NCBI RefSeq assembly: GCF_020103725.1
Contig: NZ_JAHXBG010000008.1
Location: 310,001 to 374,000, forward strand
Length of the DNA: 64,000 nucleotides
Direction of reading: 5' to 3'
From: Hyalangium gracile
GTDB lineage: Bacteria > Myxococcota > Myxococcia > Myxococcales > Myxococcaceae
Part shown: positions 1 through 64,000 of the stretch, in pieces
Position numbering within the stretch: the stretch's first letter is position 1
How the letters are laid out: each line of letters begins with the position of its first letter
Notes under the pieces: generated by a model
Told to the model about the DNA's origin: nothing
Seen by the model: the letters and a program-made list of their open reading frames with translations, nothing else
Database searches by the model: none
Translations under genes and position numbers: made by a program

Positions 1-94
1 GGCCGGCTTCCAGAGCCACGTGCCCAAGCCCGTGGAGCCCCTCGAGCTGCTGGCGGTGCTGGCCTCGCTCGCCGGGAGGGTGGGGGGCACGTGA
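1..94 (+). CDS. C-terminal end of a receiver-domain protein (partial)
   Basis: Only the last 30 codons lie in the window, ending in TGA at 92-94. The peptide contains HVPKPVEPLELLAVLASLAG, which matches the end of a CheY-like receiver domain: the conserved Lys-Pro pair after beta-5, then helix alpha-5. In myxobacteria such tails usually close a hybrid histidine kinase or a response regulator. The phospho-acceptor Asp is outside the window, so the parent protein cannot be identified. Confidence 0.7.
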   Translation, partial: AGFQSHVPKPVEPLELLAVLASLAGRVGGT

Positions 95-198
95 GCCCAG
101 GGTTTCGATGGCGGCCTCGAGAACGGGCTGTTAGGAAGGCGCTCATGCTCCCGCAGACCTCTCCGCCCTGAATCTCCCGCCGCCGGTGGACGGCTGCC

Positions 199-1365
199 TT
201 GCTGGCGGTGGCGTTCACCGACGAGCTCGTCACCGGTGTGGTGCCCGCCGGTGCGCCGGAGCTCCTGAGCACCTTCGAGCTGACGCCTGCGCGGGCCGCG
301 GGCTGGACGCTGGTGGCCTTCCAGGTGCTCGGCGCGGTGCTGGAGCCCCCGCTGCTGGCGCTGGCGCATGGCCGTCGCGAGCGGCGGATGCGGTCGGCGG
401 GGCTCTGGCTCATGGCGCTCACCATGCTGGCGGCGGCGCTGGCGCCCTCGTACTGGCTGCTCCTGGTGGCGCTGATGCTCTATGGGCTGGCCAGCGGGCT
501 GGGAGTGAACCTGGCACAGGCGGCGCTCGTCTCCGGGAACCCGGGACGGAGCGAGGTGGTGCTCGCGCGGTGGTCGCTGCTGGGGCTCATCGGCGATCTG
601 CTCGCCCCTGCCGCGTTGGCCGTCTCGGTGGCGCTGGGCCTGGGCTGGCGGGGCGCGCTGCTGGCGGTGGGGGCGCTGGCGACGGTTCAGGCCCTGGCGG
701 CGCTGCGAGCACCGGGAGCGGGAGGGGACACGAGCCAGGCGCCAGACGTCACCGTGCGCGAGTCCCTGCGAGCCATCGTCCGGAGCCGACCGCTCCTGGC
801 CTGGTCGTTGGTGACGGTGCTGTGCGGGCTGATGGACGAGGTGCTCGTCGCGTTCGGAGCGCTCTCCCTGAGCGAGCGCCTGGGCACGGATGCCACCGGT
901 CGGGCCGCCATCCTCTCGGCCTGGGTGCTGGGGGGACTGCTCGGCTCGGTGCTGCTCGAGCGCCTGGCATCGCGCTTCCGGCCCTCCACGCTGCTGGCCG
1001 TCTCGGGGCTGGGCTGCGCCGCCGCGTACTCGGCGTGGCTGGCCGCGAGCACCTGGCTCACCAGCGCGGTGACGCTCGGAGTGGCGGGGGTGTTCGCGGC
1101 GGCCCACTACCCGCTGCTGCGGGCCCGAGCCTTCGCGGCCATGCCGGAGCGGCCGAACGTGGTGCTGGCGGCGGGCTCGCTGTTCAGCGCGCTGGAGCTC
1201 ACGTTGCCCCTCCTCGTCGGAGCGGTGGCGGACGGCCCCGGCCTCTTCGCGGCGATGCTCGTCCTGCTCGCCCAGCCCCTGGGAGTGGTGCTGGCGGCGG
1301 CCGCTGCCCACCGGGGCGAGCGTGCCCGCGCGGGGGCGCCGCCACCTCCTTCCGCTGAAGGGTGA
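199..1365 (+). CDS. MFS transporter
   Basis: A 388-residue, strongly hydrophobic protein with about 12 predicted membrane segments and a hydrophilic central loop (roughly residues 170-190), the 6+6 layout of the major facilitator superfamily. A basic loop (HGRRERRMRS, about residues 55-65) sits after helix 2, where the MFS loop 2-3 motif lies. It is an inner-membrane secondary transporter; no substrate can be read from the sequence. The start is TTG at 199: an in-frame TGA at 169 leaves no ATG or GTG upstream, so a slightly shortened N-terminus is possible. It stands alone, downstream of the receiver-domain gene on the same strand. Confidence 0.75.
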   Translation: MLAVAFTDELVTGVVPAGAPELLSTFELTPARAAGWTLVAFQVLGAVLEPPLLALAHGRRERRMRSAGLWLMALTMLAAALAPSYWLLLVALMLYGLASGLGVNLAQAALVSGNPGRSEVVLARWSLLGLIGDLLAPAALAVSVALGLGWRGALLAVGALATVQALAALRAPGAGGDTSQAPDVTVRESLRAIVRSRPLLAWSLVTVLCGLMDEVLVAFGALSLSERLGTDATGRAAILSAWVLGGLLGSVLLERLASRFRPSTLLAVSGLGCAAAYSAWLAASTWLTSAVTLGVAGVFAAAHYPLLRARAFAAMPERPNVVLAAGSLFSALELTLPLLVGAVADGPGLFAAMLVLLAQPLGVVLAAAAAHRGERARAGAPPPPSAEG

Positions 1366-1500
1366 GGGCTCGTGGGTGTCGAAAGGCGACAGCGTGCTCC
1401 ATGCCCTGGCACAGCTTGGTTGGGGCGCAGGGCTCGTCGGGATCCGCGCCGCTCCCTCGGCTAATGTGTCGGTACGCCTCCCCGAGACCACAAGCTTGTC

Positions 1501-2843
<1,343 letters not shown>

Positions 2844-2970
2844 GGCTCGCCCGTTCAGCCCGTCCCCGGCTCGAAGGTAGCACCGCGGCCTCGGCGAGCG
2901 CCTGAGCTTTGGCGCCTGCGAGGCAGGAGCCGCTCCCGGTAGCGCGCGCCTGCGCCGACAAGCCACTCCG

Positions 2971-3960
2971 CTACAGTCCGGCGACCCTCTCGAAGAACCA
3001 GAAGGCCGCGAGGATGCCGATGGCGTAGGCCGGAGCGGCCGTGGCTCCCTTCGGCCAGGTGATCGGGAGCCTCCGGAGCGCCGCGGTGAGGAGCAGGACG
3101 GCAGAGATGAAGACGAGCTGTCCCAGCTCGATGCCCGCATTGAAGGAGAACAGGGAGAGCGGGATCTCCGCCGGAGGGAGGCCGACCTCGCTCAGGGCGC
3201 CGGCGAAGCCGAGCCCGTGGAGGAGGCCGAAGCCGCTCGCGACGAGCCAGGGCGCCCGCTGGGTGAAGGTCCTCTGGCCTTCCCGCCGCCGGGTGAGCTC
3301 CACGGCGAGCACGTAGATGCTCAGGGCGATCGCGGCCTCCATGGGCGCCTGCGGCACCGTCACCAGCCCGAGCGACGCGAGCCCGAGGGTGACGCTGTGC
3401 CCCAGGGTGAAGGCGGTGACCGTCCAGAGCAGCCTGGAGCCCCACCCAACGAGGAGCACGAGGCCGAGCACGAAGAGCAGGTGATCCCACCCGGTCAGGA
3501 TGTGCTCGACTCCCAGCGTCGCATAGTCGCGGAGGACGCCCAGGCGACCGCTGCCGGCGCGCACCTCGAAGCTGGGAGCCTTGGCGGTCAGCACCTGGCG
3601 CAGCTGGCGGCCATCGCGCAGGGTGATGCGCAGGAGCACGTCGGCCTGGCTCGAGGCGATGCCCTCCACGCCCACCGTCTTGCCAGCCAGGCCCTCTGGG
3701 CAGCGGAGCCGCCAGGTCGCCCGCATGCCGGTGCCCTCCTTCCGCACCGCCGGAGCGCCGACACCCGTACACGCGATGGGCAGCACGGGCCGCAGCTGGC
3801 TGCCCTGCACGCGGACGATGGGCTGCTTCCAGCTCACCTCGATGTCGCTGGCCGAGACCTCCTCCAGCGACAGGAGCGCGGGCGCGAACTGGTGGGCCGC
3901 CACCGGGGCTGGCGAGCCCAGCACGACGGCCAGCAGGAGCCACGCCGCGTGGCGCTTCAT
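2971..3960 (-). CDS. HupE/UreJ family membrane protein
   Basis: 329 residues. A cleavable signal peptide (MKRHAAWLLLAVVLGSPAP, then AHQF) precedes an exported domain of about 140 residues. A membrane domain of about seven helices follows, with the family histidine motifs GVEHILTGWDHLLF and FTLGHSVTL. HupE/UreJ proteins are linked to nickel or cobalt uptake; this longer form with an exported N-terminal domain is common in marine and predatory bacteria and its substrate is not established. The ATG overlaps the stop of the PPIase gene upstream (ATGA), so the two are translationally coupled. It is the last gene of a three-gene operon. Confidence 0.8.
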   Translation of the reverse strand: MKRHAAWLLLAVVLGSPAPVAAHQFAPALLSLEEVSASDIEVSWKQPIVRVQGSQLRPVLPIACTGVGAPAVRKEGTGMRATWRLRCPEGLAGKTVGVEGIASSQADVLLRITLRDGRQLRQVLTAKAPSFEVRAGSGRLGVLRDYATLGVEHILTGWDHLLFVLGLVLLVGWGSRLLWTVTAFTLGHSVTLGLASLGLVTVPQAPMEAAIALSIYVLAVELTRRREGQRTFTQRAPWLVASGFGLLHGLGFAGALSEVGLPPAEIPLSLFSFNAGIELGQLVFISAVLLLTAALRRLPITWPKGATAAPAYAIGILAAFWFFERVAGL

Positions 3961-4907
3961 GAGCCGCGCTCCGGCAGGACGATGTCGTACTCCGCGCGCA
4001 GCTCCCGCAGGCGCAGCATGAGCCACTCGTCCGCCAGCTTCTCCAGCAACCGTCGCTGGACGGTGTCCCGCACCTCGGCGAGCGGCGGCAGGGCGGCCTC
4101 CAGGCGCTCGTGCACGAAGACGAGGTGGTGGCCGTAGCGCGAGGGGATGGGCTCGGACCACTGTCCCGGGGGCAGCTTCATCACCGCGGTGGCAAAGTCC
4201 CGGCCGAACTCGCCCTCCAGGCTCTGCTCGGTGGTGAGCGGCAGGCTCGGCGGCACGAGGGACTCGTCGGCGAGAGCGAGGGCGTCCCTGTGGCTCAGCG
4301 CCTCCTGGCGGATGCGTGACAGCAGCGCGCGCGCCCGCGCCTCGGTGTCCGGCCACTTGAAGCCGTTGATCGCCACGTGCGAGAGGCGGACCTGCGCCGG
4401 GCGGGTATACTCCTCGGCGTTGGCCGCGAAGAATTGCTCGACCAGCTCCTGCCGCGGCTCCTGCAGGAGCACCACCGAACGGATGAGCCGGCGTGCGCTG
4501 TCGGTAAGGATGCGCCGCACCACGAGATCACCCTCATGGAGCCCGAGCGCCAGGGCCGCCTTGGCCCCCTCCTCCGGCGAGCCGTGGGGGTTGGCCTCGA
4601 CGAAGTCGGCGATCTGCGCCAGCCGCGCCTGCGCGGCCGAGTTCTCCTGCATTCCGAGCGCGAGCGCGTACTGGAAGAGCACCTCGTCATCAATCTGAAC
4701 GTCAAGGATCTGCTGCCACTCCTCCCGGGTGGGGGGACGGACGTTCTGATCCACGAAGTCTCGGTACATCTGCTGGACGCGGTGCGCGGCGATCTCGATG
4801 CGCGGCTTCTTGTGGAGCGGGCCCAGGCCCGGGAGCCTGGTGGCGCCGAAGAGCAGCGCCCCGAGCGCCAGCATGTGCAGCGCGGGGGATCTCAACCAGC
4901 GTGACAT
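3957..4907 (-). CDS. Parvulin-type peptidyl-prolyl cis-trans isomerase
   Basis: 316 residues with a single N-terminal hydrophobic segment (ALHMLALGALLFGATRL), probably a membrane anchor facing the periplasm. A helical SurA/PpiD-like region follows (about 35-170), with a PpiC rotamase-like domain at about 170-285 (RPAQVRLSHVAI ... YGHHLVFVHERL). It should help fold secreted or outer-membrane proteins. It begins directly after the DUF3604 gene stop (4908) and overlaps the HupE start by 4 bp, which suggests it acts on one of these exported partners. Chaperone activity without catalysis is also possible. Confidence 0.8.
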   Translation of the reverse strand: MSRWLRSPALHMLALGALLFGATRLPGLGPLHKKPRIEIAAHRVQQMYRDFVDQNVRPPTREEWQQILDVQIDDEVLFQYALALGMQENSAAQARLAQIADFVEANPHGSPEEGAKAALALGLHEGDLVVRRILTDSARRLIRSVVLLQEPRQELVEQFFAANAEEYTRPAQVRLSHVAINGFKWPDTEARARALLSRIRQEALSHRDALALADESLVPPSLPLTTEQSLEGEFGRDFATAVMKLPPGQWSEPIPSRYGHHLVFVHERLEAALPPLAEVRDTVQRRLLEKLADEWLMLRLRELRAEYDIVLPERGS

Positions 4908-7202
4908 CTACTTCTTGGGCTCGTACCAGATGGGTGAGGTCCAGGCGCGCTCCTGGATCACCGGCTGGACGAAGGTGTCGGTGAGCTGATTCGAGCAGCA
5001 CATGGCGCCGTGATCCGCCTTGAGCCGCTGCTCCGGCGTGCCCGTCTTCAGCGCGTCGAGGGACTTCTGGCATCGCGAGGTGTCGAGCGGATCCACGCCG
5101 ATCCACTTCCGGCACCACAGGGTGCTGTAGCGGCAGACGGGCTCCTCGAGCACGCGGACGTAGTAGAAGGCGTGCTCGTTCGGGTTGAACGTAGGGTCCC
5201 TCCACACGCCGCACAGGCGAGAGGCGCCTCGGTCCGGCTTCGGCTTGCATGTGACGGGATCGATCAGCGATTGCTGATTGAGGGCGCTCTCGTCTTGACC
5301 CGCCACTGTGAAGACTCTCTCGTGTTCACGGCCGTCAGCGGTGACCCAGCCCTTGATGATCTGGATCTGCTGGAGGTTTGTCTTGAGGACGTCGTCGGCC
5401 CAGGCGGCGGTGATGAAGGTGGGGCCCTGTTTGCCGGAGGGGGGCCGCCGCAGGTCACCGCCCATGGGCACGCCGCCGCTGTAGCCGAGCTGGACGAAGT
5501 CCCGCTCGCAGGCGTCGGTGGGGAAGTCCCAGCCGCCGAAGAAGCGCACGACGATGCGCGTGCCGCTGGTGCCGTAGGTCTCTTTCCGCTTGAGCGCCTC
5601 GAAGATCGAGTCCCGCGAGTTCTCCTCCGCCCACACCACCGAGTGGCCACCGCTGCTCTCCTGGATCGATGAGGCGCTCGACATCGGCCAGACGTCCTTG
5701 ATGCCTGAGTGCCCGGGCCACTGCTCGTTCTCCGGGGTCCAGCCCATCACGCCGGTGTGCGAGTCGGTGGCGGCCACCACGCCCATCTTGAAAGGGTTGA
5801 CGCCCCCGAACGTCCCCTTGGCCGCGTACTGGATGCCGTCCTTCCAGATGTTGCGCACGTACGAGCGCGAGCCCCAGGTGCTGGGCGCGCTGGGGCCGCC
5901 GCCCTCTGCCCCCGTCGCGCCCGCGACAGAGTTGAGCAACTTGCTGTCCAGGAGCTCGAAGGCGCACTGCTCATCGATGGTGTCGGTGCCTGCGAGGAAG
6001 CGCGGGTCGTAGCGGCACTCGCTGCTGCCCTTGTCCTGGTAGATCTCGACGAGCGGCTCCATCTGCTGGTGGCGCTTGGCGTCGTCGGAGTTGTACGGGT
6101 CGAGGAACAGAGGAGGGAACAGCGCGCTCCCGCCGCCGAGGTTGGTGTTGTGCGGGATGGTGATGAAGTCGCAGCGCGTGCCCGAACCGCTGGTGAGGCT
6201 CTGGCCCTTCAGGCAGTCCTCCTCGAGCTTGTTCCAGAATGGCTGCGGCAGCGGGTGGTGAGACGGAGTGCCCGCCGGCACCGGCCAGGCGCGCTTGGCG
6301 TCCTTCACCACGCCGCCAATGGCGCTGACGGGCGTCTGGAGGGGGTCGGGGTTGGGCTCCACCGCCATGTCAATGGCGGTCACCGGCCGGGTGACCACTC
6401 GGTCGTTGCGGAAGATGACGTTGCGATGCCAGTTGTTTCCGAGCGGGCTGGAGGTGTTCTCGTAGGCGATGAAGGTGGTGAACTTGCAGCGGTCGTATTC
6501 CTCGTTGGCGGCGCGCTGTATCTCCCCCCAGACGCTCAGCTCGGCCTCGTCGCACCGCTTGGAGTCGTATTCGCACAGTGGCACCCGCGTGTTCCTGCTG
6601 ACCGCGCCGAGGCTGGCGTAGGTGAGCTGGGTGAAGGCTGAGCCCGAGAGCGTGACCCCCTCCTTGGGGTTGATGGAATCCTTCGGCTCGTAGAACCAAT
6701 GGTTGATCATCCGGCACTCGAGCGAGAACTCCTCGGGGATCTCCTGTCCTTTCTTGTCGAGGAAGCCCTTGCAGAGCCCCATCAGACCGAAGTGCTCGGC
6801 GTGGTCGGTGACCGCGCCCCAGTCGATGGCGCGATCGATCATCGGCGTTCGGCTCGGCCCGCCGGCGAGCGGCTTGCCACCCTGCCGCCCCGAGGGCTCG
6901 GGCAACACGATGGGCGCCAGCCGCTTCGCGAAGCGGTAGGCCCCGCGGGGGCTGTTGCCGGATGCATAGTCGATGAAGCGGATGCTCGCGTCGAAGGACA
7001 GGCCCGTGTGCAGGTGCGTCGCTCCGAAGAGCGCCCGCCGTTGCGGCGTGTAGTCGCTGCAGCGCGGCTGGTCCTGCGCCTCGGTGACCTCGAAGGCCGG
7101 CTTGGACGGGGGCGGCCCGGCGTGGGCAGCGGTGGACTCGAGCGCCAGGCCGGCGCAGGCGAGCCACTGGACCGTCACGACGAGGCAGAGAGAGCGAGGC
7201 AT
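4908..7202 (-). CDS. Secreted DUF3604 (PHP-like) protein
   Basis: 764 residues with a signal peptide ending near STAAHAG. The body shows the DUF3604 pattern: GATHLHTGLSFDA and WGAVTDHAEHFG near the N-terminus, then FITIPHNTNLGGG and MGVVAATDSHTG. These His/Asp clusters resemble the metal sites of PHP-family phosphoesterases, so a periplasmic metal-dependent hydrolase is likely. Many cysteines (for example CRYSTLWCRKW, MCCSN) fit an exported, disulfide-bonded protein. The ATG at 7202 is chosen because the signal peptide starts there; no good ribosome site is visible. First gene of the DUF3604-PPIase-HupE operon. Confidence 0.8.
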   Translation of the reverse strand: MPRSLCLVVTVQWLACAGLALESTAAHAGPPPSKPAFEVTEAQDQPRCSDYTPQRRALFGATHLHTGLSFDASIRFIDYASGNSPRGAYRFAKRLAPIVLPEPSGRQGGKPLAGGPSRTPMIDRAIDWGAVTDHAEHFGLMGLCKGFLDKKGQEIPEEFSLECRMINHWFYEPKDSINPKEGVTLSGSAFTQLTYASLGAVSRNTRVPLCEYDSKRCDEAELSVWGEIQRAANEEYDRCKFTTFIAYENTSSPLGNNWHRNVIFRNDRVVTRPVTAIDMAVEPNPDPLQTPVSAIGGVVKDAKRAWPVPAGTPSHHPLPQPFWNKLEEDCLKGQSLTSGSGTRCDFITIPHNTNLGGGSALFPPLFLDPYNSDDAKRHQQMEPLVEIYQDKGSSECRYDPRFLAGTDTIDEQCAFELLDSKLLNSVAGATGAEGGGPSAPSTWGSRSYVRNIWKDGIQYAAKGTFGGVNPFKMGVVAATDSHTGVMGWTPENEQWPGHSGIKDVWPMSSASSIQESSGGHSVVWAEENSRDSIFEALKRKETYGTSGTRIVVRFFGGWDFPTDACERDFVQLGYSGGVPMGGDLRRPPSGKQGPTFITAAWADDVLKTNLQQIQIIKGWVTADGREHERVFTVAGQDESALNQQSLIDPVTCKPKPDRGASRLCGVWRDPTFNPNEHAFYYVRVLEEPVCRYSTLWCRKWIGVDPLDTSRCQKSLDALKTGTPEQRLKADHGAMCCSNQLTDTFVQPVIQERAWTSPIWYEPKK

Positions 7203-7451
7203 GACATTCTTTGGGGGAGAAGGGGGGAACGGCGGTGACAGGTCGGGCTCGAGCCTAGCACGTGTCGCGCCCCGGTCCGTCACGCAGGGAGGCCGGCGGC
7301 GGCAGTGCGTGCGATGCGGTGAGGGGCACGCCAGAAGTCTCTTGACACATCCCAGCAGAGAGGAGGCGATGAGCTTGCGGAGTCTCACCTGGGCTCATGC
7401 GTTTTTCTGCAACGCTCGGGGCTCTCGCCCTGGGGCGGAGTGGAGACGAGC

Positions 7452-7970
7452 CTAGCGGGTGAACACCCGCGAGGAGGCATGGCGCGACCACACGACGCGC
7501 GTGTTCGCCAGGCCATCACCGATTCTCTTCCCCTGCGATATCTGGAACGCCGCGATGATCGTCGTGAACGGCACGAAGAAGATGAAGTGCCGGCCCAGTG
7601 AGCGCACCCAGTCGATGGCCTGGCCATCGCCCTCCGAGACGACGTGGAGCCCGAAGAGCGCCTTGCCCGGGGAGCGGCCGCGGAAACCGTCGCGAAATGG
7701 GAAGGCGGCCCAGCCAACCACCATGAACGCAGCCTGACCCGCCGTTGGGTCGACGGGAGTCAGCGCCGCCAGGCACAGCACTCCCAGGCCAATGAAGAGC
7801 GCTCGGTCGGCAATCCACGCGCCGGCACGCCGGTTGGTGAAGCTGGCACTGCAGCGGCGACAGACCTTATGGCCGTACAGGAGCTCTGCCTTGCGACGCG
7901 GAGCGGACTGGTCGCAAAGGGGGCAGATGAACTGATACTCGTCACGCGACTTCTGGCCCCATGGCCACAT
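7452..7970 (-). CDS. Zinc-ribbon RDD-family membrane protein
   Basis: 172 residues. The N-terminus carries a CPLC...CRRC pair (residues about 17-40) that looks like a zinc ribbon. An RDD-type membrane domain of about three helices follows (ALFIGLGVLCLAALTP, AAFMVVGWAAFPF, HFIFFVPFTTIIAAFQI), with the conserved RGRSPGKALFGLHVV loop. RDD proteins are inner-membrane proteins, some implicated in transport, but no function can be assigned here. The start at 7970 has GAGGAGG about 10 bp upstream. The 249 bp between its stop and the DUF3604 start (7203-7451) hold nothing I recognise. Confidence 0.75.
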   Translation of the reverse strand: MWPWGQKSRDEYQFICPLCDQSAPRRKAELLYGHKVCRRCSASFTNRRAGAWIADRALFIGLGVLCLAALTPVDPTAGQAAFMVVGWAAFPFRDGFRGRSPGKALFGLHVVSEGDGQAIDWVRSLGRHFIFFVPFTTIIAAFQISQGKRIGDGLANTRVVWSRHASSRVFTR

Positions 7971-8143
7971 GCGAACACGCCTCCTCGCCTCCGCGAGTCC
8001 TGGTTCCTTCGAGCCTTCGAGGGTAGCACTTCGGGTGGCGAGCACACATCCGTGGACGCACCGAAGGGCGGCCCTCGCTCATACAGATGGAGGGCCGCCC
8101 CGGGTGTCACTCACCGGGGCTCAGGCCCCGGGTGCTGCTTCAC

Positions 8144-8851
8144 CTACTGCCGCGAGGACTTCATCGCCTTGAGCGCCTCGAGGAGGCCGTCGGCCTGCTC
8201 CAGCGGGATGCCGGTGAAGTCCAGCACCGCCGAGCCCTTGTCGTTGCGCAGGCCCACCTTGACGCGCGTGCCGTTGCCCTTGGGGAAGCGGGCCAGCACC
8301 GCCGAGCGGTACTGCTCGGCCCTGGCCTCGGCCTCCGGCGGCAGGGGCTTGCTGGAGGTCGGCTTGCGCCTGATGCGGATCGCCGCGCGCATCTGGCTCA
8401 CGCTGCACGAGCCGAAGGGCAGGGTGCTCACCACGCCCTTGTCATCCGGCACCTCGATGAGGGTGTCGCCCGGCTGCTGGTGGTTCACCTGGATGCTGGC
8501 GACCTCCTTGTACGTCAGCAGCAGGTAGAGGCAGGTGACGCCGAAGCGGCGAGCCACCGGCTCGGTGAAGGCGTCGGCCACCGCGCCGTACAGCGTCAGG
8601 GCCGTCTGGGACAGGTCCGCCAGGTTCTTGCTGAAGAAGTCCCGGGCGTCCTTGAAGCCGGCCTGCTCCGCGAGCTTCTTCTCGACGATGTGGTTGTAGA
8701 TCTGCCCCATGCGGTAGTGGTTGGTGCTCTCCTGGGCCATCAGCCCGAGCAGCTCGTCCTTCAACTGCTGGAGCGTGGCGTCATCCGGGATGCCGGTGGT
8801 GCTGTTGTCGGTGGTGGTCGCGGACTCCTTGAACTTGAACAGCTTGAACAT
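8144..8851 (-). CDS. Conserved hypothetical protein
   Basis: 235 residues, soluble, no signal peptide. The ATG at 8851 (MFKLFKFKESA) has GGGGGAG about 10 bp upstream, better than the longer frame. The N-terminal half is helical (residues 25-110, ending AVADAFTEPVARRFGVTCLY) and the C-terminal half is basic (IRIRRKP, then RVKVGLRNDKGSAVLDFTGI). The layout of a helical part plus a small mixed alpha/beta part suggests a nucleic-acid or protein-binding role, but I do not recognise the family. It is transcribed divergently from the nuclease gene at 8956, with about 104 bp between the starts. Confidence 0.6.
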   Translation of the reverse strand: MFKLFKFKESATTTDNSTTGIPDDATLQQLKDELLGLMAQESTNHYRMGQIYNHIVEKKLAEQAGFKDARDFFSKNLADLSQTALTLYGAVADAFTEPVARRFGVTCLYLLLTYKEVASIQVNHQQPGDTLIEVPDDKGVVSTLPFGSCSVSQMRAAIRIRRKPTSSKPLPPEAEARAEQYRSAVLARFPKGNGTRVKVGLRNDKGSAVLDFTGIPLEQADGLLEALKAMKSSRQ

Positions 8852-8955
8852 GATGAGGATCTCCCCCCTGCTGAGACGCACCAGTGCGTTCAGGCCGCTG
8901 ACGGGCGGCGGGACGGGCGCGGCCTGCTGGAGTCGCGTTCGGCATATAAAGGGGA

Positions 8956-9597
8956 ATGCTGTTCTTCGACCTGGAGGCCTACGTGCCTCCCTCCGAGCGT
9001 GAGCCAGGCCGCAGCTCCCTGGTAGTCAATCCGACCCGGCCTGGGCACGTGTTGCTGGGAGGGTGTTTCTTCAGCAAGGGCTTTTCGGATCCCATCCCCG
9101 AGGCCCCTGTCCTCCAAGGGCTCTGGCTCTGGGAGCATGCCTCCGAGGCAGAGCTCCTCCGGGCCATCTTGGCGCGCTTCGAGGAGGCATGGCGGAGCCA
9201 GGAGCGGATCAAGATCCTCGGCAAGCCTACGACGGATCTGGTCGTCTGCGGCGCCGGCATCGCCAAGTTCGACCTGCCGGCGCTCTTCTGCCGCGCTCAT
9301 CTCCACGGCCTCGCCGACCCGGCCGAACTGTACGAGGTGTTCCTCAAAACCCGGCCGATTGATCTCGCCAATGAGGCCAGCTTCCTGTTTCCCGAGGAGC
9401 CCGTGCTGTACCCAAAGACGACACGGGAGATGGCGGGGAGGCTGGGGCTGCGCGAACGCAAGGGCTCCAGCAAGGGGGTCTGGGAACTCTACGAGCAGCA
9501 GGACCATGCCGCTATCGAGCAGCGGACGGCTGCTGAGCTGCTGACGGTGCTCGATATCTACAGGCACCTCCAGCAGCGCATCTCCCGCAGGCGCTGA
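8956..9597 (+). CDS. DnaQ-fold (DEDD) 3'-5' exonuclease-like protein
   Basis: 213 residues. Asp5 and Glu7 in MLFFDLEAY form an ExoI-type D-x-E motif. GAGIAKFDLPAL (about 97-108) resembles ExoII with a candidate metal Asp, and the region YEQQDHAAIEQRTAAELLTV near 180-200 supplies the helix and Asp/Glu expected of ExoIII. This is the RNase H-like fold of DEDD exonucleases and is closest to stand-alone DNA polymerase B exonuclease-like proteins. A nucleic-acid processing role is likely; the substrate is unknown. It is convergent with the immunity-like gene at 9645. Confidence 0.6.
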   Translation: MLFFDLEAYVPPSEREPGRSSLVVNPTRPGHVLLGGCFFSKGFSDPIPEAPVLQGLWLWEHASEAELLRAILARFEEAWRSQERIKILGKPTTDLVVCGAGIAKFDLPALFCRAHLHGLADPAELYEVFLKTRPIDLANEASFLFPEEPVLYPKTTREMAGRLGLRERKGSSKGVWELYEQQDHAAIEQRTAAELLTVLDIYRHLQQRISRRR

Positions 9598-9644
9598 GAG
9601 CCTTGGTTGGGAGTGGCCGTTCGCCGCCTTCCCAATGCTGGCAG

Positions 9645-10418
9645 TTACTCTCCCTCCTCATGGCCCCTGGAGATGGAGAGCGGATAGAGGGCTCGGTGAT
9701 GGATGTTGCGATAATGGGCAGCGAGGTAGAACTCGCCCGCAATCAACACCCACGCCCAGCTGGGTGGGTCGGATTGTGATTGCAGCCAGGCAGATGCCTC
9801 ATCCAGGCTTCCGAATGACGTAGCCGCTCTGGGCGGATGCTCCTTCTGGAGTTCGGCAAGGTAGTACTCGAGGGCGCGGCTTCGTGGCAGGCGGAAGCCC
9901 GGTACCTGGTCGTCATGGACAACCTCGTGATACGTATTGGCAATCAAGATGCTGGCGGAGTCAGGGGGCAGGGGGCGTTGCTCGAGCCACGCCTGCGCCT
10001 CCTCCTGGGTAGCAAATGCAGCCATGACATAAGGAGGCCCGCCAGCCTCGACATGCGCAAGGTATTCTTCGAACGCGCCGTATTGTCCCGCCGAGGAGAT
10101 GAAGTGAAGCGCGTCAAGAATGACCTGGATCCGCGCTTTCTCCGCGGAAGATTCTGGCTCGTCGCGGAGCTGCGTGAAGAACTCCACCGCCTTGCGCAGG
10201 CGCTCCCTGAGGCTCTCGGTCCCCTCGGGTTGAGGCGGAGCAGCAGCCCCTGGCCTTTGGCGGAAGTCCTCGAAGCGATACCTCTGGCCAGTGGCGTCAA
10301 TGAAGAGGAGCGCGTCGCGTGCCAGTCCAAGGAGCCGTCGCCGCTCAGGTGACGAGTCCTTGCTCCACTCCCTTCCGATGATGGGCTGAGGTTCCGAAAG
10401 AAGCGTGGGGTTCGTCAT
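9645..10418 (-). CDS. Candidate immunity protein with an internal repeat
   Basis: 257 residues, soluble, acidic. The C-terminal half holds two related units of about 60 residues: FATQEEAQAWLEQRPLPP...ILIANTYHEV and FGSLDEASAWLQSQSDPP...VLIAGEFYLA. Each has an EA.AWL helix, a P-P turn and an IL/VLIA strand. The ATG overlaps the stop of a short hydrophobic coding tail upstream (ATGA at 10415-10418). That coupling is typical of toxin-immunity pairs, and the tail looks like the end of a toxin cut off near the IS element. The immunity role is inferred from this context; I do not recognise the family. Confidence 0.55.
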   Translation of the reverse strand: MTNPTLLSEPQPIIGREWSKDSSPERRRLLGLARDALLFIDATGQRYRFEDFRQRPGAAAPPQPEGTESLRERLRKAVEFFTQLRDEPESSAEKARIQVILDALHFISSAGQYGAFEEYLAHVEAGGPPYVMAAFATQEEAQAWLEQRPLPPDSASILIANTYHEVVHDDQVPGFRLPRSRALEYYLAELQKEHPPRAATSFGSLDEASAWLQSQSDPPSWAWVLIAGEFYLAAHYRNIHHRALYPLSISRGHEEGE

Positions 10419-10573
10419 GGTTTGGCTATCATGGGTGGGAGCTGAGGGGAGGCATCGGACGACGCCAGCAAGACAGCTGGCGCGAGGATCAAAACCGCAC
10501 CTCCAGTTCCCGCGGCGATGACGAAAAACGTCACTCCAGCAATGACGATGACTGTAACAATCAGTGCTTCCTT
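10415..10573 (-). pseudogene. Hydrophobic C-terminal remnant of a presumed toxin
   Basis: Reading on the minus strand up to TGA at 10415, the frame gives about 50 residues: EALIVTVIVIAGVTFFVIAA, then GTGGAVLILAPAVLL and an ASSDASPQLPPMIAKP tail. No start codon precedes it. The frame stops (TAG) at 10577-10579, at the edge of the IS element whose left end is at 10581. The tail overlaps the start of the downstream gene by 4 bp. A hydrophobic, Gly-rich end fits a membrane-acting or membrane-crossing toxin domain. Joining the sequences across the IS does not restore the frame, so decay may have preceded or followed insertion. Confidence 0.5.
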
Positions 10574-10580
10574 GGACTAA

Positions 10581-10597
10581 GAACCTATTTCGGTAGG
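10581..10597 (+). repeat. IS left terminal inverted repeat
   Basis: GAACCTATTTCGGTAGG. It pairs with the right end at 11532-11548 with three mismatches and is preceded by the TAA target duplicate at 10578-10580. Confidence 0.8.
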
Positions 10598-10646
10598 CGC
10601 AGAAAGCGAAGGAGCACCGTGTTGTCGAACCGTCGAGCCTCGGGGC

Positions 10647-11444
10647 CTACGAGGCTGGCAGTGCGTAGAACCAGGTGATGAGGCCGAGGGCCAAGTGAAG
10701 CATGGCCAGGAAGGTGTCTTCGCGTTTCTCCCAGCGGATGAGGATTCTGCGGAAACGGTTCATCCACGAATGAGCGCGTTCCACCACCCAGCGGCGCGCT
10801 TTCTTGCGGTGGCTCTTCTTGGGGACCTTGGCCGGGGGACGACGCGGGCGAATGTGCAGGCGCAGGCGGAACTTGTCACCCCAGCGCCGCACCTCGTTGC
10901 AGTCGTAGGCGGCGTCCACGCACAGGTGCTGGACGGCCCCCTTTTCAGGCTTGGGACGAGGGACCGGCACCGAATCGAACGTGGCTTGCAGCAGTTTGTG
11001 GTCGTTGACGTTGGCGCCCGCGACGACCACCCCTACGGGGACTCCGCGCCTATCGGTCAGTACACTCCTCTTGGTGCCCTTCTTGCCGCGGTCGGTCGGG
11101 TTGGGGCCGGTCTTCTGCCCACCCAGCGGGGCCTTGGTCATCGCTCCGTCCAGGCTCATCCACTGCCAGTCGATGCCCACCAGAGCGTCGTACGCCAGCA
11201 GTCCCAGGCGCCAAAACGCGTGGAAGACTCCTGCTGCCAACCATTCACGGAACCGTCGATAGGCTGAGGACGGGTGGCAGATGCCTGTGGCCTTCAGCGC
11301 TTGCCACTGCATCCCCGTGCGCAGAACCAGCAGGATGGCCTCCATCGCCGAACGATCCGGCACTCGTGGGTTATGACACCCCAGAGGATGTTCGGGCCGA
11401 GGGGGGAGCAGGGGCTCGATCTTCTCCCACAACTCCTCCGGCAT
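10647..11444 (-). CDS. IS5-family DDE transposase
   Basis: 265 residues in one frame. The N-terminal DUF4096-like segment (MPEELWEKIEPLLPPRP ... GMQWQALKATG, residues 1-60) precedes a DDE catalytic domain: Asp in WMSLDGAMTKAP (about 97), Asp in HLCVDAAYDCNEVR (about 174) and Glu in RRWVVERAHSWMNRFRR (about 222). The spacing and the Y-(2)-R-(3)-E-(6)-K-like end of the motif fit IS5-family enzymes. No frameshift is present, unlike two-frame IS5 relatives. It moves the surrounding element by cut-and-paste or copy-paste transposition. Confidence 0.9.
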   Translation of the reverse strand: MPEELWEKIEPLLPPRPEHPLGCHNPRVPDRSAMEAILLVLRTGMQWQALKATGICHPSSAYRRFREWLAAGVFHAFWRLGLLAYDALVGIDWQWMSLDGAMTKAPLGGQKTGPNPTDRGKKGTKRSVLTDRRGVPVGVVVAGANVNDHKLLQATFDSVPVPRPKPEKGAVQHLCVDAAYDCNEVRRWGDKFRLRLHIRPRRPPAKVPKKSHRKKARRWVVERAHSWMNRFRRILIRWEKREDTFLAMLHLALGLITWFYALPAS

Positions 11445-11531
11445 CCTTCAGCCGTCGTCTCTCTTCGCTACTCCCATTCTTCACTTCCTCCTCCTGACTC
11501 TAACTCATCAGGTAGGTTCTTTCATTCCCTA

Positions 11532-11548
11532 CCTACTGAGATAGGCTC
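11532..11548 (-). repeat. IS right terminal inverted repeat
   Basis: On the minus strand GAGCCTATCTCAGTAGG, the partner of the left repeat. The TAA target duplicate follows at 11549-11551. Between here and 11721 I see no gene. Confidence 0.8.
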
Positions 11549-11721
11549 TAAGCCTAGGCAGGTCGCGCTGTAACCAGCTAACGTCTGGAGCACACACCGG
11601 AGCGTTCCTCCTCTCCGTCTCGGCTTGTCCCATTCTCAGCTCCGCTGGAGGGGCACACTGGGGCACATGCGGCCCGACAGGGGCAATTGCTTGTACGCGA
11701 GGACCTGAATTCCCTTGCCTC

Positions 11722-11988
11722 CTAAGGCTCACGAGAACCTCGTGGGAGGCTGACAGGAGCGTGTGCCCTGGCGAGGTTGAGTACCGGGCGGAAGGCGGAG
11801 GCGAAGTAGGCCGCAGCCGCGTACTCGGTGTTCGCGCACAGCTGCCGGTCCTTCTCCCGGTGCAGCACCTGCCATGCGAGCAACTGCGCTATGAACTGCC
11901 GCTCCGGCACCTTCAGCACCTTGACCGTGTTGCGCAGGCTCACCGCGCCGCCCGCGTCAATCAGATTCTCGAAGGCCCATGGTCCGGA
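11722..11988 (-). pseudogene. Phage antirepressor KilAC-like fragment
   Basis: The minus-strand frame is open from a TAA at 11989-11991 down to the stop at 11722. It reads PWAFENLIDAGGAVSLRNTV, then KVLKVPERQFIAQLLAWQVL and HREKDRQLCANTEYAAAAYF. The order (FENLIDA..., a short KVL helix, ERQFIAQLL, a VLHRE turn, then Y...YF) follows the KilAC DNA-binding domain at the end of phage antirepressors. There is no start codon or N-terminal domain, so this is a remnant. It suggests that prophage DNA contributed to this region. Similarity is judged by pattern only. Confidence 0.4.
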
Positions 11989-12011
11989 TTATCTGAGCCA
12001 GGAGGTAAGAC

Positions 12012-12512
12012 TTATGCGTCGTGCGGAGGCGTCGGCGAGTCGTTGTCGGGAGGCACATACTTCCGTTCGGCGACGTCGTCGGTGAAGTCCAAAGGAAGTT
12101 GAATCGGCTCCTCCTCAGGATGGGTCGCGTTGTAGTGATCACAGTCAAGCGTCAGTTGGAGCAAATCCCCGACGACCTGCTCGCGCCGCTGCTTGAAGGC
12201 CTTCTCCATGAACGCCCGGGGCTCCTCGTCGATGTCGCCCCAGATCGTATACTGCTTGCCGTCCTTCGCGACAGTCACGGCGTGGTTGGCGCGATACGTC
12301 CGTCCCGTCCTTGGGTCACGGCGGTGTTCCTCGCGGAATGCCTTCGAGTACTCCTCGGCCAGCTTCGCCATCGGGTCGACAGGAACAGGCTTCGGCTCCA
12401 GCCCCTTCTTCACAGCCCATTCAGCAACCTCCTGGGCAGTGGGCGTCCGCCCAGGATGTGCCGCCTTGTACTCCCGCAGAATCCGCTGCCGCATTTCAGC
12501 CTTCGTCGTCAT
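12012..12512 (-). CDS. Hypothetical protein paired with an XRE-ImmA regulator
   Basis: 166 residues, charged, without signal peptide or membrane segment. The start at 12512 has AAGGAG six bases upstream; the ATG two codons earlier overlaps that site and is less likely. The N-terminus (KAEMRQRILREYKAAHPGRT, then PTAQEVAEWAVKKGLEPKP) looks helical and the rest is mixed alpha/beta (AVTVAKDGKQYTIWGDIDEE). It begins 10 bp after the XRE-ImmA gene stop and must be co-transcribed. Because ImmA-type proteases commonly act on a partner encoded beside them, this could be the regulated effector or substrate. The family is not recognised. Confidence 0.6.
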   Translation of the reverse strand: MTTKAEMRQRILREYKAAHPGRTPTAQEVAEWAVKKGLEPKPVPVDPMAKLAEEYSKAFREEHRRDPRTGRTYRANHAVTVAKDGKQYTIWGDIDEEPRAFMEKAFKQRREQVVGDLLQLTLDCDHYNATHPEEEPIQLPLDFTDDVAERKYVPPDNDSPTPPHDA

Positions 12513-12522
12513 GTGCATCTCC

Positions 12523-13659
12523 TTAGTGCCCTACAGGTGCGACATCCCCCCAGCCATCGACCACTGCACCCGGCGCAACGGCATACCGAATTTTCACCAA
12601 GTGCTTCGTGAACAGGTCCCAACGCTTGAGTCGGTAACGGAGCTGGCCTGCAACCAGTCCCGGATGAAGGCGCAATCTGGCAGCGAAACCAAGGATGTCT
12701 CTTTCTGCAAACACAGGCTGCTTACGCGCGATAAACGAATCGAGTTCCTTTTTGGGCACACAGAACGCCGTGGCTGCTTCATTCGCCAGTCGTTCTTCTT
12801 CAGGTACATCCTGGCCCGCAGTTTCGATGTCCGTGTCGATGATGGGTTCGACACGGCCATGTTGGCGGAGCACATGCTCCAACTCGTGGCGGAGGACGAA
12901 CCAGAAATTGTCAACCCGGTCGAACCGCAGCGACATGCCAATCACTGGCGCCGTCTCACCCAGCCACAGACACGCGCCATCGATCTTCGCCTTCGGTAGA
13001 GACTCCACGAGGACAAAGCGGATGCCAGCCTCTGAAAGGATCCGGGGAACATGCCGTGCCTCCTCTGGAGCGGCGAGGAGTCCAGACAGGGCTTTGATGG
13101 CTTCCCGGCAGGAGTCGGGCGAGTAGCGCGGCACCACTATCTCCCGGGCTAGGTGCTTCACGCGGAGGAGCCAGGCCTGTTGAGCGAGCGTTGTGGGCCC
13201 CGCCACATCCGTTTTCTTCGCCGCGTGTGGTTGGACGGTGGAGAAGATCTCCTCTGGTTTATGTACGCCGAAGAACTTGGTGAGCGCAGACTCCACCCGC
13301 TCCACCTGCTTCACGTCTTCTGCGTCGATCCACCGGCGCTTGATCATCTCCCCAACAGGAAGAGAGCCGAAGAGGTTGGCGCGGAACTCAAGGAGCGGGT
13401 CCAGTTGTACTAGACCGCGCGCCAAGTACAGTTCATGGGCCTTCTGAAGATCCATGAACTTTTCGGCAGGGATGCTGAAGACCTGCCCTAGAAGGACCGC
13501 CATCTCGGCGCTCAGGGCCCGCTTGCCCGCGACGATTTGATTGATGGCGGGTTCGGTCGTGTTCAGCACTACGGCGAGGACTTTCTGGGTCCACCCCCGC
13601 TGTTCGAGCAGGTGGCGGATCAATTGTCCAGGCGTCTTGAAGTTGGAGACATCGACCAT
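12523..13659 (-). CDS. XRE-family HTH regulator fused to an ImmA/IrrE metallopeptidase
   Basis: 378 residues. A Cro/C1-type HTH occupies residues about 10-65 (HLLEQRGWTQKVLAVVLNTT then QIVAGKRALSAE), of the HigA-like subtype. A linker follows, then an ImmA/IrrE domain with the zinc motif HELEH at 258-262 and a downstream Glu-rich helix (LANEAATAFCVP, about 293-304). Such fusions sense a signal and relieve repression, by proteolysis or conformational change, in phage, ICE and toxin-antitoxin loci. The ATG at 13659 has GGAG eight bases upstream and is preferred over an upstream TTG. A palindromic operator lies 34 bp upstream. Confidence 0.85.
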   Translation of the reverse strand: MVDVSNFKTPGQLIRHLLEQRGWTQKVLAVVLNTTEPAINQIVAGKRALSAEMAVLLGQVFSIPAEKFMDLQKAHELYLARGLVQLDPLLEFRANLFGSLPVGEMIKRRWIDAEDVKQVERVESALTKFFGVHKPEEIFSTVQPHAAKKTDVAGPTTLAQQAWLLRVKHLAREIVVPRYSPDSCREAIKALSGLLAAPEEARHVPRILSEAGIRFVLVESLPKAKIDGACLWLGETAPVIGMSLRFDRVDNFWFVLRHELEHVLRQHGRVEPIIDTDIETAGQDVPEEERLANEAATAFCVPKKELDSFIARKQPVFAERDILGFAARLRLHPGLVAGQLRYRLKRWDLFTKHLVKIRYAVAPGAVVDGWGDVAPVGH

Positions 13660-13692
13660 CGCCAAACTCCAATCTCATGGATCGGACGGCAG

Positions 13693-13710
13693 CGCAATTG
13701 CGAAATTACG
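13693..13710. promoter_or_regulatory. Tandem palindromic operator upstream of the XRE-ImmA gene
   Basis: Two 10-bp sites of the form CGNAATTNCG overlap by two bases: CGCAATTGCG at 13693-13702 (perfect palindrome) and CGAAATTACG at 13701-13710. They lie 34-51 bp upstream of the XRE-ImmA ATG in an AT-rich stretch that stands out from the GC-rich surroundings. Position and symmetry fit an autoregulatory operator for the dimeric HTH protein. No direct evidence of binding. Confidence 0.5.
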
Positions 13711-13901
13711 ATTTTTGTTAATCTCCCCATATGTGGTGGGTGGATGGTTCTGGGCCCCAACAGGTGGGGCTTGAGCCGTGCGTTCCTAGCGCCGGAGGCA
13801 CAGGAGAGCGCGGTGCAACAACTCGACCGGGCCCGTGCCCAACGCCCCGCCGCACCGGCTAGAAATGCCGGAGGGGCACATGAGGACACGAGGCCAAAGA
13901 A

Positions 13902-13932
13902 AAGCCCATCACCCCGGTGAGATTGCTGGGCT
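13902..13932 (-). terminator. Rho-independent terminator candidate
   Basis: On the minus strand AAGCCCA pairs with TGGGCTT, and inside this TCACC pairs with GGTGA around a 2-nt loop, with an unpaired GATTGC-type bulge on one side. The stem is followed by TTCTTT. It lies 54 bp after the stop of the Ser/Thr kinase gene at 13986 and could end that transcript, or the RNA whose 3' end is suggested at 13941-13963. Confidence 0.45.
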
Positions 13933-13940
13933 TCTGAATG

Positions 13941-13963
13941 CGGAGGCGGCGGGAATCGAACTC
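13941..13963 (-). other. tRNA/tmRNA 3'-end-like sequence, candidate attachment site
   Basis: The minus strand contains GAGTTCGATTCCCGCCGCC followed by TCCG. This has the form of a T-loop (TTCGATTC) plus the 3' acceptor strand of a tRNA or of tmRNA, whose 3' end is often CCCGCCGCCTCC. The 5' half of the molecule is absent and the T-stem pairs poorly, so this is not a working RNA gene. Integrating elements leave such 3' fragments at their borders. It lies at the edge of the mosaic region (about 9.6-14 kb). A chance match cannot be excluded. Confidence 0.35.
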
Positions 13964-13985
13964 GTCGCCGGACGACAATCAGGCT

Positions 13986-15362
13986 TCAGGGAGGGCGCGT
14001 GGGGTGGGACGTGGAGGGTCGGTCCCGAGACAGGGCAGGGACGTAGCACCTTCCCTGGAACAGCGTACCGATGGGGCCGAGCGCCTCGCACTGCTCACGA
14101 TCCATCTCCGATGGAACCCAGCACGCCCCATTGAGGGCGACCTGGCGCTTGTGAGGGCAGCGGCCCTTCGCATTGGGTCGTATCTGCCCCGGTTGCGGCT
14201 CGGGAGGGGAGTCCTGAGCGAGCGGCGCCTGCACCGAAGGCTCCTGAGTCTGTGCCGTCGAGGCGGTGGAAGCGGACTCACCGAGCCCTGCCGTGCCTGC
14301 GTCCTGCGTGCCCTCCGTCGCAGGCATCACCTGGACGACGAAGGTCTTCTGCACGGGCTGCACCGAAGCCACCCAGCTCGCCCACGCGACCAGCGTCAGG
14401 CTCGCCGCCATCGCGAGCCATGACCCTCCCAGACGGGCAGGTTCTCGGGCAGGTGCTGGTGGGCGCGAGGCGTGCTCGAGGGCCGCAGCGAACTCGCCTG
14501 CGGTACCGCGCTGCTCGGGCCGCACCGCGAGCAGGCGCAGAATGCAGGCGCGCACGGTGGGGTCCACTCCACGAAGCGAGGCAGGCGTGCGCACGGAGTG
14601 CACCTGCCAGGTGCCGTGTTCGTCCTGGGTGGGCTCTACCCACTCCGGGTACTCCCCGGTGAGCAGCCTGCAGGCCGTCATGCCCAGCGCGTAGAGGTCA
14701 TCGGCGGGCTGGTGGGCGTAGCGAGCCGAGCCGTCGCGCCGACGGTGGAGGACGAACAGGCCCGCCTCCGGGGAGCGGTAGAGCGGGGTGCCCAGGCATG
14801 CGGCGGGAGGAGTGAGGAGCTCGGCGCCCGGGAAGGTGCCCAGGCCGAAATCGGTGAGCAGGGCGCGGCCATCGCAGCGGCGCACCAGCACGTTCTCGCC
14901 CTTCAAGTCCCGGTGCACGGCGCCCAGGGCGTGGACAGCCGCGAGGGCCCGTGCCAGCTGGGCCAGCACGCGGAAGCACTCCCGAGAGGGGAGGTCCGGA
15001 TGAGAGCCCCAGTGGTACAGCGGCACGCCGTCCACCCACTCCATGGCGAGCCAGGGATAGCGAGTGCCATCCGGGGCCTGCCACGTGCCGGAGCCCCGCA
15101 GGCGAGGAACGCTGGGGTGACGCAGGCGGGATAGCAGCTGCGCCTCGCGAGCAAACCGAGGGTCTTCCGGATGCAGCGCCAGCTTCAGGGCAACGGGCGC
15201 AGCGCGCGCGGCTCGCTGGGGAACGGCGCGGTAGACGGCGCCATGGACACCTTGGGCGGCCCAGGCCACCACGCGCCAGGGCCCTACCTCGGTGCCAGGC
15301 GGCAGGTGGGCTGAGCCCCGTGCCGGGTTCCCGCTGTCTGCATGCCACTCCACGATGAGCAA
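13986..15362 (-). CDS. Ser/Thr protein kinase with transmembrane segment and four-Cys ectodomain
   Basis: 458 residues. The N-terminal Hanks-type kinase (about 25-295) has the nucleotide Lys in PVALKLALHPED, the catalytic loop HRDLKGENVLV and TDFGLG for the DFG motif. The glycine loop reads WAAQGVHGAVYRA, with the first Gly replaced by Ala. A transmembrane helix (LAMAASLTLVAWASWVASV, about 320-340) is followed by a Pro/Ser-rich spacer and a terminal domain with four cysteines (GRCPHKRQ, NGACWVPS, EQCEALG, QGRCYVPA). It probably senses an extracytoplasmic signal and phosphorylates cytoplasmic partners. The start is TTG with no clear ribosome site, so it is uncertain. A paralogue lies at 48926. 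Confidence 0.8.
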   Translation of the reverse strand: MLIVEWHADSGNPARGSAHLPPGTEVGPWRVVAWAAQGVHGAVYRAVPQRAARAAPVALKLALHPEDPRFAREAQLLSRLRHPSVPRLRGSGTWQAPDGTRYPWLAMEWVDGVPLYHWGSHPDLPSRECFRVLAQLARALAAVHALGAVHRDLKGENVLVRRCDGRALLTDFGLGTFPGAELLTPPAACLGTPLYRSPEAGLFVLHRRRDGSARYAHQPADDLYALGMTACRLLTGEYPEWVEPTQDEHGTWQVHSVRTPASLRGVDPTVRACILRLLAVRPEQRGTAGEFAAALEHASRPPAPAREPARLGGSWLAMAASLTLVAWASWVASVQPVQKTFVVQVMPATEGTQDAGTAGLGESASTASTAQTQEPSVQAPLAQDSPPEPQPGQIRPNAKGRCPHKRQVALNGACWVPSEMDREQCEALGPIGTLFQGRCYVPALSRDRPSTSHPTRPP

Positions 15363-15466
15363 GGGGATACGCCGAGGCCGGCACCCCTGTCGAGGGGCCG
15401 GGGGCCGGGCGTTGCTCGGGGCCCTGGGGCAGATGCGCGGGGCGAACCTCTCGGGTGAAGAACATT

Positions 15467-15480
15467 GTGAGCGCGTTCAC
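15467..15480. promoter_or_regulatory. Imperfect palindrome upstream of the oxylipin cluster
   Basis: GTGAGCGCGTTCAC is a 14-bp inverted repeat with one mismatched pair (GTGAGCG against GTGAACG). It lies 85-98 bp upstream of the dioxygenase ATG at 15565, in the 202-bp gap between two divergent genes. It could be an operator for either. Only symmetry and position support this. Confidence 0.3.
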
Positions 15481-15564
15481 TCCTTCGCAGTGACGCGGCT
15501 CACAGCCGTGCCATGCGTGAGTCCCTAGTCTGCTGCCATTCACAAAGCAGCCCAGGGGTTCACC

Positions 15565-17904
15565 ATGATCAACCTTGCGTACAAGAAGAGGGAGTACGAG
15601 GCCGAAGTCCATGAGAGCGATGAACTCGATCCCGCCATCGCGCTCCTCGAGCGCGGCAACTACCTCGACGCGGTGGTGCTCCTGAAGGCAAGGCTGGCAG
15701 ATCGTCCTACTGCCAGTGACCATGGCTTGCTGGGGACCACCTACCTGCTGATGGAGCTGTACGAGGACGCGAAGCAGCAACTCGAGCTGGCACTGGAGAA
15801 GGACCCGGACAGCAAGGACTGGACCGGCAAATTGCAGAAGGCCATGGAAGGCTCCCTGACCGGAGTCAACGTCCAGGTACCCGAAATGCTGCCCTTCCAT
15901 CGGGAGGAATTGCTGGCTCCCCCCGAGGACCCCAACCTTCCCTCGCCGCCACCTCCACGCCCCGCCACTCCCGCCGGCTGGCTGTACTCTGTTGTTGGCA
16001 AGCTGGTGGGCAAGATCGTCGACACCGTGAAGCAGCGGCAGCTGAAGAACTTCGACGATGCGTCCATGTTTGATGGGGTGTGGACCAACTGGTACCGCAA
16101 GCGGTACTTCGAGGCGATCCTGACGCTGGCCTACATGCGCGAGCGCCTCGACCACCACAACCTCTACGACACCTACCCCGAAGGTGAGCTGACCGCCTTC
16201 CAGGCGAAGAACCAGACTCCTCCTCAGGGAGTCACCCACTTCCGCACCGCGGATGGTTCCTGGAACAACCTGGACAATCCCAAGGAGGGAGCGGCTGGGG
16301 TGCGATTCCCGCGCAACGTGGCCCAGTCCTCCACCTGGCCTCGCGCCGATCTGCTCACGCCCAATCCCGCGGAGATCAGCCAGGTGCTGCTGGCACGGCG
16401 AGACGAGGGAATGCTCAAGGTGCCTTTCCTCAACCTGCTGGCTGGCGCCTGGATCCAGTTCATGGTCCACGACTGGGTGAGCCACCGGATGGGTTCCATC
16501 TTCGGCATCCACGAGATCCCCCTGCCGGAGGATCATCCCGCGCGAAAGAAGTACCACCAGACGAAGATGTTCGTAGGGAAGACCGCCCCGGATCCCACCC
16601 GCGCGCGCAGCGAGGCAGGAGTGCCTCCCACGTACATCAACGAGGTGACGTCCTGGTGGGACGGCTCACAGATCTACGGCAGCGACCAGAAGACCGCGCA
16701 GCGTCTGCGCACGCTGCGCGATGGCAAGCTGCGGCTGACGGAGCAGGGCCTGCTGCCCGTGGGGCGCGATGGCATCGAAGAGACAGGCTACAACCGGAAC
16801 TGGTGGCTGGGGCTCGGCATGCTGCACACCCTGTTCACCCGGGAGCACAACGCCATCTGCGACATGCTCAAGGCCCGCTACCCAGCGTGGGACGACAACC
16901 GCCTGTACAACGTGGCCCGCCTCATCAACGCCGCGGTGATGGCGAAGATCCATACCGTCGAGTGGACGCCCGCCATCCTGCCCAACTCGGTGCTCTACGA
17001 TGGGATGAACGCCAACTGGTACGGCATGGCCGAGACGTTGCTCAGGTCCCGCAAGGACCGGCGGACGCTGCCCCCGCTGAAGATTGCCAGCCCGGAGGTT
17101 GGCGGCATCGTCGGCAATGCCACCGAGAAGTTCGGCGTGCCCTACGGCTTGAGCGAGGAGTTCACCGAGGTCTACCGGCTGCATGAACTGCTGCCCGACA
17201 CGCTGGAGCTCCGCCGGATCGGCTCCTCCGTGCCGGTGGAGCACGTGCCGCTGGCGATGGTGCGCCAGTCCGGAGTGCACAAGCTCACCGCGCGTGTGCG
17301 GATGGAAGACCTCTTCTTCTCGTTCGGCAACATGCATCCGGGCCAGCTCGTGCTCAACAACTACCCGAACACGTTGCGCGAGCTGAGCCTCCCTGGGAAC
17401 CCGATGTATGACCTGGCCGCGGTCGACATCCTCCGTGCGCGTGAGCGGGGGGTTCCGCCCTACAATGAGTTCCGTCGCCAGCTTGGGCTCCAGCCGATCC
17501 GCACCTTCGAGGATCTGACCAGCGATCAAGCCACGCTGGCCGCGCTCAAGCGCATCTATCGGAGCGTGGAGGAGATTGATCTGCTGGTGGGCAACCGGGC
17601 CGAGGCCGTCCGCCCGGATCACTTCGGCTTCGGAGAGACGCTCTTCCATGTCTTCATCCTCAATGCCAGCCGCCGCCTGCAAGCGGACCGGTTCTTCACC
17701 GAGAATTACAACGCGGAGACGTACACCCCCGAGGGGTTGCGGTGGGTCGATGAGAGCGACATGAAGGCGGTGCTGCTACGTCAATTCCCTGCGCTGGGCG
17801 AGACGGGGCTGGCCAATGTGATCAACGCTTTCGAGCCCTGGGATACGGAAGGGGCGGATATCGGCAACCCGGCCCGCCACCCGCTGCACACGCTCGACCG
17901 CTGA
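15565..17904 (+). CDS. Alpha-dioxygenase-like animal heme peroxidase with N-terminal TPR region
   Basis: 779 residues. Residues 20-100 form a TPR-like helical region (IALLERGNYLDAVVLLKARL), unusual for this family. The rest is an animal-type heme peroxidase domain closest in pattern to plant fatty-acid alpha-dioxygenases. The distal His segment is WIQFMVHDWVSH (His302). SWWDGSQIYGS, LFTREHNAICDML and the proximal His segment AKIHTVEWTPAIL (His463) follow, then LYDGMNANWYG and VPPYNEFRRQLGL. Alpha-dioxygenases add O2 to the alpha-carbon of fatty acids. A peroxidase or cyclooxygenase-like activity is the alternative. No signal peptide is seen. A lipoxygenase and a desaturase follow on the same strand, pointing to oxygenated fatty-acid synthesis. 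Confidence 0.8.
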   Translation: MINLAYKKREYEAEVHESDELDPAIALLERGNYLDAVVLLKARLADRPTASDHGLLGTTYLLMELYEDAKQQLELALEKDPDSKDWTGKLQKAMEGSLTGVNVQVPEMLPFHREELLAPPEDPNLPSPPPPRPATPAGWLYSVVGKLVGKIVDTVKQRQLKNFDDASMFDGVWTNWYRKRYFEAILTLAYMRERLDHHNLYDTYPEGELTAFQAKNQTPPQGVTHFRTADGSWNNLDNPKEGAAGVRFPRNVAQSSTWPRADLLTPNPAEISQVLLARRDEGMLKVPFLNLLAGAWIQFMVHDWVSHRMGSIFGIHEIPLPEDHPARKKYHQTKMFVGKTAPDPTRARSEAGVPPTYINEVTSWWDGSQIYGSDQKTAQRLRTLRDGKLRLTEQGLLPVGRDGIEETGYNRNWWLGLGMLHTLFTREHNAICDMLKARYPAWDDNRLYNVARLINAAVMAKIHTVEWTPAILPNSVLYDGMNANWYGMAETLLRSRKDRRTLPPLKIASPEVGGIVGNATEKFGVPYGLSEEFTEVYRLHELLPDTLELRRIGSSVPVEHVPLAMVRQSGVHKLTARVRMEDLFFSFGNMHPGQLVLNNYPNTLRELSLPGNPMYDLAAVDILRARERGVPPYNEFRRQLGLQPIRTFEDLTSDQATLAALKRIYRSVEEIDLLVGNRAEAVRPDHFGFGETLFHVFILNASRRLQADRFFTENYNAETYTPEGLRWVDESDMKAVLLRQFPALGETGLANVINAFEPWDTEGADIGNPARHPLHTLDR

Positions 17905-17985
17905 ACATTGCCGTACGCGCGGGGGGGGCGAGGAACTCGTCCCTCCGCGTCTTCCTTCCAACTCTCATTGAATTCAGGAGAAGTC

Positions 17986-19503
17986 ATGGGCCTCATGTGG
18001 CAGCTTCGAAGGCGGTTCTGGGATGGACTGGCAGTCCTCAAATATCGCTACAACAAGCCGGCGGAGATCCCCATCCCCCAGGGCGATGGACAGCAACTGA
18101 AGGCCGTGAGCTTTGAGAGCGCATTCCCCGGGATCCCGATACCCAACATCCTTGTCGCTGACTCTGTCCCCAAGGACGAGGCCTCGCGCCTGAAGTACCT
18201 GTTCTACCAGGCGCAGGTGGCGCTGTACTCGCTGTTCCCCCCGATGCAGGAAGGGCTGCCGCCGGTTGATCCGGATCCGCAGCGGGCACTCGACGACGCC
18301 TATACCCCCGCGCATCGGAAGTGCTTTCCTGCCCCCATCCTGCCCAATGACTACCGGGGTGACATCGACCTGGGGCACCTCGCGATCGCGAGCCCATATG
18401 CCTGCTATCTCGAGCGGGCCCCCGAAGGGGGCTTCCAGTGGGACCTGCGCAAGCTCGATCGCTACGAACTCCACGATGGGCTGCGCCGGTTGGGTGTGCG
18501 CGTCCTGTTCACGTTGGACTCGCGGAACCGGCGGCTGCGTCCTACCCGGATCGACTCCGAGCTCGGCACGAGCCGGCCGGGTGACGCGCACTGGCAGCTC
18601 TCGCAGAAGCTCGCGCTGTGCGCGGCCACGACGCACCTGTCCTTGGTGCGCCATTTCAACTGGGTTCACCTGGCCGTGGGCGGCCCGCTCGCCATCGCTA
18701 CCCGTAACAACCTCGGCGCGCGGCATCCCGTGATGCGGCTGCTCTGGCCACACATCTACGGCACGCAGTACAGCAATCAGATCGTCACCCTGGGGCAGAT
18801 GGCCAGGGGAGGGGACTTCGAGACCATCTTCAGCTTCACCCATGCGGGCATGTGCAAGCTGTTCAGCGACACCTACGCGGAGTACGACGCGGTGGTCCTC
18901 TCCCCTGGGCTGGAGGCGGAACAAAAGGGTGTCAGGGATGCAGGCTTCGATACGCCGGCGCTGGACAGCCGCATGGCGTACTTCGAACTGATGCGGCAGC
19001 ATGCTCTGCGCTATCTTCGCATCTACTATGCCTCGGATGAGCAGCTCCGTGAGGACACGAGCCTTCGGGCCTGGATCACCGAGCTCGGGACGCTGATCCC
19101 TGGTGGCATCCACAAGCTGCTTGGAGACGCGCTCACCCTCGAGAGCGCCGCGCGGCTGATCGGGGCTTTCCTCTATCTTGAGACCGTCGAGCACGAGATC
19201 GTCGGGAGCGGTGTCTGGAACTATCAACTGTGGACCCAGGTCCAGCCCGTGCGGATGTATAAAAATGGGCACCGAGAGCCACTCGACGTCTACCAGCGGC
19301 TGATCAATGCTAACTTCAACCTGAACGTGCATCGCAGGCAGCTGCTGGCCGACTTCTCCTATCTGGCATTGGACACAGCGGGCGCCGCCGCCTTCCAGGC
19401 CTTTCGCAAGGAGCTCGAGGAGCTACAGGTCCGGATGTCCGAGGAGCCCGCCGGCCGCTGGATGATCTACCCTGAGATGCTCAAAGCAAACATCAACGCC
19501 TGA
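17986..19503 (+). CDS. Lipoxygenase family protein
   Basis: 505 residues; the ATG at 17986 follows CAGGAG. The iron-ligand region reads THLSLVRHFNWVHLAVGG, with His223 and His228 spaced five apart as in lipoxygenases. It continues into NNLGARHPVMRLLWPHIYGT, the conserved HP...LL.PH block. The third ligand is probably His403 in TVEHEIVGSGVWNYQLW; the Asn usually four residues later is Gly407. The chain ends in Ala rather than the usual Ile or Val. At 505 residues it is short, like other bacterial lipoxygenases. It would make fatty-acid hydroperoxides from polyunsaturated fatty acids. The altered ligand positions leave activity, or metal choice, uncertain. It lies 81 bp after the dioxygenase gene. 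Confidence 0.8.
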   Translation: MGLMWQLRRRFWDGLAVLKYRYNKPAEIPIPQGDGQQLKAVSFESAFPGIPIPNILVADSVPKDEASRLKYLFYQAQVALYSLFPPMQEGLPPVDPDPQRALDDAYTPAHRKCFPAPILPNDYRGDIDLGHLAIASPYACYLERAPEGGFQWDLRKLDRYELHDGLRRLGVRVLFTLDSRNRRLRPTRIDSELGTSRPGDAHWQLSQKLALCAATTHLSLVRHFNWVHLAVGGPLAIATRNNLGARHPVMRLLWPHIYGTQYSNQIVTLGQMARGGDFETIFSFTHAGMCKLFSDTYAEYDAVVLSPGLEAEQKGVRDAGFDTPALDSRMAYFELMRQHALRYLRIYYASDEQLREDTSLRAWITELGTLIPGGIHKLLGDALTLESAARLIGAFLYLETVEHEIVGSGVWNYQLWTQVQPVRMYKNGHREPLDVYQRLINANFNLNVHRRQLLADFSYLALDTAGAAAFQAFRKELEELQVRMSEEPAGRWMIYPEMLKANINA

Positions 19504-19533
19504 GGCCGGGCCCAGGCCCCTGGAGCTCCGAGG

Positions 19534-20346
19534 ATGGGACGTGCAACGAACCTGTTCGCCGCGCCGAGGATTGCATGGCCCACCCTGGCGGTCTTCGCGA
19601 GCTCTTGCGCGCTGTGGCTGCTCGCCCTCTGGGGGGCAGCGAGCAGCCGTGCACCGGCCATGCTGACCGTGCCCATGGCGGCGTTGGCGGCGTATACCGC
19701 CTTCACGCCGCTGCACGAGGCGGTACACCGCTCGATTGCACGTTCGCCCCGCCTGAATGAAGCGGTCGGCTGGATCTCGGCGCTCCTGCTGCTCGCGCCC
19801 TTGCCGATTGCGAGACACTTCCACCTCCAGCACCACAGGTTCACGAATGATCCCGAGCGTGATCCCGACGCCTGGAGTGGCCTGGGGCCTGCGTGGCTGC
19901 TGCCGCTGCGGTGGGCCACCCAGGACCTTCACTACTACCGGCTGTTCCTGCTATCGCTCCGGACGCTGGAGCCCCGGACACTGATTGAGAGCCTCGCTGC
20001 CTCCGGACTGGTGCTGGGGTTGCTCACGGTCGGCTGGTTGCATGGCCATGGCGGGCTCGTGCTGCTCCAGGTCATCCTGCCAGCCCGGCTCGCCATCCTG
20101 ATCCTGGCCTTCAGCTTCGATTATCTGCCCCACTTTCCATACAGCGCCACGGCAGCGCAGGATCGATACCGCACGACGCGTGTCTTCGACAGCGCACTGC
20201 TGAACATTCTCCTGCTTGGGCAGGCCTATCACCTCATCCACCACCTCTACCCGGCGGTTCCCTTCTACCGGTATCGCGCGCTGTGGAAGCACCAGCGGGC
20301 AAGGCTCCTGGCACGTGGTGTCCACATCAGGTCCGCCGCCCGTTAG
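19534..20346 (+). CDS. Membrane fatty-acid desaturase / hydroxylase
   Basis: 270 residues with about four to six membrane segments and the three histidine boxes of the membrane di-iron family: HEAVH (61-65), HFHLQHH (95-101) and HLIHH (233-237). The short size and box pattern are closest to CrtR-like beta-carotene hydroxylases and small acyl-lipid desaturases. It lies 30 bp after the lipoxygenase and ends by overlapping the convergent kinase gene by 4 bp. In this setting it may supply unsaturated fatty acids to the oxygenases or modify their products; carotenoid hydroxylation is the main alternative. Confidence 0.8.
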   Translation: MGRATNLFAAPRIAWPTLAVFASSCALWLLALWGAASSRAPAMLTVPMAALAAYTAFTPLHEAVHRSIARSPRLNEAVGWISALLLLAPLPIARHFHLQHHRFTNDPERDPDAWSGLGPAWLLPLRWATQDLHYYRLFLLSLRTLEPRTLIESLAASGLVLGLLTVGWLHGHGGLVLLQVILPARLAILILAFSFDYLPHFPYSATAAQDRYRTTRVFDSALLNILLLGQAYHLIHHLYPAVPFYRYRALWKHQRARLLARGVHIRSAAR

Positions 20347-23300
20347 GCCACCAGATGGCCAGGGGGAGCCGCAGGGAGGGAGACGATGAACTCGGCGAAG
20401 AGCCCTTCCTCGGATTCCAGACGGAGCTCCCCCCCAAGAGAGATGACGACGATGTCGTGGCAGATGGACAGCCCCAGGCCGGTACCTTCCCCCGGTGGCT
20501 TGGTCGTGAAGAAAGGCGTGAAGAGCTTGTCATGAACGCCCTTTGGCACGCCGTCGCCGTTGTCGCGGACGCGGATCTCCAAGGCATCGCCTGTCCAGCG
20601 CGTGGACACCTTGACCTGGGGCTCGGCTGAAGCCCCGAGCCGCTGGGCTTTCACGTGGGCGGCATAGCAGGCGTTGTCCACAAGGTTGAGGATGACACGG
20701 CGGATATCCTCTGGCGCCAGCAGCAGCGGAGGAGCAGCCGGGTCAAAGGAGGCCTCGATAGGGACGTGGACTGGAGGGCTCTTGGCGCGCAAGCTGTGGT
20801 GGACGAAGCGGATGATCTCCTCCACCAATGGGTTGATGTGGGTGAGCTGCGGCTCCCCGCGCTGATTGCGCGCGTGCTGCAGCATCCCATGGATGATGTT
20901 GCTGGCACGCAGCCCGTGCTCGCGTACCCTCGAGGAGTTATCCAGCAGTTCCTCCAGGGCGGCTTCGAGCCTCTTCCACTGCGCCAGGGATGGCACCTGC
21001 GAACCGCTGAGCTCCTCGCGTAGCTCCTGCATCAGCTCAATCGAGCTTTCGGAGAAGTTGTTCACGAAGTTCAGCGGGTTCCTCAGCTCGTGGGCGATAC
21101 CTGCCGTGAGCGCTCCTAGAGACGCGAGCTTCTCCTGGGTGACGATCCGCAACTGCATGGACTTGAGGGTCTCGAGGGTACTCTGCAACTGGGTGTTCTT
21201 CTGACGAAGCTCATCGGTACGCTCGTGAACCCTCTGCTCGAGGGTATGGCTGTACTCTTCGAGCTTGCGGTAGAGCCCGGCATTCTCAATGGAGATGGCG
21301 GCCTGAGCCGAGAGCATGCTGAGCACTTCCAGCCTGCTTGCGTTGAAGGCGCTGGGGGTGAGGTTGTTCTCCAGGTAGAAGAGGCCAACGATCTGGCGGC
21401 GATGAAGGATGGGGGCGCAGAGCACGGAGCGGATGTTGAGACGCTTGATGTAGGGGTCTACGTGAAAGACCTCATGGGAGGAGGCGTCATCGAGGAGCAC
21501 GTGGGTGCCAGTCCTCAGCACCTGCTGGGCGACAGCCAGGCAGAGTGCGCCGCTCTGGGCCAGAGGCTGGAAGGGAACCAGCGGGCCGCTGTGGCTGCCC
21601 ACCTCGCCCAGGGCTTCGACGAAGAAGTCCTCGCCACGCTTGAGCACCAGCACCCCCCGCTGCGCTCCAGCGCTCTCCATGACGATCTGGATGAGATTGG
21701 CGACGAGCTGGGGAAAGAGCAGCTCGCTGGAGATGGCCTGCGAGGCCTTCATCAGCGAGCTCACGTCGAGCGTCTCTCCGAGGGCTTCCGAACTGGAGGG
21801 GGAGGATGCCGCTTGTTCCTGGCCGGAGAGCCGCTGGAAGGGGAGGGCACGCTGGGCCCGGGTGCTCCAGCGCTTGAGCGAGCTGCTCCACGTACGGAGA
21901 AAGGAGGCCTGCTCCATCGCCAACAGGTGGACCTTGCTGGAGGCTCCCCACCGTTCGTAAGCGTCCAGCGCATCGAGCAGGTATACGAGAGCCTTGGAGT
22001 GATGGCCCTGGTCCGCGTGGAACCGGAAGGCCAGCTCGTTGGCAAGCGCTTCCATGTTGAGGAACTCGCTGGTGCGGGCCGCGGCGATGGCCCGGCCGTA
22101 CTCCCCGGCGATGGCTTCGGGGTCCTGTCTCTTCACGCGTGCGAGCTCCGCGCTGGCCAGCAGGTGGCTGGGCGCGAAGTTCTCCGGGACGCGGCGAGCG
22201 CATTTCTCGAGGTAGGCGAGGTGCTGTTCCATGAGCTCGAGCAGCTCCTTCTTCTTCGCCTCGGTGGCACCCGGGAACGCCGCGGCCGCGCTCAAGACAT
22301 GCAAGAGGGCATGCAAGGTCAGGTTGAAGAGGCCGGCGTAGAAGGGCAGAAGTGGGATGGCCTTCGTGGTCTCCGTCAGTGCATGCTCTGCTTGGCCGAG
22401 GAAGTAGTATTGGGCGGCATTGCTCAAATGCAGCGTCACCTGGGCCAGTTGCGATGGGCTCTTCTCATCACACTCTGGCACCTGCTCATTGGAGCCGATC
22501 AGCGCTTGCAGCGCCCGGTGCAGGTACACGCTCACGGCGAGGGATACCATGTCCTTGGTCCTCTCGATGGACTCCATGAGCTTGCGGTTCTCCTCCAGAA
22601 TTTCCGGCAGGGCATCTCCCATGCAGAAGCGCCGCCACAGCAGGACCAGCATGCAATCCCTTGCGTGAACCCAGTCCCCAAGTTCCAGCGAGTTGCGATG
22701 CGCCTCCGTGAGGTCCGCATTCGCGGCCCGCACGCTGTGGGTCCAGTGGTCAATGAAGCCTGCACGCACGTAACGGATGCGTGAGAGCATCATGGGATCC
22801 TGAAGGTGCGAGGCCAGTCCGGTGGCGAGCTGGCCAAACTCCCAGCCAGTGTCTGGCTCATCAAGAACAGCTACCAGGAAAATCCCGTAGGTGACGTAGC
22901 CAAAGGGAGAGAGCCGGCTGTTGCCGTGTTCCAGCGAGAGCTTGACACTGCGAAGCACGACCAGGGCGAAGAGCACCTGATTGCAGCGGTAGGCCGCGGT
23001 CTGCATGTCGGCGAGCAGGCTGACGGCCATCTCTACGCGCGGGTCGCTCGTCCGGGGAATGTCCAGCAGGCCGGCCAACCTGCGGCCGCCGAGCTGGCTC
23101 ATCACCGCTTGCAGTTCCGCGGCAATCATCGATTGATCAGGGGACACGGGGAGCTCAATCCCCAGGAGACGCAGCCCTTCAAGGCCAAGTTCCAGTGCTC
23201 GATCGTACTGGCCAGACAGGGCAGTGAGGAGGGCCTGCAGGGAATGAATGCCCGCACGCTGCACCGGGGTCCGGGCCTGAGCAAGCAGTGCGGAGAAGAT

Positions 23301-25748
23301 GGACCGGGCCACCTCGAACTCGCCGGCCAGATAGCTGGCCTCGGCCAGCTCCATCTGGAGCGCGAAGGCCAGCTCGTGCTCGCGCTCCCGCGCATCCGGT
23401 GGGAGCAGCAAGCTGCCCGTCCGAAAGAGCTCGCAAGCGGTGCGGTACGCGCCCGCGGTCTTTGCGCGGCGGCCCGCCTTGAGATGAAGGCCCGCCAGTT
23501 CGAGGCGCAGCGGAGGGGAATCGATCAGGTGGGGAGCATGGCCGAGATGCGGAAGAATCGAGAACACCCGCTCCTCCAGTGTCCCCCGGCCGCGAGCATC
23601 CTCGAGCAGGCGCAACCCTATTCGCACATGGCGCTCGGCGCGTTCTGCTCGAGGGATGAGCGAATATGCGGCCTGGCGAACCTTGTCATGCAAGAAGCGT
23701 AGAGGCACCTCCAGGTCGGCGGGAGGGCTTACTCCCTGGGGATCCAGCAGCAGATAGTCCCTGCTGAGGGGCAGCACCAACCCGCGCTCGATGGCGCTCC
23801 AGAGCGCGCGCGCTGTTTCCGTACTCGAGGTGCCCTGCGCCACGGCCAGCTCCCGGAAACCGAAGGTGGCTTCCAGACAGGCAGCGGCCTGCAGGAGAGC
23901 CCCCGTTTCCGCAGGCAGTTGCTGGATCTCCGCAGCCATCAGATCGGCCACGTCATCCGGGATCTCGCTGGCTTCGAGCTGCGTCAGGTCCCATCCCCAC
24001 TGGCCGCTGTGAGCGTGGAAGTGCAGCATTCCTTTTTCATGAAGAAAGCGGAGGAATGCCTTGACGGCGAAGGGGTTGCCGCTCGTCCTGGAATGAATGA
24101 ACCGGCCGAGCTCCAGCGCACGCTGGGGGTCTGCCGCGGTGGCCTCTCGTACCATTCGTGAGACCTCCTCGGGGCCTAGCGGCATGAGGTGGAGCTGGGT
24201 CAGAGGGGCGTTGGCGGCGCGCAGTTCCTCCAGCATGAGTGTCAAGGGGTGCGTTTGGGAAACCTCCGCATCGCGGTAGGCCCCCACCAGCAGAAGGGAT
24301 GAGTTCCCTGAATTGTGAACGAGCGTTTGCACCCATGAGAGAGTGCTGCTGTCGGCCCACTGCAGATCGTCCAGGAAGAGGATGAGTGGGCGTCCAGGAG
24401 CAGCAAACGCCTGAAGTGCCCGTGTGAGTGTCAAGGCAAGTCGATTCTTGGACTGATCAGGCGGGAGCGGAATGGGGGGCGGCTGTTCGCCCAGCAACGG
24501 GCGCATCTCCGGAACCGCTTCAGCCAACACAGGGACGTTGCCTCCCAGCAATTCCACGAGGCGTTGCCGGGCCTCCGCGCTCTCTCCCTGGCCCTCCATG
24601 AGGGGCTGGCGCGCCAGATGGCTCAGCGCCTGATGGAGCGCGTCGAAGGGGATCCCGCGGTGGAGTTGGTCGCATTTGCCCTCGGCGAACCGACCCTTGC
24701 TGGCTGCGGCCGCCCGGTGGAGCTCATTCACAAGCGAGGACTTGCCAATGCCCGCGGAGCCGGTGATCAGCAGCAGTTGGTAACAGCCTGCAGCGGCACG
24801 CGAGTGCGTCTCCATGAGCAGGGCCACATCCGATGCGCGCCCGTAGAGTCCCTGGGGGAGGCGGAAGGCATGGGAGCGATCCGCGGCACCGAGCGGAAAG
24901 GGCGTGATCTGGCTCCGCTCTCGGAGTTGGCGCCGGCACTCCTCCAGGTCGGCGATGAGCCCCTGGGTGCTCTGGTATCGGGCATCCGGATCCTTGGAGA
25001 GCAATTTGAGCACGATGGCCGCCAGAGGCTCTGGCAGTTCTGGCGCGAAGTCTCGTGGGGAAGGTGCTAGCTGGGCGAGATGTGCGTGGAGCAACTCCAG
25101 AGGGGTGCTCGCGGGGAAGGCACGGCGGCCCGTGAGCATTTCGAAGAAGGTGGCGCCCAGGGCATAGAAGTCCGCACGGGAGTCCACACTCCGGTTCATG
25201 CGCCCCGTCTGCTCTGGCGCCATATAGGCCAACGTCCCCACCAGCCTGGAGGGGCTCTCGGGAGTGGCAGTCTCCGTGGCGATCGCCGCCGAGAGGGAGA
25301 AGTCAGCGATTTTCACCACGCGGATGTCAGGATTGACGATGAGATTCTGCGGCTTGATATCCTTGTGAATGACGCCTTGGCGGTGGATGTGGCCCAGTGC
25401 TTCGCTGATACACAAGGCGAACTCGAGAAAGGTGTTCACATCCAGTGGACCGCGCTCATCCAGCAGCTGGCGCATGGAGGAGCCACCAAAGTCCTCCAGG
25501 ACAAGCGCTATCCTCCCGCCAGGGAACTCCTCCAGGCCCAGGGCACGGACGATGCCATCACCTTCGACGCGGCGGGTGATAGTGTATTCGCGGCGCAATT
25601 CGAGGGTACGGCGCCGATCGAGGCCATGATCCGGGGGGAACTTGAGGATGACAGGGCAATTGTCCTCGCGACGAGTGGCCCGGACGAGCGTGGAGCGTGC
25701 GCTTTCGTGGAGTGTCTGGTGGAGAGTGTAACCCGGCCAGTGTGCCAT
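20343..25748 (-). CDS. Trifunctional Ser/Thr kinase - ATPase - sensor histidine kinase
   Basis: 1801 residues. Ser/Thr kinase at about 1-275 (Lys36 in PVILKFP, HKDIKPQNLIV at 128-138, with DFS instead of DFG at 149-151). An AAA/STAND-type ATPase follows, with Walker A GSAGIGKSSLVNE at about 330-342 and LILFLDDLQWADSS as Walker B. A long helical, TPR-like scaffold comes next, then a GAF domain (LVANLIQIVMESAGAQRGVL), a HisKA helix with the phospho-His in GIAHELRNPLNFVNN and a HATPase domain (NLVDNACYAA, FTPFFTTKPPGEGTGLGLS). No receiver or DNA-binding domain is present, so a partner regulator is needed. The ATG at 25748 begins MAHWPGYTLHQTLHES as in relatives; a TTG at 25868 would add 40 residues. 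Confidence 0.85.
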   Translation of the reverse strand: MAHWPGYTLHQTLHESARSTLVRATRREDNCPVILKFPPDHGLDRRRTLELRREYTITRRVEGDGIVRALGLEEFPGGRIALVLEDFGGSSMRQLLDERGPLDVNTFLEFALCISEALGHIHRQGVIHKDIKPQNLIVNPDIRVVKIADFSLSAAIATETATPESPSRLVGTLAYMAPEQTGRMNRSVDSRADFYALGATFFEMLTGRRAFPASTPLELLHAHLAQLAPSPRDFAPELPEPLAAIVLKLLSKDPDARYQSTQGLIADLEECRRQLRERSQITPFPLGAADRSHAFRLPQGLYGRASDVALLMETHSRAAAGCYQLLLITGSAGIGKSSLVNELHRAAAASKGRFAEGKCDQLHRGIPFDALHQALSHLARQPLMEGQGESAEARQRLVELLGGNVPVLAEAVPEMRPLLGEQPPPIPLPPDQSKNRLALTLTRALQAFAAPGRPLILFLDDLQWADSSTLSWVQTLVHNSGNSSLLLVGAYRDAEVSQTHPLTLMLEELRAANAPLTQLHLMPLGPEEVSRMVREATAADPQRALELGRFIHSRTSGNPFAVKAFLRFLHEKGMLHFHAHSGQWGWDLTQLEASEIPDDVADLMAAEIQQLPAETGALLQAAACLEATFGFRELAVAQGTSSTETARALWSAIERGLVLPLSRDYLLLDPQGVSPPADLEVPLRFLHDKVRQAAYSLIPRAERAERHVRIGLRLLEDARGRGTLEERVFSILPHLGHAPHLIDSPPLRLELAGLHLKAGRRAKTAGAYRTACELFRTGSLLLPPDAREREHELAFALQMELAEASYLAGEFEVARSIFSALLAQARTPVQRAGIHSLQALLTALSGQYDRALELGLEGLRLLGIELPVSPDQSMIAAELQAVMSQLGGRRLAGLLDIPRTSDPRVEMAVSLLADMQTAAYRCNQVLFALVVLRSVKLSLEHGNSRLSPFGYVTYGIFLVAVLDEPDTGWEFGQLATGLASHLQDPMMLSRIRYVRAGFIDHWTHSVRAANADLTEAHRNSLELGDWVHARDCMLVLLWRRFCMGDALPEILEENRKLMESIERTKDMVSLAVSVYLHRALQALIGSNEQVPECDEKSPSQLAQVTLHLSNAAQYYFLGQAEHALTETTKAIPLLPFYAGLFNLTLHALLHVLSAAAAFPGATEAKKKELLELMEQHLAYLEKCARRVPENFAPSHLLASAELARVKRQDPEAIAGEYGRAIAAARTSEFLNMEALANELAFRFHADQGHHSKALVYLLDALDAYERWGASSKVHLLAMEQASFLRTWSSSLKRWSTRAQRALPFQRLSGQEQAASSPSSSEALGETLDVSSLMKASQAISSELLFPQLVANLIQIVMESAGAQRGVLVLKRGEDFFVEALGEVGSHSGPLVPFQPLAQSGALCLAVAQQVLRTGTHVLLDDASSHEVFHVDPYIKRLNIRSVLCAPILHRRQIVGLFYLENNLTPSAFNASRLEVLSMLSAQAAISIENAGLYRKLEEYSHTLEQRVHERTDELRQKNTQLQSTLETLKSMQLRIVTQEKLASLGALTAGIAHELRNPLNFVNNFSESSIELMQELREELSGSQVPSLAQWKRLEAALEELLDNSSRVREHGLRASNIIHGMLQHARNQRGEPQLTHINPLVEEIIRFVHHSLRAKSPPVHVPIEASFDPAAPPLLLAPEDIRRVILNLVDNACYAAHVKAQRLGASAEPQVKVSTRWTGDALEIRVRDNGDGVPKGVHDKLFTPFFTTKPPGEGTGLGLSICHDIVVISLGGELRLESEEGLFAEFIVSLPAAPPGHLVA

Positions 25749-25916
25749 AAAGTTCTTAGCGGATCTGAGCCTGCGGACCGCATCGAGGAAGAAGGAATGG
25801 ACCGTCGCTGAGTCTAGTCGAAGTAGGGCCCGCTTTTCTTGGGATGAAGGGCCTTCGCCTGTCTTCAAGATTTCCTGTGCCTGGAGGGGAGGGCCTGGGT
25901 GACACTCACCGGATGA

Positions 25917-26042
25917 CTCGCGGGCTCGAACTTGAGCTTCGGCGCCCCGGCGAACATGGCGCGCATCGACTGCACGGCCCGCGCGTCCGATGAGCTGATT
26001 CCGTGCTTGATGACAGACATGCTGATCTCCATTCCTGCTAGT
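25917..26042 (-). pseudogene. Alpha/beta-hydrolase 5' fragment
   Basis: A start (MEISMSVIKHGISSSDARAV) and the following QSMRAMFAGAPKLKFEPAS resemble the beginning of a small alpha/beta-hydrolase (esterase) gene. After about 42 codons the similarity stops and no catalytic GxSxG or Asp/His is present. It abuts the 5' end of the giant kinase gene. It looks like a truncated relic from the same decayed cluster as the next two entries. Confidence 0.35.
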
Positions 26043-26079
26043 TCTGCCGCGCTGGCGGCGCGCTCTCGCGGAGTTGCTT

Positions 26080-26600
26080 TCACCACGTGATCAACGGGGA
26101 GCGATGCACCCAGGTGTCGTCGCGCACCTGGTCCAAGGCAAACCTCGCGACATCTGCTCTCGAGATGGTTCCGCCATGGAAGCTGGAGAGATCCGTGAGC
26201 GCGCGGATCGTGTCGCGGCTGGGCTTGTTGTTCAGGACGGAGGGGCGAACGAGGACCCAGTCGAGCCCGCTGTCTCTGACGAGGGCCTCCTGCCGATTCT
26301 TGTCGGCGTACACCTTGCGCAAGAGAAGCGGGAAGATCAGGTTGTCGAAAAGAAAGCCGCCGTGCCCCACACGGTCACCGGCGCCAATCCCTGTGATGCA
26401 GACCAGACGTGAGACTTGCTCGGTCTTCATCGCGCTCACGAGCGCCCGCGTCGCCGTCGAGAGAAGCGTCACCTCGCGGAACGGGCTGGCCGGCGTGCCA
26501 CTGCCTGGCTGACGATCAGGCGGCCGGTGCCGCCAGTCGCTCCAAGGACCAGTATCTTCGGTGGGGATGTCTGGATGGTGTCGGTTGCGGAATCTCGCAT
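26080..26600 (-). pseudogene. NAD(P)-binding (SDR/NmrA-type) oxidoreductase, internally deleted
   Basis: The start at 26600 reads MRDSATDTIQTSPPKILVLG, then ATGGTGRLIVSQAVAR, a Rossmann dinucleotide-binding motif, but meets a stop soon after. In the next frame TPASPFREVTLLSTATRALV continues as a normal family member to 26080 (VCITGIGAGD, WVLVRPSVL, SRADVARFALDQV). Roughly 40 codons between the Rossmann motif and TPASPF are missing and the frame is shifted at the join. The gene cannot make a complete enzyme unless this is an assembly error. Confidence 0.6.
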
Positions 26601-26667
26601 GGTAGCTACCTCGGAGAGAGGGACGCTTCCTCGGAGGCAGTCCCGTCGTTCATGTCCCTGGTGATGC

Positions 26668-26757
26668 TCAGAGCCGGCCCTCAGCGAGCAGTTCGCGGGT
26701 CCGCTTCAGCGTCGACAGCAAGGCGCTCTTGTAGCCCTTGGGTTTGTGTATGGCCTG
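26668..26757 (-). pseudogene. Short C-terminal coding remnant
   Basis: The minus-strand frame ending in TGA at 26668 reads AQAIHKPKGYKSALLSTLKR then TRELLAEGRL, with coding-like composition but no start. It lies between the NmrA-like gene and the broken oxidoreductase. Possibly the end of another deleted gene; the origin is not recognised. Confidence 0.25.
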
Positions 26758-26762
26758 TGCCC

Positions 26763-27470
26763 TCAGGCCGAGGTCGCGAGCTTCGAGGCGAAGTCGCGAT
26801 AGGAGCGCAGGGGACGGCCCAGGAGCACGGTCAGGCGCTCGACGTCGCCGGCCTCCGCGCCGGTCAGTGTATCGGGACCGACGACGTTGATCCGCTCGAG
26901 CGGGAGCGGCTCAGGGGCCTGCTCGCGGCGGATGAGCTCGATGGCTGCGATCTCGCCGAGGTCGCTTGCGTCGATCATGGCGAGGCCCTTGCTGCCGATG
27001 GGCATCGGGTAGACGCCGTATCCGAGCACGACGTCCTTGATCGTGAGCTCGTTGTCCATGAAGTAGGCCGGGCGCAGGATGGTGGCGTTGAAGCCCATCT
27101 GCTCGATCATCCGCTCGACGCCGAACTTGCCCGCGAAGTGCGGCACGTTCACGTAGCGGTCGCTGTGGAGCACCGACAGGTAGACGATCCGCTCGATGCC
27201 CGCCTGGCGGGCCAGGTTGAGCGCGATCAGCGCCTGCGTGAACTCATCGGGCACGACTGCGTTGAGCAGGAACAGGGTGGAGACACCCGCGAACGCGCCG
27301 CGGAGCGAGTCGACGTCGAGCAGGTCGCCCTGCACGACGGTGACGCCCGTCGGGAAGTGGGCCTTCGCGGTATCGCGGACGAGCGCGCGCACATCGGCGC
27401 CACGCTTCACGAGTTGATCGACAACCTGGCGGCCGACGGTGCCGGTTGCGGCAGTAACGAGGACGGTCAT
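26763..27470 (-). CDS. NmrA-like NAD(P)-binding protein, probably internally shortened
   Basis: 235 residues. The N-terminal Rossmann motif VLVTAATGTVGRQVVDQL (3-20) and the NmrA-type core (ALVRDTA, VVQGDLLDVDSL, RIVYLSVLHSDRYVNVPHFA, ATILRPAYFMDNE) are complete. After VVGPDTLTGA the chain jumps to EAGDVERLTVLLGRPLRSYR, which in relatives of about 285-290 residues comes some 50 residues later. An in-frame internal deletion is therefore likely, removing part of the C-terminal lobe. The ATG at 27470 has GGAG at the right distance. It is divergent from a LysR gene 104 bp away, which may control it. Confidence 0.65.
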   Translation of the reverse strand: MTVLVTAATGTVGRQVVDQLVKRGADVRALVRDTAKAHFPTGVTVVQGDLLDVDSLRGAFAGVSTLFLLNAVVPDEFTQALIALNLARQAGIERIVYLSVLHSDRYVNVPHFAGKFGVERMIEQMGFNATILRPAYFMDNELTIKDVVLGYGVYPMPIGSKGLAMIDASDLGEIAAIELIRREQAPEPLPLERINVVGPDTLTGAEAGDVERLTVLLGRPLRSYRDFASKLATSA

Positions 27471-27574
27471 GGGGTTCACTCCGGGTTCGAGTCAGGAGAC
27501 GCCCTGTAAGTTGCCGTTCCTCTGTTGGGACGAAAGATGCTGTCCATTGACGGACCGTCTCACAGGTGGAACGA

Positions 27575-28468
27575 ATGGACCTGCAGGCCCTCGCTGACTT
27601 CAACCTCGTCGCCCGGCACGGAGGGTTCGCACGCGCCGCACGCGCCGCGGGTCGCCCGAAGGCGACCCTGTCCCGCCGGGTCGCGGAGCTGGAGGCCAGC
27701 CTCAACCTGCGCCTGTTCGAGCGCGGGGCGCGCACCCTGAAGCTCACCGAGGAAGGGCGGGCGCTCTTCGAGCGAACGGGCTCATTGCTCACCGAGCTCG
27801 ACGAGGCCGCGGCAGCGATCGCCTCGGGTGGGGAGAAGCCGCGAGGCAGGTTGCGGATCAGCGCGCCTCTGCTCTTTTCGCAGACCGCGATGGGGAAGCT
27901 CGCGGCCGGCTTCGCGCTGAAACATCCGGAGGTCCGGCTTGAGATCACGGCGGAAGATCGGGCCGTGGACATCGTCGAGGAAGGTTATGACCTGGTGATC
28001 CGGGTCAATCCGAATCCGGATGAAGGCCTCGTCGGACGAATCTTTCTGCGTGACCGGCTGATGGTCGTCGCGAGCCCGGGCCTCGCTCGCCCGGCGGGCA
28101 ATGTCGCTGTTCCGGCCGTAGTGCGGGGGGCGGGCGACCGGACTGCCGCCTGGGATGTGATGGTGCCAACTGGAAGAGCACGCATCGCGATAGAGCCAGT
28201 CCTTCGCCTGTCATCGCTCGTCATGGTCCGCGATGCTGTCCGAGCCGGCGTCGGCGCTGGACGGCTCCCCGTGTCACTCGTCAGTCACGATCTGGCTGCT
28301 GGCACGCTGGTGCACTGGGGGGATGCGCTCGGGCCAGACATCGCCCTGTGGACGCTCTATCCGTCGCGGCGGCTGCTGAGCGCTCGTGTATCCGCCTTCC
28401 TCGACTACTTGAAGGAAGCTTTCCCTCTGGGAACGCCTGACGAGCTGGCTGCCTATATCGGAGCGTGA
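27575..28468 (+). CDS. LysR-family transcriptional regulator
   Basis: 297 residues. The winged HTH is at residues 1-60 (ALADFNLVARHGGFARAARA then RPKATLSRRVAELEASL). The LysR substrate-binding domain follows (PRGRLRISAPLLFSQTAMGK, DLVIRVNP, DRLMVVASPGL). It resembles the CrgA/DhcR-like group whose members control divergent oxidoreductase genes. The ATG at 27575 fits the usual MDLQALADFNLVA start; a GTG three codons upstream is an alternative. The NmrA-like gene on the other strand is the natural target, with the operator expected in 27471-27574. Confidence 0.85.
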   Translation: MDLQALADFNLVARHGGFARAARAAGRPKATLSRRVAELEASLNLRLFERGARTLKLTEEGRALFERTGSLLTELDEAAAAIASGGEKPRGRLRISAPLLFSQTAMGKLAAGFALKHPEVRLEITAEDRAVDIVEEGYDLVIRVNPNPDEGLVGRIFLRDRLMVVASPGLARPAGNVAVPAVVRGAGDRTAAWDVMVPTGRARIAIEPVLRLSSLVMVRDAVRAGVGAGRLPVSLVSHDLAAGTLVHWGDALGPDIALWTLYPSRRLLSARVSAFLDYLKEAFPLGTPDELAAYIGA

Positions 28469-28602
28469 CGGAGAGAGACGGCCGCGCCGGGGCAACCAGA
28501 AATCGGGTCTTATCCGCCCGGTTGCGGCTCGGGCAGGGGGGAATTCGCCAGAGACACCCGATTGGGAGTGGATCGGGGCGGGGAGGCGGCGACCGTGAAC
28601 CG

Positions 28603-28627
28603 AACTGGTATGACAGGCATACCAGTT
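28603..28627. repeat. Perfect 10-bp inverted repeat
   Basis: AACTGGTATG and CATACCAGTT form a perfect inverted repeat around the 5-nt spacer ACAGG. It lies in the 262-bp gap between the LysR gene and the minus-strand gene ending at 28731. There is no T-run after either arm, so a protein operator (TetR- or HxlR-like size) is as likely as an RNA hairpin. The rest of 28469-28730 holds nothing recognised. Confidence 0.5.
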
Positions 28628-28730
28628 GGCTTGAGTCTCGCCATCATGGCGGAGCCGCCGCGCAACCCCCCAGGAGGTGCTTGAATCGGAGACGGGGGGC
28701 AAGCTCGGCGGGCAGTGGGGTGACCCGCGG

Positions 28731-29024
28731 CTACGACCAGAAGGCGTGGAAGCTGAAATCGCAATCCATGCGGGAGGACTGATCGGTGTAACCGGTTTCG
28801 AGGCGGATCCTCGATTTTGATGACGACTCATCCTCGCTGACGAGGAGCACTTGGGCGGTGATGTAGGGTCCCGATGGGGAGGCGACCACGACAGGGATGG
28901 ACGAGAACGTGCCCTGGAGATCGATGAAGTAGATGCCGCTGCCTCCCTTCGTCACCGAGAAGTTTCCTGAACCGGCGTACACCGTGCCGGGTCCTCCCAG
29001 GATGAGTCCGTAAGCCTGCTGCAT
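28731..29024 (-). CDS. Small beta-rich hypothetical protein
   Basis: 97 residues, no signal peptide. The sequence is rich in Gly, Ser and beta-branched residues (GTVYAGSGNFSVTKGGSGIY, then FIDLQGTFSSIPVVVASPSG) and ends in FHAFWS. This alternating pattern resembles small beta-sandwich domains at the ends of phage tail or surface proteins. The start follows AAGGGA about 12 bases upstream. Function unknown; it stands alone. Confidence 0.5.
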   Translation of the reverse strand: MQQAYGLILGGPGTVYAGSGNFSVTKGGSGIYFIDLQGTFSSIPVVVASPSGPYITAQVLLVSEDESSSKSRIRLETGYTDQSSRMDCDFSFHAFWS

Positions 29025-29417
29025 TGAGGTGTCTTCCCTTGAGGTATGTGAGCCACGTCATGAGGCTCGAGGCGAGGAATCCTTCCTGCCTGGCCTGGCA
29101 CGGTGCAGGCGGCATGCCGAGGCTGTAGGAAGGCACGATGCCTCAGAAGCTGCCTTGGGTTCGTAGCGGCACCGCGGCTGACATGCCAGCCTCAACGGGT
29201 AACAGCGATCCCCGCTGACGTGTCGGCCCTGTCAGTGACATGTCAGCATGCGGAGACCGACAGCTCCTGTCGACCATGGTCGAGGCCATGGGCCGCACCC
29301 ACCAGATGAACCCCGAGTGGCAGGCGCAGCAGAACTGGAAGCACCCGCAGGCCATGGCGCAGATCCAGGAGGCTGGCCGGCAGATGACCCCAGCAACGGG
29401 CCTATCGAGCTCCGCGA
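29025..29417. other. Intergenic region with palindromic GACATGTC-type motifs
   Basis: No convincing gene. GGCTGACATGCCAGCC (29176-29191) is a near-perfect palindrome. GCTGACGTGTC (29214-29224) and GACATGTCAGC (29237-29247) are inverted repeats with 10 of 11 matching. The shared core CTGACATG(T/C)CAG suggests a binding site used three times. A short plus-strand stretch near 29270-29390 reads TMVEAMGRTHQMNPEWQAQQ and may be a coding relic. Confidence 0.4.
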
Positions 29418-31331
29418 CTACGGCGCGGCAATCACCAGCTGCTTGCCGGCGGGGATGTTGCGGTGGTCCGTGATGTTGTTCCACCGCTTGATGTCCTCGA
29501 CGGTGACGCCGTAGCGCTGGGCCACCGACCAGAGCGTCTCGCCCACGGCCAGGGTGTGCACCGCGCTCCGGGCCGACTGCACCTTCGGCGGCGCCTGCGT
29601 GGTGGCCACCACCGTGCCGGCGCGCTCCTGCACCGCGGCGGGCGCGCTGCCCGGGTACACCTGGATGACGGTGCCCACCCGCAGCCCGCGCTTGCGGCGC
29701 GGCAGCTCGTTCCACTTGCGCAGGTCATCCACCGTCACGTTGAAGTGCTGGGCAATGGCCCACAGGCTGTCGCCCTCCTGCACGCCGTAGGTGATGCGCG
29801 TCTTGCCGCCAATCACCTCCGTCTTGAGGGTGCCGGTGGCCACCGGCGCCCGAGGCGTGCCCGCGGGGATCTCCTCCTCGGGGCGCAGCACCGTCACGCC
29901 GCTGCGGCGGGCCTGGGCCACCTTGCGCTCCAGCGCCGCGGAGCCGTTGCGGCCGCCCGGCACGGGGATGGCCAGCTCCGCGTTGATGCGCAGCGAGCGC
30001 GCGCTCTTCAGCCGGTTGAACTGGAGGATGGCCTCCGACGCGCTGCCGTACGCCAGGGCGATCTTCGACAGCGTGTCCCCGCGCCTCACCTTGTGGATGC
30101 GGAAGCTCAGCCGCTCGCTGGGTGACAGCTGCTTGAAGTTCTGCGCGAACAGCTCCGAGCTGCCCTTGGGCAGCCGCAGCACGTACGGCTGCTTCTCGGT
30201 GGCCGGCGGGGTGCACCAGCGCTTGAGCTCCGGGTTGAGCTCCTGCACGTCCTTGACGTTCACCCCGGCGGCGCGGGCAAGCACGTCCAGGTCCGTGGCG
30301 TCCACCAGCTTCACCTCGTCGTACTCCAGCGGAGGCTCGTACTCGAACTCCTCCTCGCGGAAGCCAAAGGCGCTGGGGTTCTTGGCGATCAGCGCCGCGG
30401 CGATCAGCTTGGGCACGTAGTGCTTGGTCTCCTTGGCGAAGCCCCGCTCCTCGGACAGCGCCCAGAAGTTGGAGGTGTTGTGCCGGTCCATCAGCCGGCG
30501 CACGCGCCCGCCGCCGGTGTTGTAGCCGGCCCACGCCAGGTACCAGTGCCCCAGCTCGCCATACAGCTGCTTGAGGTAGTTGGCCGCCGCGTGGGTGGCC
30601 TTGATGGGATCGCGGCGCTCGTCCACCCAGAAGTCCTGGCGCAGCCCGTACTGCCGGCCCGTGCTGGAGATGAACTGCCAGGGGCCCGCCGCGTGCGCCC
30701 ACGAGTAGGCGCTGGTGGAGAACCCGCTCTCGATCATCGCCAGGTACACCGTGTCGCGCGGCAGGCCCTTCTGCTCGAGGATGGGCTGCATCACCGGCAG
30801 GTAGCGCGTGGAGCGCGACACCCACTTGCGGTACCACTTGCGGCCCGGCCCCTGGAAGAACTGGATGTACTGGGCCACCAGCGGCTGCATCTCCAGGGGG
30901 ATGTCGTACCGGTCTTGGATCTGCGCGACGTCGAAGTTCTCCAGGTCCTTGATGAGGGGCAGCTCGGGGAGGGTGTCGTCCTCACGGAGGGTGGGCTCCT
31001 CCAGGGCATCCAGCATGCGCAGGCGCAGCGGGTTGGCCAGCCCCAGCCGGCGCAGCGACTGGAGCACCTCCGCGTTGGGCCTGGCGGCGGGGTCCAGCGA
31101 GGCGCCCTCCAGGGCGCGCAGCTCCTCGAGCTCCGCGGACTCGGACTCGACGTCCTCGTTGGCCTCCTCGGGCTCCTCGGCCTCCTCGGAAACAGTGCTG
31201 CCCAGCAGCAGCTTCTTGTCCTCCGCCTCCAGCACGCGCATGCCGGGCGGCGGAGGCGGCATCGGCAGCTCCTCCTTGGAGGAGGGGACCGAGGCGGTGA
31301 GGGCGGCCAGCATCAGGCAGAGAGACGGCAT
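29418..31331 (-). CDS. mltD: MltD-like lytic transglycosylase with LysM repeats
   Basis: 637 residues with an N-terminal hydrophobic signal (MPSLCLMLAALTASV) and an acidic low-complexity stretch (residues 45-75). The SLT domain (about 165-330) has the catalytic Glu201 in YLAMIESGFSTSAYSWAHAA and the GPWQFISSTGRQYGL and AWAGYNTGGGRVRR motifs. At least three LysM-type repeats follow (SFRIHKVRRGDTLSKIALAY, ITYGVQEGDSLWAIAQHFNV, VHTLAVGETLWSVAQRYGVT), with a fourth LysM-like unit before them. It cleaves peptidoglycan strands in the periplasm, in growth, development or predation. The start at 31331 has AGGG upstream. It is monocistronic. Confidence 0.9.
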   Translation of the reverse strand: MPSLCLMLAALTASVPSSKEELPMPPPPPGMRVLEAEDKKLLLGSTVSEEAEEPEEANEDVESESAELEELRALEGASLDPAARPNAEVLQSLRRLGLANPLRLRMLDALEEPTLREDDTLPELPLIKDLENFDVAQIQDRYDIPLEMQPLVAQYIQFFQGPGRKWYRKWVSRSTRYLPVMQPILEQKGLPRDTVYLAMIESGFSTSAYSWAHAAGPWQFISSTGRQYGLRQDFWVDERRDPIKATHAAANYLKQLYGELGHWYLAWAGYNTGGGRVRRLMDRHNTSNFWALSEERGFAKETKHYVPKLIAAALIAKNPSAFGFREEEFEYEPPLEYDEVKLVDATDLDVLARAAGVNVKDVQELNPELKRWCTPPATEKQPYVLRLPKGSSELFAQNFKQLSPSERLSFRIHKVRRGDTLSKIALAYGSASEAILQFNRLKSARSLRINAELAIPVPGGRNGSAALERKVAQARRSGVTVLRPEEEIPAGTPRAPVATGTLKTEVIGGKTRITYGVQEGDSLWAIAQHFNVTVDDLRKWNELPRRKRGLRVGTVIQVYPGSAPAAVQERAGTVVATTQAPPKVQSARSAVHTLAVGETLWSVAQRYGVTVEDIKRWNNITDHRNIPAGKQLVIAAP

Positions 31332-31477
31332 GGAGACCCTGAGGGCATGCGCCCGGAAAGCAGGAGAAGACCCAAGTTTCCGTGATTTTCCTTGACAGTC
31401 AAACAAGCAACCCGGCGGGCTGCTTCCCGAGCAGGCATTAGCAGCCCGGGCGTTTCACTGCCAGTCCGGAATTCCGC

Positions 31478-33019
31478 CTACTTGCCTGCCGCGGGCTGGC
31501 CGTGGCCGGGGCCGAGGATGCGGGGCAGGTAGGTGGCGTAGTCGAAGTGGGGCGAGTTCTCGGGGTTGTGGCAGGTGACGCACAGGGCGTTGCCGGGGTT
31601 GCGGACGATGTTCTTCGTCGTCGGCTCCTCGGAGTGGAGCGAGCCGGGGCCGTGGCAGCTCTCGCAGCCCACGCCCTCGCGCCCCGCCACCTTGTCCAGC
31701 CGGCAGACGCCGCCGGGCTTCTCGTAGCCAGTGACATGACAGCCCACGCAGTTGAGATGGAACTGCTTGCCCTTCTCCTCGAGCGTGGTCCACCCGTGGG
31801 CGTGCTTGGAATGCTCCCAGACGGGCATGGCCTCCGCGTGGCAGTCCTGGCAGGGGCCGTTGCCCACGAAGGCGGCCTCGCCCTTCTTCGGCGCCGGGCA
31901 GTCCTCGCCGTGCTCCCTGGCCCAGGCCAGGTTCATCTGCCCCACGTCCCGGTCATACGCCTGCACCACCTTCAGCACGTCCGGCTGGCCCAGCAGGGTG
32001 GACTCCAGCGGCAGGAAGCGCAGCGAGAAGCTGTTGGTGCCCGCCGGGGCCTCCACCGGCTCGGTGAGCAGCTTCTGCTTGCGCGCCACCAGCTCCTCCA
32101 GCTTGGCCTGCTTGGCCTTGTGGAGCTGGGGATCGATGCCCGGCAGGTTGATCTCCTTGTTGAGCAGGCCCAGGCGCTGGTCCAGCAGCGCCACCTCGCG
32201 CTCGGTGTCGCCCTGGGACTTCACCTGGGAGAAGCGGCCCTTCCGGGGGCCGTAGCCCAGGTCCACGCGCAACAGCTCTCGGCCCTTGCTCTGCAGCCCC
32301 ACCACGGGCACGGCGGCGCGCACCAGCTTGTGCTCCTCGCCGCTGAACTCGGTGGCCGTGTGGGTGGCGAGGATGAGGTCCGCCTCCAGCCCGGGCTGGT
32401 CCGCCGCGGCCTGCACCTGCTCCACCGTGCCGTGGAAGAGCGCCACCACGAAGTCCGCGCCCTCCTTGCGGGCCTGGGCGCTGCCCCGGGTGAGCTGCTC
32501 CACGCTCTGGGCGGCCACCACGCCCACCTGGCGCGCCCCGGCCGGCAGCAGCTTCACGCCCCCGGGCGGCAGCTCCGGCAGGCCCAGCCCCTGGCGGAAG
32601 GCCACGCCGCGCACGTCATCCAGCTCGCCCGTGGCCCGGACGGCCAGCCCCATGCGCTTCATGGACTCGGCGAGCGCCTGCGCCTTGCGCTCCTCCTGGG
32701 GCACCTGGGCCGGCTTGAGCGTCGGCTCTCCGAAGAGGCTGTCGCCGCCGTCGATATAGAGGAGGGGCAGCCCGCTCTTGCGCGCCTGCTCCACCGCGAA
32801 GGCCGCCCGGTCGATGCCGCCGCGCATGTTCTCGCTGCAGCCGCAGGGGCCCAGGTAGCCGCGCGTGTCCGCGGAGAGCAGGAGCAGGGCACCCGAGCCC
32901 TGGGCGCTGGCCGCCGGCGCCGCCTCGGCGGTCCCGACGGGCTGGACGGGGGACTCCGGGGCGCGCTTGCACCCGGCGAGCACCCCCGCCAGCAGCACCA
33001 GGACGGCGACAGCCCGCAT
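31478..33019 (-). CDS. Multiheme c-type cytochrome lipoprotein with metallophosphatase-like domain
   Basis: 513 residues. A lipobox (VLAGVLAGCKRAP, Cys at about 17) anchors it to the membrane. An N-terminal 5'-nucleotidase-like domain shows SADTRGYLGPCGCSENMRGG and LYIDGGDSLFG, the Asp and Asp/Gly sites of calcineurin-type phosphoesterases, though the usual GNHE block is not clear. The C-terminal third has four CXXCH heme sites: CQDCH, CVGCH, CESCH and CVTCH. Fusions of this kind occur in anaerobic and predatory deltaproteobacteria; the redox partner is unknown. Its ATG shares one base with the stop of the CheY-like gene upstream (TGATG), so the two are coupled. Confidence 0.8.
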   Translation of the reverse strand: MRAVAVLVLLAGVLAGCKRAPESPVQPVGTAEAAPAASAQGSGALLLLSADTRGYLGPCGCSENMRGGIDRAAFAVEQARKSGLPLLYIDGGDSLFGEPTLKPAQVPQEERKAQALAESMKRMGLAVRATGELDDVRGVAFRQGLGLPELPPGGVKLLPAGARQVGVVAAQSVEQLTRGSAQARKEGADFVVALFHGTVEQVQAAADQPGLEADLILATHTATEFSGEEHKLVRAAVPVVGLQSKGRELLRVDLGYGPRKGRFSQVKSQGDTEREVALLDQRLGLLNKEINLPGIDPQLHKAKQAKLEELVARKQKLLTEPVEAPAGTNSFSLRFLPLESTLLGQPDVLKVVQAYDRDVGQMNLAWAREHGEDCPAPKKGEAAFVGNGPCQDCHAEAMPVWEHSKHAHGWTTLEEKGKQFHLNCVGCHVTGYEKPGGVCRLDKVAGREGVGCESCHGPGSLHSEEPTTKNIVRNPGNALCVTCHNPENSPHFDYATYLPRILGPGHGQPAAGK

Positions 33020-33402
33020 CACCAGAGGATGCTCTGCACCAGCTCGTCGACCCGCTCGCCCATGGCCTCCAGCCCGTTCACCTTGGACAGGGAGCCATCG
33101 GCACCCACCTGCTCGGCCAGCTTGGACAGCTCGTCGTCCGGGAGGCTGGAGAACAGGATGATGGGGATGTCCTGTGTGCCGTACTCGTTCTTCAACGTGC
33201 GGCAGATGTCCGTGCCCTTGGCCTCGGGCATGTGGATGTCGGTGAGGATGAGATCCGGCCGCCACGTCCGAAGAGTCTTCTCGAACTCCATCAGCGTCGA
33301 GGTGGCGACCACCTCATAGCCGCGTGCCTCGAGAACGGCCTTCTCCATGGCGAGGGTGATCTCGCTGTCGTCGATGAGGAGGATTTTTCGCTTCTCTTGC
33401 AC
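33019..33402 (-). CDS. CheY-like single-domain response regulator
   Basis: 127 residues, only a receiver domain: acidic pair Asp11-Asp12, phospho-acceptor Asp55 in LTDIHMPE, Ser85/Ser86 region and Lys107 in SLSKVNG. There is no output domain, so it acts by binding a partner or in a phosphorelay. The start is GTG (33402) with AAGG about 10 bases upstream. It is co-transcribed and overlaps by one base with the multiheme lipoprotein gene, an unusual partner. Confidence 0.85.
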   Translation of the reverse strand: MQEKRKILLIDDSEITLAMEKAVLEARGYEVVATSTLMEFEKTLRTWRPDLILTDIHMPEAKGTDICRTLKNEYGTQDIPIILFSSLPDDELSKLAEQVGADGSLSKVNGLEAMGERVDELVQSILW

Positions 33403-33579
33403 GGCGACCTTCCCTTGGAGCCTCGTTCTAACTTATCCGCCTCCCGAGGTACCACGGCTTTCCACGCGCCTGGTTGCCTGACGCCCCCCTTGCCCTGTCC
33501 ACGGGCATACGATCCGCTGCTTCGACCCTTGAATGAAGATTGCGCGCCGGGGGGCCCGGACGGAGTAAGGAGAGCGCCT

Positions 33580-35202
33580 ATGTTCCGAGCCTTTCCGGCC
33601 TTCTGCGCCCTGGTCCTCGTCAGCCTCCCGGCGTGGGCCCTCAATGCCGGTCTGGGTCCACCTCCACCTACCGTGGACCGGCAGACCCCCCAGGCCACCG
33701 TCCAGGGCTTCCTGGAGGCGGCCCACTCCGGGGACTACAAGCGGGCGGCGCACTACCTGGACCTGGACAAGCTGCCCCGCTCCGAGCAGCCCGAGCGCGG
33801 GGCCCAATTGGCCCGCCGGCTCAAGTTCGTCATCGACCGCAAGCTCCCGGTGGACCTGTCCTCCCTGAGCAAGGCCCCCGAGGGGGACCCGGCCGACGCC
33901 CGCTTCGACCTGGTGGGCATCATCCGCCTGGACGGGGCGGAGGTGCCCATCCGCCTGCAGCGCGTGGCGGGGGGGGAGGACGGTGCGCTGGTGTGGGTGT
34001 TCAACGAGGCCACCGTGGGGCAGGTGGACAAGCTCTTCGACCGGTACGGCCCGCTGCTGGCCGAGACGCTGCCGGCGGTCTTCTTCGAGCGGCCGGTGCT
34101 GGGGCTGGAGCCGTGGCAGTGGCTGGGGCTGCTGGTGGTGCTGGTGGCCGGCTGGGTGCTGGCGCTGCTCCTGGAGCGGGCGACGCTGGCGTTCTCCATG
34201 CGGCTGGCCCGGTGGACGAAGATCGGCTGGGACGACTCGGTGGTGGACTCGGGGCGGGGCCCGCTGCGCCTGCCGTACTACTCGGCGCTGCTGGCGCTCG
34301 GCGCCTCCTTTTTGTTGCTGCCCCAACCGACGCACCGGGTGATTGATCGGCTCTGCTACTCGCTGGTCATCGTGGCGGTGGCCTGGTTCATCCTGCGCGT
34401 GCTGAAGGTGACCACCGCTTATGTGCACGAGAAGGTGGGGCAGAAGGCGGAGGATGCGGCGCGGCTGCGCAGCCTGAGCACGCAGCTGGCGGTGCTGCGG
34501 CGGGTGCTCGAGGTGGCCACCTACATCGTCGCGGCGGCGCTGCTGCTGATGCAGTTCGAGGTGGTGCGCAACGTGGGTGTGTCGCTGCTGGCCTCGGCGG
34601 GCCTGGCGGGCCTCGTCATCGGCCTCGCGGCGCAGAAGTCCATCTCCACGCTGCTGGCCGGCATCCAGATGTCGATGACGCAGCCCATCCGCCTGGGGGA
34701 CCAGGTGGTGGTGGAGAACGAGTTCGGCACCGTGGAGGAGATCACCCTCACCTATGTGGTGGTGAAGGTGTGGGACGAGCGCCGCCTGGTCATCCCCATC
34801 ACCCAGTTCCTGGACAAGCCGTTCCAGAACTGGAGCCGGGCCAACAAGATGATGCTGGGCGAGGTGCTGCTGCAGGTGGACTACTCGACGGACATCGACG
34901 CCCTGCGCGAGGAGCTCAAGCGCATCCTGGAGAACGAGGGCAAGGCGCTCTGGGACGGGAAGGTGCAGAGCGTCGTGGTGCTGAACGTCCTGGAGAAGAC
35001 GCTCTCGGTGCGAGCGCTGGTGAGCGCAGTGGACCCGGGCAAGCTGTTCGACCTGCGCTGCCTGGTGCGCGAGCGGCTCATCGTCTTCATGCGCCGGCAC
35101 CCGGGGTGGCTGCCCACGGTGCGCAGCGAGACGCGCCCGCTGGGGCCGCCGAGCCAGGCGGAGCAGGCGAGCCTGGGGCCGGCGCCAACGCCCCGGGCGT
35201 GA
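33580..35202 (+). CDS. MscS-type mechanosensitive channel
   Basis: 540 residues. A signal peptide (FPAFCALVLVSLPAWAL) leads an extracytoplasmic domain (about 30-165). Four or five membrane helices follow, ending with the pore-lining TM3 (LLASAGLAGLVIGLAAQKSI, Ala/Gly packed). The MscS beta domain comes next (IQMSMTQPIRLGDQVVVENE FGTVEEITLTYVVVKVWDE in two parts). It opens under membrane tension and releases solutes on osmotic downshift. The long exported N-terminal domain is larger than in E. coli MscS and may tune gating. The ATG at 33580 has TAAGGAG nine bases upstream. Confidence 0.9.
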   Translation: MFRAFPAFCALVLVSLPAWALNAGLGPPPPTVDRQTPQATVQGFLEAAHSGDYKRAAHYLDLDKLPRSEQPERGAQLARRLKFVIDRKLPVDLSSLSKAPEGDPADARFDLVGIIRLDGAEVPIRLQRVAGGEDGALVWVFNEATVGQVDKLFDRYGPLLAETLPAVFFERPVLGLEPWQWLGLLVVLVAGWVLALLLERATLAFSMRLARWTKIGWDDSVVDSGRGPLRLPYYSALLALGASFLLLPQPTHRVIDRLCYSLVIVAVAWFILRVLKVTTAYVHEKVGQKAEDAARLRSLSTQLAVLRRVLEVATYIVAAALLLMQFEVVRNVGVSLLASAGLAGLVIGLAAQKSISTLLAGIQMSMTQPIRLGDQVVVENEFGTVEEITLTYVVVKVWDERRLVIPITQFLDKPFQNWSRANKMMLGEVLLQVDYSTDIDALREELKRILENEGKALWDGKVQSVVVLNVLEKTLSVRALVSAVDPGKLFDLRCLVRERLIVFMRRHPGWLPTVRSETRPLGPPSQAEQASLGPAPTPRA

Positions 35203-35307
35203 CACCGGATCCAACGGCCGCTTGCCCGCTCACGAAGGGCTGAATAAGTCCGGCGCCAGGACGTCCGGGTTGCTGCAGTCACTCCTTCGTCGCTGGAGCT
35301 CACCTTG

Positions 35308-35883
35308 ATGAAGCGTCATGCCAGGGTGTGGGGCGCTGTCGTGCTGCTGGCCGCCATGCCATTACCGGCCCTCGCGCAGGAGCGAGGCCGCACCGATGGA
35401 CCCGAGGGTTCCGAGTACGGCAAGGGCGGTTATTCCCGCCCGAGCGGGAGGAGCCAGCTCTCGCTGCAGCTCGACTGGGGCGCGGGCGTCAACCAGGAGC
35501 CGCCGCCGGAGGATGCGCCCGAGGGGCCACCGCTCATGGTGGGGCTGACCGCCTCCTTCTGGGGAGATGACTGGTTCCAGCTGGACTTCAGCGGCGCGTA
35601 CCTGATGGATGGCGGGCGGGTGAACGTGCTGGTGGGGCCGCGCTTCCGCACCTACGGCTACCCGCTGAGCCTGCATGTGGGCCTGAAGGTGGGCGCCATC
35701 TTCATCCCCGAGCTGGGCGTGCGCTTCGGGCTGTCACCGCAGGGGGGCGCGGACCTGCTGCTGGGAGACCGGGAGAACATCATCCTGGGCCTCACCTACG
35801 CGCTGGACATTCCGCTGCCGGCCGAGGCGGACGGAGGGAGCAATACCCACCGTGTGTTCATGAGTGTCGGATACAGGTTCTAG
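35308..35883 (+). CDS. Probable outer-membrane beta-barrel protein
   Basis: 191 residues. The signal peptide ends at LPALAQE. The mature chain alternates polar and hydrophobic residues (QLSLQLDWGAGVN, PLMVGLTASFWGDDWFQLDF, GYPLSLHVGLKVGAIFI) and ends in VFMSVGYRF, a terminal aromatic signature for outer-membrane insertion. An eight-stranded barrel is plausible. Function unknown. Start at ATG 35308, GGAG nine bases upstream. It begins a run of envelope genes with the next three. Confidence 0.65.
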   Translation: MKRHARVWGAVVLLAAMPLPALAQERGRTDGPEGSEYGKGGYSRPSGRSQLSLQLDWGAGVNQEPPPEDAPEGPPLMVGLTASFWGDDWFQLDFSGAYLMDGGRVNVLVGPRFRTYGYPLSLHVGLKVGAIFIPELGVRFGLSPQGGADLLLGDRENIILGLTYALDIPLPAEADGGSNTHRVFMSVGYRF

Positions 35884-35887
35884 CGCC

Positions 35888-36715
35888 ATGATCCTCCCTG
35901 CCCTGATAGCCGCCGTGGCGCTCGCCACGGGCCAGACGCCGCAAGCCACCACCGCGCGCGGCACGACGGTGCCGGTGCTGCCCTTCCCCACGGGCGAGGT
36001 ACAGACCGTCAACCTCATCGAGTGGAACTCGAACCAGCTGCCGCGGCTCTACGAGCGCTCGGACCAGCTGCCGCTCACGGACGAGGAGGTGGCGAAGCTG
36101 TCCAAGGCGGGCTTCACCGCCCCGCAGCTGGTGAAGATGCTCGAGGAGCGCCGCTGCGCCTGTGACGCGAGCGCGGACGGGCTCATCCGGCTCAAGCAGG
36201 CGGGGGTGTCGCCGGAGGTGCTGTCGGCCATCTCCCTGCACGCGCTGCCGCCCAACCGCATGCTGAACCTGCTGGTGACGCTGGACTTCACGGGGGCCAG
36301 CCGGGACGCGCGCGAGGGCTTCCTCTACTTCTTCGTGGAGGATGGCGAGCTGACGCGGGTGCTGAGCCTGAACGTGCCGGACCTGCTGCGCAACCAGAAC
36401 GCGCACGACACGATGGTGGACCGCAGCGACATCCTCCGGGCCAGGACGGTGCGGCGCATCCAGCTGCCGGGCTCGGTGCCGCTCAAGACGTACGGGCCGC
36501 ACCGGGTGCTGGTGGCCGCCAGCGCGAGCCCCACGCTGACGCACCCCTCGCAGCTGACCCAGGCGGAGCGGGCCAGGGCCCAGCTCTACACCTTCGACTA
36601 CCCGCGCTCCTCGCTGCAGAGCCTCTGCCGGCTGACGGCGGGGTACAGGCAGGACGCGGTGCTTGGCTACAAGTGGCGCTTCGAGGGCAGCCGCTTCGAA
36701 TGCGAATGGAACTAG
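35888..36715 (+). CDS. Exported hypothetical protein
   Basis: 275 residues; the ATG at 35888 lies 4 bp after the previous stop. A short hydrophobic leader (ILPALIAAVALATG) suggests export. Then comes a helical segment (LTDEEVAKLSKAGFTAPQLV) repeated loosely as SADGLIRLKQAGVSPEVLSA. This pair of helix-hairpin units resembles the SHOCT-like or UBA-like repeats in periplasmic proteins. The C-terminal part is mixed beta (FLYFFVEDGELTRVLSLNV). Not recognised. It is co-directional with LpoB, 13 bp away. Confidence 0.55.
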   Translation: MILPALIAAVALATGQTPQATTARGTTVPVLPFPTGEVQTVNLIEWNSNQLPRLYERSDQLPLTDEEVAKLSKAGFTAPQLVKMLEERRCACDASADGLIRLKQAGVSPEVLSAISLHALPPNRMLNLLVTLDFTGASRDAREGFLYFFVEDGELTRVLSLNVPDLLRNQNAHDTMVDRSDILRARTVRRIQLPGSVPLKTYGPHRVLVAASASPTLTHPSQLTQAERARAQLYTFDYPRSSLQSLCRLTAGYRQDAVLGYKWRFEGSRFECEWN

Positions 36716-36728
36716 GAGTGCACACCCC

Positions 36729-37337
36729 ATGAACACCCGACTGATCGTCTCCGCCAGCCTCGCCGCCATGCTCGCCGGCTGTGCCGTGCACGGGCCCCGG
36801 GCCTACACGCGCGGCACGTACGAGGACCCGAACACCATCGAGATGCTGTCGGATCAGTTCAACGAGAACGATCTGCAGCTCATCGCGAAGAAGATGGCCG
36901 AGTCGCTGGCCAGCTCGCCGCGCTTCGCGCAGATGGATCCCCAGAAGCTGCCCATCGTGCTGGTGGGCAAGCTGAAGAACAGCACCTCGGAGCACATCGA
37001 CATGCGCTCGCTGGGGGACAAGATCCAGACGGCGCTGGCGCAGACGGGCCGGTTCGCGCTGGTCGACCAGCAGGCGCGCTGGGACATCGCGGAGGAGTAC
37101 GAGTACCAGCAGTCCGGCTACGTGAACCCGAACGAGGCCAAGGGGCCGGGGCAGCAGATCTCCGTGGACTTCATCATGACGGGGGACCTGGCCTCCATCA
37201 TCCAGGAGGTGGGTCGGGACAAGCTCGTCTATTACAAGATGACGGCGAAGCTGAACAACGTGCGCACCGGCCTGCTGGAGTGGACGGACGAGAAGCAGAT
37301 CCGCAAGAAGTTCGAGAAGCGCAACGTGAGCTGGTGA
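36729..37337 (+). CDS. lpoB: LpoB-like penicillin-binding-protein activator lipoprotein
   Basis: 202 residues. The lipobox is AAMLAGCAVHG (Cys17). The mature part matches the LpoB domain: QFNENDLQLIAKKMAESLAS, PIVLVGKLKNSTSEHIDMRS, DKIQTALAQTGRFALVDQQA and DFIMTGDLASIIQE. In enterobacteria LpoB reaches through peptidoglycan to stimulate PBP1b; here the partner is not known. The neighbours (COG3014-like lipoprotein downstream) match a set often found together. Start ATG 36729. Confidence 0.8.
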   Translation: MNTRLIVSASLAAMLAGCAVHGPRAYTRGTYEDPNTIEMLSDQFNENDLQLIAKKMAESLASSPRFAQMDPQKLPIVLVGKLKNSTSEHIDMRSLGDKIQTALAQTGRFALVDQQARWDIAEEYEYQQSGYVNPNEAKGPGQQISVDFIMTGDLASIIQEVGRDKLVYYKMTAKLNNVRTGLLEWTDEKQIRKKFEKRNVSW

Positions 37338-37365
37338 CGCGGCGCTGAGCGCTTGGGAGCGAGCC

Positions 37366-38625
37366 ATGCCCCACCGTCTCGGTCGCGGCCCGTGCCCTCG
37401 GGCGTGGGCCCTGCTGCTGCTCCTGGGGCCTGTGCTGCTGGTCGGGTGCGCCGGTGACTACGTGGCGCGCACGTACGGCGTGCGCCAGGCCTACGAGGGT
37501 GAGGACTACCCGCGCGCGCTGAGCGAGCTGGAGGACCTGGAGCGGAACGGCAACCCGAACGACACCCTGCTGGTGCTGCTGGACAAGGGCATGGTGCTGC
37601 ACGCGGCCGGGCGCTGGCAGGAGAGCATCCAGGTGCTGGCGAAGGCGGACCGGCTCTCGCAGGAGCTGGACGGCATCTCCATCCGCGAGGAGGCGGGCGC
37701 GCTGCTGAGCAACGAGCGGCAGCGGGCCTACCGGGGGGAGGACTTCGAGAAGCTGATGATCTCCGTGCTCCAGGCGCTCAACTACGCGCAGCTGGGCCAG
37801 GACGAGGACGCGCTGGTGGAGGTGCGGCGCGTCAACGAGCGGCTGCAGCGGATGATCGTCGAGGAGAAGAAGCCGTACGAGCAGCTGGCCATCGCGCGCT
37901 ACATCGGCGGGGTGCTGTACGAGGACCAGCGCAACTGGGACTCGGCGTACATCGACTACGCGAAGGCGCTCGAGCTGGAGCCCCGGCTGGGGCCGCTGGC
38001 GGAGCCGCTGCTGCGTCTGGCGAAGCTGGCGGGGCGGGACGAGGCGTACGCGGAGCTGCTCCAGCGCTTCCCGAACGTGCCGCACGAGCCTCTGGGGCCG
38101 GGGGAGGGGCAGGTGGTGGTCGTCATCGAGGCGGGGCTGTCGCCGGAGAAGCAGTCCATCAACCGCCCGTACCAGCCTGGCGCGGTGGAGCTGGTGACGG
38201 TGCCGGTGTACCGGGACCGGAGCGCCACGCCCCAGGCCCAGGTGAGCGTGGGGGCGGTGACGGAGGGGGCGGTGACGGTGACGTCGCTGGAGCAGGTGGC
38301 GAAGGTGCACCTGGACGACCGGATTGGCCGGATGCTGGCGAAGCAGCTGGCCGGGGTGGTGGTGAAGGCGGGGGTGGCGGCGGGGGCGGGGGCCCTCACC
38401 AAGAGTGAGGAGGTGGGCTACCTGACGTTCCTGCTGCTGAACCTGGGCAACGAGGCGGACCTGCGCTCGTGGCTGTCGCTGCCGGCGGAGTTCCAGCTGG
38501 CGCGGTTCCGGCTGCCGGCGGGGCGGCACATGGTGCAGGTGGACTACGGGGGGCGGCTCTCGGCGCGGGAGGTGGAGGTGAGGCCGGGGCGGGTGTCGGT
38601 GGTGGTGCTGCGGCGCTACTACTGA
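37366..38625 (+). CDS. TPR-like lipoprotein of the COG3014 type
   Basis: 419 residues. The lipobox is LLVGCAGDYVARTYG (Cys28). Residues 40-250 are helical repeats (YEGEDYPRALSELEDLERNG, WQESIQVLAKADRLSQELDG, DSAYIDYAKALELEP). The C-terminal third is beta-rich (FRLPAGRHMVQVDYGGRLSA). This is the pattern of the COG3014 lipoproteins commonly encoded next to LpoB-like genes, of unknown exact function in cell-envelope assembly. It follows LpoB by 28 bp. Confidence 0.7.
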   Translation: MPHRLGRGPCPRAWALLLLLGPVLLVGCAGDYVARTYGVRQAYEGEDYPRALSELEDLERNGNPNDTLLVLLDKGMVLHAAGRWQESIQVLAKADRLSQELDGISIREEAGALLSNERQRAYRGEDFEKLMISVLQALNYAQLGQDEDALVEVRRVNERLQRMIVEEKKPYEQLAIARYIGGVLYEDQRNWDSAYIDYAKALELEPRLGPLAEPLLRLAKLAGRDEAYAELLQRFPNVPHEPLGPGEGQVVVVIEAGLSPEKQSINRPYQPGAVELVTVPVYRDRSATPQAQVSVGAVTEGAVTVTSLEQVAKVHLDDRIGRMLAKQLAGVVVKAGVAAGAGALTKSEEVGYLTFLLLNLGNEADLRSWLSLPAEFQLARFRLPAGRHMVQVDYGGRLSAREVEVRPGRVSVVVLRRYY

Positions 38626-38683
38626 ACGGGCATTGCGGTGGAAGTGTCGCGGCTGGCCCATCTGATGTAGGGTCCGCGCCCCA

Positions 38684-39430
38684 ATGTCGCCGGTTGTGGC
38701 CACGGTCGCCGCCTATTCGTTCTTCATTCTGCTGGGTGCCATCGCCGGCTCGCTGGTGGTGGTGTTCACCCATCGGGCGACGCGGCTGGTGTCGTTCCTG
38801 GCGTTCGCCGCGGGGGTGATGCTGGGGGCGGCCTTCTTCCACATGCTGCCCGAGGCGTTCCACGGGGGCGGCTATCCGTCCTTCACGCTGGTGCCGGCGG
38901 GGTTCGTGTTCCTGGTGGTGCTGGAGCGCAACTTCCTGTCGCACACGTGCGAGGAGCCGCTCAACTGCACCGAGCACGCGCACCACGGGCTGGGGCTCAC
39001 GGCGTTCGTGGGGCTGTCGGTGCACACGCTCATCGACGGGCTGGCGCTGGGCTCGGCGGTGACCGAGGGCGTGGGGCTGATGGCCTTCATCGCCATCATG
39101 GCGCACAAGATTCCCTCCTCGCTGTCGCTGGCCTCCATCCTCAAGTCGGAGGGCAAGGGCACGCGGGTCATCCTGGGGTACGCGAGCTTCTACGGGCTGA
39201 TGGTGCCGGTGGGGGCGGGGCTGTATTTCCTGTCGAACGCGGCGCTGCACCTGGAGAAGTTCTCGCCGTGGGCGCTGGCGTTCTCCGCGGGCACTTTCCT
39301 CTACATCGCGGTGTCGGATCTGCTGCCGCACGTGAGCCGGCATGGCAAGGAGCGGCAGGGGCGCAACCTGGTGGCGCTCGTCGCGGGGTTGCTGCTGATG
39401 CTGGCGCTGGCGCGAGTGGTGGAGCACTGA
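38684..39430 (+). CDS. ZIP-family divalent metal transporter
   Basis: 248 residues, eight membrane segments. The metal-site helices are clear: GLSVHTLIDGLALGSAV (TM4, His and Asp) and AIMAHKIPSSLSLASIL (TM5, His-Lys-x-Pro). A histidine/cysteine loop (SHTCEEPLNCTEHAHHGLG) precedes TM4 and may bind zinc. It imports zinc or iron across the inner membrane. The variable loop is short. Monocistronic, 58 bp after the previous gene. Confidence 0.85.
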   Translation: MSPVVATVAAYSFFILLGAIAGSLVVVFTHRATRLVSFLAFAAGVMLGAAFFHMLPEAFHGGGYPSFTLVPAGFVFLVVLERNFLSHTCEEPLNCTEHAHHGLGLTAFVGLSVHTLIDGLALGSAVTEGVGLMAFIAIMAHKIPSSLSLASILKSEGKGTRVILGYASFYGLMVPVGAGLYFLSNAALHLEKFSPWALAFSAGTFLYIAVSDLLPHVSRHGKERQGRNLVALVAGLLLMLALARVVEH

Positions 39431-39511
39431 GCGGATGCCCGAAAGGGCAGCGCCAGTGGGCTGGCGTACCGTTATGTTGCTGGGAGTTCGCGGGGAGGCT
39501 CGGCACACGAC

Positions 39512-40762
39512 ATGGCGCGGCGCGCGGTGTTCTCCAGGCTCGTGAAGTGGGGGCGGAGACACCCGCTGGGGGCCGGAGTGCTCGCGGTGGTGGTGCTGCT
39601 GGCGGGCGTGGGAGCGGTCCGCTCGGCGCGTGGCGCCGAGGTGGAGGCCCTGCGCGTCACCTGGGGGCCTGTCGTCCACCGGATTGTCGTGAGCGGACGG
39701 GTGTCGCCTCCGTCGCAGGTGTCGGTGGCCTCGGTGCTGGCGGGGACGGTGGAGGCGGTGGCGGTGGAGGAGGGGGCGCAGGTGGAGCCGGGGCAGCTGC
39801 TCCTGAAGCTGGAGGCCTCCACGCTGGAGGCGGACGTGGCGCGCGCCCGGGCCGGAGTGGGGCAGGCGCGCGCGAGGCTCAAGCAGTTCCTGGAGGTGAG
39901 CGCGCCGCAGCGGGCGCAGGCCGTGCGGCAGGCCGAGGTGGAGCGGGACCAGGCCGAGCGCGCCTTCGAGCGGACCCGGACGCTGGTGGAGGCGGGCTCG
40001 GTGACGCAGGAGCAGTTCGAGCAGGCCCGGAGCGGGCTGGAACTGGCGCGCAGCCGGCTGGCGAGCGCGCAGGCCCAGGCGACGGCGAGCGTGCGGGGCG
40101 GGGCGGAGGTGTGGCTGGTGGAGGCGGGGGTGGCGCAGGCGGAGGCGGAGCTGAAGGCCGCCCAGGAGCGGCTCGCGCAGGCCACGCTCGCGGCGCCGGT
40201 GCGGGCGGTGGTGCTGCGGCGGGACGTGGAGCCGGGGGACTCGGTGCAGCCGGGCCGGGTACTGCTCACGCTGGCGCGAGTGGGAGAGACGCGGCTGGTG
40301 GTGGAGCCGGATGAGCGCAGCCTGGCCTTCATCCAGCGGGGACAGCCCGCGCGGGCCTCGGCGGATGCGTTTCCCCAGGAGCGCTTCCCCGCGACGGTGG
40401 AGACGGTGGCTCCGGCGGTGGATGCGGAGCGGGGGACGGTGGAGGTGAAGCTCGCGGTGCCGAAGCCGCCGGACTACCTGCGGCCGGGGATGACGGTGTC
40501 GGTGGAGCTCGAGGTAGGGCGCCGCGAGCGAGCGCTGGTGCTGCCGGCGGAGGCGGTGCGAGACACGGCCTCGGAGCAGCCGTGGGTGCTCGTCCCGGAG
40601 GGCGGCCGGGCGGTGAGGAGGGATGTGGAGCTGGGGCTGCGAGGAGAGGATCGGGTGGAGGTGGCGAAGGGGCTGGCCGAGGGGGAGCTGGTCCTGCTTC
40701 CCGCGGGGAGGCCGCTGGTGCCGGGCCAGCGGGTGAGGCCGCGGGTTCGAGAGGGGCGGTGA
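39512..40762 (+). CDS. Periplasmic adaptor (HlyD/MacA family)
   Basis: 416 residues. One N-terminal membrane anchor (LGAGVLAVVVLLAGVGAVRS) precedes a lipoyl half-motif (VEAVAVEEGAQVEPGQLLLK), a long coiled coil (about 105-225, rich in Ala, Arg, Glu) and a second lipoyl/beta-barrel part (VVLRRDVEPGDSVQPGRVLL). This is the adaptor that joins an inner-membrane ABC exporter to an outer-membrane channel. The permease and ATPase follow directly. No TolC-like gene is in the window. Confidence 0.85.
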   Translation: MARRAVFSRLVKWGRRHPLGAGVLAVVVLLAGVGAVRSARGAEVEALRVTWGPVVHRIVVSGRVSPPSQVSVASVLAGTVEAVAVEEGAQVEPGQLLLKLEASTLEADVARARAGVGQARARLKQFLEVSAPQRAQAVRQAEVERDQAERAFERTRTLVEAGSVTQEQFEQARSGLELARSRLASAQAQATASVRGGAEVWLVEAGVAQAEAELKAAQERLAQATLAAPVRAVVLRRDVEPGDSVQPGRVLLTLARVGETRLVVEPDERSLAFIQRGQPARASADAFPQERFPATVETVAPAVDAERGTVEVKLAVPKPPDYLRPGMTVSVELEVGRRERALVLPAEAVRDTASEQPWVLVPEGGRAVRRDVELGLRGEDRVEVAKGLAEGELVLLPAGRPLVPGQRVRPRVREGR

Positions 40763-40768
40763 GGGGCC

Positions 40769-41980
40769 ATGCCGTTCGAGCTCTTCGTCGCGCTGCGGTT
40801 TCTTCGGGAGGGCCGGGCCCAGACGGTGCTGATCCTCGCGGGGGCCTCGGTAGGGGTGGCGGTGATCGTCTTCCTCTCGGCGCTGATCGACGGGCTCCAG
40901 GTGAGCCTGGTGTCGAGGACGCTGGGCTCTCAGCCGCACATCATCGTCCGAGCACCGGATGAGGCGGCCCGGACGCTGACGCGCTCGTCGAGCGATCTGG
41001 TGCAGGTGGTGCGTCCGGCGCAGCGGCTGCGGTCGGTGGACCAATGGCAGCAGGTGCGGACGCTGCTGGAGCGCACGCCGGGGGTGGAGGCGGTGTCGCC
41101 GGTGGTGTCGGGGCCGGGCTTCGCGGCGAGGGGCACGGCGAGCCGCTCGGTGGCGATCCGAGGGGTGGAGCCGGAGGCATTCTCGAGGGTCATCGACGTG
41201 CCGTCGCGCCTGGTGGCGGGGAGGTGGAGGCTGCTCGGGGCCGAGGCGGTGATCGGGCAGGAGCTGGCGAAGGACCTGGGGCTGTCGGTGGGGGACAGGG
41301 TGCGGCTGTCCACGGCGGAGGGGCGCGTGGACACGTTCCTCATCACGGGCATCTTCGATCTGGGGAACAAGGACGTGAACGAGCGCTGGGTGCTGGTGCC
41401 GCTGCGCTCGGCGCAGACGCTGCTGGAGCTGCTGGGCGGAGTGTCGGCGCTGGAGCTGAGGGTGACGGACCTGTTCGGCGCGGACGAGCTGGCGGGAGAG
41501 CTGCGGCGGCGCACGGGGCTGGTGGCGGAGAGCTGGATGACGTTGAACGCGCAGCTGCTGACGGCGCTGCGCTCGCAGAGCAGCTCGCGGTACATGATCC
41601 AGTTCTTCGTGATCGTGGCGGTGGCGCTGGGGATCGCTTCGGTGCTGGTGGTGTCGGTGGTGCAGAAGTCGAGGGAGATCGGCATCCTGAAGGCGATGGG
41701 GACACCGACGGGGAAGGTGATGCGGGTGTTCCTGATCCAGGGAGCGGTGGTGGGGGTGGTGGGCTCGGTGGTGGGCAGCGGGATGGGAGCGGGGCTGGCG
41801 CTCTTCTTCACGTCGATGATGCGGAACGCGGATGGCTCGCCGCTGTTTCCCATCACACTGGAGCCGAGGCTGTTCCTCACGGCGGCGGGAGTGGCGCTGG
41901 TGACGGGGCTGGTGGCGGCGGTGGTGCCGGCGAGACGCGCGGCCTGGCTGGATCCGGCGGTGGTGATCCGCAATGGCTGA
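40769..41980 (+). CDS. ABC transporter permease (MacB/LolC type)
   Basis: 403 residues. TM1 is at about 15-40, a large periplasmic domain lies between 45 and 260, and three helices follow ([20 protein letters not shown], then [20 protein letters not shown] and [20 protein letters not shown]). It has the FtsX/MacB fold with the typical [19 protein letters not shown] coupling segment. These proteins drive lipoprotein, peptide or drug export by mechanotransmission rather than by channelling substrate. Six bases separate it from the adaptor gene. Confidence 0.85.
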
Positions 41981-42683
41981 GCCGGTGCTCCAGCTCCAGG
42001 GAGTGACGAAGGACTACGGGGAGGAGGTCGTCACCCGGGTCCTGCGAGGCATCGACCTGGAGCTGCGAGCCGGTGAGTTCGCGGCGCTGGTGGGGCCATC
42101 GGGCTCGGGGAAGAGCACGCTGCTGAACCTGATCGGGCTGCTGGACAGGCCCACGGGGGGCAAGGTGCTGATCCAGGGGCAGGACACGTCGGAGTTGGAT
42201 GACGACGGGCTGGCGCGGATGCGGGCACGGACACTGGGCTTCATCTTCCAGTTCCACCACCTGCTGGGAGCCTTCAGCGCGGCGGAGAACGTGATGATGC
42301 CGCTGCTGGCGGACGAGGGGCGGCCCACGGCGCGGATGCGGGAGCGAGCGCTGGCGCTGCTGAGGGACGTGGGGCTGGGGGAGCGAGCGGACGCGCCGCC
42401 GAGCAAGCTCTCGGGTGGGCAGCAGCAGCGGGTGGCGATTGCGCGAGCGCTGGTGACATCGCCGCCGCTAGTGCTGGCGGACGAGCCCACGGGCAACCTG
42501 GACACGGGGACCTCGGCGCAGGTGTTCGAACTGCTGCGCCGCTTCAACGTGGAGCGGGGGACGACGTTCCTCATCGTCACGCACGATCTGCGCCTGGCCG
42601 AGCAGTGTGACCGCATCATCGAGATCGTCGACGGAAGCATCCGCAGGGACGAGCCGGTGACCAGGGGCTCCCGGCCCGGGTGA
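41973..42683 (+). CDS. ABC transporter ATP-binding protein (MacB/LolD type)
   Basis: 236 residues with Walker [17 protein letters not shown]-loop [10 protein letters not shown], signature [15 protein letters not shown], Walker [13 protein letters not shown] and switch His in [13 protein letters not shown]. It overlaps the permease stop by 8 bp and powers it. The MacB ATPase and permease, fused in E. coli, are separate here. Substrate unknown. Confidence 0.9.
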
Positions 42684-42720
42684 CCCATCAGGGCTCCCGT
42701 GCTATCTCGATGGAAGGGAC

Positions 42721-43617
42721 ATGCTCCGTCACGTGAGACCGCGCGCACTGCCATGGCTGGCACTCTTCTCGCTGGTCTCCTGCAAGGGATGCTTCGATGA
42801 AGCATCCACGCGCGCCCCGGACGCCGCTCCGAGAGCTGAGCGTCCTCGGCCCGCTGACGGTGGCGGCGATGGGCTCCAGGTCCTCGAGACGAGCGTGTTC
42901 CGTGCGGCGGGCGAGCCGGACTTCAAGAACCGTTATGCGTCGACGGTCATGATCACGACGGGACCGCCAGAGGCGTCGAAGACATGCAGCGGCGTGCTCC
43001 TCGCTCCAAGCCTCGCCCTCACGGCGGCGCACTGTGTCTGCGAACCGCGAGCCGAATGCGTCGCGACGGCCTATGTGACGACAGTGACTTATGATCCCGT
43101 GAAGGCGAGGATCGGCACGGGCGGGCAGACCCGGGTCTACGAGGGAGTCGTGCTGCCTCATCCGGAACTCGAGCTCCTTGTGGACCCCACGGGACAGGTC
43201 GTGGCCGGCAAGGCGAATCTGGCGCTCCTTCAGCTGGACGAGCCGGTTGAGGGCCTCCACTCAGGGTTCGCGCTGACAGACACCCCTGCTCAATCCGGCG
43301 AGCTCCTGGTCATGGCGGGTTATGGGCGAGGGGGAGACGTGGGGAGCTTCTATGGGCTTCGCTACTTCAGGAAGAACAAGGTCGCGCGGGCTTCGACACC
43401 TGGAGGTGAGCGAGTCCTGTACGAGCAGCAGGGCACATCGCTGTACAATGGCTTCGACGGCGGGCCCTGCTTTCGAGAAGAGGGCCCGCAGCGATGGCTC
43501 GTGGGCATCGCGACCTGGGGCTCCGACAAGGAACTGTCGTTCACAGACCTGTCTCCGTACCAGGACTGGTTGCGCGCCGAGCTCAGCAAGGATGCGCGCG
43601 ACTCCGGACGTCCGTGA
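42721..43617 (+). CDS. Trypsin-fold lipoprotein lacking two catalytic residues (pseudoprotease)
   Basis: 298 residues. The lipobox is ALFSLVSCKGCF (Cys21). The fold is that of S1 serine proteases: His104 in LTAAHCVC is kept. The Asp position reads KANLALLQ (Asn166 for Asp), and the Ser position reads NGFDGGPC (Asp246 for Ser in GDSGGP). It should therefore be inactive as a protease and may bind peptides, act as a decoy or regulate the next protein. Except at these positions, the catalytic blocks align closely with the intact paralogue at 43634. The substitutions are clear in the DNA (TTCGACGGC, GCGAATCTG). Confidence 0.8.
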   Translation: MLRHVRPRALPWLALFSLVSCKGCFDEASTRAPDAAPRAERPRPADGGGDGLQVLETSVFRAAGEPDFKNRYASTVMITTGPPEASKTCSGVLLAPSLALTAAHCVCEPRAECVATAYVTTVTYDPVKARIGTGGQTRVYEGVVLPHPELELLVDPTGQVVAGKANLALLQLDEPVEGLHSGFALTDTPAQSGELLVMAGYGRGGDVGSFYGLRYFRKNKVARASTPGGERVLYEQQGTSLYNGFDGGPCFREEGPQRWLVGIATWGSDKELSFTDLSPYQDWLRAELSKDARDSGRP

Positions 43618-43633
43618 AGGAGGAAACGGCTCC

Positions 43634-44560
43634 ATGATGGCGCATCGAGGCGGTACCACGCTCTCTTCCGTGCTGGCGGTGCTGCTCGTGGGGGCAGGGT
43701 GTGCGACGGCTCCCGTCGCGCCTCGGCTGGATGAAGCGCAAGCTCAGGTCTTCGAGCTCCCGGCGGAGGCGGTGTCTCCCCCGGCCCAGGCGGACCAGCT
43801 GTTCGTGTTGGGCGCCACGGGTGTGGATGTATCGAACCGCTACCTGTCGACGGTGGTCGTCACCACGGATGAGGCGTCCGGCATGTGCAGTGGCGTTCTC
43901 ATCAGCCCACGCCTCGTGCTGACCGCGGGGCATTGCGTGTGTGGACGGCGAAGGGTGACGCATGCCGCGGGTGCCAGCGGAACCGAGATCGACGGCTCAC
44001 AATGCGCCAGCAAGGCCTTTGCCACGGTCACGGCCTACGAGCCGACCAAGGCGAAGTCGCAATACTCCATGCTGCCCCGCATCTATCAGGGGAGCGTCCG
44101 ACCCCATGGCGAGCTGAAGATCCACCTCGATGCGCAGGACAACGTCGTGTCGAGTCGAGCCGATCTGGCCCTCATCCTGTTGGAGGAGGCGGTAGCGGGT
44201 GTGGGAGTGGCGCAGCTCGCGGGGAGCGAGGTGCGCCAGGAAGAAGCCCTCGTCATGGTGGGCTACGGCGCTGACAAGACGGACCTGGGGGAGGCCATGC
44301 CGGGATTTCGTCGCTATGGCACCAATGCGGTCACTCAAGTAAGGCCCCCGGAAGAGGGGCTCTTCGTCATGGAGAAGGAGGGGGCGCACTCGTATGCCGG
44401 AGACAGCGGAGGGCCATGCTTCCGCGAAGACAAGAAGGGCCGCTGGCTGGTGGGCATCTCGGCGCGAGGAACGGGCAAGGTGTCGAGATTCACGAGCACC
44501 TACCGTTACAAGGCCTGGCTGGAGCAGGAGATCAAACTCGCCGCGAAGCGCAAGACGTGA
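43634..44560 (+). CDS. Trypsin-like serine protease lipoprotein
   Basis: 308 residues with lipobox LLVGAGCATAP (Cys23). The full triad is present: His100 in LTAGHCVC, Asp177 in SRADLALILL and Ser258 in YAGDSGGPC. Paired cysteines suggest disulfides. It is an envelope or surface protease of the S1 family. The ATG at 43634 has GGAGG about 10 bases upstream, 16 bp after the degenerate paralogue's stop, so both are co-transcribed. Tandem duplication followed by loss of activity in the first copy is likely. Confidence 0.85.
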   Translation: MMAHRGGTTLSSVLAVLLVGAGCATAPVAPRLDEAQAQVFELPAEAVSPPAQADQLFVLGATGVDVSNRYLSTVVVTTDEASGMCSGVLISPRLVLTAGHCVCGRRRVTHAAGASGTEIDGSQCASKAFATVTAYEPTKAKSQYSMLPRIYQGSVRPHGELKIHLDAQDNVVSSRADLALILLEEAVAGVGVAQLAGSEVRQEEALVMVGYGADKTDLGEAMPGFRRYGTNAVTQVRPPEEGLFVMEKEGAHSYAGDSGGPCFREDKKGRWLVGISARGTGKVSRFTSTYRYKAWLEQEIKLAAKRKT

Positions 44561-44667
44561 GCTTGTCAGGAAGGGCCGCTGCCAGGCATGGCGCTAAGGA
44601 CGAACGGTCCGCGCGCGATTGCCGTCAAGTCTGCTGGGACACACCGTTGAGCTGACGGGAGACGCCC

Positions 44668-45111
44668 ATGCTCACGATCGACGAACTGATGACCCGCGAT
44701 GTCGTCACGCTGGAGGCGGACGACGCGCTCATTGATGTGGATGACCTCTTGAAGCGGCACCACATCCGCCACGTCCCCGTCGTCCACGACGGGAAGCTCG
44801 TGGGGATGGTGAGCCACCGGGACCTCATCCGCGCGCTCGCCCGTCAGCCCCTCGGGCAGGGCGCGAGGCCCCTCGGCGTGAAGGACGTGATGACCCGGGA
44901 CGTGGAGACGGTGCTCCCCTCCACCTCCACGCGCCAGGCCATCGAGAAGCTCCTGGACCGGCGCTTCGGGTGCCTGCCCGTGGTGGATGAGAAGGGAACC
45001 CTCGTGGGCATCGTCACCGAGTCCGACTTCCTGCGCCTGGCCCTGGCGCTCCTCAAGGAGCGCGAGACACGCACGCCCGAGTACGAGCAGGTGCCGGTGA
45101 GCCCGCACTGA
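44668..45111 (+). CDS. Two-CBS-domain protein
   Basis: 147 residues, essentially a Bateman pair. CBS1 is at about 5-60 (VDDLLKRHHIRHVPVVHDGK, LVGMVSHRDLIRAL) and CBS2 at about 72-130 (RQAIEKLLDRRFGCLPVVDE, LVGIVTESDFLRLALAL). Such stand-alone pairs bind adenine nucleotides and regulate other proteins. The ATG at 44668 (GGGAGAC upstream) is monocistronic. Confidence 0.85.
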   Translation: MLTIDELMTRDVVTLEADDALIDVDDLLKRHHIRHVPVVHDGKLVGMVSHRDLIRALARQPLGQGARPLGVKDVMTRDVETVLPSTSTRQAIEKLLDRRFGCLPVVDEKGTLVGIVTESDFLRLALALLKERETRTPEYEQVPVSPH

Positions 45112-45173
45112 CGCGAGCCTCTTGGCTTTCGGCCCGCCGGGCTGGAGGATGCGCCGCCCCAAACCCGGCCCCC

Positions 45174-46016
45174 ATGGAACGACGCTCCGACTGGTACTCC
45201 CACCCCAAGTATTACGAGGCCATCTTCGGCACCGACACCCGCAAGGAGATGGACTTCCTCCTCGAGGTGAATCGACACCACGGCACCGGAGGCTCGCTGC
45301 TGCTCGAGCCCGCCTGCGGCGCCGGGAGGCTCGTGGCCGAGGCCGCGCGCCGAGGGCTCGACATCGTCGGCTATGACATCTCCGAGCCGATGCTCGCGCA
45401 CGCCCGCCGCCGCCTCTCGCCCGCGAGGAGGCGCCACGTCCACCTCTTCCAGTCGCGCATGGAGTCGTTCTCCGCGCCCGAGTGGGAGGGCCGCGTGGAC
45501 CTGGCCTTCAACCTCGTCTCCACCTTCCGCTACCTGGACAGCGAGACCGCCGCGAGAGAGCACCTGAAGAGCACCCGGAGGCTGCTCAAGCCCGAGGGCA
45601 TCTATGCGCTGGGCTTCCACCTCACCGACTACGCCCGCACCACCCTGGAGCGCGAGCGCTGGGTGGGGCGCGTGGGCCGGGACACCGTCATCTGCAACAC
45701 CCGCGAGGGGCTCCCGGATCGCCGCCTGCGGCGCTCGGCCATGCGCAACCGGCTGCGAATCACCGGTCCGGGCCGGGACATGCTCATCGAGACGAACTGG
45801 TTCTTCCGCACGTACGACCTGGACGAAGCGCGGCGCCTCTTCCGCTCGGCGGGCCTGCGCATCCTGGCCATGTACGACTTCGACTACCGGTTGGAGAGCC
45901 CGCTCGGGCGCGGCAGCAACCGGCTGGACCGCGTCTTCATCCTCCAGCCGCTTCCGACACCTGCTGGACGGAAGCCGCGAAGCGCAGGCAGGGCCTCGCG
46001 CACCGAATCAAAATAA
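45174..46016 (+). CDS. SAM-dependent class I methyltransferase
   Basis: 280 residues. Motif I LLLEPACGAGRLVAEAARRG (about 42-61) and acidic motif II GYDISEPMLAHAR (about 66-78) bind SAM; post-motifs MESFSAPEWEGRVDLAFNLV follow. The C-terminal part (FRTYDLDEARRLFRSAGLRI) is like small-molecule methyltransferases. Substrate unknown. The gene ends in a basic tail (GRKPRSAGRASRTESK). No neighbour gives a hint. Confidence 0.8.
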   Translation: MERRSDWYSHPKYYEAIFGTDTRKEMDFLLEVNRHHGTGGSLLLEPACGAGRLVAEAARRGLDIVGYDISEPMLAHARRRLSPARRRHVHLFQSRMESFSAPEWEGRVDLAFNLVSTFRYLDSETAAREHLKSTRRLLKPEGIYALGFHLTDYARTTLERERWVGRVGRDTVICNTREGLPDRRLRRSAMRNRLRITGPGRDMLIETNWFFRTYDLDEARRLFRSAGLRILAMYDFDYRLESPLGRGSNRLDRVFILQPLPTPAGRKPRSAGRASRTESK

Positions 46017-46103
46017 GGGTTACTCTATGAGAAGGAGAGTCGTGCGGGACGAGAGCGCCGTGTAGGCGTTTCTGCGTCATGTGCGCAGGAGCCCACCGCC
46101 TCG

Positions 46104-46187
46104 GACCCAGCTGCGTTCGACTTGGACGCAACTGCTTCCAAAATGGACGCAAGTGCGTCCAACCTGGACGCAAGCGCTCTCACCACC
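46104..46187 (+). repeat. 21-bp tandem repeat, four units
   Basis: Four head-to-tail units of 21 bp start at 46104, 46125, 46146 and 46167, each beginning GAC(G/C)CA(A/G) and carrying CTGC or TGCG near the middle; the last is partial. In one plus-strand frame the units encode a heptad TQLRSTW, TQLLPKW, TQVRPTW, TQALSPP. The minus strand also gives heptads (WTHLRPF, WKQLRPS). No full gene surrounds them. The unit is not separated by spacers, so it is not CRISPR. Confidence 0.8.
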
Positions 46188-46199
46188 CTCTTGTAAGGG

Positions 46200-46340
46200 G
46201 TTGATTCTACTCACCAGCGATGACGTCCCAGACTGGCGTACAACCTGCATCAGGTTTGGGCGTGCGCTTCCTCACCGGGCGCATCGCAGTCTGGGGGGGT
46301 AGAAGCGCGGAAGGAGGGGCCGCTCCTTCCGCGCTTTTTC
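46200..46340 (+). ncRNA. Candidate structured small RNA
   Basis: CCCAGACTG (46227-46235) pairs with CAGTCTGGG (46287-46295), nine perfect pairs closing a loop that holds two hairpins. One is AACCTG/CAGGTT (46242-46256, loop CAT). The other is TGCGC/GCGCA (46263-46283), extended inside by CC/GG. This three-way junction is followed seven bases later by a strong terminator (46303-46339). No gene follows on the plus strand, so a stand-alone regulatory RNA is more likely than a leader. The 5' end is not defined. Confidence 0.5.
46303..46339 (+). terminator. Strong Rho-independent terminator
   Basis: AAGCGCGGAAGGAG pairs perfectly with CTCCTTCCGCGCTT (14 bp, loop GGGCCG), followed by TTT and C on the plus strand. 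It ends the candidate RNA at 46200 and is 287 bp past the methyltransferase stop. On the other strand the tract after the stem is weak. Confidence 0.85.
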
Positions 46341-46386
46341 ATGTCCACAGTTCGGTGAGTCTTTTCCCGACATCCACAAGCACCCC

Positions 46387-48021
46387 TCAGCTCCTGGGCT
46401 CGGTGGACTCGAGGAACAGCTCGGCCTCGTCCTGGACCTCCTCGGGAGGGCTGGCGGTGAGGCTCTTGTCGTCCCAGAGGAAGTCGTAGACGGCGCGCAG
46501 GTGGGACTTCTCGAAGCCGAGCTTGCGGAGGGAGGACTCGGCATCCGGGAGCTTGCGCCCCTTCTTGAGCTGCTTGAGGGCCAGGTAGATGAGGCGGGCG
46601 CCGGGGAAGCTGTGCTCCGAGTAGTCGGAGCCGGCGACGAACTCGGTGACCTGGGGGCGCAGGAGCGAGGGGTCGGCGCCGAGCCTGGCCTTGGCCTCGG
46701 AGAGGGCGGCCTTGACGGAGGTGAAGTCGGCATCGCTGAACGAGCTCTTCTGCAGGACGCCGGCGGTGACCTTGGGATCGATGCCCCAGCTCTGGAGGGA
46801 GAAGGTGGAGCGAGCCAGGCCGAGCGCGGTGGCGGCGGCGACCGCGCCGAAGTTGCACTGCATCTTCGAGTCGACGTGCTCGAGCGAGGCGATGAGGCGG
46901 AACCCGGAGAACTCGCCGCGCATGCGGGAGACGCCCTCCTGGAGGGTGGTGGCCTGGAGCGCCTTGCGGAGGAAGAGCTCGTAGACGAGCTTGGAGGCAT
47001 CACCGGTGGCGTTGCCGGAGGCGATGTCGCCGTAGCCGAGCTTCTGGGCGGTGGAGGAGGCGACGGACTGCGAGCGGAGGACGATCCGATCGTAGTGAGG
47101 GCTGGAGGTGCCCGCGGGGATGGCGGCGGCGGGGGGCTGCAGGAGGGGGTGGCGGCGGCTGATCACCTGGGAGAGGTGGGGCTGGGAGTCCTCGTCGGAG
47201 AGCCAGGCCTTGGCGGTGCGGCTGGCGAGCTTGAAGGAGTCGGAGGAGGTGCTGCCGGAGGCCTGCCAGAGCTCGTAGACGCGAGCGACCTCGGCCTCGA
47301 GGAGGCGGCCGCCGCGGGCGCGAGCCTTGGCGAGGGCATTGTCCTTGGAGGTGTTGGCGACGATGTGGCTGGCGGCGAAGGCGACGGAGAGGGCCTTGCT
47401 GACGGCGAGGCGGGCGTAGGAGTCCTCGAACTTGAGGGCGAGGGGGACGGGGCGGAGCTTCGCGTCGGGATCGGACGCAACGAGTGCATTGGAGACGCAG
47501 CTGCGGATGTTGGTGTCGATGCCGAGGACGGTCTGCGCATCGAAGACCCCGGGGGTAGGCATCCAGGAGAGGGCGGAGGGTTCGGAGAGGCCGAACATCT
47601 CGATGGCATAGGACACCTGGCTGAGCCCGAGCTCGGAGGCCCAGGCGATGGGGAGCCGGTCGGTGAGCTTCACGGTGGTGTCGAACTTGCTGTTCTGGAC
47701 GTGGACGCGGAAGCCGGAGCCCCAGCGGAGGGTGTAGCCGGTGGAGCCAGTGGCCTGGGCGACGGTGTCATGGCTGTTGATGAAGTCCCAGGAGCGAGTC
47801 TCCCACTGGCCCTTGCCGTCGGAGTCGAGCATGCCGAAGAGGCCGACGGAGAAGGAGGAGTCCACGGTCTCGTTGATGGCCCCGGAGACAGCGTCGGTGA
47901 GCTCCTTGGCGAGGGGAGTCGAGGGGAGGGGAGCGAGCTCGCCCTTGTCGGCGAAATCGATGAGGGGAAGGACGAACGCCTCCGCCTCGACATCGAGATT
48001 GATGGGGATCCACTCAGCCAT
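46387..48021 (-). CDS. Large hypothetical protein
   Basis: 544 residues, no signal peptide, rich in Ser, Ala and Leu. The ATG at 48021 (MAEWIPINLDVEAEAF) has GGAGG six bases upstream. No known motif is visible. The C-terminal third shows helical pairs (FSDADFTSVKAALSEAKARL and LPDAESSLRKLGFEKSHLRA) and the N-terminal part is mixed alpha/beta (TLRWGSGFRVHVQNSKFDTT). The hydrophobicity suggests a cytoplasmic protein. It is divergent from the SUKH-like gene (166 bp between starts). Confidence 0.6.
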   Translation of the reverse strand: MAEWIPINLDVEAEAFVLPLIDFADKGELAPLPSTPLAKELTDAVSGAINETVDSSFSVGLFGMLDSDGKGQWETRSWDFINSHDTVAQATGSTGYTLRWGSGFRVHVQNSKFDTTVKLTDRLPIAWASELGLSQVSYAIEMFGLSEPSALSWMPTPGVFDAQTVLGIDTNIRSCVSNALVASDPDAKLRPVPLALKFEDSYARLAVSKALSVAFAASHIVANTSKDNALAKARARGGRLLEAEVARVYELWQASGSTSSDSFKLASRTAKAWLSDEDSQPHLSQVISRRHPLLQPPAAAIPAGTSSPHYDRIVLRSQSVASSTAQKLGYGDIASGNATGDASKLVYELFLRKALQATTLQEGVSRMRGEFSGFRLIASLEHVDSKMQCNFGAVAAATALGLARSTFSLQSWGIDPKVTAGVLQKSSFSDADFTSVKAALSEAKARLGADPSLLRPQVTEFVAGSDYSEHSFPGARLIYLALKQLKKGRKLPDAESSLRKLGFEKSHLRAVYDFLWDDKSLTASPPEEVQDEAELFLESTEPRS

Positions 48022-48187
48022 GGCAGCCTCCAGAAGGCCCGCGACCCAGGGAGTAGGGGTGAAGCGAGCACTTGTTTCCTGTGCAGGAACCGTTCCACGG
48101 CCAACCAATCGAAAAAGAGGACCACGGGGTGTCCTCATAGGGCAGGGAGGGAGGTCACATCCTGGATTGGAGTAGGGAGGAATGTGG

Positions 48188-48853
48188 ATGAGTGCACCCA
48201 CGGAATTGCCTGGCCTGGAGCGGCTGATGGAAGTGTGCCGCCGACTGCAACTGAGGATGCGGACAGCCCCTCCTGGACATCAGCTTCCCCGAGCAGGAGC
48301 GCCGATCGAGGGGCTGCCCTTCGATCCGATGCTCGCTGCGGTCTATTCACGCCTGGGGCAGGGGGCGTTCGCCACGGACGTGGCGGGCATCATATTGAGC
48401 CGCTTCGATGACGAAGAGCGAAAGCTGGAGCGTGACAACCAATGGTGGAGCCAGGGCTACCGCAAGAGCCTGGCGTTGCCGACCTTCATCTTCGCGGGGG
48501 AACCGCTCATGGCCTACCACTACGCCACGGTCCCAAGTCTCGCGGACGACGAGGGCAGACAGCCTGTCGTCTGGATCGATGTCTATGAGGAGCCCTACGC
48601 GCTGCCAGTGGCCTCCAACGTAGACCGTTTCTTCGCGACGTATGCCGGTTACCTGGAAGCCCTGATGGCGTTGCCAAAGGCCCGGGAGGAGGGTGACACG
48701 CTGCTGACCTTCCCGTGGGGAGTGCCTGCCCTGATGGGGGGGGACACCCAGCTCGTGGAGTTGCTGCGCTCCGGTAGCTTCTCTCCCATCATGAAGACGA
48801 CGAGCACCACCCCCAAGTGGGTGAGCCAGGTCCTGTCGGCTGCTCGTTCATGA
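48188..48853 (+). CDS. SMI1/KNR4 (SUKH)-like protein
   Basis: 221 residues, no signal. The central region reads FDPMLAAVYSRLGQGAF, then PTFIFAGEPLMAYHYATVPS and QPVVWIDVYEEPYALPVASN, followed by VDRFFATYAGYLEAL. This alternation of strands, a W.D/V.Y pattern and a closing FFATYAGYL helix resembles SUKH superfamily proteins, many of which are immunity proteins against nuclease toxins. The GGAGG site fits ATG 48188 rather than the ATG two codons earlier. No toxin is adjacent. Family assignment is tentative. Confidence 0.5.
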   Translation: MSAPTELPGLERLMEVCRRLQLRMRTAPPGHQLPRAGAPIEGLPFDPMLAAVYSRLGQGAFATDVAGIILSRFDDEERKLERDNQWWSQGYRKSLALPTFIFAGEPLMAYHYATVPSLADDEGRQPVVWIDVYEEPYALPVASNVDRFFATYAGYLEALMALPKAREEGDTLLTFPWGVPALMGGDTQLVELLRSGSFSPIMKTTSTTPKWVSQVLSAARS

Positions 48854-48925
48854 GTCCTCCACCCCCCCAGGACTCATGAAGTAGGGTAGAAGGAAGCCCA
48901 CCCTCGGTGGCGCAGGAGCCGTTCC

Positions 48926-50344
48926 ATGGCCAACCAGCTGACGTACGCGGTACAGGGCGCGCTTCCGGCGAGCACGCAGATAGGCCACTGGCGTGTGCAG
49001 GAGGTACTCGGAAAGGGTGCCTTCGGTACGGTGTACGGGGTCGAGAGAGCGGAGGCAGCAGAGGCAGGCGCCTTCGCGTTGAAGCTGGCCAGCACGCCCG
49101 ATGATCCGCGCTTCGAGCGAGAGGTGGAGCTGCTCTCGCGCATCCGGCATCCCCAGGTGCCACGGCTGCATGAGCATGGCTGGTGGACGCATCCGAGTGG
49201 CGTGGCCTTCCCGTACCTCGTCATGGACCGGATCGAGGGCAGGACGCTCTATCAGTGGGCCTCGGAACGTCCGCGGACCTCCCGGCAGGTGATGCGGCTG
49301 CTGGCGGACTTGGCGTGGGCGTTGGATGCGACACACCGGGCCGACTGCGTGCATCGGGACGTCAAGGGCGAGAACGTGCTGGTGAGCCCGGAGGGACGCG
49401 CCTTCCTCATGGACTTCGGAGCAGGTGACTTCAAGGGGGCGCGCACGCTCACTCGCGAGCTGCTCCCTCCCGGGACACCCTACTACCGCAGCCCCCAGGC
49501 GCTGCGCTTCCACTGGGTCCATCGCCACGAGCGCGGAGCCCACTACGAGCCGGGTCCCGCGGATGACGTGTACGCGTTGGGGGTGACGGCTTACGTCCTG
49601 GTGACGGGCGGGTATCCTCCGTGCCGGGTGGAACCGCAGTGGGATAAGGAGCCCGCGAAGCTTCCACCGTCGCTGCCGCTGCCGCCACTGAGCGAATTCG
49701 CCACGGTGTGCCCGGAGCTGGACGCCCTCATTCTGCGCATGCTGTCGGATGAGCCCGAGGCTCGAGGAAGCGCAGGGGAGGTTGCTCACGCCCTCGAGCA
49801 CGCTGGGAATCCTGCGAGCCCGAAGGCAGACGTTCCCATCGTCCCTCGCGAGAGCGGGTCTGCATCCGATGGGAAGCACGCGAGTTCATCTAGCAGAGGT
49901 CGCTCGCTGAAGACGCTGGGGATCGCCTCTTCGGCTGCGGGCATCCTCTTGGCGGCTGCTGCATGGTGGGGGACGCAGCTGGACTGGGAAGGACTCAGTG
50001 GGGCTCAGGAGGAGCGTCACTCCGTCTCGGAGGATCGGGGCATCGTAGCCGTGGGGGATGGGGCCCGGCTTGTTTCCACCAATTCCTCTCCGCACCAGAC
50101 GCCATCCATGGGGCTTGGGCTCGACATGCCCAAGAAGCCTTTACCAGGTCAGCGGGTTCCTCCATGCAGGGAAGGCTTCGAGGTGGAGATTGAGCTGACG
50201 GAGGGCCAGAAGGACACGCGGAGTTGCTGGATCAAGGGCGACGTGCAGGGCTCCGCATGCAAGGCGCACGGCTACGAGTACCGAGGCGGTTGCTACGCGC
50301 CCAGTTATCCGCCTCCGAAACTGCCCCAGTCCATGAGGCCATAA
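48926..50344 (+). CDS. Ser/Thr protein kinase with transmembrane segment and four-Cys ectodomain
   Basis: 472 residues. Kinase domain at about 20-300: VLGKGAFGTVYGV glycine loop, Lys in FALKLASTPDD, HRDVKGENVLV catalytic loop, MDFGAG. A transmembrane helix (TLGIASSAAGILLAAAAWWG, about 333-352) leads to a spacer and a terminal domain with cysteines at CREGFEVEI, RSCWIKG, ACKAHGY and GGCYAPS. The last pattern (C.AxG...GxCYxP) repeats in the kinase at 13986. The membrane topology implies an external sensor domain. Start ATG 48926 after GAGCCG; the ribosome site is weak. Confidence 0.85.
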   Translation: MANQLTYAVQGALPASTQIGHWRVQEVLGKGAFGTVYGVERAEAAEAGAFALKLASTPDDPRFEREVELLSRIRHPQVPRLHEHGWWTHPSGVAFPYLVMDRIEGRTLYQWASERPRTSRQVMRLLADLAWALDATHRADCVHRDVKGENVLVSPEGRAFLMDFGAGDFKGARTLTRELLPPGTPYYRSPQALRFHWVHRHERGAHYEPGPADDVYALGVTAYVLVTGGYPPCRVEPQWDKEPAKLPPSLPLPPLSEFATVCPELDALILRMLSDEPEARGSAGEVAHALEHAGNPASPKADVPIVPRESGSASDGKHASSSSRGRSLKTLGIASSAAGILLAAAAWWGTQLDWEGLSGAQEERHSVSEDRGIVAVGDGARLVSTNSSPHQTPSMGLGLDMPKKPLPGQRVPPCREGFEVEIELTEGQKDTRSCWIKGDVQGSACKAHGYEYRGGCYAPSYPPPKLPQSMRP

Positions 50345-50428
50345 ATAAGGATACAGCTTACTTGAACGTGGCCTGATCAGTTGTGTGGAGCGCCCGAGCA
50401 GTGCTCCACTGTGAGAAAAGGAACCTGA

Positions 50429-50755
50429 ATGGAGAATATTGCTGAGTTTCTCTTTTCAAGGCGTGCGCGAGCGCTACCTGACCAGGGCTTCGCGGAGATC
50501 CTTGAGGAACTTATGTGGGCCCTCGATGAAGAAATGGTGGACCAAATCATCTCGGCGAGGCGGCGGTGGCTGGAAGAGAACAGCATGGAAAAGGCTCGCA
50601 TCGCGCTCTTGATGCGTGAGTCTTTCCCCTATGATAGCCGTAGTCGACTGGTCGAGGTGCTTGAGCAAATCAGAGGGAAGTGGCCTGAACTCGAAAAAGA
50701 GTGCACGACTACCCTTGCCGCGTGGGACCGTTGTTTTGGATCGAACCACTCCTGA
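50429..50755 (+). CDS. Small helical hypothetical protein
   Basis: 108 residues, mostly helical and charged (AEFLFSRRARALPDQGFAEI, LLMRESFPYDSRSRLVEVLE). The ATG has AAAGGA about seven bases upstream. Base composition is visibly richer in A and T than the surroundings, here and up to about 51.6 kb. No known motif. It could be an immunity or regulatory protein acquired by transfer. Confidence 0.5.
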   Translation: MENIAEFLFSRRARALPDQGFAEILEELMWALDEEMVDQIISARRRWLEENSMEKARIALLMRESFPYDSRSRLVEVLEQIRGKWPELEKECTTTLAAWDRCFGSNHS

Positions 50756-50837
50756 TAGTGGGGCGATCATTGGGCCTGATGACGCAGTTTTGGTGAAGTA
50801 ATTGGTAGGTCTCTCTCAAACGAATGAGAAGAGGGGT

Positions 50838-51194
50838 ATGAGCGACTGGCGCCCAAAGCTGACGGTGATTGGTGATCCGGTCGCGGATGACTACTGGTCC
50901 TATAGAACAGCGGAGGGAGTCAAAAGAACCTCCCGTGTGACGGTAGGTAGACCCGTCCCCCTTTCAGACGGAAAAGATTGGTATTGTCCGATACACTTTG
51001 AACACGTTACCCAGGGGATTGATTATGCCTTTGGGGTGGGGCCGGTCGATGCGCTCATGAACGCGATGTATTTCATTCGCAGGCAGTTCTATCGGTTTGA
51101 TCGCGTGAGCCCGCGGGCAAGGCCCGCAGGAGTTCCCAAGCGTCTCGGCACCCGAAAAAGAGCGGTTTCCAAGAAGAAGGTCAGGAAGCGTTAA
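50838..51194 (+). CDS. DUF6968-like hypothetical protein
   Basis: 118 residues, ending in a basic tail (KRLGTRKRAVSKKKVRKR). The core GRPVPLSDGKDWYCPIHFEH and FGVGPVDALMNAMYFIRRQF matches a small family of bacterial proteins with a GVGPVDALMNAM signature (DUF6968, from memory). They often sit in immunity or defence neighbourhoods. The ATG at 50838 follows AAGAGGGG; a TTG upstream could add 12 residues. Confidence 0.55.
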   Translation: MSDWRPKLTVIGDPVADDYWSYRTAEGVKRTSRVTVGRPVPLSDGKDWYCPIHFEHVTQGIDYAFGVGPVDALMNAMYFIRRQFYRFDRVSPRARPAGVPKRLGTRKRAVSKKKVRKR

Positions 51195-51223
51195 TTGGCA
51201 GCATCCTCCGCCCTTGTCGCTTT

Positions 51224-51562
51224 TCAGGCTTGGAGCAGCAGCGTGAAATCCGGAAACTCGCCCACCTTGACGGCCGGAATGCTTACCAGTTGTTCGGGGG
51301 AGAAACTCTTCTCTGGCGAATCCTCGATCCAGTGCGCGAAATTCGAGGCCTTCCAGCTGGGCGAATCAGTGGTTTGCCCTGCGGTGGAGAAGAGCGTTTG
51401 CATGAAGCGCTCGGCAATTGCTTCGCCCCAGGAAAGAGCCGCTTCTGCTGAGTCAGCCTTCACGAAGATCGCGGAGGATGATTCATCGTCCCAGTCATGG
51501 GTTTCGTTCGCATGCCATTGGGCCGGAGTGCAATAGCCAAATCGAAACAGGTAGTGCCCCAT
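51224..51562 (-). CDS. Small acidic hypothetical protein
   Basis: 112 residues, acidic and aromatic (MGHYLFRFGYCTPAQWHANE, THDWDDESSSAIFVKADSAE). Small size, acidity and neighbours suggest an immunity protein, but no family is recognised. It faces the DUF6968-like gene. Confidence 0.45.
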   Translation of the reverse strand: MGHYLFRFGYCTPAQWHANETHDWDDESSSAIFVKADSAEAALSWGEAIAERFMQTLFSTAGQTTDSPSWKASNFAHWIEDSPEKSFSPEQLVSIPAVKVGEFPDFTLLLQA

Positions 51563-51594
51563 GCGCTTACTCTTTTGGGTGCTCGAGATGCCAG

Positions 51595-51626
51595 TTCTCG
51601 CTGGACGATGAGCCGAGCAGGGTCTC
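51595..51626 (-). repeat. Remnant copy of the end of the JAMM-like lipoprotein gene
   Basis: 27 of 32 bases match the 3' end of the lipoprotein gene at 52922-52953. On the minus strand it encodes DPARLIVQREL where the intact gene ends GPARFIIQRE and stops. Nothing upstream of this piece matches, because the TPR gene ends at 51638. It looks like the 3' scar of a lost or displaced duplicate, sitting between two small genes. Confidence 0.5.
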
Positions 51627-51637
51627 AGGAGGACTCT

Positions 51638-52234
51638 TCATCCTTGAAGTCCACTTGCCGCTGCGAGAGCCGCGAGTTCGCGCTTCTTGATTCTTATGTA
51701 TTTCATGAGATGGATCTCTTTGGGTAGTTGTGGTGCAATGCCGTCTAGGATTCTCTCCACCGCCGAATTCGGCGCCTGATGGATGTGGTTCAATAAGCCT
51801 GGGCGAAAACGCCTTGCTGGCCGGATCGTCTTTCCTGCGAGCCAGATTTCCACGAAGTCGCTTGTTGCGAGATGGTGCTTCCCGGCGGACACTGCTGCAC
51901 GGAATCGAGCAATCAGCAGAGGAATGCGGTGACGGGGTGGGCCCTCTTCCTCAATCAAGGTGTTGAAGATTGCTACGGCTTGCTGGGGCCGGCCTATGCG
52001 TAAATACGCATGAGCCAGTGCTTTTCTTGCGTCCCGGGAGTTCGGGTGTTTCTCGCAAAGCGCATGTCTATACTCCACGCATTCCCAGTCCTCCGCAGTG
52101 CTCAGAAGGCTCAGTTCAGTCGTGGTGGGAGGCTCTCTCAAGAGCGCCTCCCGGTAGGCGTCTCGAGCTCCGGCGTAATCACCTGCATCAAGCTTTTCTT
52201 CGGCTTCCAGGAGTGGGTTTGCTGGGGAGGGCAT
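51638..52234 (-). CDS. TPR-repeat protein
   Basis: 198 residues with about three tetratricopeptide-like helix pairs (AEEKLDAGDYAGARDAYREA, YRHALCEKHPNSRDARKALA, YLRIGRPQQAVAIFNTLIEE). No signal peptide. It follows the lipoprotein gene at 52259 on the same strand, 24 bp away. It may scaffold the nearby proteins; function unknown. Confidence 0.65.
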   Translation of the reverse strand: MPSPANPLLEAEEKLDAGDYAGARDAYREALLREPPTTTELSLLSTAEDWECVEYRHALCEKHPNSRDARKALAHAYLRIGRPQQAVAIFNTLIEEEGPPRHRIPLLIARFRAAVSAGKHHLATSDFVEIWLAGKTIRPARRFRPGLLNHIHQAPNSAVERILDGIAPQLPKEIHLMKYIRIKKRELAALAAASGLQG

Positions 52235-52258
52235 GGGCTTACCTGCTCTTGGGCAAAT

Positions 52259-52882
52259 TCAAGGGGCAGCTGCCGCGCCACCGTCCGAAACAGTTAGGAG
52301 AGTGGCAGGAGGCTGAGGCCGCGAGGACCCGACTCCTCCATCCTGGACATCCCGTGTCGTGGGAGATGCAGGGCTGTTCCAGAGAGCGTCAAAGGTCGGT
52401 GACGTGCCCGGCTCCGCGATGAATCCCGCGTCACCTGGCTCGCGTACCCTGTCGAAAGGTCCTCCCTCCTGACCATCCAGGAGGCGACGAAGGATACGAC
52501 CATCCGAGCTGATCGCGTATTTCGCTCCAGAATCCAGCGCCGGATAGGCGCGACCACAATGCACGTGGTTTTCATGGATGTAGATGAAGATGATGTTCTG
52601 TTGGCGGATGACTCGATAAAGCTGAGCCTCACGGCGACGCCAACATGGAGTCTCGTGGCTCTCCGAAGGCAAGAAGTCGTTGATGGCAATCGTCAGTGCT
52701 CGGAGCATCTCGCCATCGAGCTCATACGACTTCCCCTCTGTGCCGACCGTCAGTGCCTCTTTGTCAAAAAACTGCGGGAACGTGATCGATGGGTCCTCCT
52801 GCACCGGAGTGGAAGGCGGGCTGGGCGCCCTCACGCACGCCACGAGGGTTGAGGCAAGAATGAGAGGGACACTCGCTCTCAT
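52259..52882 (-). CDS. Hypothetical lipoprotein
   Basis: 207 residues with lipobox STLVACVRAPS (Cys16). The mature part (ALTIAINDFLPSESHETPCW, YRVIRQQNIIFIYIHENHVH) has a beta-rich core and a Pro/Gly-rich tail without known motif. It is co-directional with and 36 bp downstream of the JAMM-like lipoprotein, so the pair may work together. Confidence 0.6.
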   Translation of the reverse strand: MRASVPLILASTLVACVRAPSPPSTPVQEDPSITFPQFFDKEALTVGTEGKSYELDGEMLRALTIAINDFLPSESHETPCWRRREAQLYRVIRQQNIIFIYIHENHVHCGRAYPALDSGAKYAISSDGRILRRLLDGQEGGPFDRVREPGDAGFIAEPGTSPTFDALWNSPASPTTRDVQDGGVGSSRPQPPATLLTVSDGGAAAAP

Positions 52883-52918
52883 GAGATTCCCTCCGTGTCG
52901 TTCGCATCGAGGACCATT

Positions 52919-53644
52919 CTATTCTCGCTGGATGATGAATCGGGCAGGGCCTCTCCAATGGACAGTGCCATACCTCTTCCCCTCCCAAAGGCCCTGGGAG
53001 TGAGTCCATCTCAATAATTCGCGGGTTGCGGGAATGTACTGGTAGAAACCATCACACGTCGGGTTCTCGGGATCTCTCGAGTTCGAGAAGAAGGCGATGA
53101 CGGCCAGCGGGACCTTCTTCTCCTTGGTGGTCACGACGAGTTCATGAGCGTTCGCCATGGCCGCCGCGAAGAAGATGTCTTTCTCGGAGAGTTCGCCGGA
53201 AAAGGGGTGGTTGTGAACGCAGAAGATGTACTTGATGCTCTCGGGCGGGTAGCGCGGATCATTCACGTTCACGGGCAGAGCGCAGCTCGTTTCCCCACGA
53301 AGGGTGCTGCCGGCTGCCGGCATGTCGGTCAACATGCTCAGCTCATACTTATCCTCGGGTGTGAGGTACAGCCAGGCACAGTATTCGGTTGAGACTCGCG
53401 AGGCGAGTTGGCGATCCTGCTCGACAAGATGAACGACGGTTGCGTTCGGCTTCGAGAGGATCAGCGGGCAAGCCGCCTTCAATGCATCGGCGAAGGAGTC
53501 GAACGGACCAAAGTTCTTGAGTGGTCCCGGGATCGCGTCGCCTGATGCCTCGCCAGGAAGGGGGCGCCAGATATCCGGATCGACAGGTCTGGGGGGAGAA
53601 CAGGCCAGGCCGACAACGAGCACGAACAGGAGTCGCTGATTCAT
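52919..53644 (-). CDS. Lipoprotein with a JAMM/DUF4329-like metalloprotease motif
   Basis: 241 residues with lipobox VVGLACSPPRP (Cys15). The motif CVHNHPFSGELSEKDIFFAA has His144-x-His146-Pro, Ser153 and Asp156, the H-x-H-P-x5-S-x2-D layout of JAMM/MPN+ zinc proteases and of the DUF4329 domain seen in polymorphic toxins. The Glu of JAMM enzymes upstream is not certain. An exported JAMM-like protein is unusual; it could be a peptidase, an effector or an adhesin-processing enzyme. It heads a minus-strand group with the lipoprotein and TPR genes. Confidence 0.6.
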   Translation of the reverse strand: MNQRLLFVLVVGLACSPPRPVDPDIWRPLPGEASGDAIPGPLKNFGPFDSFADALKAACPLILSKPNATVVHLVEQDRQLASRVSTEYCAWLYLTPEDKYELSMLTDMPAAGSTLRGETSCALPVNVNDPRYPPESIKYIFCVHNHPFSGELSEKDIFFAAAMANAHELVVTTKEKKVPLAVIAFFSNSRDPENPTCDGFYQYIPATRELLRWTHSQGLWEGKRYGTVHWRGPARFIIQRE

Positions 53645-53659
53645 CGGGCCACTCTCGTT

Positions 53660-54583
53660 TTACTCACCGGGTGCATCCATGGGGTCCCCAGAGAGAGTCA
53701 CGGGGGAGTCTCCGAGGAACGCCTTGAGCGCCGGAAGGACCACCTCCGGCCGCTCCAGATGTGGACTGTGCCCGGCCACCACACGCAGCAACCGTCCCTC
53801 CGGCAACCGCTTCGCCGCCTCCACCGCCAGTGACACAGGCAGCGTGTCCTCCTTCTCACCCCACACCAGCAGCACCGGCTGCTTCACCGAAGCGAGCTGC
53901 TCTCGCCGGTGGAACACCCCGCCCACCAGCGGCACCAACAGGTCGAACGCCCGCGCCGCGCGGGGCCTCCCCTCCGGAACCGCCAGCAGCTCATACCCGA
54001 GCGCCCCCAGCCTCCGGCCCAGCGGCGTCTCCGGAGGCGGCAACAGCCGATCGAACAGCCCTCGCCCCAACGTTCGCGCCACCCGCTCCGGCCCAGCCCG
54101 GAAGAATCCACGGGCCAGCGGCGTCATCTCCGGCCCCAGCCCCATCGAATCAATCAGCACCAGTCGCTCCACCTCCACCTTCCCCCGCAGCGCCAGCTCC
54201 ACCGCCACCAGCCCGCCCAGCGAGTGCCCCACCACCGCCACCGGTCCCGGCTTCAAGGTCAGCAGCAGCTCCTCCACCGGCTCGGTGAAGAACCGCACCC
54301 CGTCCTCCGCCGTCCGCAGCGGGCTCTCGGGCGGCGACGACAGGCCGAACCCGGGCAAATCGAGCGCCAGCACCCGCCGCCCCCGCGCCAGCGCCGTCAG
54401 GTAGGAGAACCACATCGACGCCGCGTGCCCGCGCCCGTGCAGTAGCACCACCGCAGGGCCCTCTCCTCCCTCCAGCGCCCGCAGAGAGCCGCCGCTCGGC
54501 AGCCAGTGGGCGTATGCCTCCACCAGCGGGGCCAGCTGCCCCAGGATGTGGGCCTCCACCGGCCCCGGAACGTTCCGGTTCAC
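53660..54583 (-). CDS. Alpha/beta-hydrolase
   Basis: 307 residues from GTG 54583, which has AGGGGGG about 10 bases upstream; a GTG at 54637 would add 18 residues. Nucleophile Ser in VVGHSLGGLVAVE, oxyanion HG in VVLLHGRGHAASMW, acid Asp in VWGEKEDTLPVS and His in VAGHSPHLERPEVV. No signal peptide. It is a soluble esterase, lipase or dehalogenase-like enzyme of unknown substrate. Confidence 0.85.
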   Translation of the reverse strand: MNRNVPGPVEAHILGQLAPLVEAYAHWLPSGGSLRALEGGEGPAVVLLHGRGHAASMWFSYLTALARGRRVLALDLPGFGLSSPPESPLRTAEDGVRFFTEPVEELLLTLKPGPVAVVGHSLGGLVAVELALRGKVEVERLVLIDSMGLGPEMTPLARGFFRAGPERVARTLGRGLFDRLLPPPETPLGRRLGALGYELLAVPEGRPRAARAFDLLVPLVGGVFHRREQLASVKQPVLLVWGEKEDTLPVSLAVEAAKRLPEGRLLRVVAGHSPHLERPEVVLPALKAFLGDSPVTLSGDPMDAPGE

Positions 54584-54771
54584 GCCCGACCCACCCCCCT
54601 GGCGCTCTTCCAGGATGTGGGATAGGGCGGGGCGCACTGCCGGTGACGCTCGGGCATGGGGACTCCCTGAGGGGATGTGCGCACCTTACCGGAATGTCCG
54701 TCATTCTGCGGTGTTGAGCCGGTCGCCCTGAAAACCTAGTCTGGCCGGCCGTTTCCGCCCATCGAGGGGAC

Positions 54772-55761
54772 ATGAACACGGACATCCGCGCGCTCACCGA
54801 GAGGGTGCAGCAGGAAAGCAGCTTCGTCGAACTCCTCAACCAGGAGACCGGCAAGGTCATCGTCGGCCAGCGCTACATGCTGGAGCGCATCCTCATCGGC
54901 CTGCTCTGCAACGGCCACGTGCTCCTGGAGGGCGTGCCCGGCCTGGCCAAGACGCTCACCGTGCGCACCGTCTCCGACGCCCTCAGCGCCACCTTCATGC
55001 GCATCCAGTTCACGCCGGATCTGCTCCCGGCCGACCTGGTGGGCACGATGATCTACAACCAGCAGTCGGCCAACTTCACCGTCCGCAAGGGCCCCATCTT
55101 CGCCAACATCGTCCTCGCCGACGAAATCAATCGCGCCCCCGCCAAGGTGCAGTCCGCGCTCCTCGAGGCCATGGCCGAGCGCCAGGTGACGATCGGCGAC
55201 CAGTCCTTCCCGCTGCCCGCGCCCTTCCTGGTGCTCGCCACGCAGAACCCCATCGAGCAGGAGGGCACCTACCCGCTGCCCGAGGCGCAGGTGGACCGCT
55301 TCATGCTCAAGGTGAAGGTGGGCTACCCCACCCGCGAGGAGGAGAAGGTCATCATGGACCGCATGTCCGGTGGCTCCAGCCCGCGCGCCACCAAGGTCAT
55401 CGGCCTGGACCACATCGCCAAGGCTCGCGAGCTCGTTCACGCCATCTACATGGACGAGAAGGTGAAGGAGTACATCCTCAACGTGGTGTTCGCCACGCGC
55501 GAGCCCAACAAGTACGGCCTCAAGGACCTGGCCGACTACATCCAGTTCGGCGCCAGCCCGCGCGCCACCATCGCGCTGGCCCAGGCGGCTCGGGCGCACG
55601 CCTTCCTGCGCCACCGCGGCTTCGTCACTCCGGAGGACGTGAAGGCCGTGGCCTACGACGTGCTGCGCCACCGCGTCAGCGTCACCTATGAGGCCGAGGC
55701 CGAGGAGCTGACCTCGGAGAAGATCATCCAGCGCGTCTTCGATCGCGTCGAAGTCCCGTAA
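54772..55761 (+). CDS. moxR: MoxR-family AAA+ ATPase
   Basis: 329 residues. Walker A GVPGLAKTLTVRTVS, Walker B IVLADEINRAPAKVQSALLE, sensor 1 FLVLATQNPIEQEGTYPLPE and the arginine-rich lid domain. MoxR ATPases act as chaperones for metal-cofactor or VWA-domain proteins; here two VWA genes lie downstream. It starts the operon 53 nt after a conserved-looking leader, with GAGGGGAC before the ATG. It is separated by 28 bp from the DUF58 gene. Confidence 0.9.
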   Translation: MNTDIRALTERVQQESSFVELLNQETGKVIVGQRYMLERILIGLLCNGHVLLEGVPGLAKTLTVRTVSDALSATFMRIQFTPDLLPADLVGTMIYNQQSANFTVRKGPIFANIVLADEINRAPAKVQSALLEAMAERQVTIGDQSFPLPAPFLVLATQNPIEQEGTYPLPEAQVDRFMLKVKVGYPTREEEKVIMDRMSGGSSPRATKVIGLDHIAKARELVHAIYMDEKVKEYILNVVFATREPNKYGLKDLADYIQFGASPRATIALAQAARAHAFLRHRGFVTPEDVKAVAYDVLRHRVSVTYEAEAEELTSEKIIQRVFDRVEVP

Positions 55762-55789
55762 CCTCCCGCCGAAAGCCCCCGAGCGCCCC

Positions 55790-56671
55790 GTGCTCCCGAA
55801 GGACCTCATCCGCCGCATCCGCAAGCTGGAGATCCGGACCCGCAAGGTGGTCTCGGACATGCTCGCGGGTCAGTATCACTCGGTCTTCAAGGGCCGCGGC
55901 ATGGCCTTCTCCGAGGTGCGGCAGTACCAGCCCGGCGACGAGATCCGCATCATCGACTGGAACGTCACCGCGCGCATGAACGAGGCCTACGTCAAGGTCT
56001 TCACCGAGGAGCGCGAGCTCACGGTGATGCTCGTGGTGGACGTGTCCGCCTCCAAGGAGTTCGGCTCGCACGAGCGCAGCAAGGCCGAGATCGCCGCGGA
56101 AGTCGCCGCGCAGATCGCCTTCAGCGCCATCGCGAACAACGATCGGGTGGGGCTCATCCTCTTCTCGGACCAGGTGGAGAAGGTGGTGCCGCCGCGCAAG
56201 GGCCGCTCGCACGTGCTGCGGCTCATCAGCGACATCCTCACCTTCCAGCCGAAGGGCAAGGGCACGGACCTGGGCGCGGGCCTCACGTACCTGCGCCAGG
56301 TGGCCAAGCGGAAGGCGGTGACGTTCCTCATCTCGGACTTCATCGCCCGGGACTACGAGAAGCCGCTCCGGCTGGTGGGCCGCAAGCACGACCTGGTGCC
56401 CGTCGTCATCGCCGACCCCATGGAGGTGCAGTTCCCCAAGCTGGGCCTGGTGGAGATGGAGGACCCCGAGACGGGCGATCGCTTCATCGTGGACACGAGC
56501 GACCCGCGCATCCGCGGCCGCTTCGCGCGCGCCATGCAGGCCCAGCGGCAGGAGCGCATGCGCCTGTTCAAGAAGCTGGAGCTGGACCACGTGGAGCTGC
56601 GCGCCGGAGATGACCACGGCAAGGCGCTCGCGCAGTTCTTCCGCGCGCGGGCCAGGAGGATGGCGGCATGA
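55790..56671 (+). CDS. DUF58 domain protein
   Basis: 293 residues. The DUF58 core is EVRQYQPGDEIRIIDWNVTA (about 40-60) and TVMLVVDVSASKEFGSHERS, a degenerate VWA-like fold with DVSAS resembling a MIDAS site. These proteins work with MoxR in assembling or maturing envelope complexes. It starts with GTG and overlaps the next gene by 4 bp (ATGA). Confidence 0.85.
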   Translation: MLPKDLIRRIRKLEIRTRKVVSDMLAGQYHSVFKGRGMAFSEVRQYQPGDEIRIIDWNVTARMNEAYVKVFTEERELTVMLVVDVSASKEFGSHERSKAEIAAEVAAQIAFSAIANNDRVGLILFSDQVEKVVPPRKGRSHVLRLISDILTFQPKGKGTDLGAGLTYLRQVAKRKAVTFLISDFIARDYEKPLRLVGRKHDLVPVVIADPMEVQFPKLGLVEMEDPETGDRFIVDTSDPRIRGRFARAMQAQRQERMRLFKKLELDHVELRAGDDHGKALAQFFRARARRMAA

Positions 56672-57714
56672 GGCGCCTGCTCGTCCTCGCGCTGCTGCTC
56701 GGGCTGTCGGCCTGCGGTCCCCGCTCGGCGGCGGATGGCACGCCCTCGCAGCCGCTCCAGGCGCAGGTGCTGGACGGCGGAGTCCCCGCGGCCGGCGGCG
56801 AGCCCGTGAAGGTGGAGCCGTGGAACGTCAAGGGCCGCGTCTTTCCGCCGCAGGCGCGCATCGGCGAGCCCTTCACCTACGAGCTCACCCTCACGCACTC
56901 GAAGGACCAGCGCTTCGAGCTGGTGCCGCCCAAGGAGCTGGAGCAGTTCGAGGTGCTGGAGCAGTCCCGCCAGCGCCTGGACAGCGCGGACCGCTCGGTG
57001 ACGACCTTCAGCCTGAAGATGTCGGCCTTCGAGATCGGCCAGCTCACGCTCCCGGACCTCGTCTTCGAGCTCACCGCGCCCGGGGTGAACCAGACCGTCT
57101 CCGTGCCCGGCATGCAGGTGGAGGTGGTGGCCACGCTGCCGAAGGACGCGGACGAGCAGGGCGCCAGCCTCTTCGACTTCCAGCCTCCCACCGAGGTGCC
57201 CATCCGCTCCTGGCGGCTGGTGTATGTGCTGCTGGGGCTCATCGCGCTGGGGCTCATCGGCTGGGCGGTGGTGAAGTGGCTGCGCCGCCCGCGCCCGCAG
57301 GTGGTGGCCGTCAAGCCGCTGGCCCCGCTCAACGTCCGCACGCTCGAGGCGCTCGACAAGCTCAAGTCCGAGGACCTGCCCGCCAAGGGCCGTGAGAAGG
57401 ACTTCTACTTCCGGCTCTCGGAGATCATCCGTGGCTACCTCGGAGAGCGCTACGGCTTCGAGGCCCTGGAGTGCACCAGCTCGGAGCTGCTCGCCTCGCT
57501 GCGCAAGCTGCGCACGCCGGGGCTGCCCGAGGAGCAGCTCATGCGCTTCGTCTCCGAGTCGGACATGGTGAAGTACGCCAAGGCCGAGGCCTCCGCGGAG
57601 TCCTGCGCGAAGTCGATCGCCTTCGGCTACGAGCTCGTCGAGAAGACCTACGTCCCGCCCGCTCCCGCTTCCCCCACACCCCCGCCCAATGCCCCTGGAC
57701 CTCGCGTTTCATAG
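56668..57714 (+). CDS. DUF4381-like lipoprotein of the Bat operon
   Basis: 348 residues. Lipobox LLGLSACGPRS (Cys16). A beta-rich exported domain (about 50-165, GEPFTYELTLTHSKDQRFEL) precedes a transmembrane helix (VYVLLGLIALGLIGWAVVKW, about 190-210) and a cytoplasmic helical part (FYFRLSEIIRGYLGERYGFE). It has the layout of the small membrane component found between DUF58 and BatA in this type of operon. It overlaps the next start by 26 bp. Confidence 0.7.
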   Translation: MRRLLVLALLLGLSACGPRSAADGTPSQPLQAQVLDGGVPAAGGEPVKVEPWNVKGRVFPPQARIGEPFTYELTLTHSKDQRFELVPPKELEQFEVLEQSRQRLDSADRSVTTFSLKMSAFEIGQLTLPDLVFELTAPGVNQTVSVPGMQVEVVATLPKDADEQGASLFDFQPPTEVPIRSWRLVYVLLGLIALGLIGWAVVKWLRRPRPQVVAVKPLAPLNVRTLEALDKLKSEDLPAKGREKDFYFRLSEIIRGYLGERYGFEALECTSSELLASLRKLRTPGLPEEQLMRFVSESDMVKYAKAEASAESCAKSIAFGYELVEKTYVPPAPASPTPPPNAPGPRVS

Positions 57715-58699
57715 CCCCCAGGCGCTCTGGGGGCTCCTGCTGGTGCCCGTGCTGCTGTTCCAGGCCTGGCGCGAGCGCCGGCGCCGGGCGGTGCTGCGCT
57801 TCTCCGCGGCGCACGTCTTCCTCCAGCAGGGCCGAGGCCTGCGCACCTACCTGCTGCCGCTGCTGCCCCTGCTGCGCGTCGTCGCCGTGGCGGCGGCCAT
57901 CATCGCCATCGCCCGGCCCCAGGTGCGCGACTCCCGAGTGAAGGACTTGAACGTGGAGGGCATCGACATCGTGGTGGCGTTGGACCTGTCCACCTCGATG
58001 GAGGCCGGAGACTTCCGGCCGCAGAACCGCCTCCACGTGGCCAAGGAGGTGCTCTCCGAGTTCATCTCCAACCGCGTCAACGATCGCATCGGCCTGGTGG
58101 TGTTCGCCGGCGCCGCGTACACCCAGGCGCCGCTCACGCTGGACTACGGCGTGCTGCGCGAGGTGCTCAAGCAGCTGCGCACCCGCGTGCTGGAGGACGG
58201 CACGGCGATTGGCGACGCGCTGGCCACCTCGCTCAACCGCCTGAGGGACTCGGAGGCCAAGAGCCGCGTGGTGGTGCTCATTACGGACGGCGACAACAAC
58301 GCGGGGAAGATCGCCCCCATGGACGCCGCCAACATGGGCAAGGCGCTGAACATCCCCGTCTACACCATCCTGGTGGGCAAGGGCGGCAAGGTGCCGTTCC
58401 CGCAGGGGCAGGACCTCTTTGGCAACACCGTGTGGCGCGACACGGAGATCCCCATCAACCCCGAGCTGCTGCAGGACATCGCGTCGACCACCGGCGGCGA
58501 GTACTACCGCGCCACGGACCCCGAGGGCCTCAAGGAGGGCCTCCAGAAGGTGCTGGACTCGCTGGAGCGCTCCAAGCTGATGGAGGGTGGAGCGTCGGCC
58601 ACCTACCGGGAGGACTTCCACCCGTACCTGCTGCTGGCCTTCGGGCTCGCCGCGCTGGAGCTGCTCCTGCGCGCCACCTTCCTGAGGGTCTTCCCGTGA
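57689..58699 (+). CDS. batA: BatA-like VWA membrane protein
   Basis: 336 residues. N-terminal membrane helices (about 8-25 and 57-75), then a VWA domain with the MIDAS motif DLSTSMEAGD and the later Thr/Asp sites (VLITDGDNN). A C-terminal helix (LLLAFGLAALELLLRATFL) follows. In Bacteroides BatA and BatB support aerotolerance and bind metals; in other bacteria they are part of MoxR-linked complexes. It overlaps batB by 4 bp (GTGA). Confidence 0.85.
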   Translation: MPLDLAFHSPQALWGLLLVPVLLFQAWRERRRRAVLRFSAAHVFLQQGRGLRTYLLPLLPLLRVVAVAAAIIAIARPQVRDSRVKDLNVEGIDIVVALDLSTSMEAGDFRPQNRLHVAKEVLSEFISNRVNDRIGLVVFAGAAYTQAPLTLDYGVLREVLKQLRTRVLEDGTAIGDALATSLNRLRDSEAKSRVVVLITDGDNNAGKIAPMDAANMGKALNIPVYTILVGKGGKVPFPQGQDLFGNTVWRDTEIPINPELLQDIASTTGGEYYRATDPEGLKEGLQKVLDSLERSKLMEGGASATYREDFHPYLLLAFGLAALELLLRATFLRVFP

Positions 58700-59757
58700 T
58701 TCCGAACGTGGACGCCTGGCGGTTCATGTTCCTCGGCTACCACCTGGGCCTGGCGAAGCCCGTGTACCTCGCGCTCTGCGCGGTGGGGCTGCTGCTGGGC
58801 GTGGTGGCGCTGGTGCTGTCGCTGCGGCGGCGTTCCCGGGTGCGCGCGCTGCTGAGTGAGCGGCTGGCGCCGAAGCTCGCGCCCGGCGTGTCCGAGTGGC
58901 GTCCGGCGGTGCAGGGCGGCCTGTACGGGCTGGGGCTGCTGCTCTTCGGCTTCGCGCTCGCCCAGCCGCAGTGTGGCAGCAAGAGCGAGCTGACGAAGCG
59001 CAAGGGCATCGACGTGGTGGTGGTGCTGGACGCCTCCAAGTCCATGCTCGCCCGGGACGTGCAGCCCAGCCGCCTGGAGCGCGCCAAGCTGGAGCTGGCC
59101 ACGCTGCTGGACGAGCTGAAGGGAGACCGGGTGGGGCTCGTCGTCTTCGCGGGCGATGCCTTCATCCAGTCTCCGCTCACCTCGGACTACTCCGCGGTGA
59201 AGCTGTTCCTCCGCGCGGTGGATCCGGAGCAGATGCCGCAGGGTGGCAGCAACATCGGCTCGGCGCTGACGCTGGCCCGGCAGGTGCTGGACAACGCGGA
59301 CCGAGGCGCCAAGGAGCGCGTCATCGTCCTGCTGTCGGACGGCGAGGACTTGTTCGGCGAGGTGCGCGAGGCGACGGACCAGCTCAAGGACGGCAACGTG
59401 CAGGTGCTGGCCATCGGCGTGGGCTCGGAGAGCGGCGAGCCCATCCCCATCTACAACCGCCGCGGCGAGTTCGTGGACTACAAGAAGGACACCAACGGGG
59501 AGACGGTCATCACCCGGATGGATCGCGCGGGGCTGTCGGCCATCGCCGCGGCCACGGGCGGAGAGTTCTTCTACCAGCCTCGCGGCGTGGCGATGGGGCA
59601 GGTGGTGGAGCGCATCGACAAGATGCAGAAGAGCGAGCTCGAGAGCCGCGTGACGATGCGCTACGACGAGCGCTTCCAGGACTACGCGGTGGCGGGCCTG
59701 GTGCTGCTGACGGCGGGCATGCTGCTGGTGCCCTCCTCGCGCCGGAGGCCATCGTGA
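58696..59757 (+). CDS. batB: BatB-like VWA membrane protein
   Basis: 353 residues from GTG. Two N-terminal helices, VWA domain with MIDAS DASKSMLARD and VIVLLSDGEDLFG, and a final helix (VAGLVLLTAGMLLVPSS). It is a paralogue of batA in sequence order and shares the operon. Its stop overlaps the next GTG by 4 bp. Confidence 0.85.
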   Translation: MIPNVDAWRFMFLGYHLGLAKPVYLALCAVGLLLGVVALVLSLRRRSRVRALLSERLAPKLAPGVSEWRPAVQGGLYGLGLLLFGFALAQPQCGSKSELTKRKGIDVVVVLDASKSMLARDVQPSRLERAKLELATLLDELKGDRVGLVVFAGDAFIQSPLTSDYSAVKLFLRAVDPEQMPQGGSNIGSALTLARQVLDNADRGAKERVIVLLSDGEDLFGEVREATDQLKDGNVQVLAIGVGSESGEPIPIYNRRGEFVDYKKDTNGETVITRMDRAGLSAIAAATGGEFFYQPRGVAMGQVVERIDKMQKSELESRVTMRYDERFQDYAVAGLVLLTAGMLLVPSSRRRPS

Positions 59758-60716
59758 GCCCGGGCCACGTGATGCGTGTGCTCGCGTGGGTGCTCGTCCT
59801 GGGGCTGGGCTCCACGGCGTGGGCGGCGGGGCCGCTGGAGGTGGACCACCCGCTGGTGGCCAAGGGCCGCGCCGCGTACGAGGCGGGCAAGTACGAGGAC
59901 GCGCTCTCGGCCTTCGAGGAGGCCAAGCGGGAGCTGCCGAATGATCCGGCCGTGGAGTACAACCGCGCGGTGGCGCTGGCCCAGCTCGGTCGGGCGGAGG
60001 AGGCGAAGTCGGCCTTCCAGCGCGTCACCGAGTCCAACCGGCCGGAGCTGCAGGGGAAGGCCTGGTACAACCTGGGCAACATCCACGCGACGACGGGGGC
60101 GCGCAAGGAGGCGCTGCAGGCGTACCGGCGCGCGCTCAAGCTGGACCCGAACGACGAGCTGGCCCGGCACAACTACGAGGTGGTGCTGCGCAACCTGCCT
60201 CCGCCGCAGCAGGGCGGCTCGGATGGAGGCACCGACGGCGGCAGTGACGGAGGCACCGACGGTGGGCGTCCGGACGCGGGGCAGGATGGAGGCAAGCCTC
60301 AGGACGGCGGCACTCCGGTGGATGGCGGAACGGACGGAGGCGACGGAGGTTCCGATGCGGGGCAGGCCGATGGTGGCTCGGATGGAGGCGCGGACGGCGG
60401 CGGTGACGGTGGAGCCGATGCGGGCGGAGATGGTGGGCAGCAGGGGGAGGGGCAGGGGGATGGCGGCTCGGATGGTGGCTCCGACGCCGGTTCGGGCGAA
60501 GGTGAGGGCGAGGGGATGGATGGTGGCGCGGATGGGGGCACCGACTCCGAGGAGCAGACGGAGTACGAGGTGGACGCCGGGGTCAGCCCCGAGGACATCG
60601 ACCGGCAGGAGGCGGAGCGCCTGTTGGATGCGATGAAGCAGAACGAGAAGAATCTTCAGCTGTGGCGTTTCCAGCAGAAGAAGAAGCAGAGGAAGCCCAA
60701 TGAGAAGGACTGGTAG
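59754..60716 (+). CDS. batC: BatC-like TPR protein with a Gly/Asp-rich repeat tail
   Basis: 320 residues from GTG 59754 (ATG at 59772 also possible), signal peptide ending TAWAAG. Two to three TPR repeats (about 35-140, YEAGKYEDALSAFEEAKREL, WYNLGNIHATTGARKEALQA) are followed by about 110 residues of Asp-Gly-Gly repeats (GSDGGTDGGSDGGTDGG and so on), then a charged tail. Asp/Gly repeats recall calcium-binding or disordered spacer regions. It overlaps batD by 17 bp. Confidence 0.8.
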   Translation: MSPGHVMRVLAWVLVLGLGSTAWAAGPLEVDHPLVAKGRAAYEAGKYEDALSAFEEAKRELPNDPAVEYNRAVALAQLGRAEEAKSAFQRVTESNRPELQGKAWYNLGNIHATTGARKEALQAYRRALKLDPNDELARHNYEVVLRNLPPPQQGGSDGGTDGGSDGGTDGGRPDAGQDGGKPQDGGTPVDGGTDGGDGGSDAGQADGGSDGGADGGGDGGADAGGDGGQQGEGQGDGGSDGGSDAGSGEGEGEGMDGGADGGTDSEEQTEYEVDAGVSPEDIDRQEAERLLDAMKQNEKNLQLWRFQQKKKQRKPNEKDW

Positions 60717-62556
60717 CTGCGGGACGGCGCTGCTCGCGGGCCTGGCCCTGCTGGTCGCGGCGCCAGCGTGGGCGGAGGTCGAGTTCTATCAATCGGTGGA
60801 CCGCAACGAGGTCGGCACCGAGGACACGCTCCGCCTCACCGTGGTGGTGGTGGACGCGCCTCCGTCCGCCCAGGTGCAGCTGCCGAACCCGAGGGACTTC
60901 GACGTCCTGTCCACCTCGCGCAGCAGCCAGCGCTCCATCCAGCTGTCGGGCGGTGGGCCCGCCGTCATCCAGGACGTCACCAAGCACCTGCTCATCCTCC
61001 GGGCCAAGAAGGCGGGAAGGCTCACCATCCCGCCGGCCACGCTCATCACCGCCGGGAAGACGCAGCGCACCGAGCCCGTCGAGGTGACGGTGAAGCCTGG
61101 CCGCCTGGGGCCTCCGCCCGGTCAGGCCGCGAGGCCGTCCCTGCCGGATCCGTTCCGCAACTTCCCCTCCGCGGACCCCTTCGAGGAGATGGACGAGGCG
61201 GGGGATGAGCCCGTCATCCCTCGCGGGGACTCGGACCTGTTCCTGCGCGCGAGCCTGGACAGGGACGAGGTGTTCCTGGGCGAGCAGGCGACGCTTTCGC
61301 TCTACATCTACTCGCGGGTGGACCTGTCCAGCGTGGACGCCGTCACCATGCCGAAGCTGGAGGGCTTCTGGAGCGAGGACGTGGAGAGCCCCACGCAGCT
61401 GTCGGGCGAGCAGAAGGTGGTCAACGGGGTGCCCTACCGGGCGTACCTGCTGCGCCGCCGGGCGCTGTTCCCGGTGAAGGCGGGCACGCTGACCATCACC
61501 CCGGCGGAGGCGGACATCACCACGGGCTTCCTCTTCGCGGGCCACCGGGTGCACCGCGTGTCCAACGGGCTGAAGGTGAAGGTGAAGCCGCTGCCGCCGG
61601 GCGGGCCCGCGGGCATGGCCAGCGCCAACGTGGGCAGCTGGCAGCTCACGATGGACGTGAGCCCCACGCGGGTGGAGCTGGGCCAGCCCATCACCGTGAA
61701 GGTGATCCTCGAGGGTACCGGCAACGTGAAGAACGTCTCGCCGCCGAAGCTGACGGCGCCGTCGGCGCTCAAGGTCTACGATCCGACGACGACGGACAAG
61801 CTGACGCCCAACAAGAACAAGATCCAGGGCCGAAGGATGCAGGAGTACCTGGTGATGCCGCAGCGCACGGGCACCTTCACGCTGCCGGCGCTGGAGTTCC
61901 CCTACTTCGATCCGCGCCGCCGCGAGTACGACGTGTCGCGCACGGACCCCATCACCGTGACGGTGGAGGCGGGGGCGGGCGGAGTGTCCTCGCTCGGGCC
62001 GACGGCCGCGCCGCTGCAGGACGCCGCCAGCGAGCAGAAGAACGTGCTGACGGCGGGAGGCCTGCGCCCGCTGCGCTACCAGGCGCGCTTCGTGGCGCCG
62101 TCCACGCCGCTGTGGCGGCAGGCCTTCTTCCTGCCGGTGGTGCTGGCGCCGGTGGGGCTGCTGTTCGGGGCGATGCTGCTGGGGCAGGTGCGCGGGCGGC
62201 TCTTCGCGCAGACGGAGGCGGGCCGCACCAGGCAGCAGGCGAAGGCGGCGCGCAAGCGGCTGGCCGCGGCGGAGAAGCTGGTGGGCGAGGGCAGCACCAG
62301 CGCCTTCTACGCGGAGGTGGAGAAGGCGCTGATGGGCTTCCTGGAGGCGCGGCTGCGCATCCCCGTGGTGGGCCTCACCCGCGAGGCGCTGGGCGAGAAG
62401 ATGACGGCGGCGGGAGTTGCGCCCGCCAGGCGCTCGCGAGTGCTCTTCGTGCTCGAGGCGTGTGACATGGGCCGCTTCGGCGGAGGCGCGGAATTGTCCG
62501 AGCGCAACCGGGTCCTCGACGAGGCCGAGGCCGTGATGGAGGGCTGGGAGAAGTGA
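60700..62556 (+). CDS. batD: BatD-like protein
   Basis: 618 residues. Signal peptide ending PAWAE. Several beta-sandwich domains typical of BatD (VEFYQSVDRNEVGTEDTLRL, FLRASLDRDEVFLGEQATLS, QLTMDVSPTRVELGQPITVK), a transmembrane helix (FFLPVVLAPVGLLFGAMLL, about 475-495) and a helical cytoplasmic tail. It completes the set of exported components. It overlaps batE by 4 bp (GTGA). Confidence 0.85.
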   Translation: MRRTGSCGTALLAGLALLVAAPAWAEVEFYQSVDRNEVGTEDTLRLTVVVVDAPPSAQVQLPNPRDFDVLSTSRSSQRSIQLSGGGPAVIQDVTKHLLILRAKKAGRLTIPPATLITAGKTQRTEPVEVTVKPGRLGPPPGQAARPSLPDPFRNFPSADPFEEMDEAGDEPVIPRGDSDLFLRASLDRDEVFLGEQATLSLYIYSRVDLSSVDAVTMPKLEGFWSEDVESPTQLSGEQKVVNGVPYRAYLLRRRALFPVKAGTLTITPAEADITTGFLFAGHRVHRVSNGLKVKVKPLPPGGPAGMASANVGSWQLTMDVSPTRVELGQPITVKVILEGTGNVKNVSPPKLTAPSALKVYDPTTTDKLTPNKNKIQGRRMQEYLVMPQRTGTFTLPALEFPYFDPRRREYDVSRTDPITVTVEAGAGGVSSLGPTAAPLQDAASEQKNVLTAGGLRPLRYQARFVAPSTPLWRQAFFLPVVLAPVGLLFGAMLLGQVRGRLFAQTEAGRTRQQAKAARKRLAAAEKLVGEGSTSAFYAEVEKALMGFLEARLRIPVVGLTREALGEKMTAAGVAPARRSRVLFVLEACDMGRFGGGAELSERNRVLDEAEAVMEGWEK

Positions 62557-63302
62557 ACGCCATCACCGCGATACTCGTCACCACGCTGCTCGGGCAGGGC
62601 TACTACACGCCCGAGGAGGCGCAGGCCCTCTTCACCCAGGCCAACGAGGCGTACGCCCGCGAGGACTACAAGGCCGCGCAGGAGGGCTACGAGAAGCTGC
62701 TCTCCCACGGCCAGGGTGGCCCGGACGTGCTCTACAACCTGGGCACCACCTACATGGCCCAGGGAGACCTGGGCCGCGCGGTGCTCTCGCTGGAGCGGGC
62801 GTGGAAGCAGGGCGGCCGAGCGCCGGACCTGGAGGCGAACCTCGCGCTCGCCCGCGCGCAGCAGAAGGACAAGGTGGAGGGCGTGGCGGTGGAGGAGGAC
62901 TTCCTCACGCGCCTGGTGAAGGCCACCCCGGGCGAGCCCATCGGCTGGGCATTCCTGGGCTCGTGGGTGCTGGGCTTCGGGCTGCTGCTGCTGTTCCGGT
63001 TCCTCACACCCGGCAAGCGCACGTGGACGGCGGTGCTCGCGGTGCTGTCGTTGCTGGTGGCGCTGCCGACGGGCGGGCTGCTCGCGGCGCACGCCTGGGT
63101 GGAGCACACGGTGCATGACGCGGTGGTGCTCTCCCCGACGATGGTGGCGCGCGAGTTCCCCAAGAGCGATGCGAAGTCGCTCTTCGAGGTCCACGCCGGG
63201 CTGAAGGTGCGAGTGCTGGAGGAGACGGGCCGCTACGTGCGCATCCGCCTGCCCAACGGGCTGGAGGGCTGGACGGAGCGCGAAGGCGTGGCGGAGATAT
63301 GA
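62553..63302 (+). CDS. batE: BatE-like TPR/SH3 membrane protein
   Basis: 249 residues from GTG. TPR region (about 20-95, ALFTQANEAYAREDYKAAQE), two membrane helices (WAFLGSWVLGFGLLLLFRFL and TAVLAVLSLLVALPTGGLLA) and a bacterial SH3 domain at the end (VHAGLKVRVLEETGRYVRIR LPNGLEGWTERE in two pieces). SH3 domains of this type bind peptidoglycan or protein. It overlaps the next start by 4 bp. Confidence 0.8.
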   Translation: MNAITAILVTTLLGQGYYTPEEAQALFTQANEAYAREDYKAAQEGYEKLLSHGQGGPDVLYNLGTTYMAQGDLGRAVLSLERAWKQGGRAPDLEANLALARAQQKDKVEGVAVEEDFLTRLVKATPGEPIGWAFLGSWVLGFGLLLLFRFLTPGKRTWTAVLAVLSLLVALPTGGLLAAHAWVEHTVHDAVVLSPTMVAREFPKSDAKSLFEVHAGLKVRVLEETGRYVRIRLPNGLEGWTEREGVAEI

Positions 63303-63994
63303 TCGAGGTGCACGCGGCGACCAAGGTGTACCGCCGCGGCCGCACCGAGGTCCGGGCGCTGGCGGGAGTGTCGCTGACGGTGCCTCGGGGGCAGTTCCTC
63401 TCGGTGATGGGGCCCTCGGGCTCGGGGAAGAGCACGCTGCTCAACCTGCTGGGAGCGCTGGATGTGCCCTCGGGCGGGAGCATCCGCATCGACGGGCAGG
63501 AACTGGCGCGGATGGATGACACCGCGCTCTCCACCTTCCGGCGGGAGCGGCTGGGCTTCGTCTTCCAGTTCTTCAACCTGATGCCCACGCTGACGGCGGT
63601 GGAGAACGTGATGCTGCCGGGGCTGCTGGCGGGCCGGCCTCGGGTGGCGCTGCTGGCGAAGGCCGAGGCGCTGCTGGAGACGGTGGGGCTGCGTGGACGC
63701 TCCGAGCACCGCCCGGACGAGCTCTCGGGCGGGGAGATGCAGCGGGTGGCGGTGGCGCGGGCGCTGCTGACCGAGCCGGCCCTACTGCTGGCGGACGAGC
63801 CCACGGGCAACCTGGACTCGAAGACGGGCGCGGAGGTGCTCCGGCTGCTGCGCGAGGCCACTCGAGAGCGGCAGCTCACGGTGGTGATGGTGACCCATGA
63901 CCCGCGAGCCGCGGAGGTGGGAGACCGGATCGTCCGGCTGGCGGACGGCGCCATCGTGGGAGACGAGCAGGTAGGTCCGCCGCCCGCCCCCTGA
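63299..63994 (+). CDS. LolD/MacB-type ABC ATPase
   Basis: 231 residues. Walker [17 protein letters not shown]-loop FVFQFFNLMP, signature LSGGEMQRVAVARAL, Walker [15 protein letters not shown] and switch His in MVTHDPRAAEVGD. It overlaps batE by 4 bp and is the last gene in the window, so a permease probably follows outside. Linking a Lol/Mac-type exporter to the Bat operon is unusual. Confidence 0.9.
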   Translation: MIEVHAATKVYRRGRTEVRALAGVSLTVPRGQFLSVMGPSGSGKSTLLNLLGALDVPSGGSIRIDGQELARMDDTALSTFRRERLGFVFQFFNLMPTLTAVENVMLPGLLAGRPRVALLAKAEALLETVGLRGRSEHRPDELSGGEMQRVAVARALLTEPALLLADEPTGNLDSKTGAEVLRLLREATRERQLTVVMVTHDPRAAEVGDRIVRLADGAIVGDEQVGPPPAP

Positions 63995-64000
63995 GTCGGA

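What the first reader, a model, noticed from the sequence alone, without database searches (positions are those of the whole stretch)
42721..44560. Tandem protease and pseudoprotease lipoproteins
The upstream gene keeps the trypsin fold and His but has Asn for the Asp and Asp for the Ser; the downstream gene keeps all three. They are 16 bp apart and both are lipoproteins. A regulator or substrate-binding partner made from a dead protease, encoded with the live one, is a recurring but rarely described arrangement in bacteria.
Basis: seen in the sequence. Interest (0 to 1): 0.6.

Follow-up and report, generated by a model that had tools for sequence, protein, structure and literature searches.

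The report
Repeated dead-plus-live protease lipoprotein pairs
The genome carries about a dozen two-gene units, each encoding two related membrane-anchored trypsin-like proteins; the second keeps its protease active site while the first has often lost it, which suggests that the first is a non-cutting partner of the second.

Summary
Observation confirmed. Gene 1 (42721-43617) keeps His but has Asn for Asp102, Asp for Ser195 and Phe for Asp194; gene 2 (43634-44560) is intact; gap 16 bp. It is one case of a larger pattern. A lineage-restricted family (7 of 195 phylum genomes sampled, all Myxococcaceae) occurs mostly as such pairs, about a dozen in this genome. In 42 complete pairs from six genomes, the downstream protein keeps H57/D102/D194/S195 in 42 of 42; the upstream triad is broken in 17, only D194 changed in 9, intact in 16. 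With nearly equal branch length, the upstream lineage shows at least 7 triad losses, the downstream one (an orphan). The window gene belongs to an old dead class (21 members, four genomes) with invariant G-[YF]-x-GGPC, x (the serine position) being hypervariable; dead copies are under purifying selection. Pairs are inherited as matched units; some dead-class pairs are ~1.9 kb cassettes at unrelated sites. Best reading: a non-catalytic partner of the downstream protease. Interaction and activity are untested. Precedents exist (MamO/MamE, CspC/CspB, UmbA): a new variant of a known kind, on an unusual scale.

The parts
42721..43617 (+). Upstream gene: class A trypsin-fold pseudoprotease, predicted lipoprotein, 298 aa
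   Evidence: ORF and Pfam Trypsin; class A clade SH-aLRT 99; AlphaFold pLDDT 82.4
42781..42783 (+). Predicted lipidated Cys21 (lipobox LVSC), followed by a second Cys at +4
   Evidence: sequence; +4 Cys in 23 of 36 upstream-type and 1 of 23 downstream-type proteins with a lipobox match
43030..43032 (+). His57 position, His kept
43216..43218 (+). Asp102 position, now Asn
43453..43458 (+). Asp194-Ser195 position, now Phe-Asp
43618..43633 (+). 16 bp spacer with GGAGG-type ribosome site for gene 2
   Evidence: median spacer of 35 pairs with start models is 16 bp, range -32 to 53
43634..44560 (+). Downstream gene: trypsin-like protease with intact triad, predicted lipoprotein, 308 aa
   Evidence: AlphaFold pLDDT 84.6
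43931..43933 (+). Catalytic His57 position
44162..44164 (+). Catalytic Asp102 position
44402..44407 (+). Asp194-Ser195, intact

Best explanation
Each unit is a two-gene operon for two cell-envelope lipoproteins that plausibly descend from one ancient duplication. The downstream protein is the working trypsin-like protease. The upstream protein is its dedicated partner: it works by binding (the protease, or protease plus target), not by cutting, so its own active site is dispensable and has been lost repeatedly. In the window's class the dead site has been remodelled (aromatics at 189, 191 and 194, free residue at 195), probably into a plugged or binding cleft. Shown here: pair architecture, asymmetric conservation, purifying selection on dead copies, co-inheritance of matched classes. 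Inferred: co-expression, lipidation, physical contact, and that the contact activates, targets or restrains the protease.
For: 42 of 42 downstream intact versus 17 of 42 upstream triad broken, plus 9 with only D194 changed. Total branch length 28.4 up versus 27.6 down, with at least 7 triad losses up and 1 down, the latter in an orphan. dN/dS of dead upstream homologues 0.20-0.41, live ones 0.10-0.32. The serine position in class A ranks 237 of 256 in variability between invariant G, [YF] and GGPC. Up and down distances correlate, Mantel r 0.70 against a maximum of 0.19 in 9999 permutations, and 0 of 42 pairs cross classes. Upstream-type genes occur alone (9 cases) while no unambiguous intact downstream-type gene does. 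Spacers -32 to 53 bp in 35 pairs. Precedent of a trypsin-fold dead partner needed for proteolysis: MamO/MamE.
Against: Mirrored trees follow from pairs being duplicated as units and do not prove contact. 16 of 42 upstream partners keep all four residues and may be working proteases. Rarity of lone downstream genes may come from promoter loss. Some dead upstream genes stand without a partner (L013 second locus, L149, L157), so they either have another role or are remnants. No protein data of any kind.
Confidence: 0.52

Rival explanations
1. Two ordinary envelope proteases with relaxed constraint: the tandem copies are partly redundant digestive enzymes and the first copy is free to decay; no functional partnership.
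For: Birth-and-death pattern with fragments and frameshifts (26 of 132 family ORFs cover under 80% of the model); 16 of 42 upstream copies intact.
Against: Catalytic loss never hits the downstream copy of a complete tandem pair (0 of 42); dead copies stay under purifying selection and share a conserved new motif over 21 sequences.
Confidence: 0.2
2. Capture-and-cut system: the upstream lipoprotein binds a foreign or prey protein and hands it to the downstream protease, like the Mycoplasma MIB-MIP pairs (recalled, no call); diversification of pairs tracks diverse targets.
For: Many diverged paralogous pairs per genome; syntenic pairs diverge faster than most flanking genes; cleft residue 195 hypervariable in class A.
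Against: Aromatics at 189 and 194 in class A would fill the S1 region, arguing against substrate-like binding there (inference); no target known.
Confidence: 0.15
3. Effector plus protector: the downstream protease is harmful to the producer's envelope or to neighbours, and the upstream protein restrains it (antitoxin or immunity logic), possibly with transfer of both lipoproteins between cells by outer membrane exchange.
For: No unambiguous intact lone downstream gene; the one full-length orphan has lost His57 (L177); upstream-only loci are common. Patchy, partly mobile, fast-diverging.
Against: Promoter polarity explains part of the orphan asymmetry. SitBAI toxins of outer membrane exchange are of another make: SitA nucleases with a predicted SitB barrel. 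No recurring neighbour gene. Transfer not tested.
Confidence: 0.13

Closest known systems
MamO / MamE of magnetotactic bacteria (PMC4794232, passages read)
   Same: A trypsin-fold protease and a trypsin-fold pseudoprotease in one gene cluster; the dead one is needed for the live one's proteolysis in a non-catalytic way; active/inactive pairing arose three times.
   Different: MamE is an HtrA-type protease and MamO carries a transporter domain; no many-copy family of pairs is described in the passages read. Here: predicted lipoproteins, no extra domain, about a dozen pairs per genome, upstream order fixed.
CspC / CspB (and CspA) of Clostridioides difficile (PMC4619724, passages read)
   Same: Pseudoprotease that activates a related live protease, encoded together.
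   Different: Subtilisin fold, spore germination.
UmbA of Streptomyces umbrella particles (PMC11062931, passages read)
   Same: Bacterial paralogous trypsin-like domains without a complete triad; the cleft binds the extended N terminus of a partner. An umbrella particle chain is the top Foldseek hit of the live partner's model (8w20_G, E 4.1e-11).
   Different: UmbA carries lectins and belongs to a toxin particle with ALF repeats; its partner is UmbB, not a live protease. No ALF hit in this genome, but the control genomes did not ring either.
Scabies mite inactivated protease paralogues (SMIPP-S)
   Same: Inactivated trypsin-fold paralogues; 3h7o_A tops the VIA list for the dead protein (Z 22.5, rmsd 2.7, 200 aligned, tied with many active proteases).
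   Different: Eukaryotic, secreted, not paired with a live gene in an operon (recalled).

Membership tests
Chymotrypsin/trypsin fold (Pfam PF00089) | Significant match to the family model and fold | tested here: met
   Both proteins above curated cut-off; both models align over about 200 residues to trypsin-fold chains, Z about 22-23
Active S1 serine protease (gene 1) | His57, Asp102, Ser195 | tested here: not met
   Asn and Asp at 102 and 195
Active S1 serine protease (gene 2) | His57, Asp102, Ser195 | tested here: met
   All three present; activity itself not testable here
Bacterial lipoprotein | Signal peptide with lipobox Cys | tested here: met
   Lipobox read for both window proteins; a strict pattern (recalled PROSITE form) matched in 36 of 50 upstream and 23 of 38 downstream start models; 11 upstream and 7 downstream rows had no start model. 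Lipidation itself not tested
Active/inactive protease partner pair (MamE/MamO, CspB/CspC type) | Live and dead homologues encoded together | tested here: met
Active/inactive protease partner pair (MamE/MamO, CspB/CspC type) | Dead member modulates the live member | not testable with these tools
   needs biochemistry
SitBAI outer membrane exchange toxins | SitA nuclease lipoprotein with SitB barrel and SitI immunity gene | tested here: not met
   Both genes here are trypsin-fold and no recurring third gene was found; the paper's main text has 0 occurrences of protease, trypsin or peptidase
Umbrella toxin UmbA | ALF-repeat UmbC in the genome and lectin domain on UmbA | tested here: inconclusive
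   No ALF hit, but control genomes had none either; no lectin domain reported by Pfam
Lamassu LmuA protease effector | LmuA model match and SMC partner | tested here: inconclusive
   Weak match 7.6e-7 for gene 2 over the trypsin part only; no SMC search made; signal peptide argues against

The most novel reading that the evidence does not exclude
A mobile, diversifying conflict or self-recognition system of myxobacterial outer membranes in which the effector is a live trypsin-like lipoprotein and its cognate protector is its own dead twin, with the former catalytic serine turned into a freely varying residue in the recognition cleft.
Probability: 0.15. Interest if true: 0.85.

Novelty: new variant of a known kind. 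Interest (0 to 1): 0.6.

Why it matters
The active/inactive protease pairs in bacteria that I found in print sit at single loci. Here one genome holds about a dozen diverged pairs, some with an intact first gene, others with different degrees of loss, always with a live second gene when the pair is complete. That gives a natural series for testing how a protease becomes a non-catalytic partner and whether pseudoproteases control their live twins.

Tried and rejected
Recent local decay of the first gene: rejected, because its class is old, conserved and under purifying selection.

A recurring third gene: 68 of 148 flanking ORFs picked by a coding-bias filter, around 35 of the 40 loci of G000, G006 and G020 (L022, L023, L024, L177 and L184 left out), gave no Pfam family in more than 4 members, aldo/keto reductase.

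Canonical zymogen activation: by the alignment range, the residue before position 17 in the live protein is Leu, preceded by Val, not Arg/Lys-Ile; left open. Phage or plasmid carriage: no tblastn match in the phage and plasmid collections; two weak viral contig hits (21 and 33% identity) judged generic trypsins, not followed. Separate origin of the class A pairs: the free quick tree put up-A beside down-A, but holding all 61 upstream-type rows together gave a likelihood 1.81 higher (p-AU 0.53), so one ancestral duplication is compatible, not proven. Terminal repeats at cassette ends: none seen by eye. The ALF search is uninformative. The first lipobox script used too narrow a pattern and was replaced. 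NCBIfam gave no usable name. Literature: searches listed no paper describing these pairs in the held open-access library; subscription papers are not covered.

Full report
What is in the window. Gene 1 (42721-43617) and gene 2 (43634-44560) are adjacent, same strand, 16 bp apart, 39% identical over 245 aa, both trypsin-family by Pfam. Gene 1 has H104 but N166 and D246 at the Asp102 and Ser195 positions, and F245 at the Asp194 position; gene 2 is intact. Both start with a signal peptide ending in a lipobox Cys.

A family of pairs. Searching the window's own genome (G000, 11.7 Mb) with gene 2 gave 41 match pieces, most of the good ones in tandem. From 16 family stretches of G000 (two more fetched stretches held only distant trypsins and were left out) and 55 stretches of six other genomes, 132 family ORFs were found. 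106 cover at least 80% of the profile and were used for trees; 26 fragments were dropped. The profile found the family in 7 of 96 genomes of the family sample and in 7 of 195 of the phylum sample, the same seven. G020 is unnamed. Within the window's genus code, G000, G002 and G006 carry many; G001, G003, G004 and G005 none. The searches score a capped number of candidates per genome, so per-genome counts are lower bounds.

Asymmetric conservation. 42 tandem pairs have both domains at 80% coverage or more (L160, with two upstream-type genes, was left out; L178 is included although its downstream ORF lacks the first 31 profile positions). Downstream: H57, D102, D194, S195 unchanged in 42 of 42. 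Upstream: triad broken in 17, only D194 changed or missing in 9, all four intact in 16. Over all 106 rows, upstream-type: 26 of 61 triad broken, 37 of 61 any of the four changed, 7 and 8 parsimony changes; downstream-type: 1 of 45, 1 change, the orphan L177. Branch length is 28.4 and 27.6. Type was assigned by position, and for 12 single genes by nearest neighbour on the tree; L199 is ambiguous.

The window gene's class. Class A upstream: 21 sequences from G000, G002, G006 and G020, SH-aLRT 99. All have Y or F at 194; the serine position holds A, T, D, N, H, K, E, P, R or S and ranks 237 of 256 in entropy (2.89 bits, median 1.68), while G193, G196, G197, P198 and C199 are 21 of 21. Position 189 is F or Y in 18 of 21. 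In 43 tandem downstream-type sequences the four catalytic-site residues are invariant. Only the window member has Asn at 102 within class A.

Selection and co-inheritance. Among pairs of homologues at 68% identity or more (20 comparisons, some between paralogues of one genome), dead upstream genes give NG86 dN/dS 0.20-0.41 and live genes 0.10-0.32. Up and down distance matrices correlate (Mantel r 0.70 by p-distance, 0.67 by tree; maximum of 9999 permutations 0.19 and 0.26). Classes match A-A 13, B-B 5, C-C 24, with no crossing (the class of downstream genes was entered from the tree). This shows inheritance as units, not contact.

Orphans and broken copies. Upstream-type genes without a partner in the following 2.5 kb: 9 (L009, L013 second locus, L149, L154, L157, L163, L166, L186, L191; L163 keeps a 16-residue remnant; L150 ends at a contig end and is not counted). 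Downstream-type without partner: L177 (His57 and Asp194 changed), L022 and L171 (5' truncated). Downstream ORF broken beside an intact upstream domain: L018, L164, L172, L174, L195; I saw no clear reverse case. Draft assembly errors and promoter polarity are not excluded.

Mobility. For L148/L173/L176 nucleotide similarity is confined to about 1.9 kb, from roughly 20-40 bp before gene 1 to the stop codon of gene 2, with unrelated flanks. L018/L151/L178 behave much alike; L018/L151 have dS 0.038, against 0.38 or more for the other comparisons outside this trio, suggesting recent transfer. L151 has a phage-integrase fragment just upstream (PF00589, 4.3e-12). Other pairs sit in syntenic places (L010/L188, L019/L187, L013/L185, L015/L182, L011/L174, L021/L158) and are 47-78% identical there, while flanking proteins are mostly 70-98% identical, with some lower. 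At the window's own site the flanks 39432 and 45160 lie next to each other in G006 and G001 (24 and 2 bp apart) and 950 bp apart in G005; G002 has the CBS gene there without the pair; none of the six flank loci holds a family gene.

Structure. AlphaFold models: gene 1 pLDDT 82.4, gene 2 84.6, with low-confidence N-terminal 35-40 residues. Gene 1's first VIA row is SMIPP-S-I1 (3h7o_A, Z 22.5, rmsd 2.7, 200 aligned), tied with active proteases. Gene 2: first Foldseek row is umbrella particle chain 8w20_G, VIA Z 23.4, rmsd 2.4, 197 aligned, again tied. The fold gives no function.

Function. Best reading: the upstream protein is a non-catalytic partner of the downstream protease, by analogy with MamO/MamE, CspC/CspB and the UmbA cleft that holds a partner's N terminus. 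Activation, targeting and restraint are not distinguished. The orphan pattern leans to restraint or dependence, but numbers are small.

Novelty. No paper describing these pairs was listed by the searches of the held library. The kind, a dead protease encoded with a live one, is known; the scale, mobility, fixed order and graded losses within one family are, to my knowledge, new.

Noticed in passing
window 39433-45160: Insertion hot spot: HlyD/MacB/LolD-type efflux genes, the pair and a CBS gene lie between flanks that are adjacent in relatives; the efflux genes sit on another contig in G002, and G020 has another 3.6 kb insert there.
   Followed up: partly
L009 and L186, with L160 and L195 at the same syntenic site: Conserved site of a lone upstream-type gene with an intact triad and no recognised lipobox in G000 and G006; G002 has two upstream-type genes there, G020 an upstream gene plus a downstream remnant.
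   Followed up: partly
L151 2831-3340 minus strand: Phage integrase C-terminal fragment directly upstream of a class A cassette.
   Followed up: partly
family-wide, e.g. window 42781-42792: Upstream lipoproteins often carry a second Cys at +4 after the lipidated Cys (23 of 36), downstream ones almost never (1 of 23); role unknown.
   Followed up: no
L018 3509-4909: ORF with a weak match to the apextrin C-terminal domain ApeC (5.8e-7) beside a pair.
   Followed up: no
L156 and L011: Arrays longer than two: down-up-down on a short contig (L156) and up-down-down (L011).
   Followed up: partly

Follow-up and report, generated by a model that had tools for sequence, protein, structure and literature searches.

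Enterobacterial GlmY and GlmZ are sigma-54-dependent small RNAs (sRNAs), and the Qrr sRNAs of Vibrio occur in multiple copies, depend on Hfq and have an enhancer motif other than the one described here. Sigma-54 and VasH jointly control type VI secretion, in Vibrio as well as in other bacteria (PMC10482370). Myxobacteria are reported to lack Hfq (PMC5684412), and among the regulatory sRNAs studied in these bacteria Pxr alone turned up in the literature searched. The papers searched yielded no myxobacterial sRNA that is co-regulated within a sigma-54 type VI secretion regulon. Here we describe a previously uncatalogued, predicted small-RNA gene that is conserved in five predatory myxobacterial genera. 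It was recognised in a 64,000-nucleotide stretch of a Hyalangium gracile contig, hereafter called the window.

Layout and conservation of the locus

The predicted gene lies in an intergenic gap (46017-46386) between a methyltransferase gene on the plus strand and an open reading frame (ORF) on the minus strand (Table 1). The next ORF is thus convergent, in agreement with the preliminary description of this DNA, which had noted a gap with no following gene on the plus strand. Further upstream, two adjacent trypsin-like protease genes, likely paralogs, occupy positions 42721-44560, ahead of a CBS-domain gene and the methyltransferase gene. A collinear methyltransferase gene was found upstream of the RNA element in all nine relatives compared in detail, and the alignment with relatives stops short of the convergent ORF. 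In genera g8, g12 and g9 (loci L084-L090), the methyltransferase gene is kept with no such RNA behind it.

Homologs were found by DNA search in relatives, and 40 distinct homologous loci were analysed. The 22-nucleotide sequence within the terminator hairpin was present in exactly one copy, with zero mismatches, in 53 of the 145 genomes searched. These belong to five genera, and among the carriers with a name are Myxococcus xanthus, several other Myxococcus, Pyxidicoccus, Corallococcus, Citreicoccus and Hyalangium. A search that tolerated one mismatch found no copy in the order's remaining 92 genomes. A match in a Zoogloeaceae MAG was discarded; the surrounding features are missing there, and it looks like a chance occurrence. 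One record titled 'Comamonas sp. KCTC 72670' (BNCN01000001.1, locus L061) bears the Myxococcus form of the locus, and its label looks wrong.

Table 1. Features of the predicted small-RNA locus and its neighbours (positions within the window).
Feature	Position	Strand	Remarks
Class I SAM-dependent methyltransferase gene	45174..46016	+	Upstream neighbour, synteny marker; Pfam Methyltransf_25
Putative enhancer (UAS) palindrome 1, TGGACGCAACTGCTTCCA	46123..46140	+	One mismatch to TGGACGCANNTGCGTCCA; half-sites at -136/-127 from the start
Putative enhancer (UAS) palindrome 2, TGGACGCAAGTGCGTCCA	46144..46161	+	Perfect palindrome; half-sites at -115/-106
Putative third enhancer half-site, GGACGCA	46166..46172	+	At -94, fitting the 21-bp period
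Sigma-54 promoter, TGGCGTACAACCTGCA (-24 GG, -12 GC)	46234..46249	+	Motif in 40/40 distinct homologs
Small RNA, predicted, ~81 nt	46260..46340	+	Start predicted 12 nt past the -12 C
5' hairpin (GUGCGCU/GGCGCAU)	46262..46284	+	Seven relatives retain 5-7 of the 7 pairs
G-rich linker, CGCAGTCTGGGGGGGTAG	46285..46302	+	Expected to be single-stranded; conserved only within the window's genus group
Intrinsic terminator	46303..46339	+	14-bp stem, 6-nt loop GGGCCG, T-run
Invariant 22-mer, GGAAGGAGGGGCCGCTCCTTCC	46309..46330	+	Within the terminator hairpin, loop included
Convergent ORF, 604 aa	46387..48201	-	Downstream; no Pfam match; outside the RNA gene

Predicted transcripts span 80-87 nt in all 40 loci, and the order of their parts is constant: the 5' hairpin is followed by a variable linker and then by the terminator. 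The 14-bp terminator stem (46303-46316/46323-46336) is followed by a short T-run, as first described, and all 14 pairs are retained in seven relatives; the homologs in Myxococcus and Corallococcus have terminators without a good T-run. That this hairpin is invariant even in its loop suggests a role beyond termination. The 5' hairpin, which had been noted as the second of two inner hairpins (46262-46268/46278-46284), can be seen clearly among the sequences of the window's genus group and, at the corresponding place, in Corallococcus, with a less regular form in Myxococcus. Its exchanges among the seven relatives are C-G/U-G and A-U/G-C. RNAalifold covariation for this hairpin is weak, with one compensated pair each in the Myxococcus and Corallococcus sets, and the hairpin is therefore supported by kept pairing and less by covariation. 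In this window alone, the 5' part of the predicted RNA folds no better than shuffled sequences (z = -0.63). The 5' half is also too divergent between genera for a shared base-pairing seed to be likely there. The earlier claim of folding beyond chance holds over 46195-46345 (151 nt; z = -3.75 against dinucleotide shuffles), although the effect is largely that of the terminator.

A coding small ORF was considered and rejected, as a closed ORF of at least eight codons occurs in only 5 of the 40 predicted transcripts; all five are GTG-started and none is common across genera. A search of the stretch against Rfam 15 gave no family above the gathering threshold, and no tRNA either, which bears out the initial impression that no known RNA class is present. 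At permissive thresholds, the matches were at chance level and mostly on the terminator, the best being ctRNA_pGA1 with 24.8 of 45 bits.

Promoter, enhancer array and shared module

The motif TGGC[AG]N-N7-GCA, which carries the GG and GC elements of a -24/-12 promoter, precedes the 22-nucleotide sequence at a near-constant distance in all 40 distinct homologous loci. The number expected by chance is far lower (mean of 0.32 and maximum of 3 in dinucleotide shuffles), and six control windows contained none. This sigma-54 promoter places the expected transcription start near 46260. Upstream of it, positions 46123-46172 hold a typical enhancer array of putative activator sites. Palindromes of the form GGACGCA-N2-TGCGTCC, or their half-sites, are common to the homologs between about -136 and -84 relative to the start and recur with a period of 21 bp, that is, two helical turns, which keeps the sites in helical register. 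Sites laid out in this way are what an NtrC-family enhancer-binding protein would be expected to use. Between -180 and -134 from the 22-nucleotide sequence, half-sites number 2.7 per locus against 0.11 in shuffled sequences, with at least one in each of the 40 loci. The second palindrome is the sole exact copy in the 11.7-Mb genome; with two mismatches allowed, the palindrome is still essentially limited to the RNA locus in the window's genome.

Enhancer and promoter together form a module with matches in 47 of 96 family genomes, in only the five RNA-bearing genera, and with zero control matches. Three module matches are probably due to chance, two of them lying inside a conserved ATPase-like gene of genera g8 and g12 and one, in Corallococcus genome G082, being without the third half-site. 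In the window's own genome, the strict module was found only before the RNA and a ricin-B lectin gene; this second copy (G000:C20:149102-149217, minus strand; loci L163/L186/L231) lies about 60 nt upstream of the lectin gene, which encodes a probable lipoprotein. In the Myxococcus relatives, the module is common to type VI structural genes: it precedes a PAAR-like DUF4280 gene in 11 genomes, with a leader of 49-52 nt. The DUF4280 gene adjoins TssB and TssC in all four Myxococcus genomes checked, and TssK and TssF as well in one. Locus L229 (G094:C1:2861001-2881000) represents this arrangement, a type VI secretion operon whose DUF4280 head gene stands behind the module, and 10 other Myxococcus genomes have this head gene behind the module as well. 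The module also precedes a beta/gamma-crystallin gene in Corallococcus, a GH38-type gene and an HBL-domain gene in Myxococcus, and furthermore phospholipase-D-type genes and genes for uncharacterised large proteins. Type VI secretion is a toxin-injecting weapon. Since the module stands before weapon and exoprotein genes, the most fitting view of the RNA is as one product among several of a sigma-54 weapon/exoprotein regulon.

No gene for a GAFTGA-type activator was found in the window, in flanks of about 10-20 kb to both sides of it or around the scanned type VI clusters. A gene for an FHA-domain sigma-54 activator (L233:5205-6506, minus strand) lies about 3 kb from one module target in one genome; it is at most a candidate activator. 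Pairing of the RNA with the leaders of type VI operons gave no signal over shuffles.

Interpretation of the predicted RNA

From the conservation of the gene, its promoter and enhancer array, and the module that it shares with other genes, we consider it probable that the locus is a sigma-54-dependent sRNA gene, activated by an NtrC-family protein, co-regulated with type VI secretion and exoprotein genes, and likely trans-acting. An NtrC-family enhancer-binding protein (bEBP), encoded outside the window, would bind the 21-bp-spaced palindromes and activate sigma-54 polymerase at the promoter. We infer that the polymerase would then yield an RNA of about 81 nt, composed of the 5' hairpin, the linker and the terminator hairpin. 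Since type VI secretion and exoprotein genes of relatives stand under the control of the same module, this RNA would be made while the weapon/exoprotein regulon is on. It would most likely act in trans and post-transcriptionally, with the invariant terminator hairpin as a putative functional core that serves stability, protein binding or pairing.

The promoter, the conservation and the outcome of the Rfam comparison strongly support the stand-alone small RNA with a strong terminator that the preliminary description had proposed. The fold envisaged there, a three-way junction over 46227-46295 followed by the terminator, is very improbable. Its elements are all present in this one sequence, with a perfect 9-bp closing stem (46227-46235/46287-46295) and two inner hairpins, the first at 46242-46247/46251-46256, and the segment 46222-46300 alone gives a z of -2.57 against shuffles and a minimum-energy fold of this very shape. 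However, a start near 46260 leaves the left arm of the closing stem and hairpin 1 (46242-46256) upstream of the transcript, so that half of the junction is promoter DNA, with the left arm overlapping the conserved sigma-54 motif. In seven relatives, moreover, only 1-2 of the 6 pairs of hairpin 1 are retained, and 5-8 of the 9 pairs of the closing stem, the latter often merely as G-U. Hairpin 1 is lost in all relatives of the eight-sequence alignment, the pairing of both helices is no better than in shuffled columns, and compensatory change does not conserve the closing helix together with both inner helices. Pairing that is broken in relatives without compensation had been named beforehand as the outcome that would count against the RNA; the three-way fold fails on this count, the nine-pair stem is not confirmed as a functional RNA helix, and the sRNA gene survives.

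Quite unlikely, too, is that there is no separate RNA gene, with the hairpin ending the methyltransferase mRNA as its 3' terminator and the sigma-54-like motif there by coincidence. The hairpin is on the same strand, about 290 bp past the methyltransferase stop codon, and is a strong terminator, but chance would almost never place a promoter motif and an enhancer array at a fixed spacing in all 40 loci, the methyltransferase gene occurs without the RNA element in three genera, and the module is found before other genes as well. The sigma-54 promoter might instead be real and the RNA a leader or by-product, whose purpose lies in driving or attenuating a gene further downstream, or in presenting the terminator hairpin to a protein. 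A same-strand ORF, read by eye from the sequence, does appear to follow in Myxococcus and Citreicoccus, and the T-run is poor there; in the window, by contrast, the next ORF is convergent, the RNA persists while the downstream sequence differs between genera, and the invariant loop and inner stem are not needed for plain termination, which makes such a leader unlikely. That the locus is Pxr, a developmental sRNA known from Myxococcus, or a Pxr paralog has a negligible probability. Pxr is likewise sigma-54-dependent and has a strong terminator stem with a conserved segment (PMC5684412), and tandem Pxr paralogs occur in Cystobacter (PMC5568312). Nevertheless, Pxr fragments taken from published primers (PMC5684412) map to another locus of the window's genome (G000:C6:524472, between NtrC-type regulator and GNAT genes), and the RNA described here has no sequence likeness to Pxr, a different context and its conserved part in the terminator. 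Pxr identity was rejected by position and sequence.

The sigma-54-dependent sRNA gene with a probable role in trans could be a dedicated riboregulator of the type VI and exoprotein arsenal, an extension that we offer tentatively. The activator of the weapon would also make the RNA which, without Hfq and via its invariant terminator hairpin, might feed back on the weapon or reshape predation or development. The gene adds a second, widely conserved predicted sRNA gene to the Hfq-less myxobacteria, with promoter and putative enhancer assigned, and ties the RNA to a regulon of which type VI secretion is part in Myxococcus. Since a homolog is present in M. xanthus, the RNA gene can be tested at once, and the module offers a specific DNA motif for tracing the activator of the regulon. 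A 22-nt terminator hairpin frozen with its loop while the remaining RNA drifts is unusual, and prompts a search for its binder.

Comparison with known systems

Pxr and the predicted RNA have in common a sigma-54 promoter, an intergenic position, hosts from the same suborder without Hfq, and a conserved terminator-hairpin stem (PMC5684412). They differ in that Pxr has its own locus beside pxrK/pxrR and is longer, with three stem-loops of which SL1 and SL2 are conserved, and without similarity to the RNA described here. In the window's genome, the pxr locus (L083; G000:C6:522972-525989) has a sigma-54-like promoter, the SL3 terminator and upstream repeats with TGAAATCA-like words. Pairing is conceivable between the linker's G-run and the C-run of the Pxr SL1 loop in the window's genome; this idea of a Pxr sponge was dropped because Myxococcus and Corallococcus have no such G-run.

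GlmY and GlmZ are unrelated to the RNA in sequence, host and context, and no Rfam match links it to them. The Qrr sRNAs, under LuxO and sigma-54, resemble it in their NtrC-family activator and in their link to the control of type VI secretion (PMC10482370, PMC11443567), whereas the RNA described here is single copy and no Hfq, the partner of an Hfq-dependent sRNA, was found in its host: PF17209 had no match in the window's genome, and the positive controls were matched. A further parallel is VasH with RpoN, a bEBP that together with sigma-54 activates type VI genes (PMC10482370), and this control makes the logic proposed here a familiar one. The present system differs in that no activator was found near the type VI clusters scanned, and in that its module also precedes a predicted sRNA gene.
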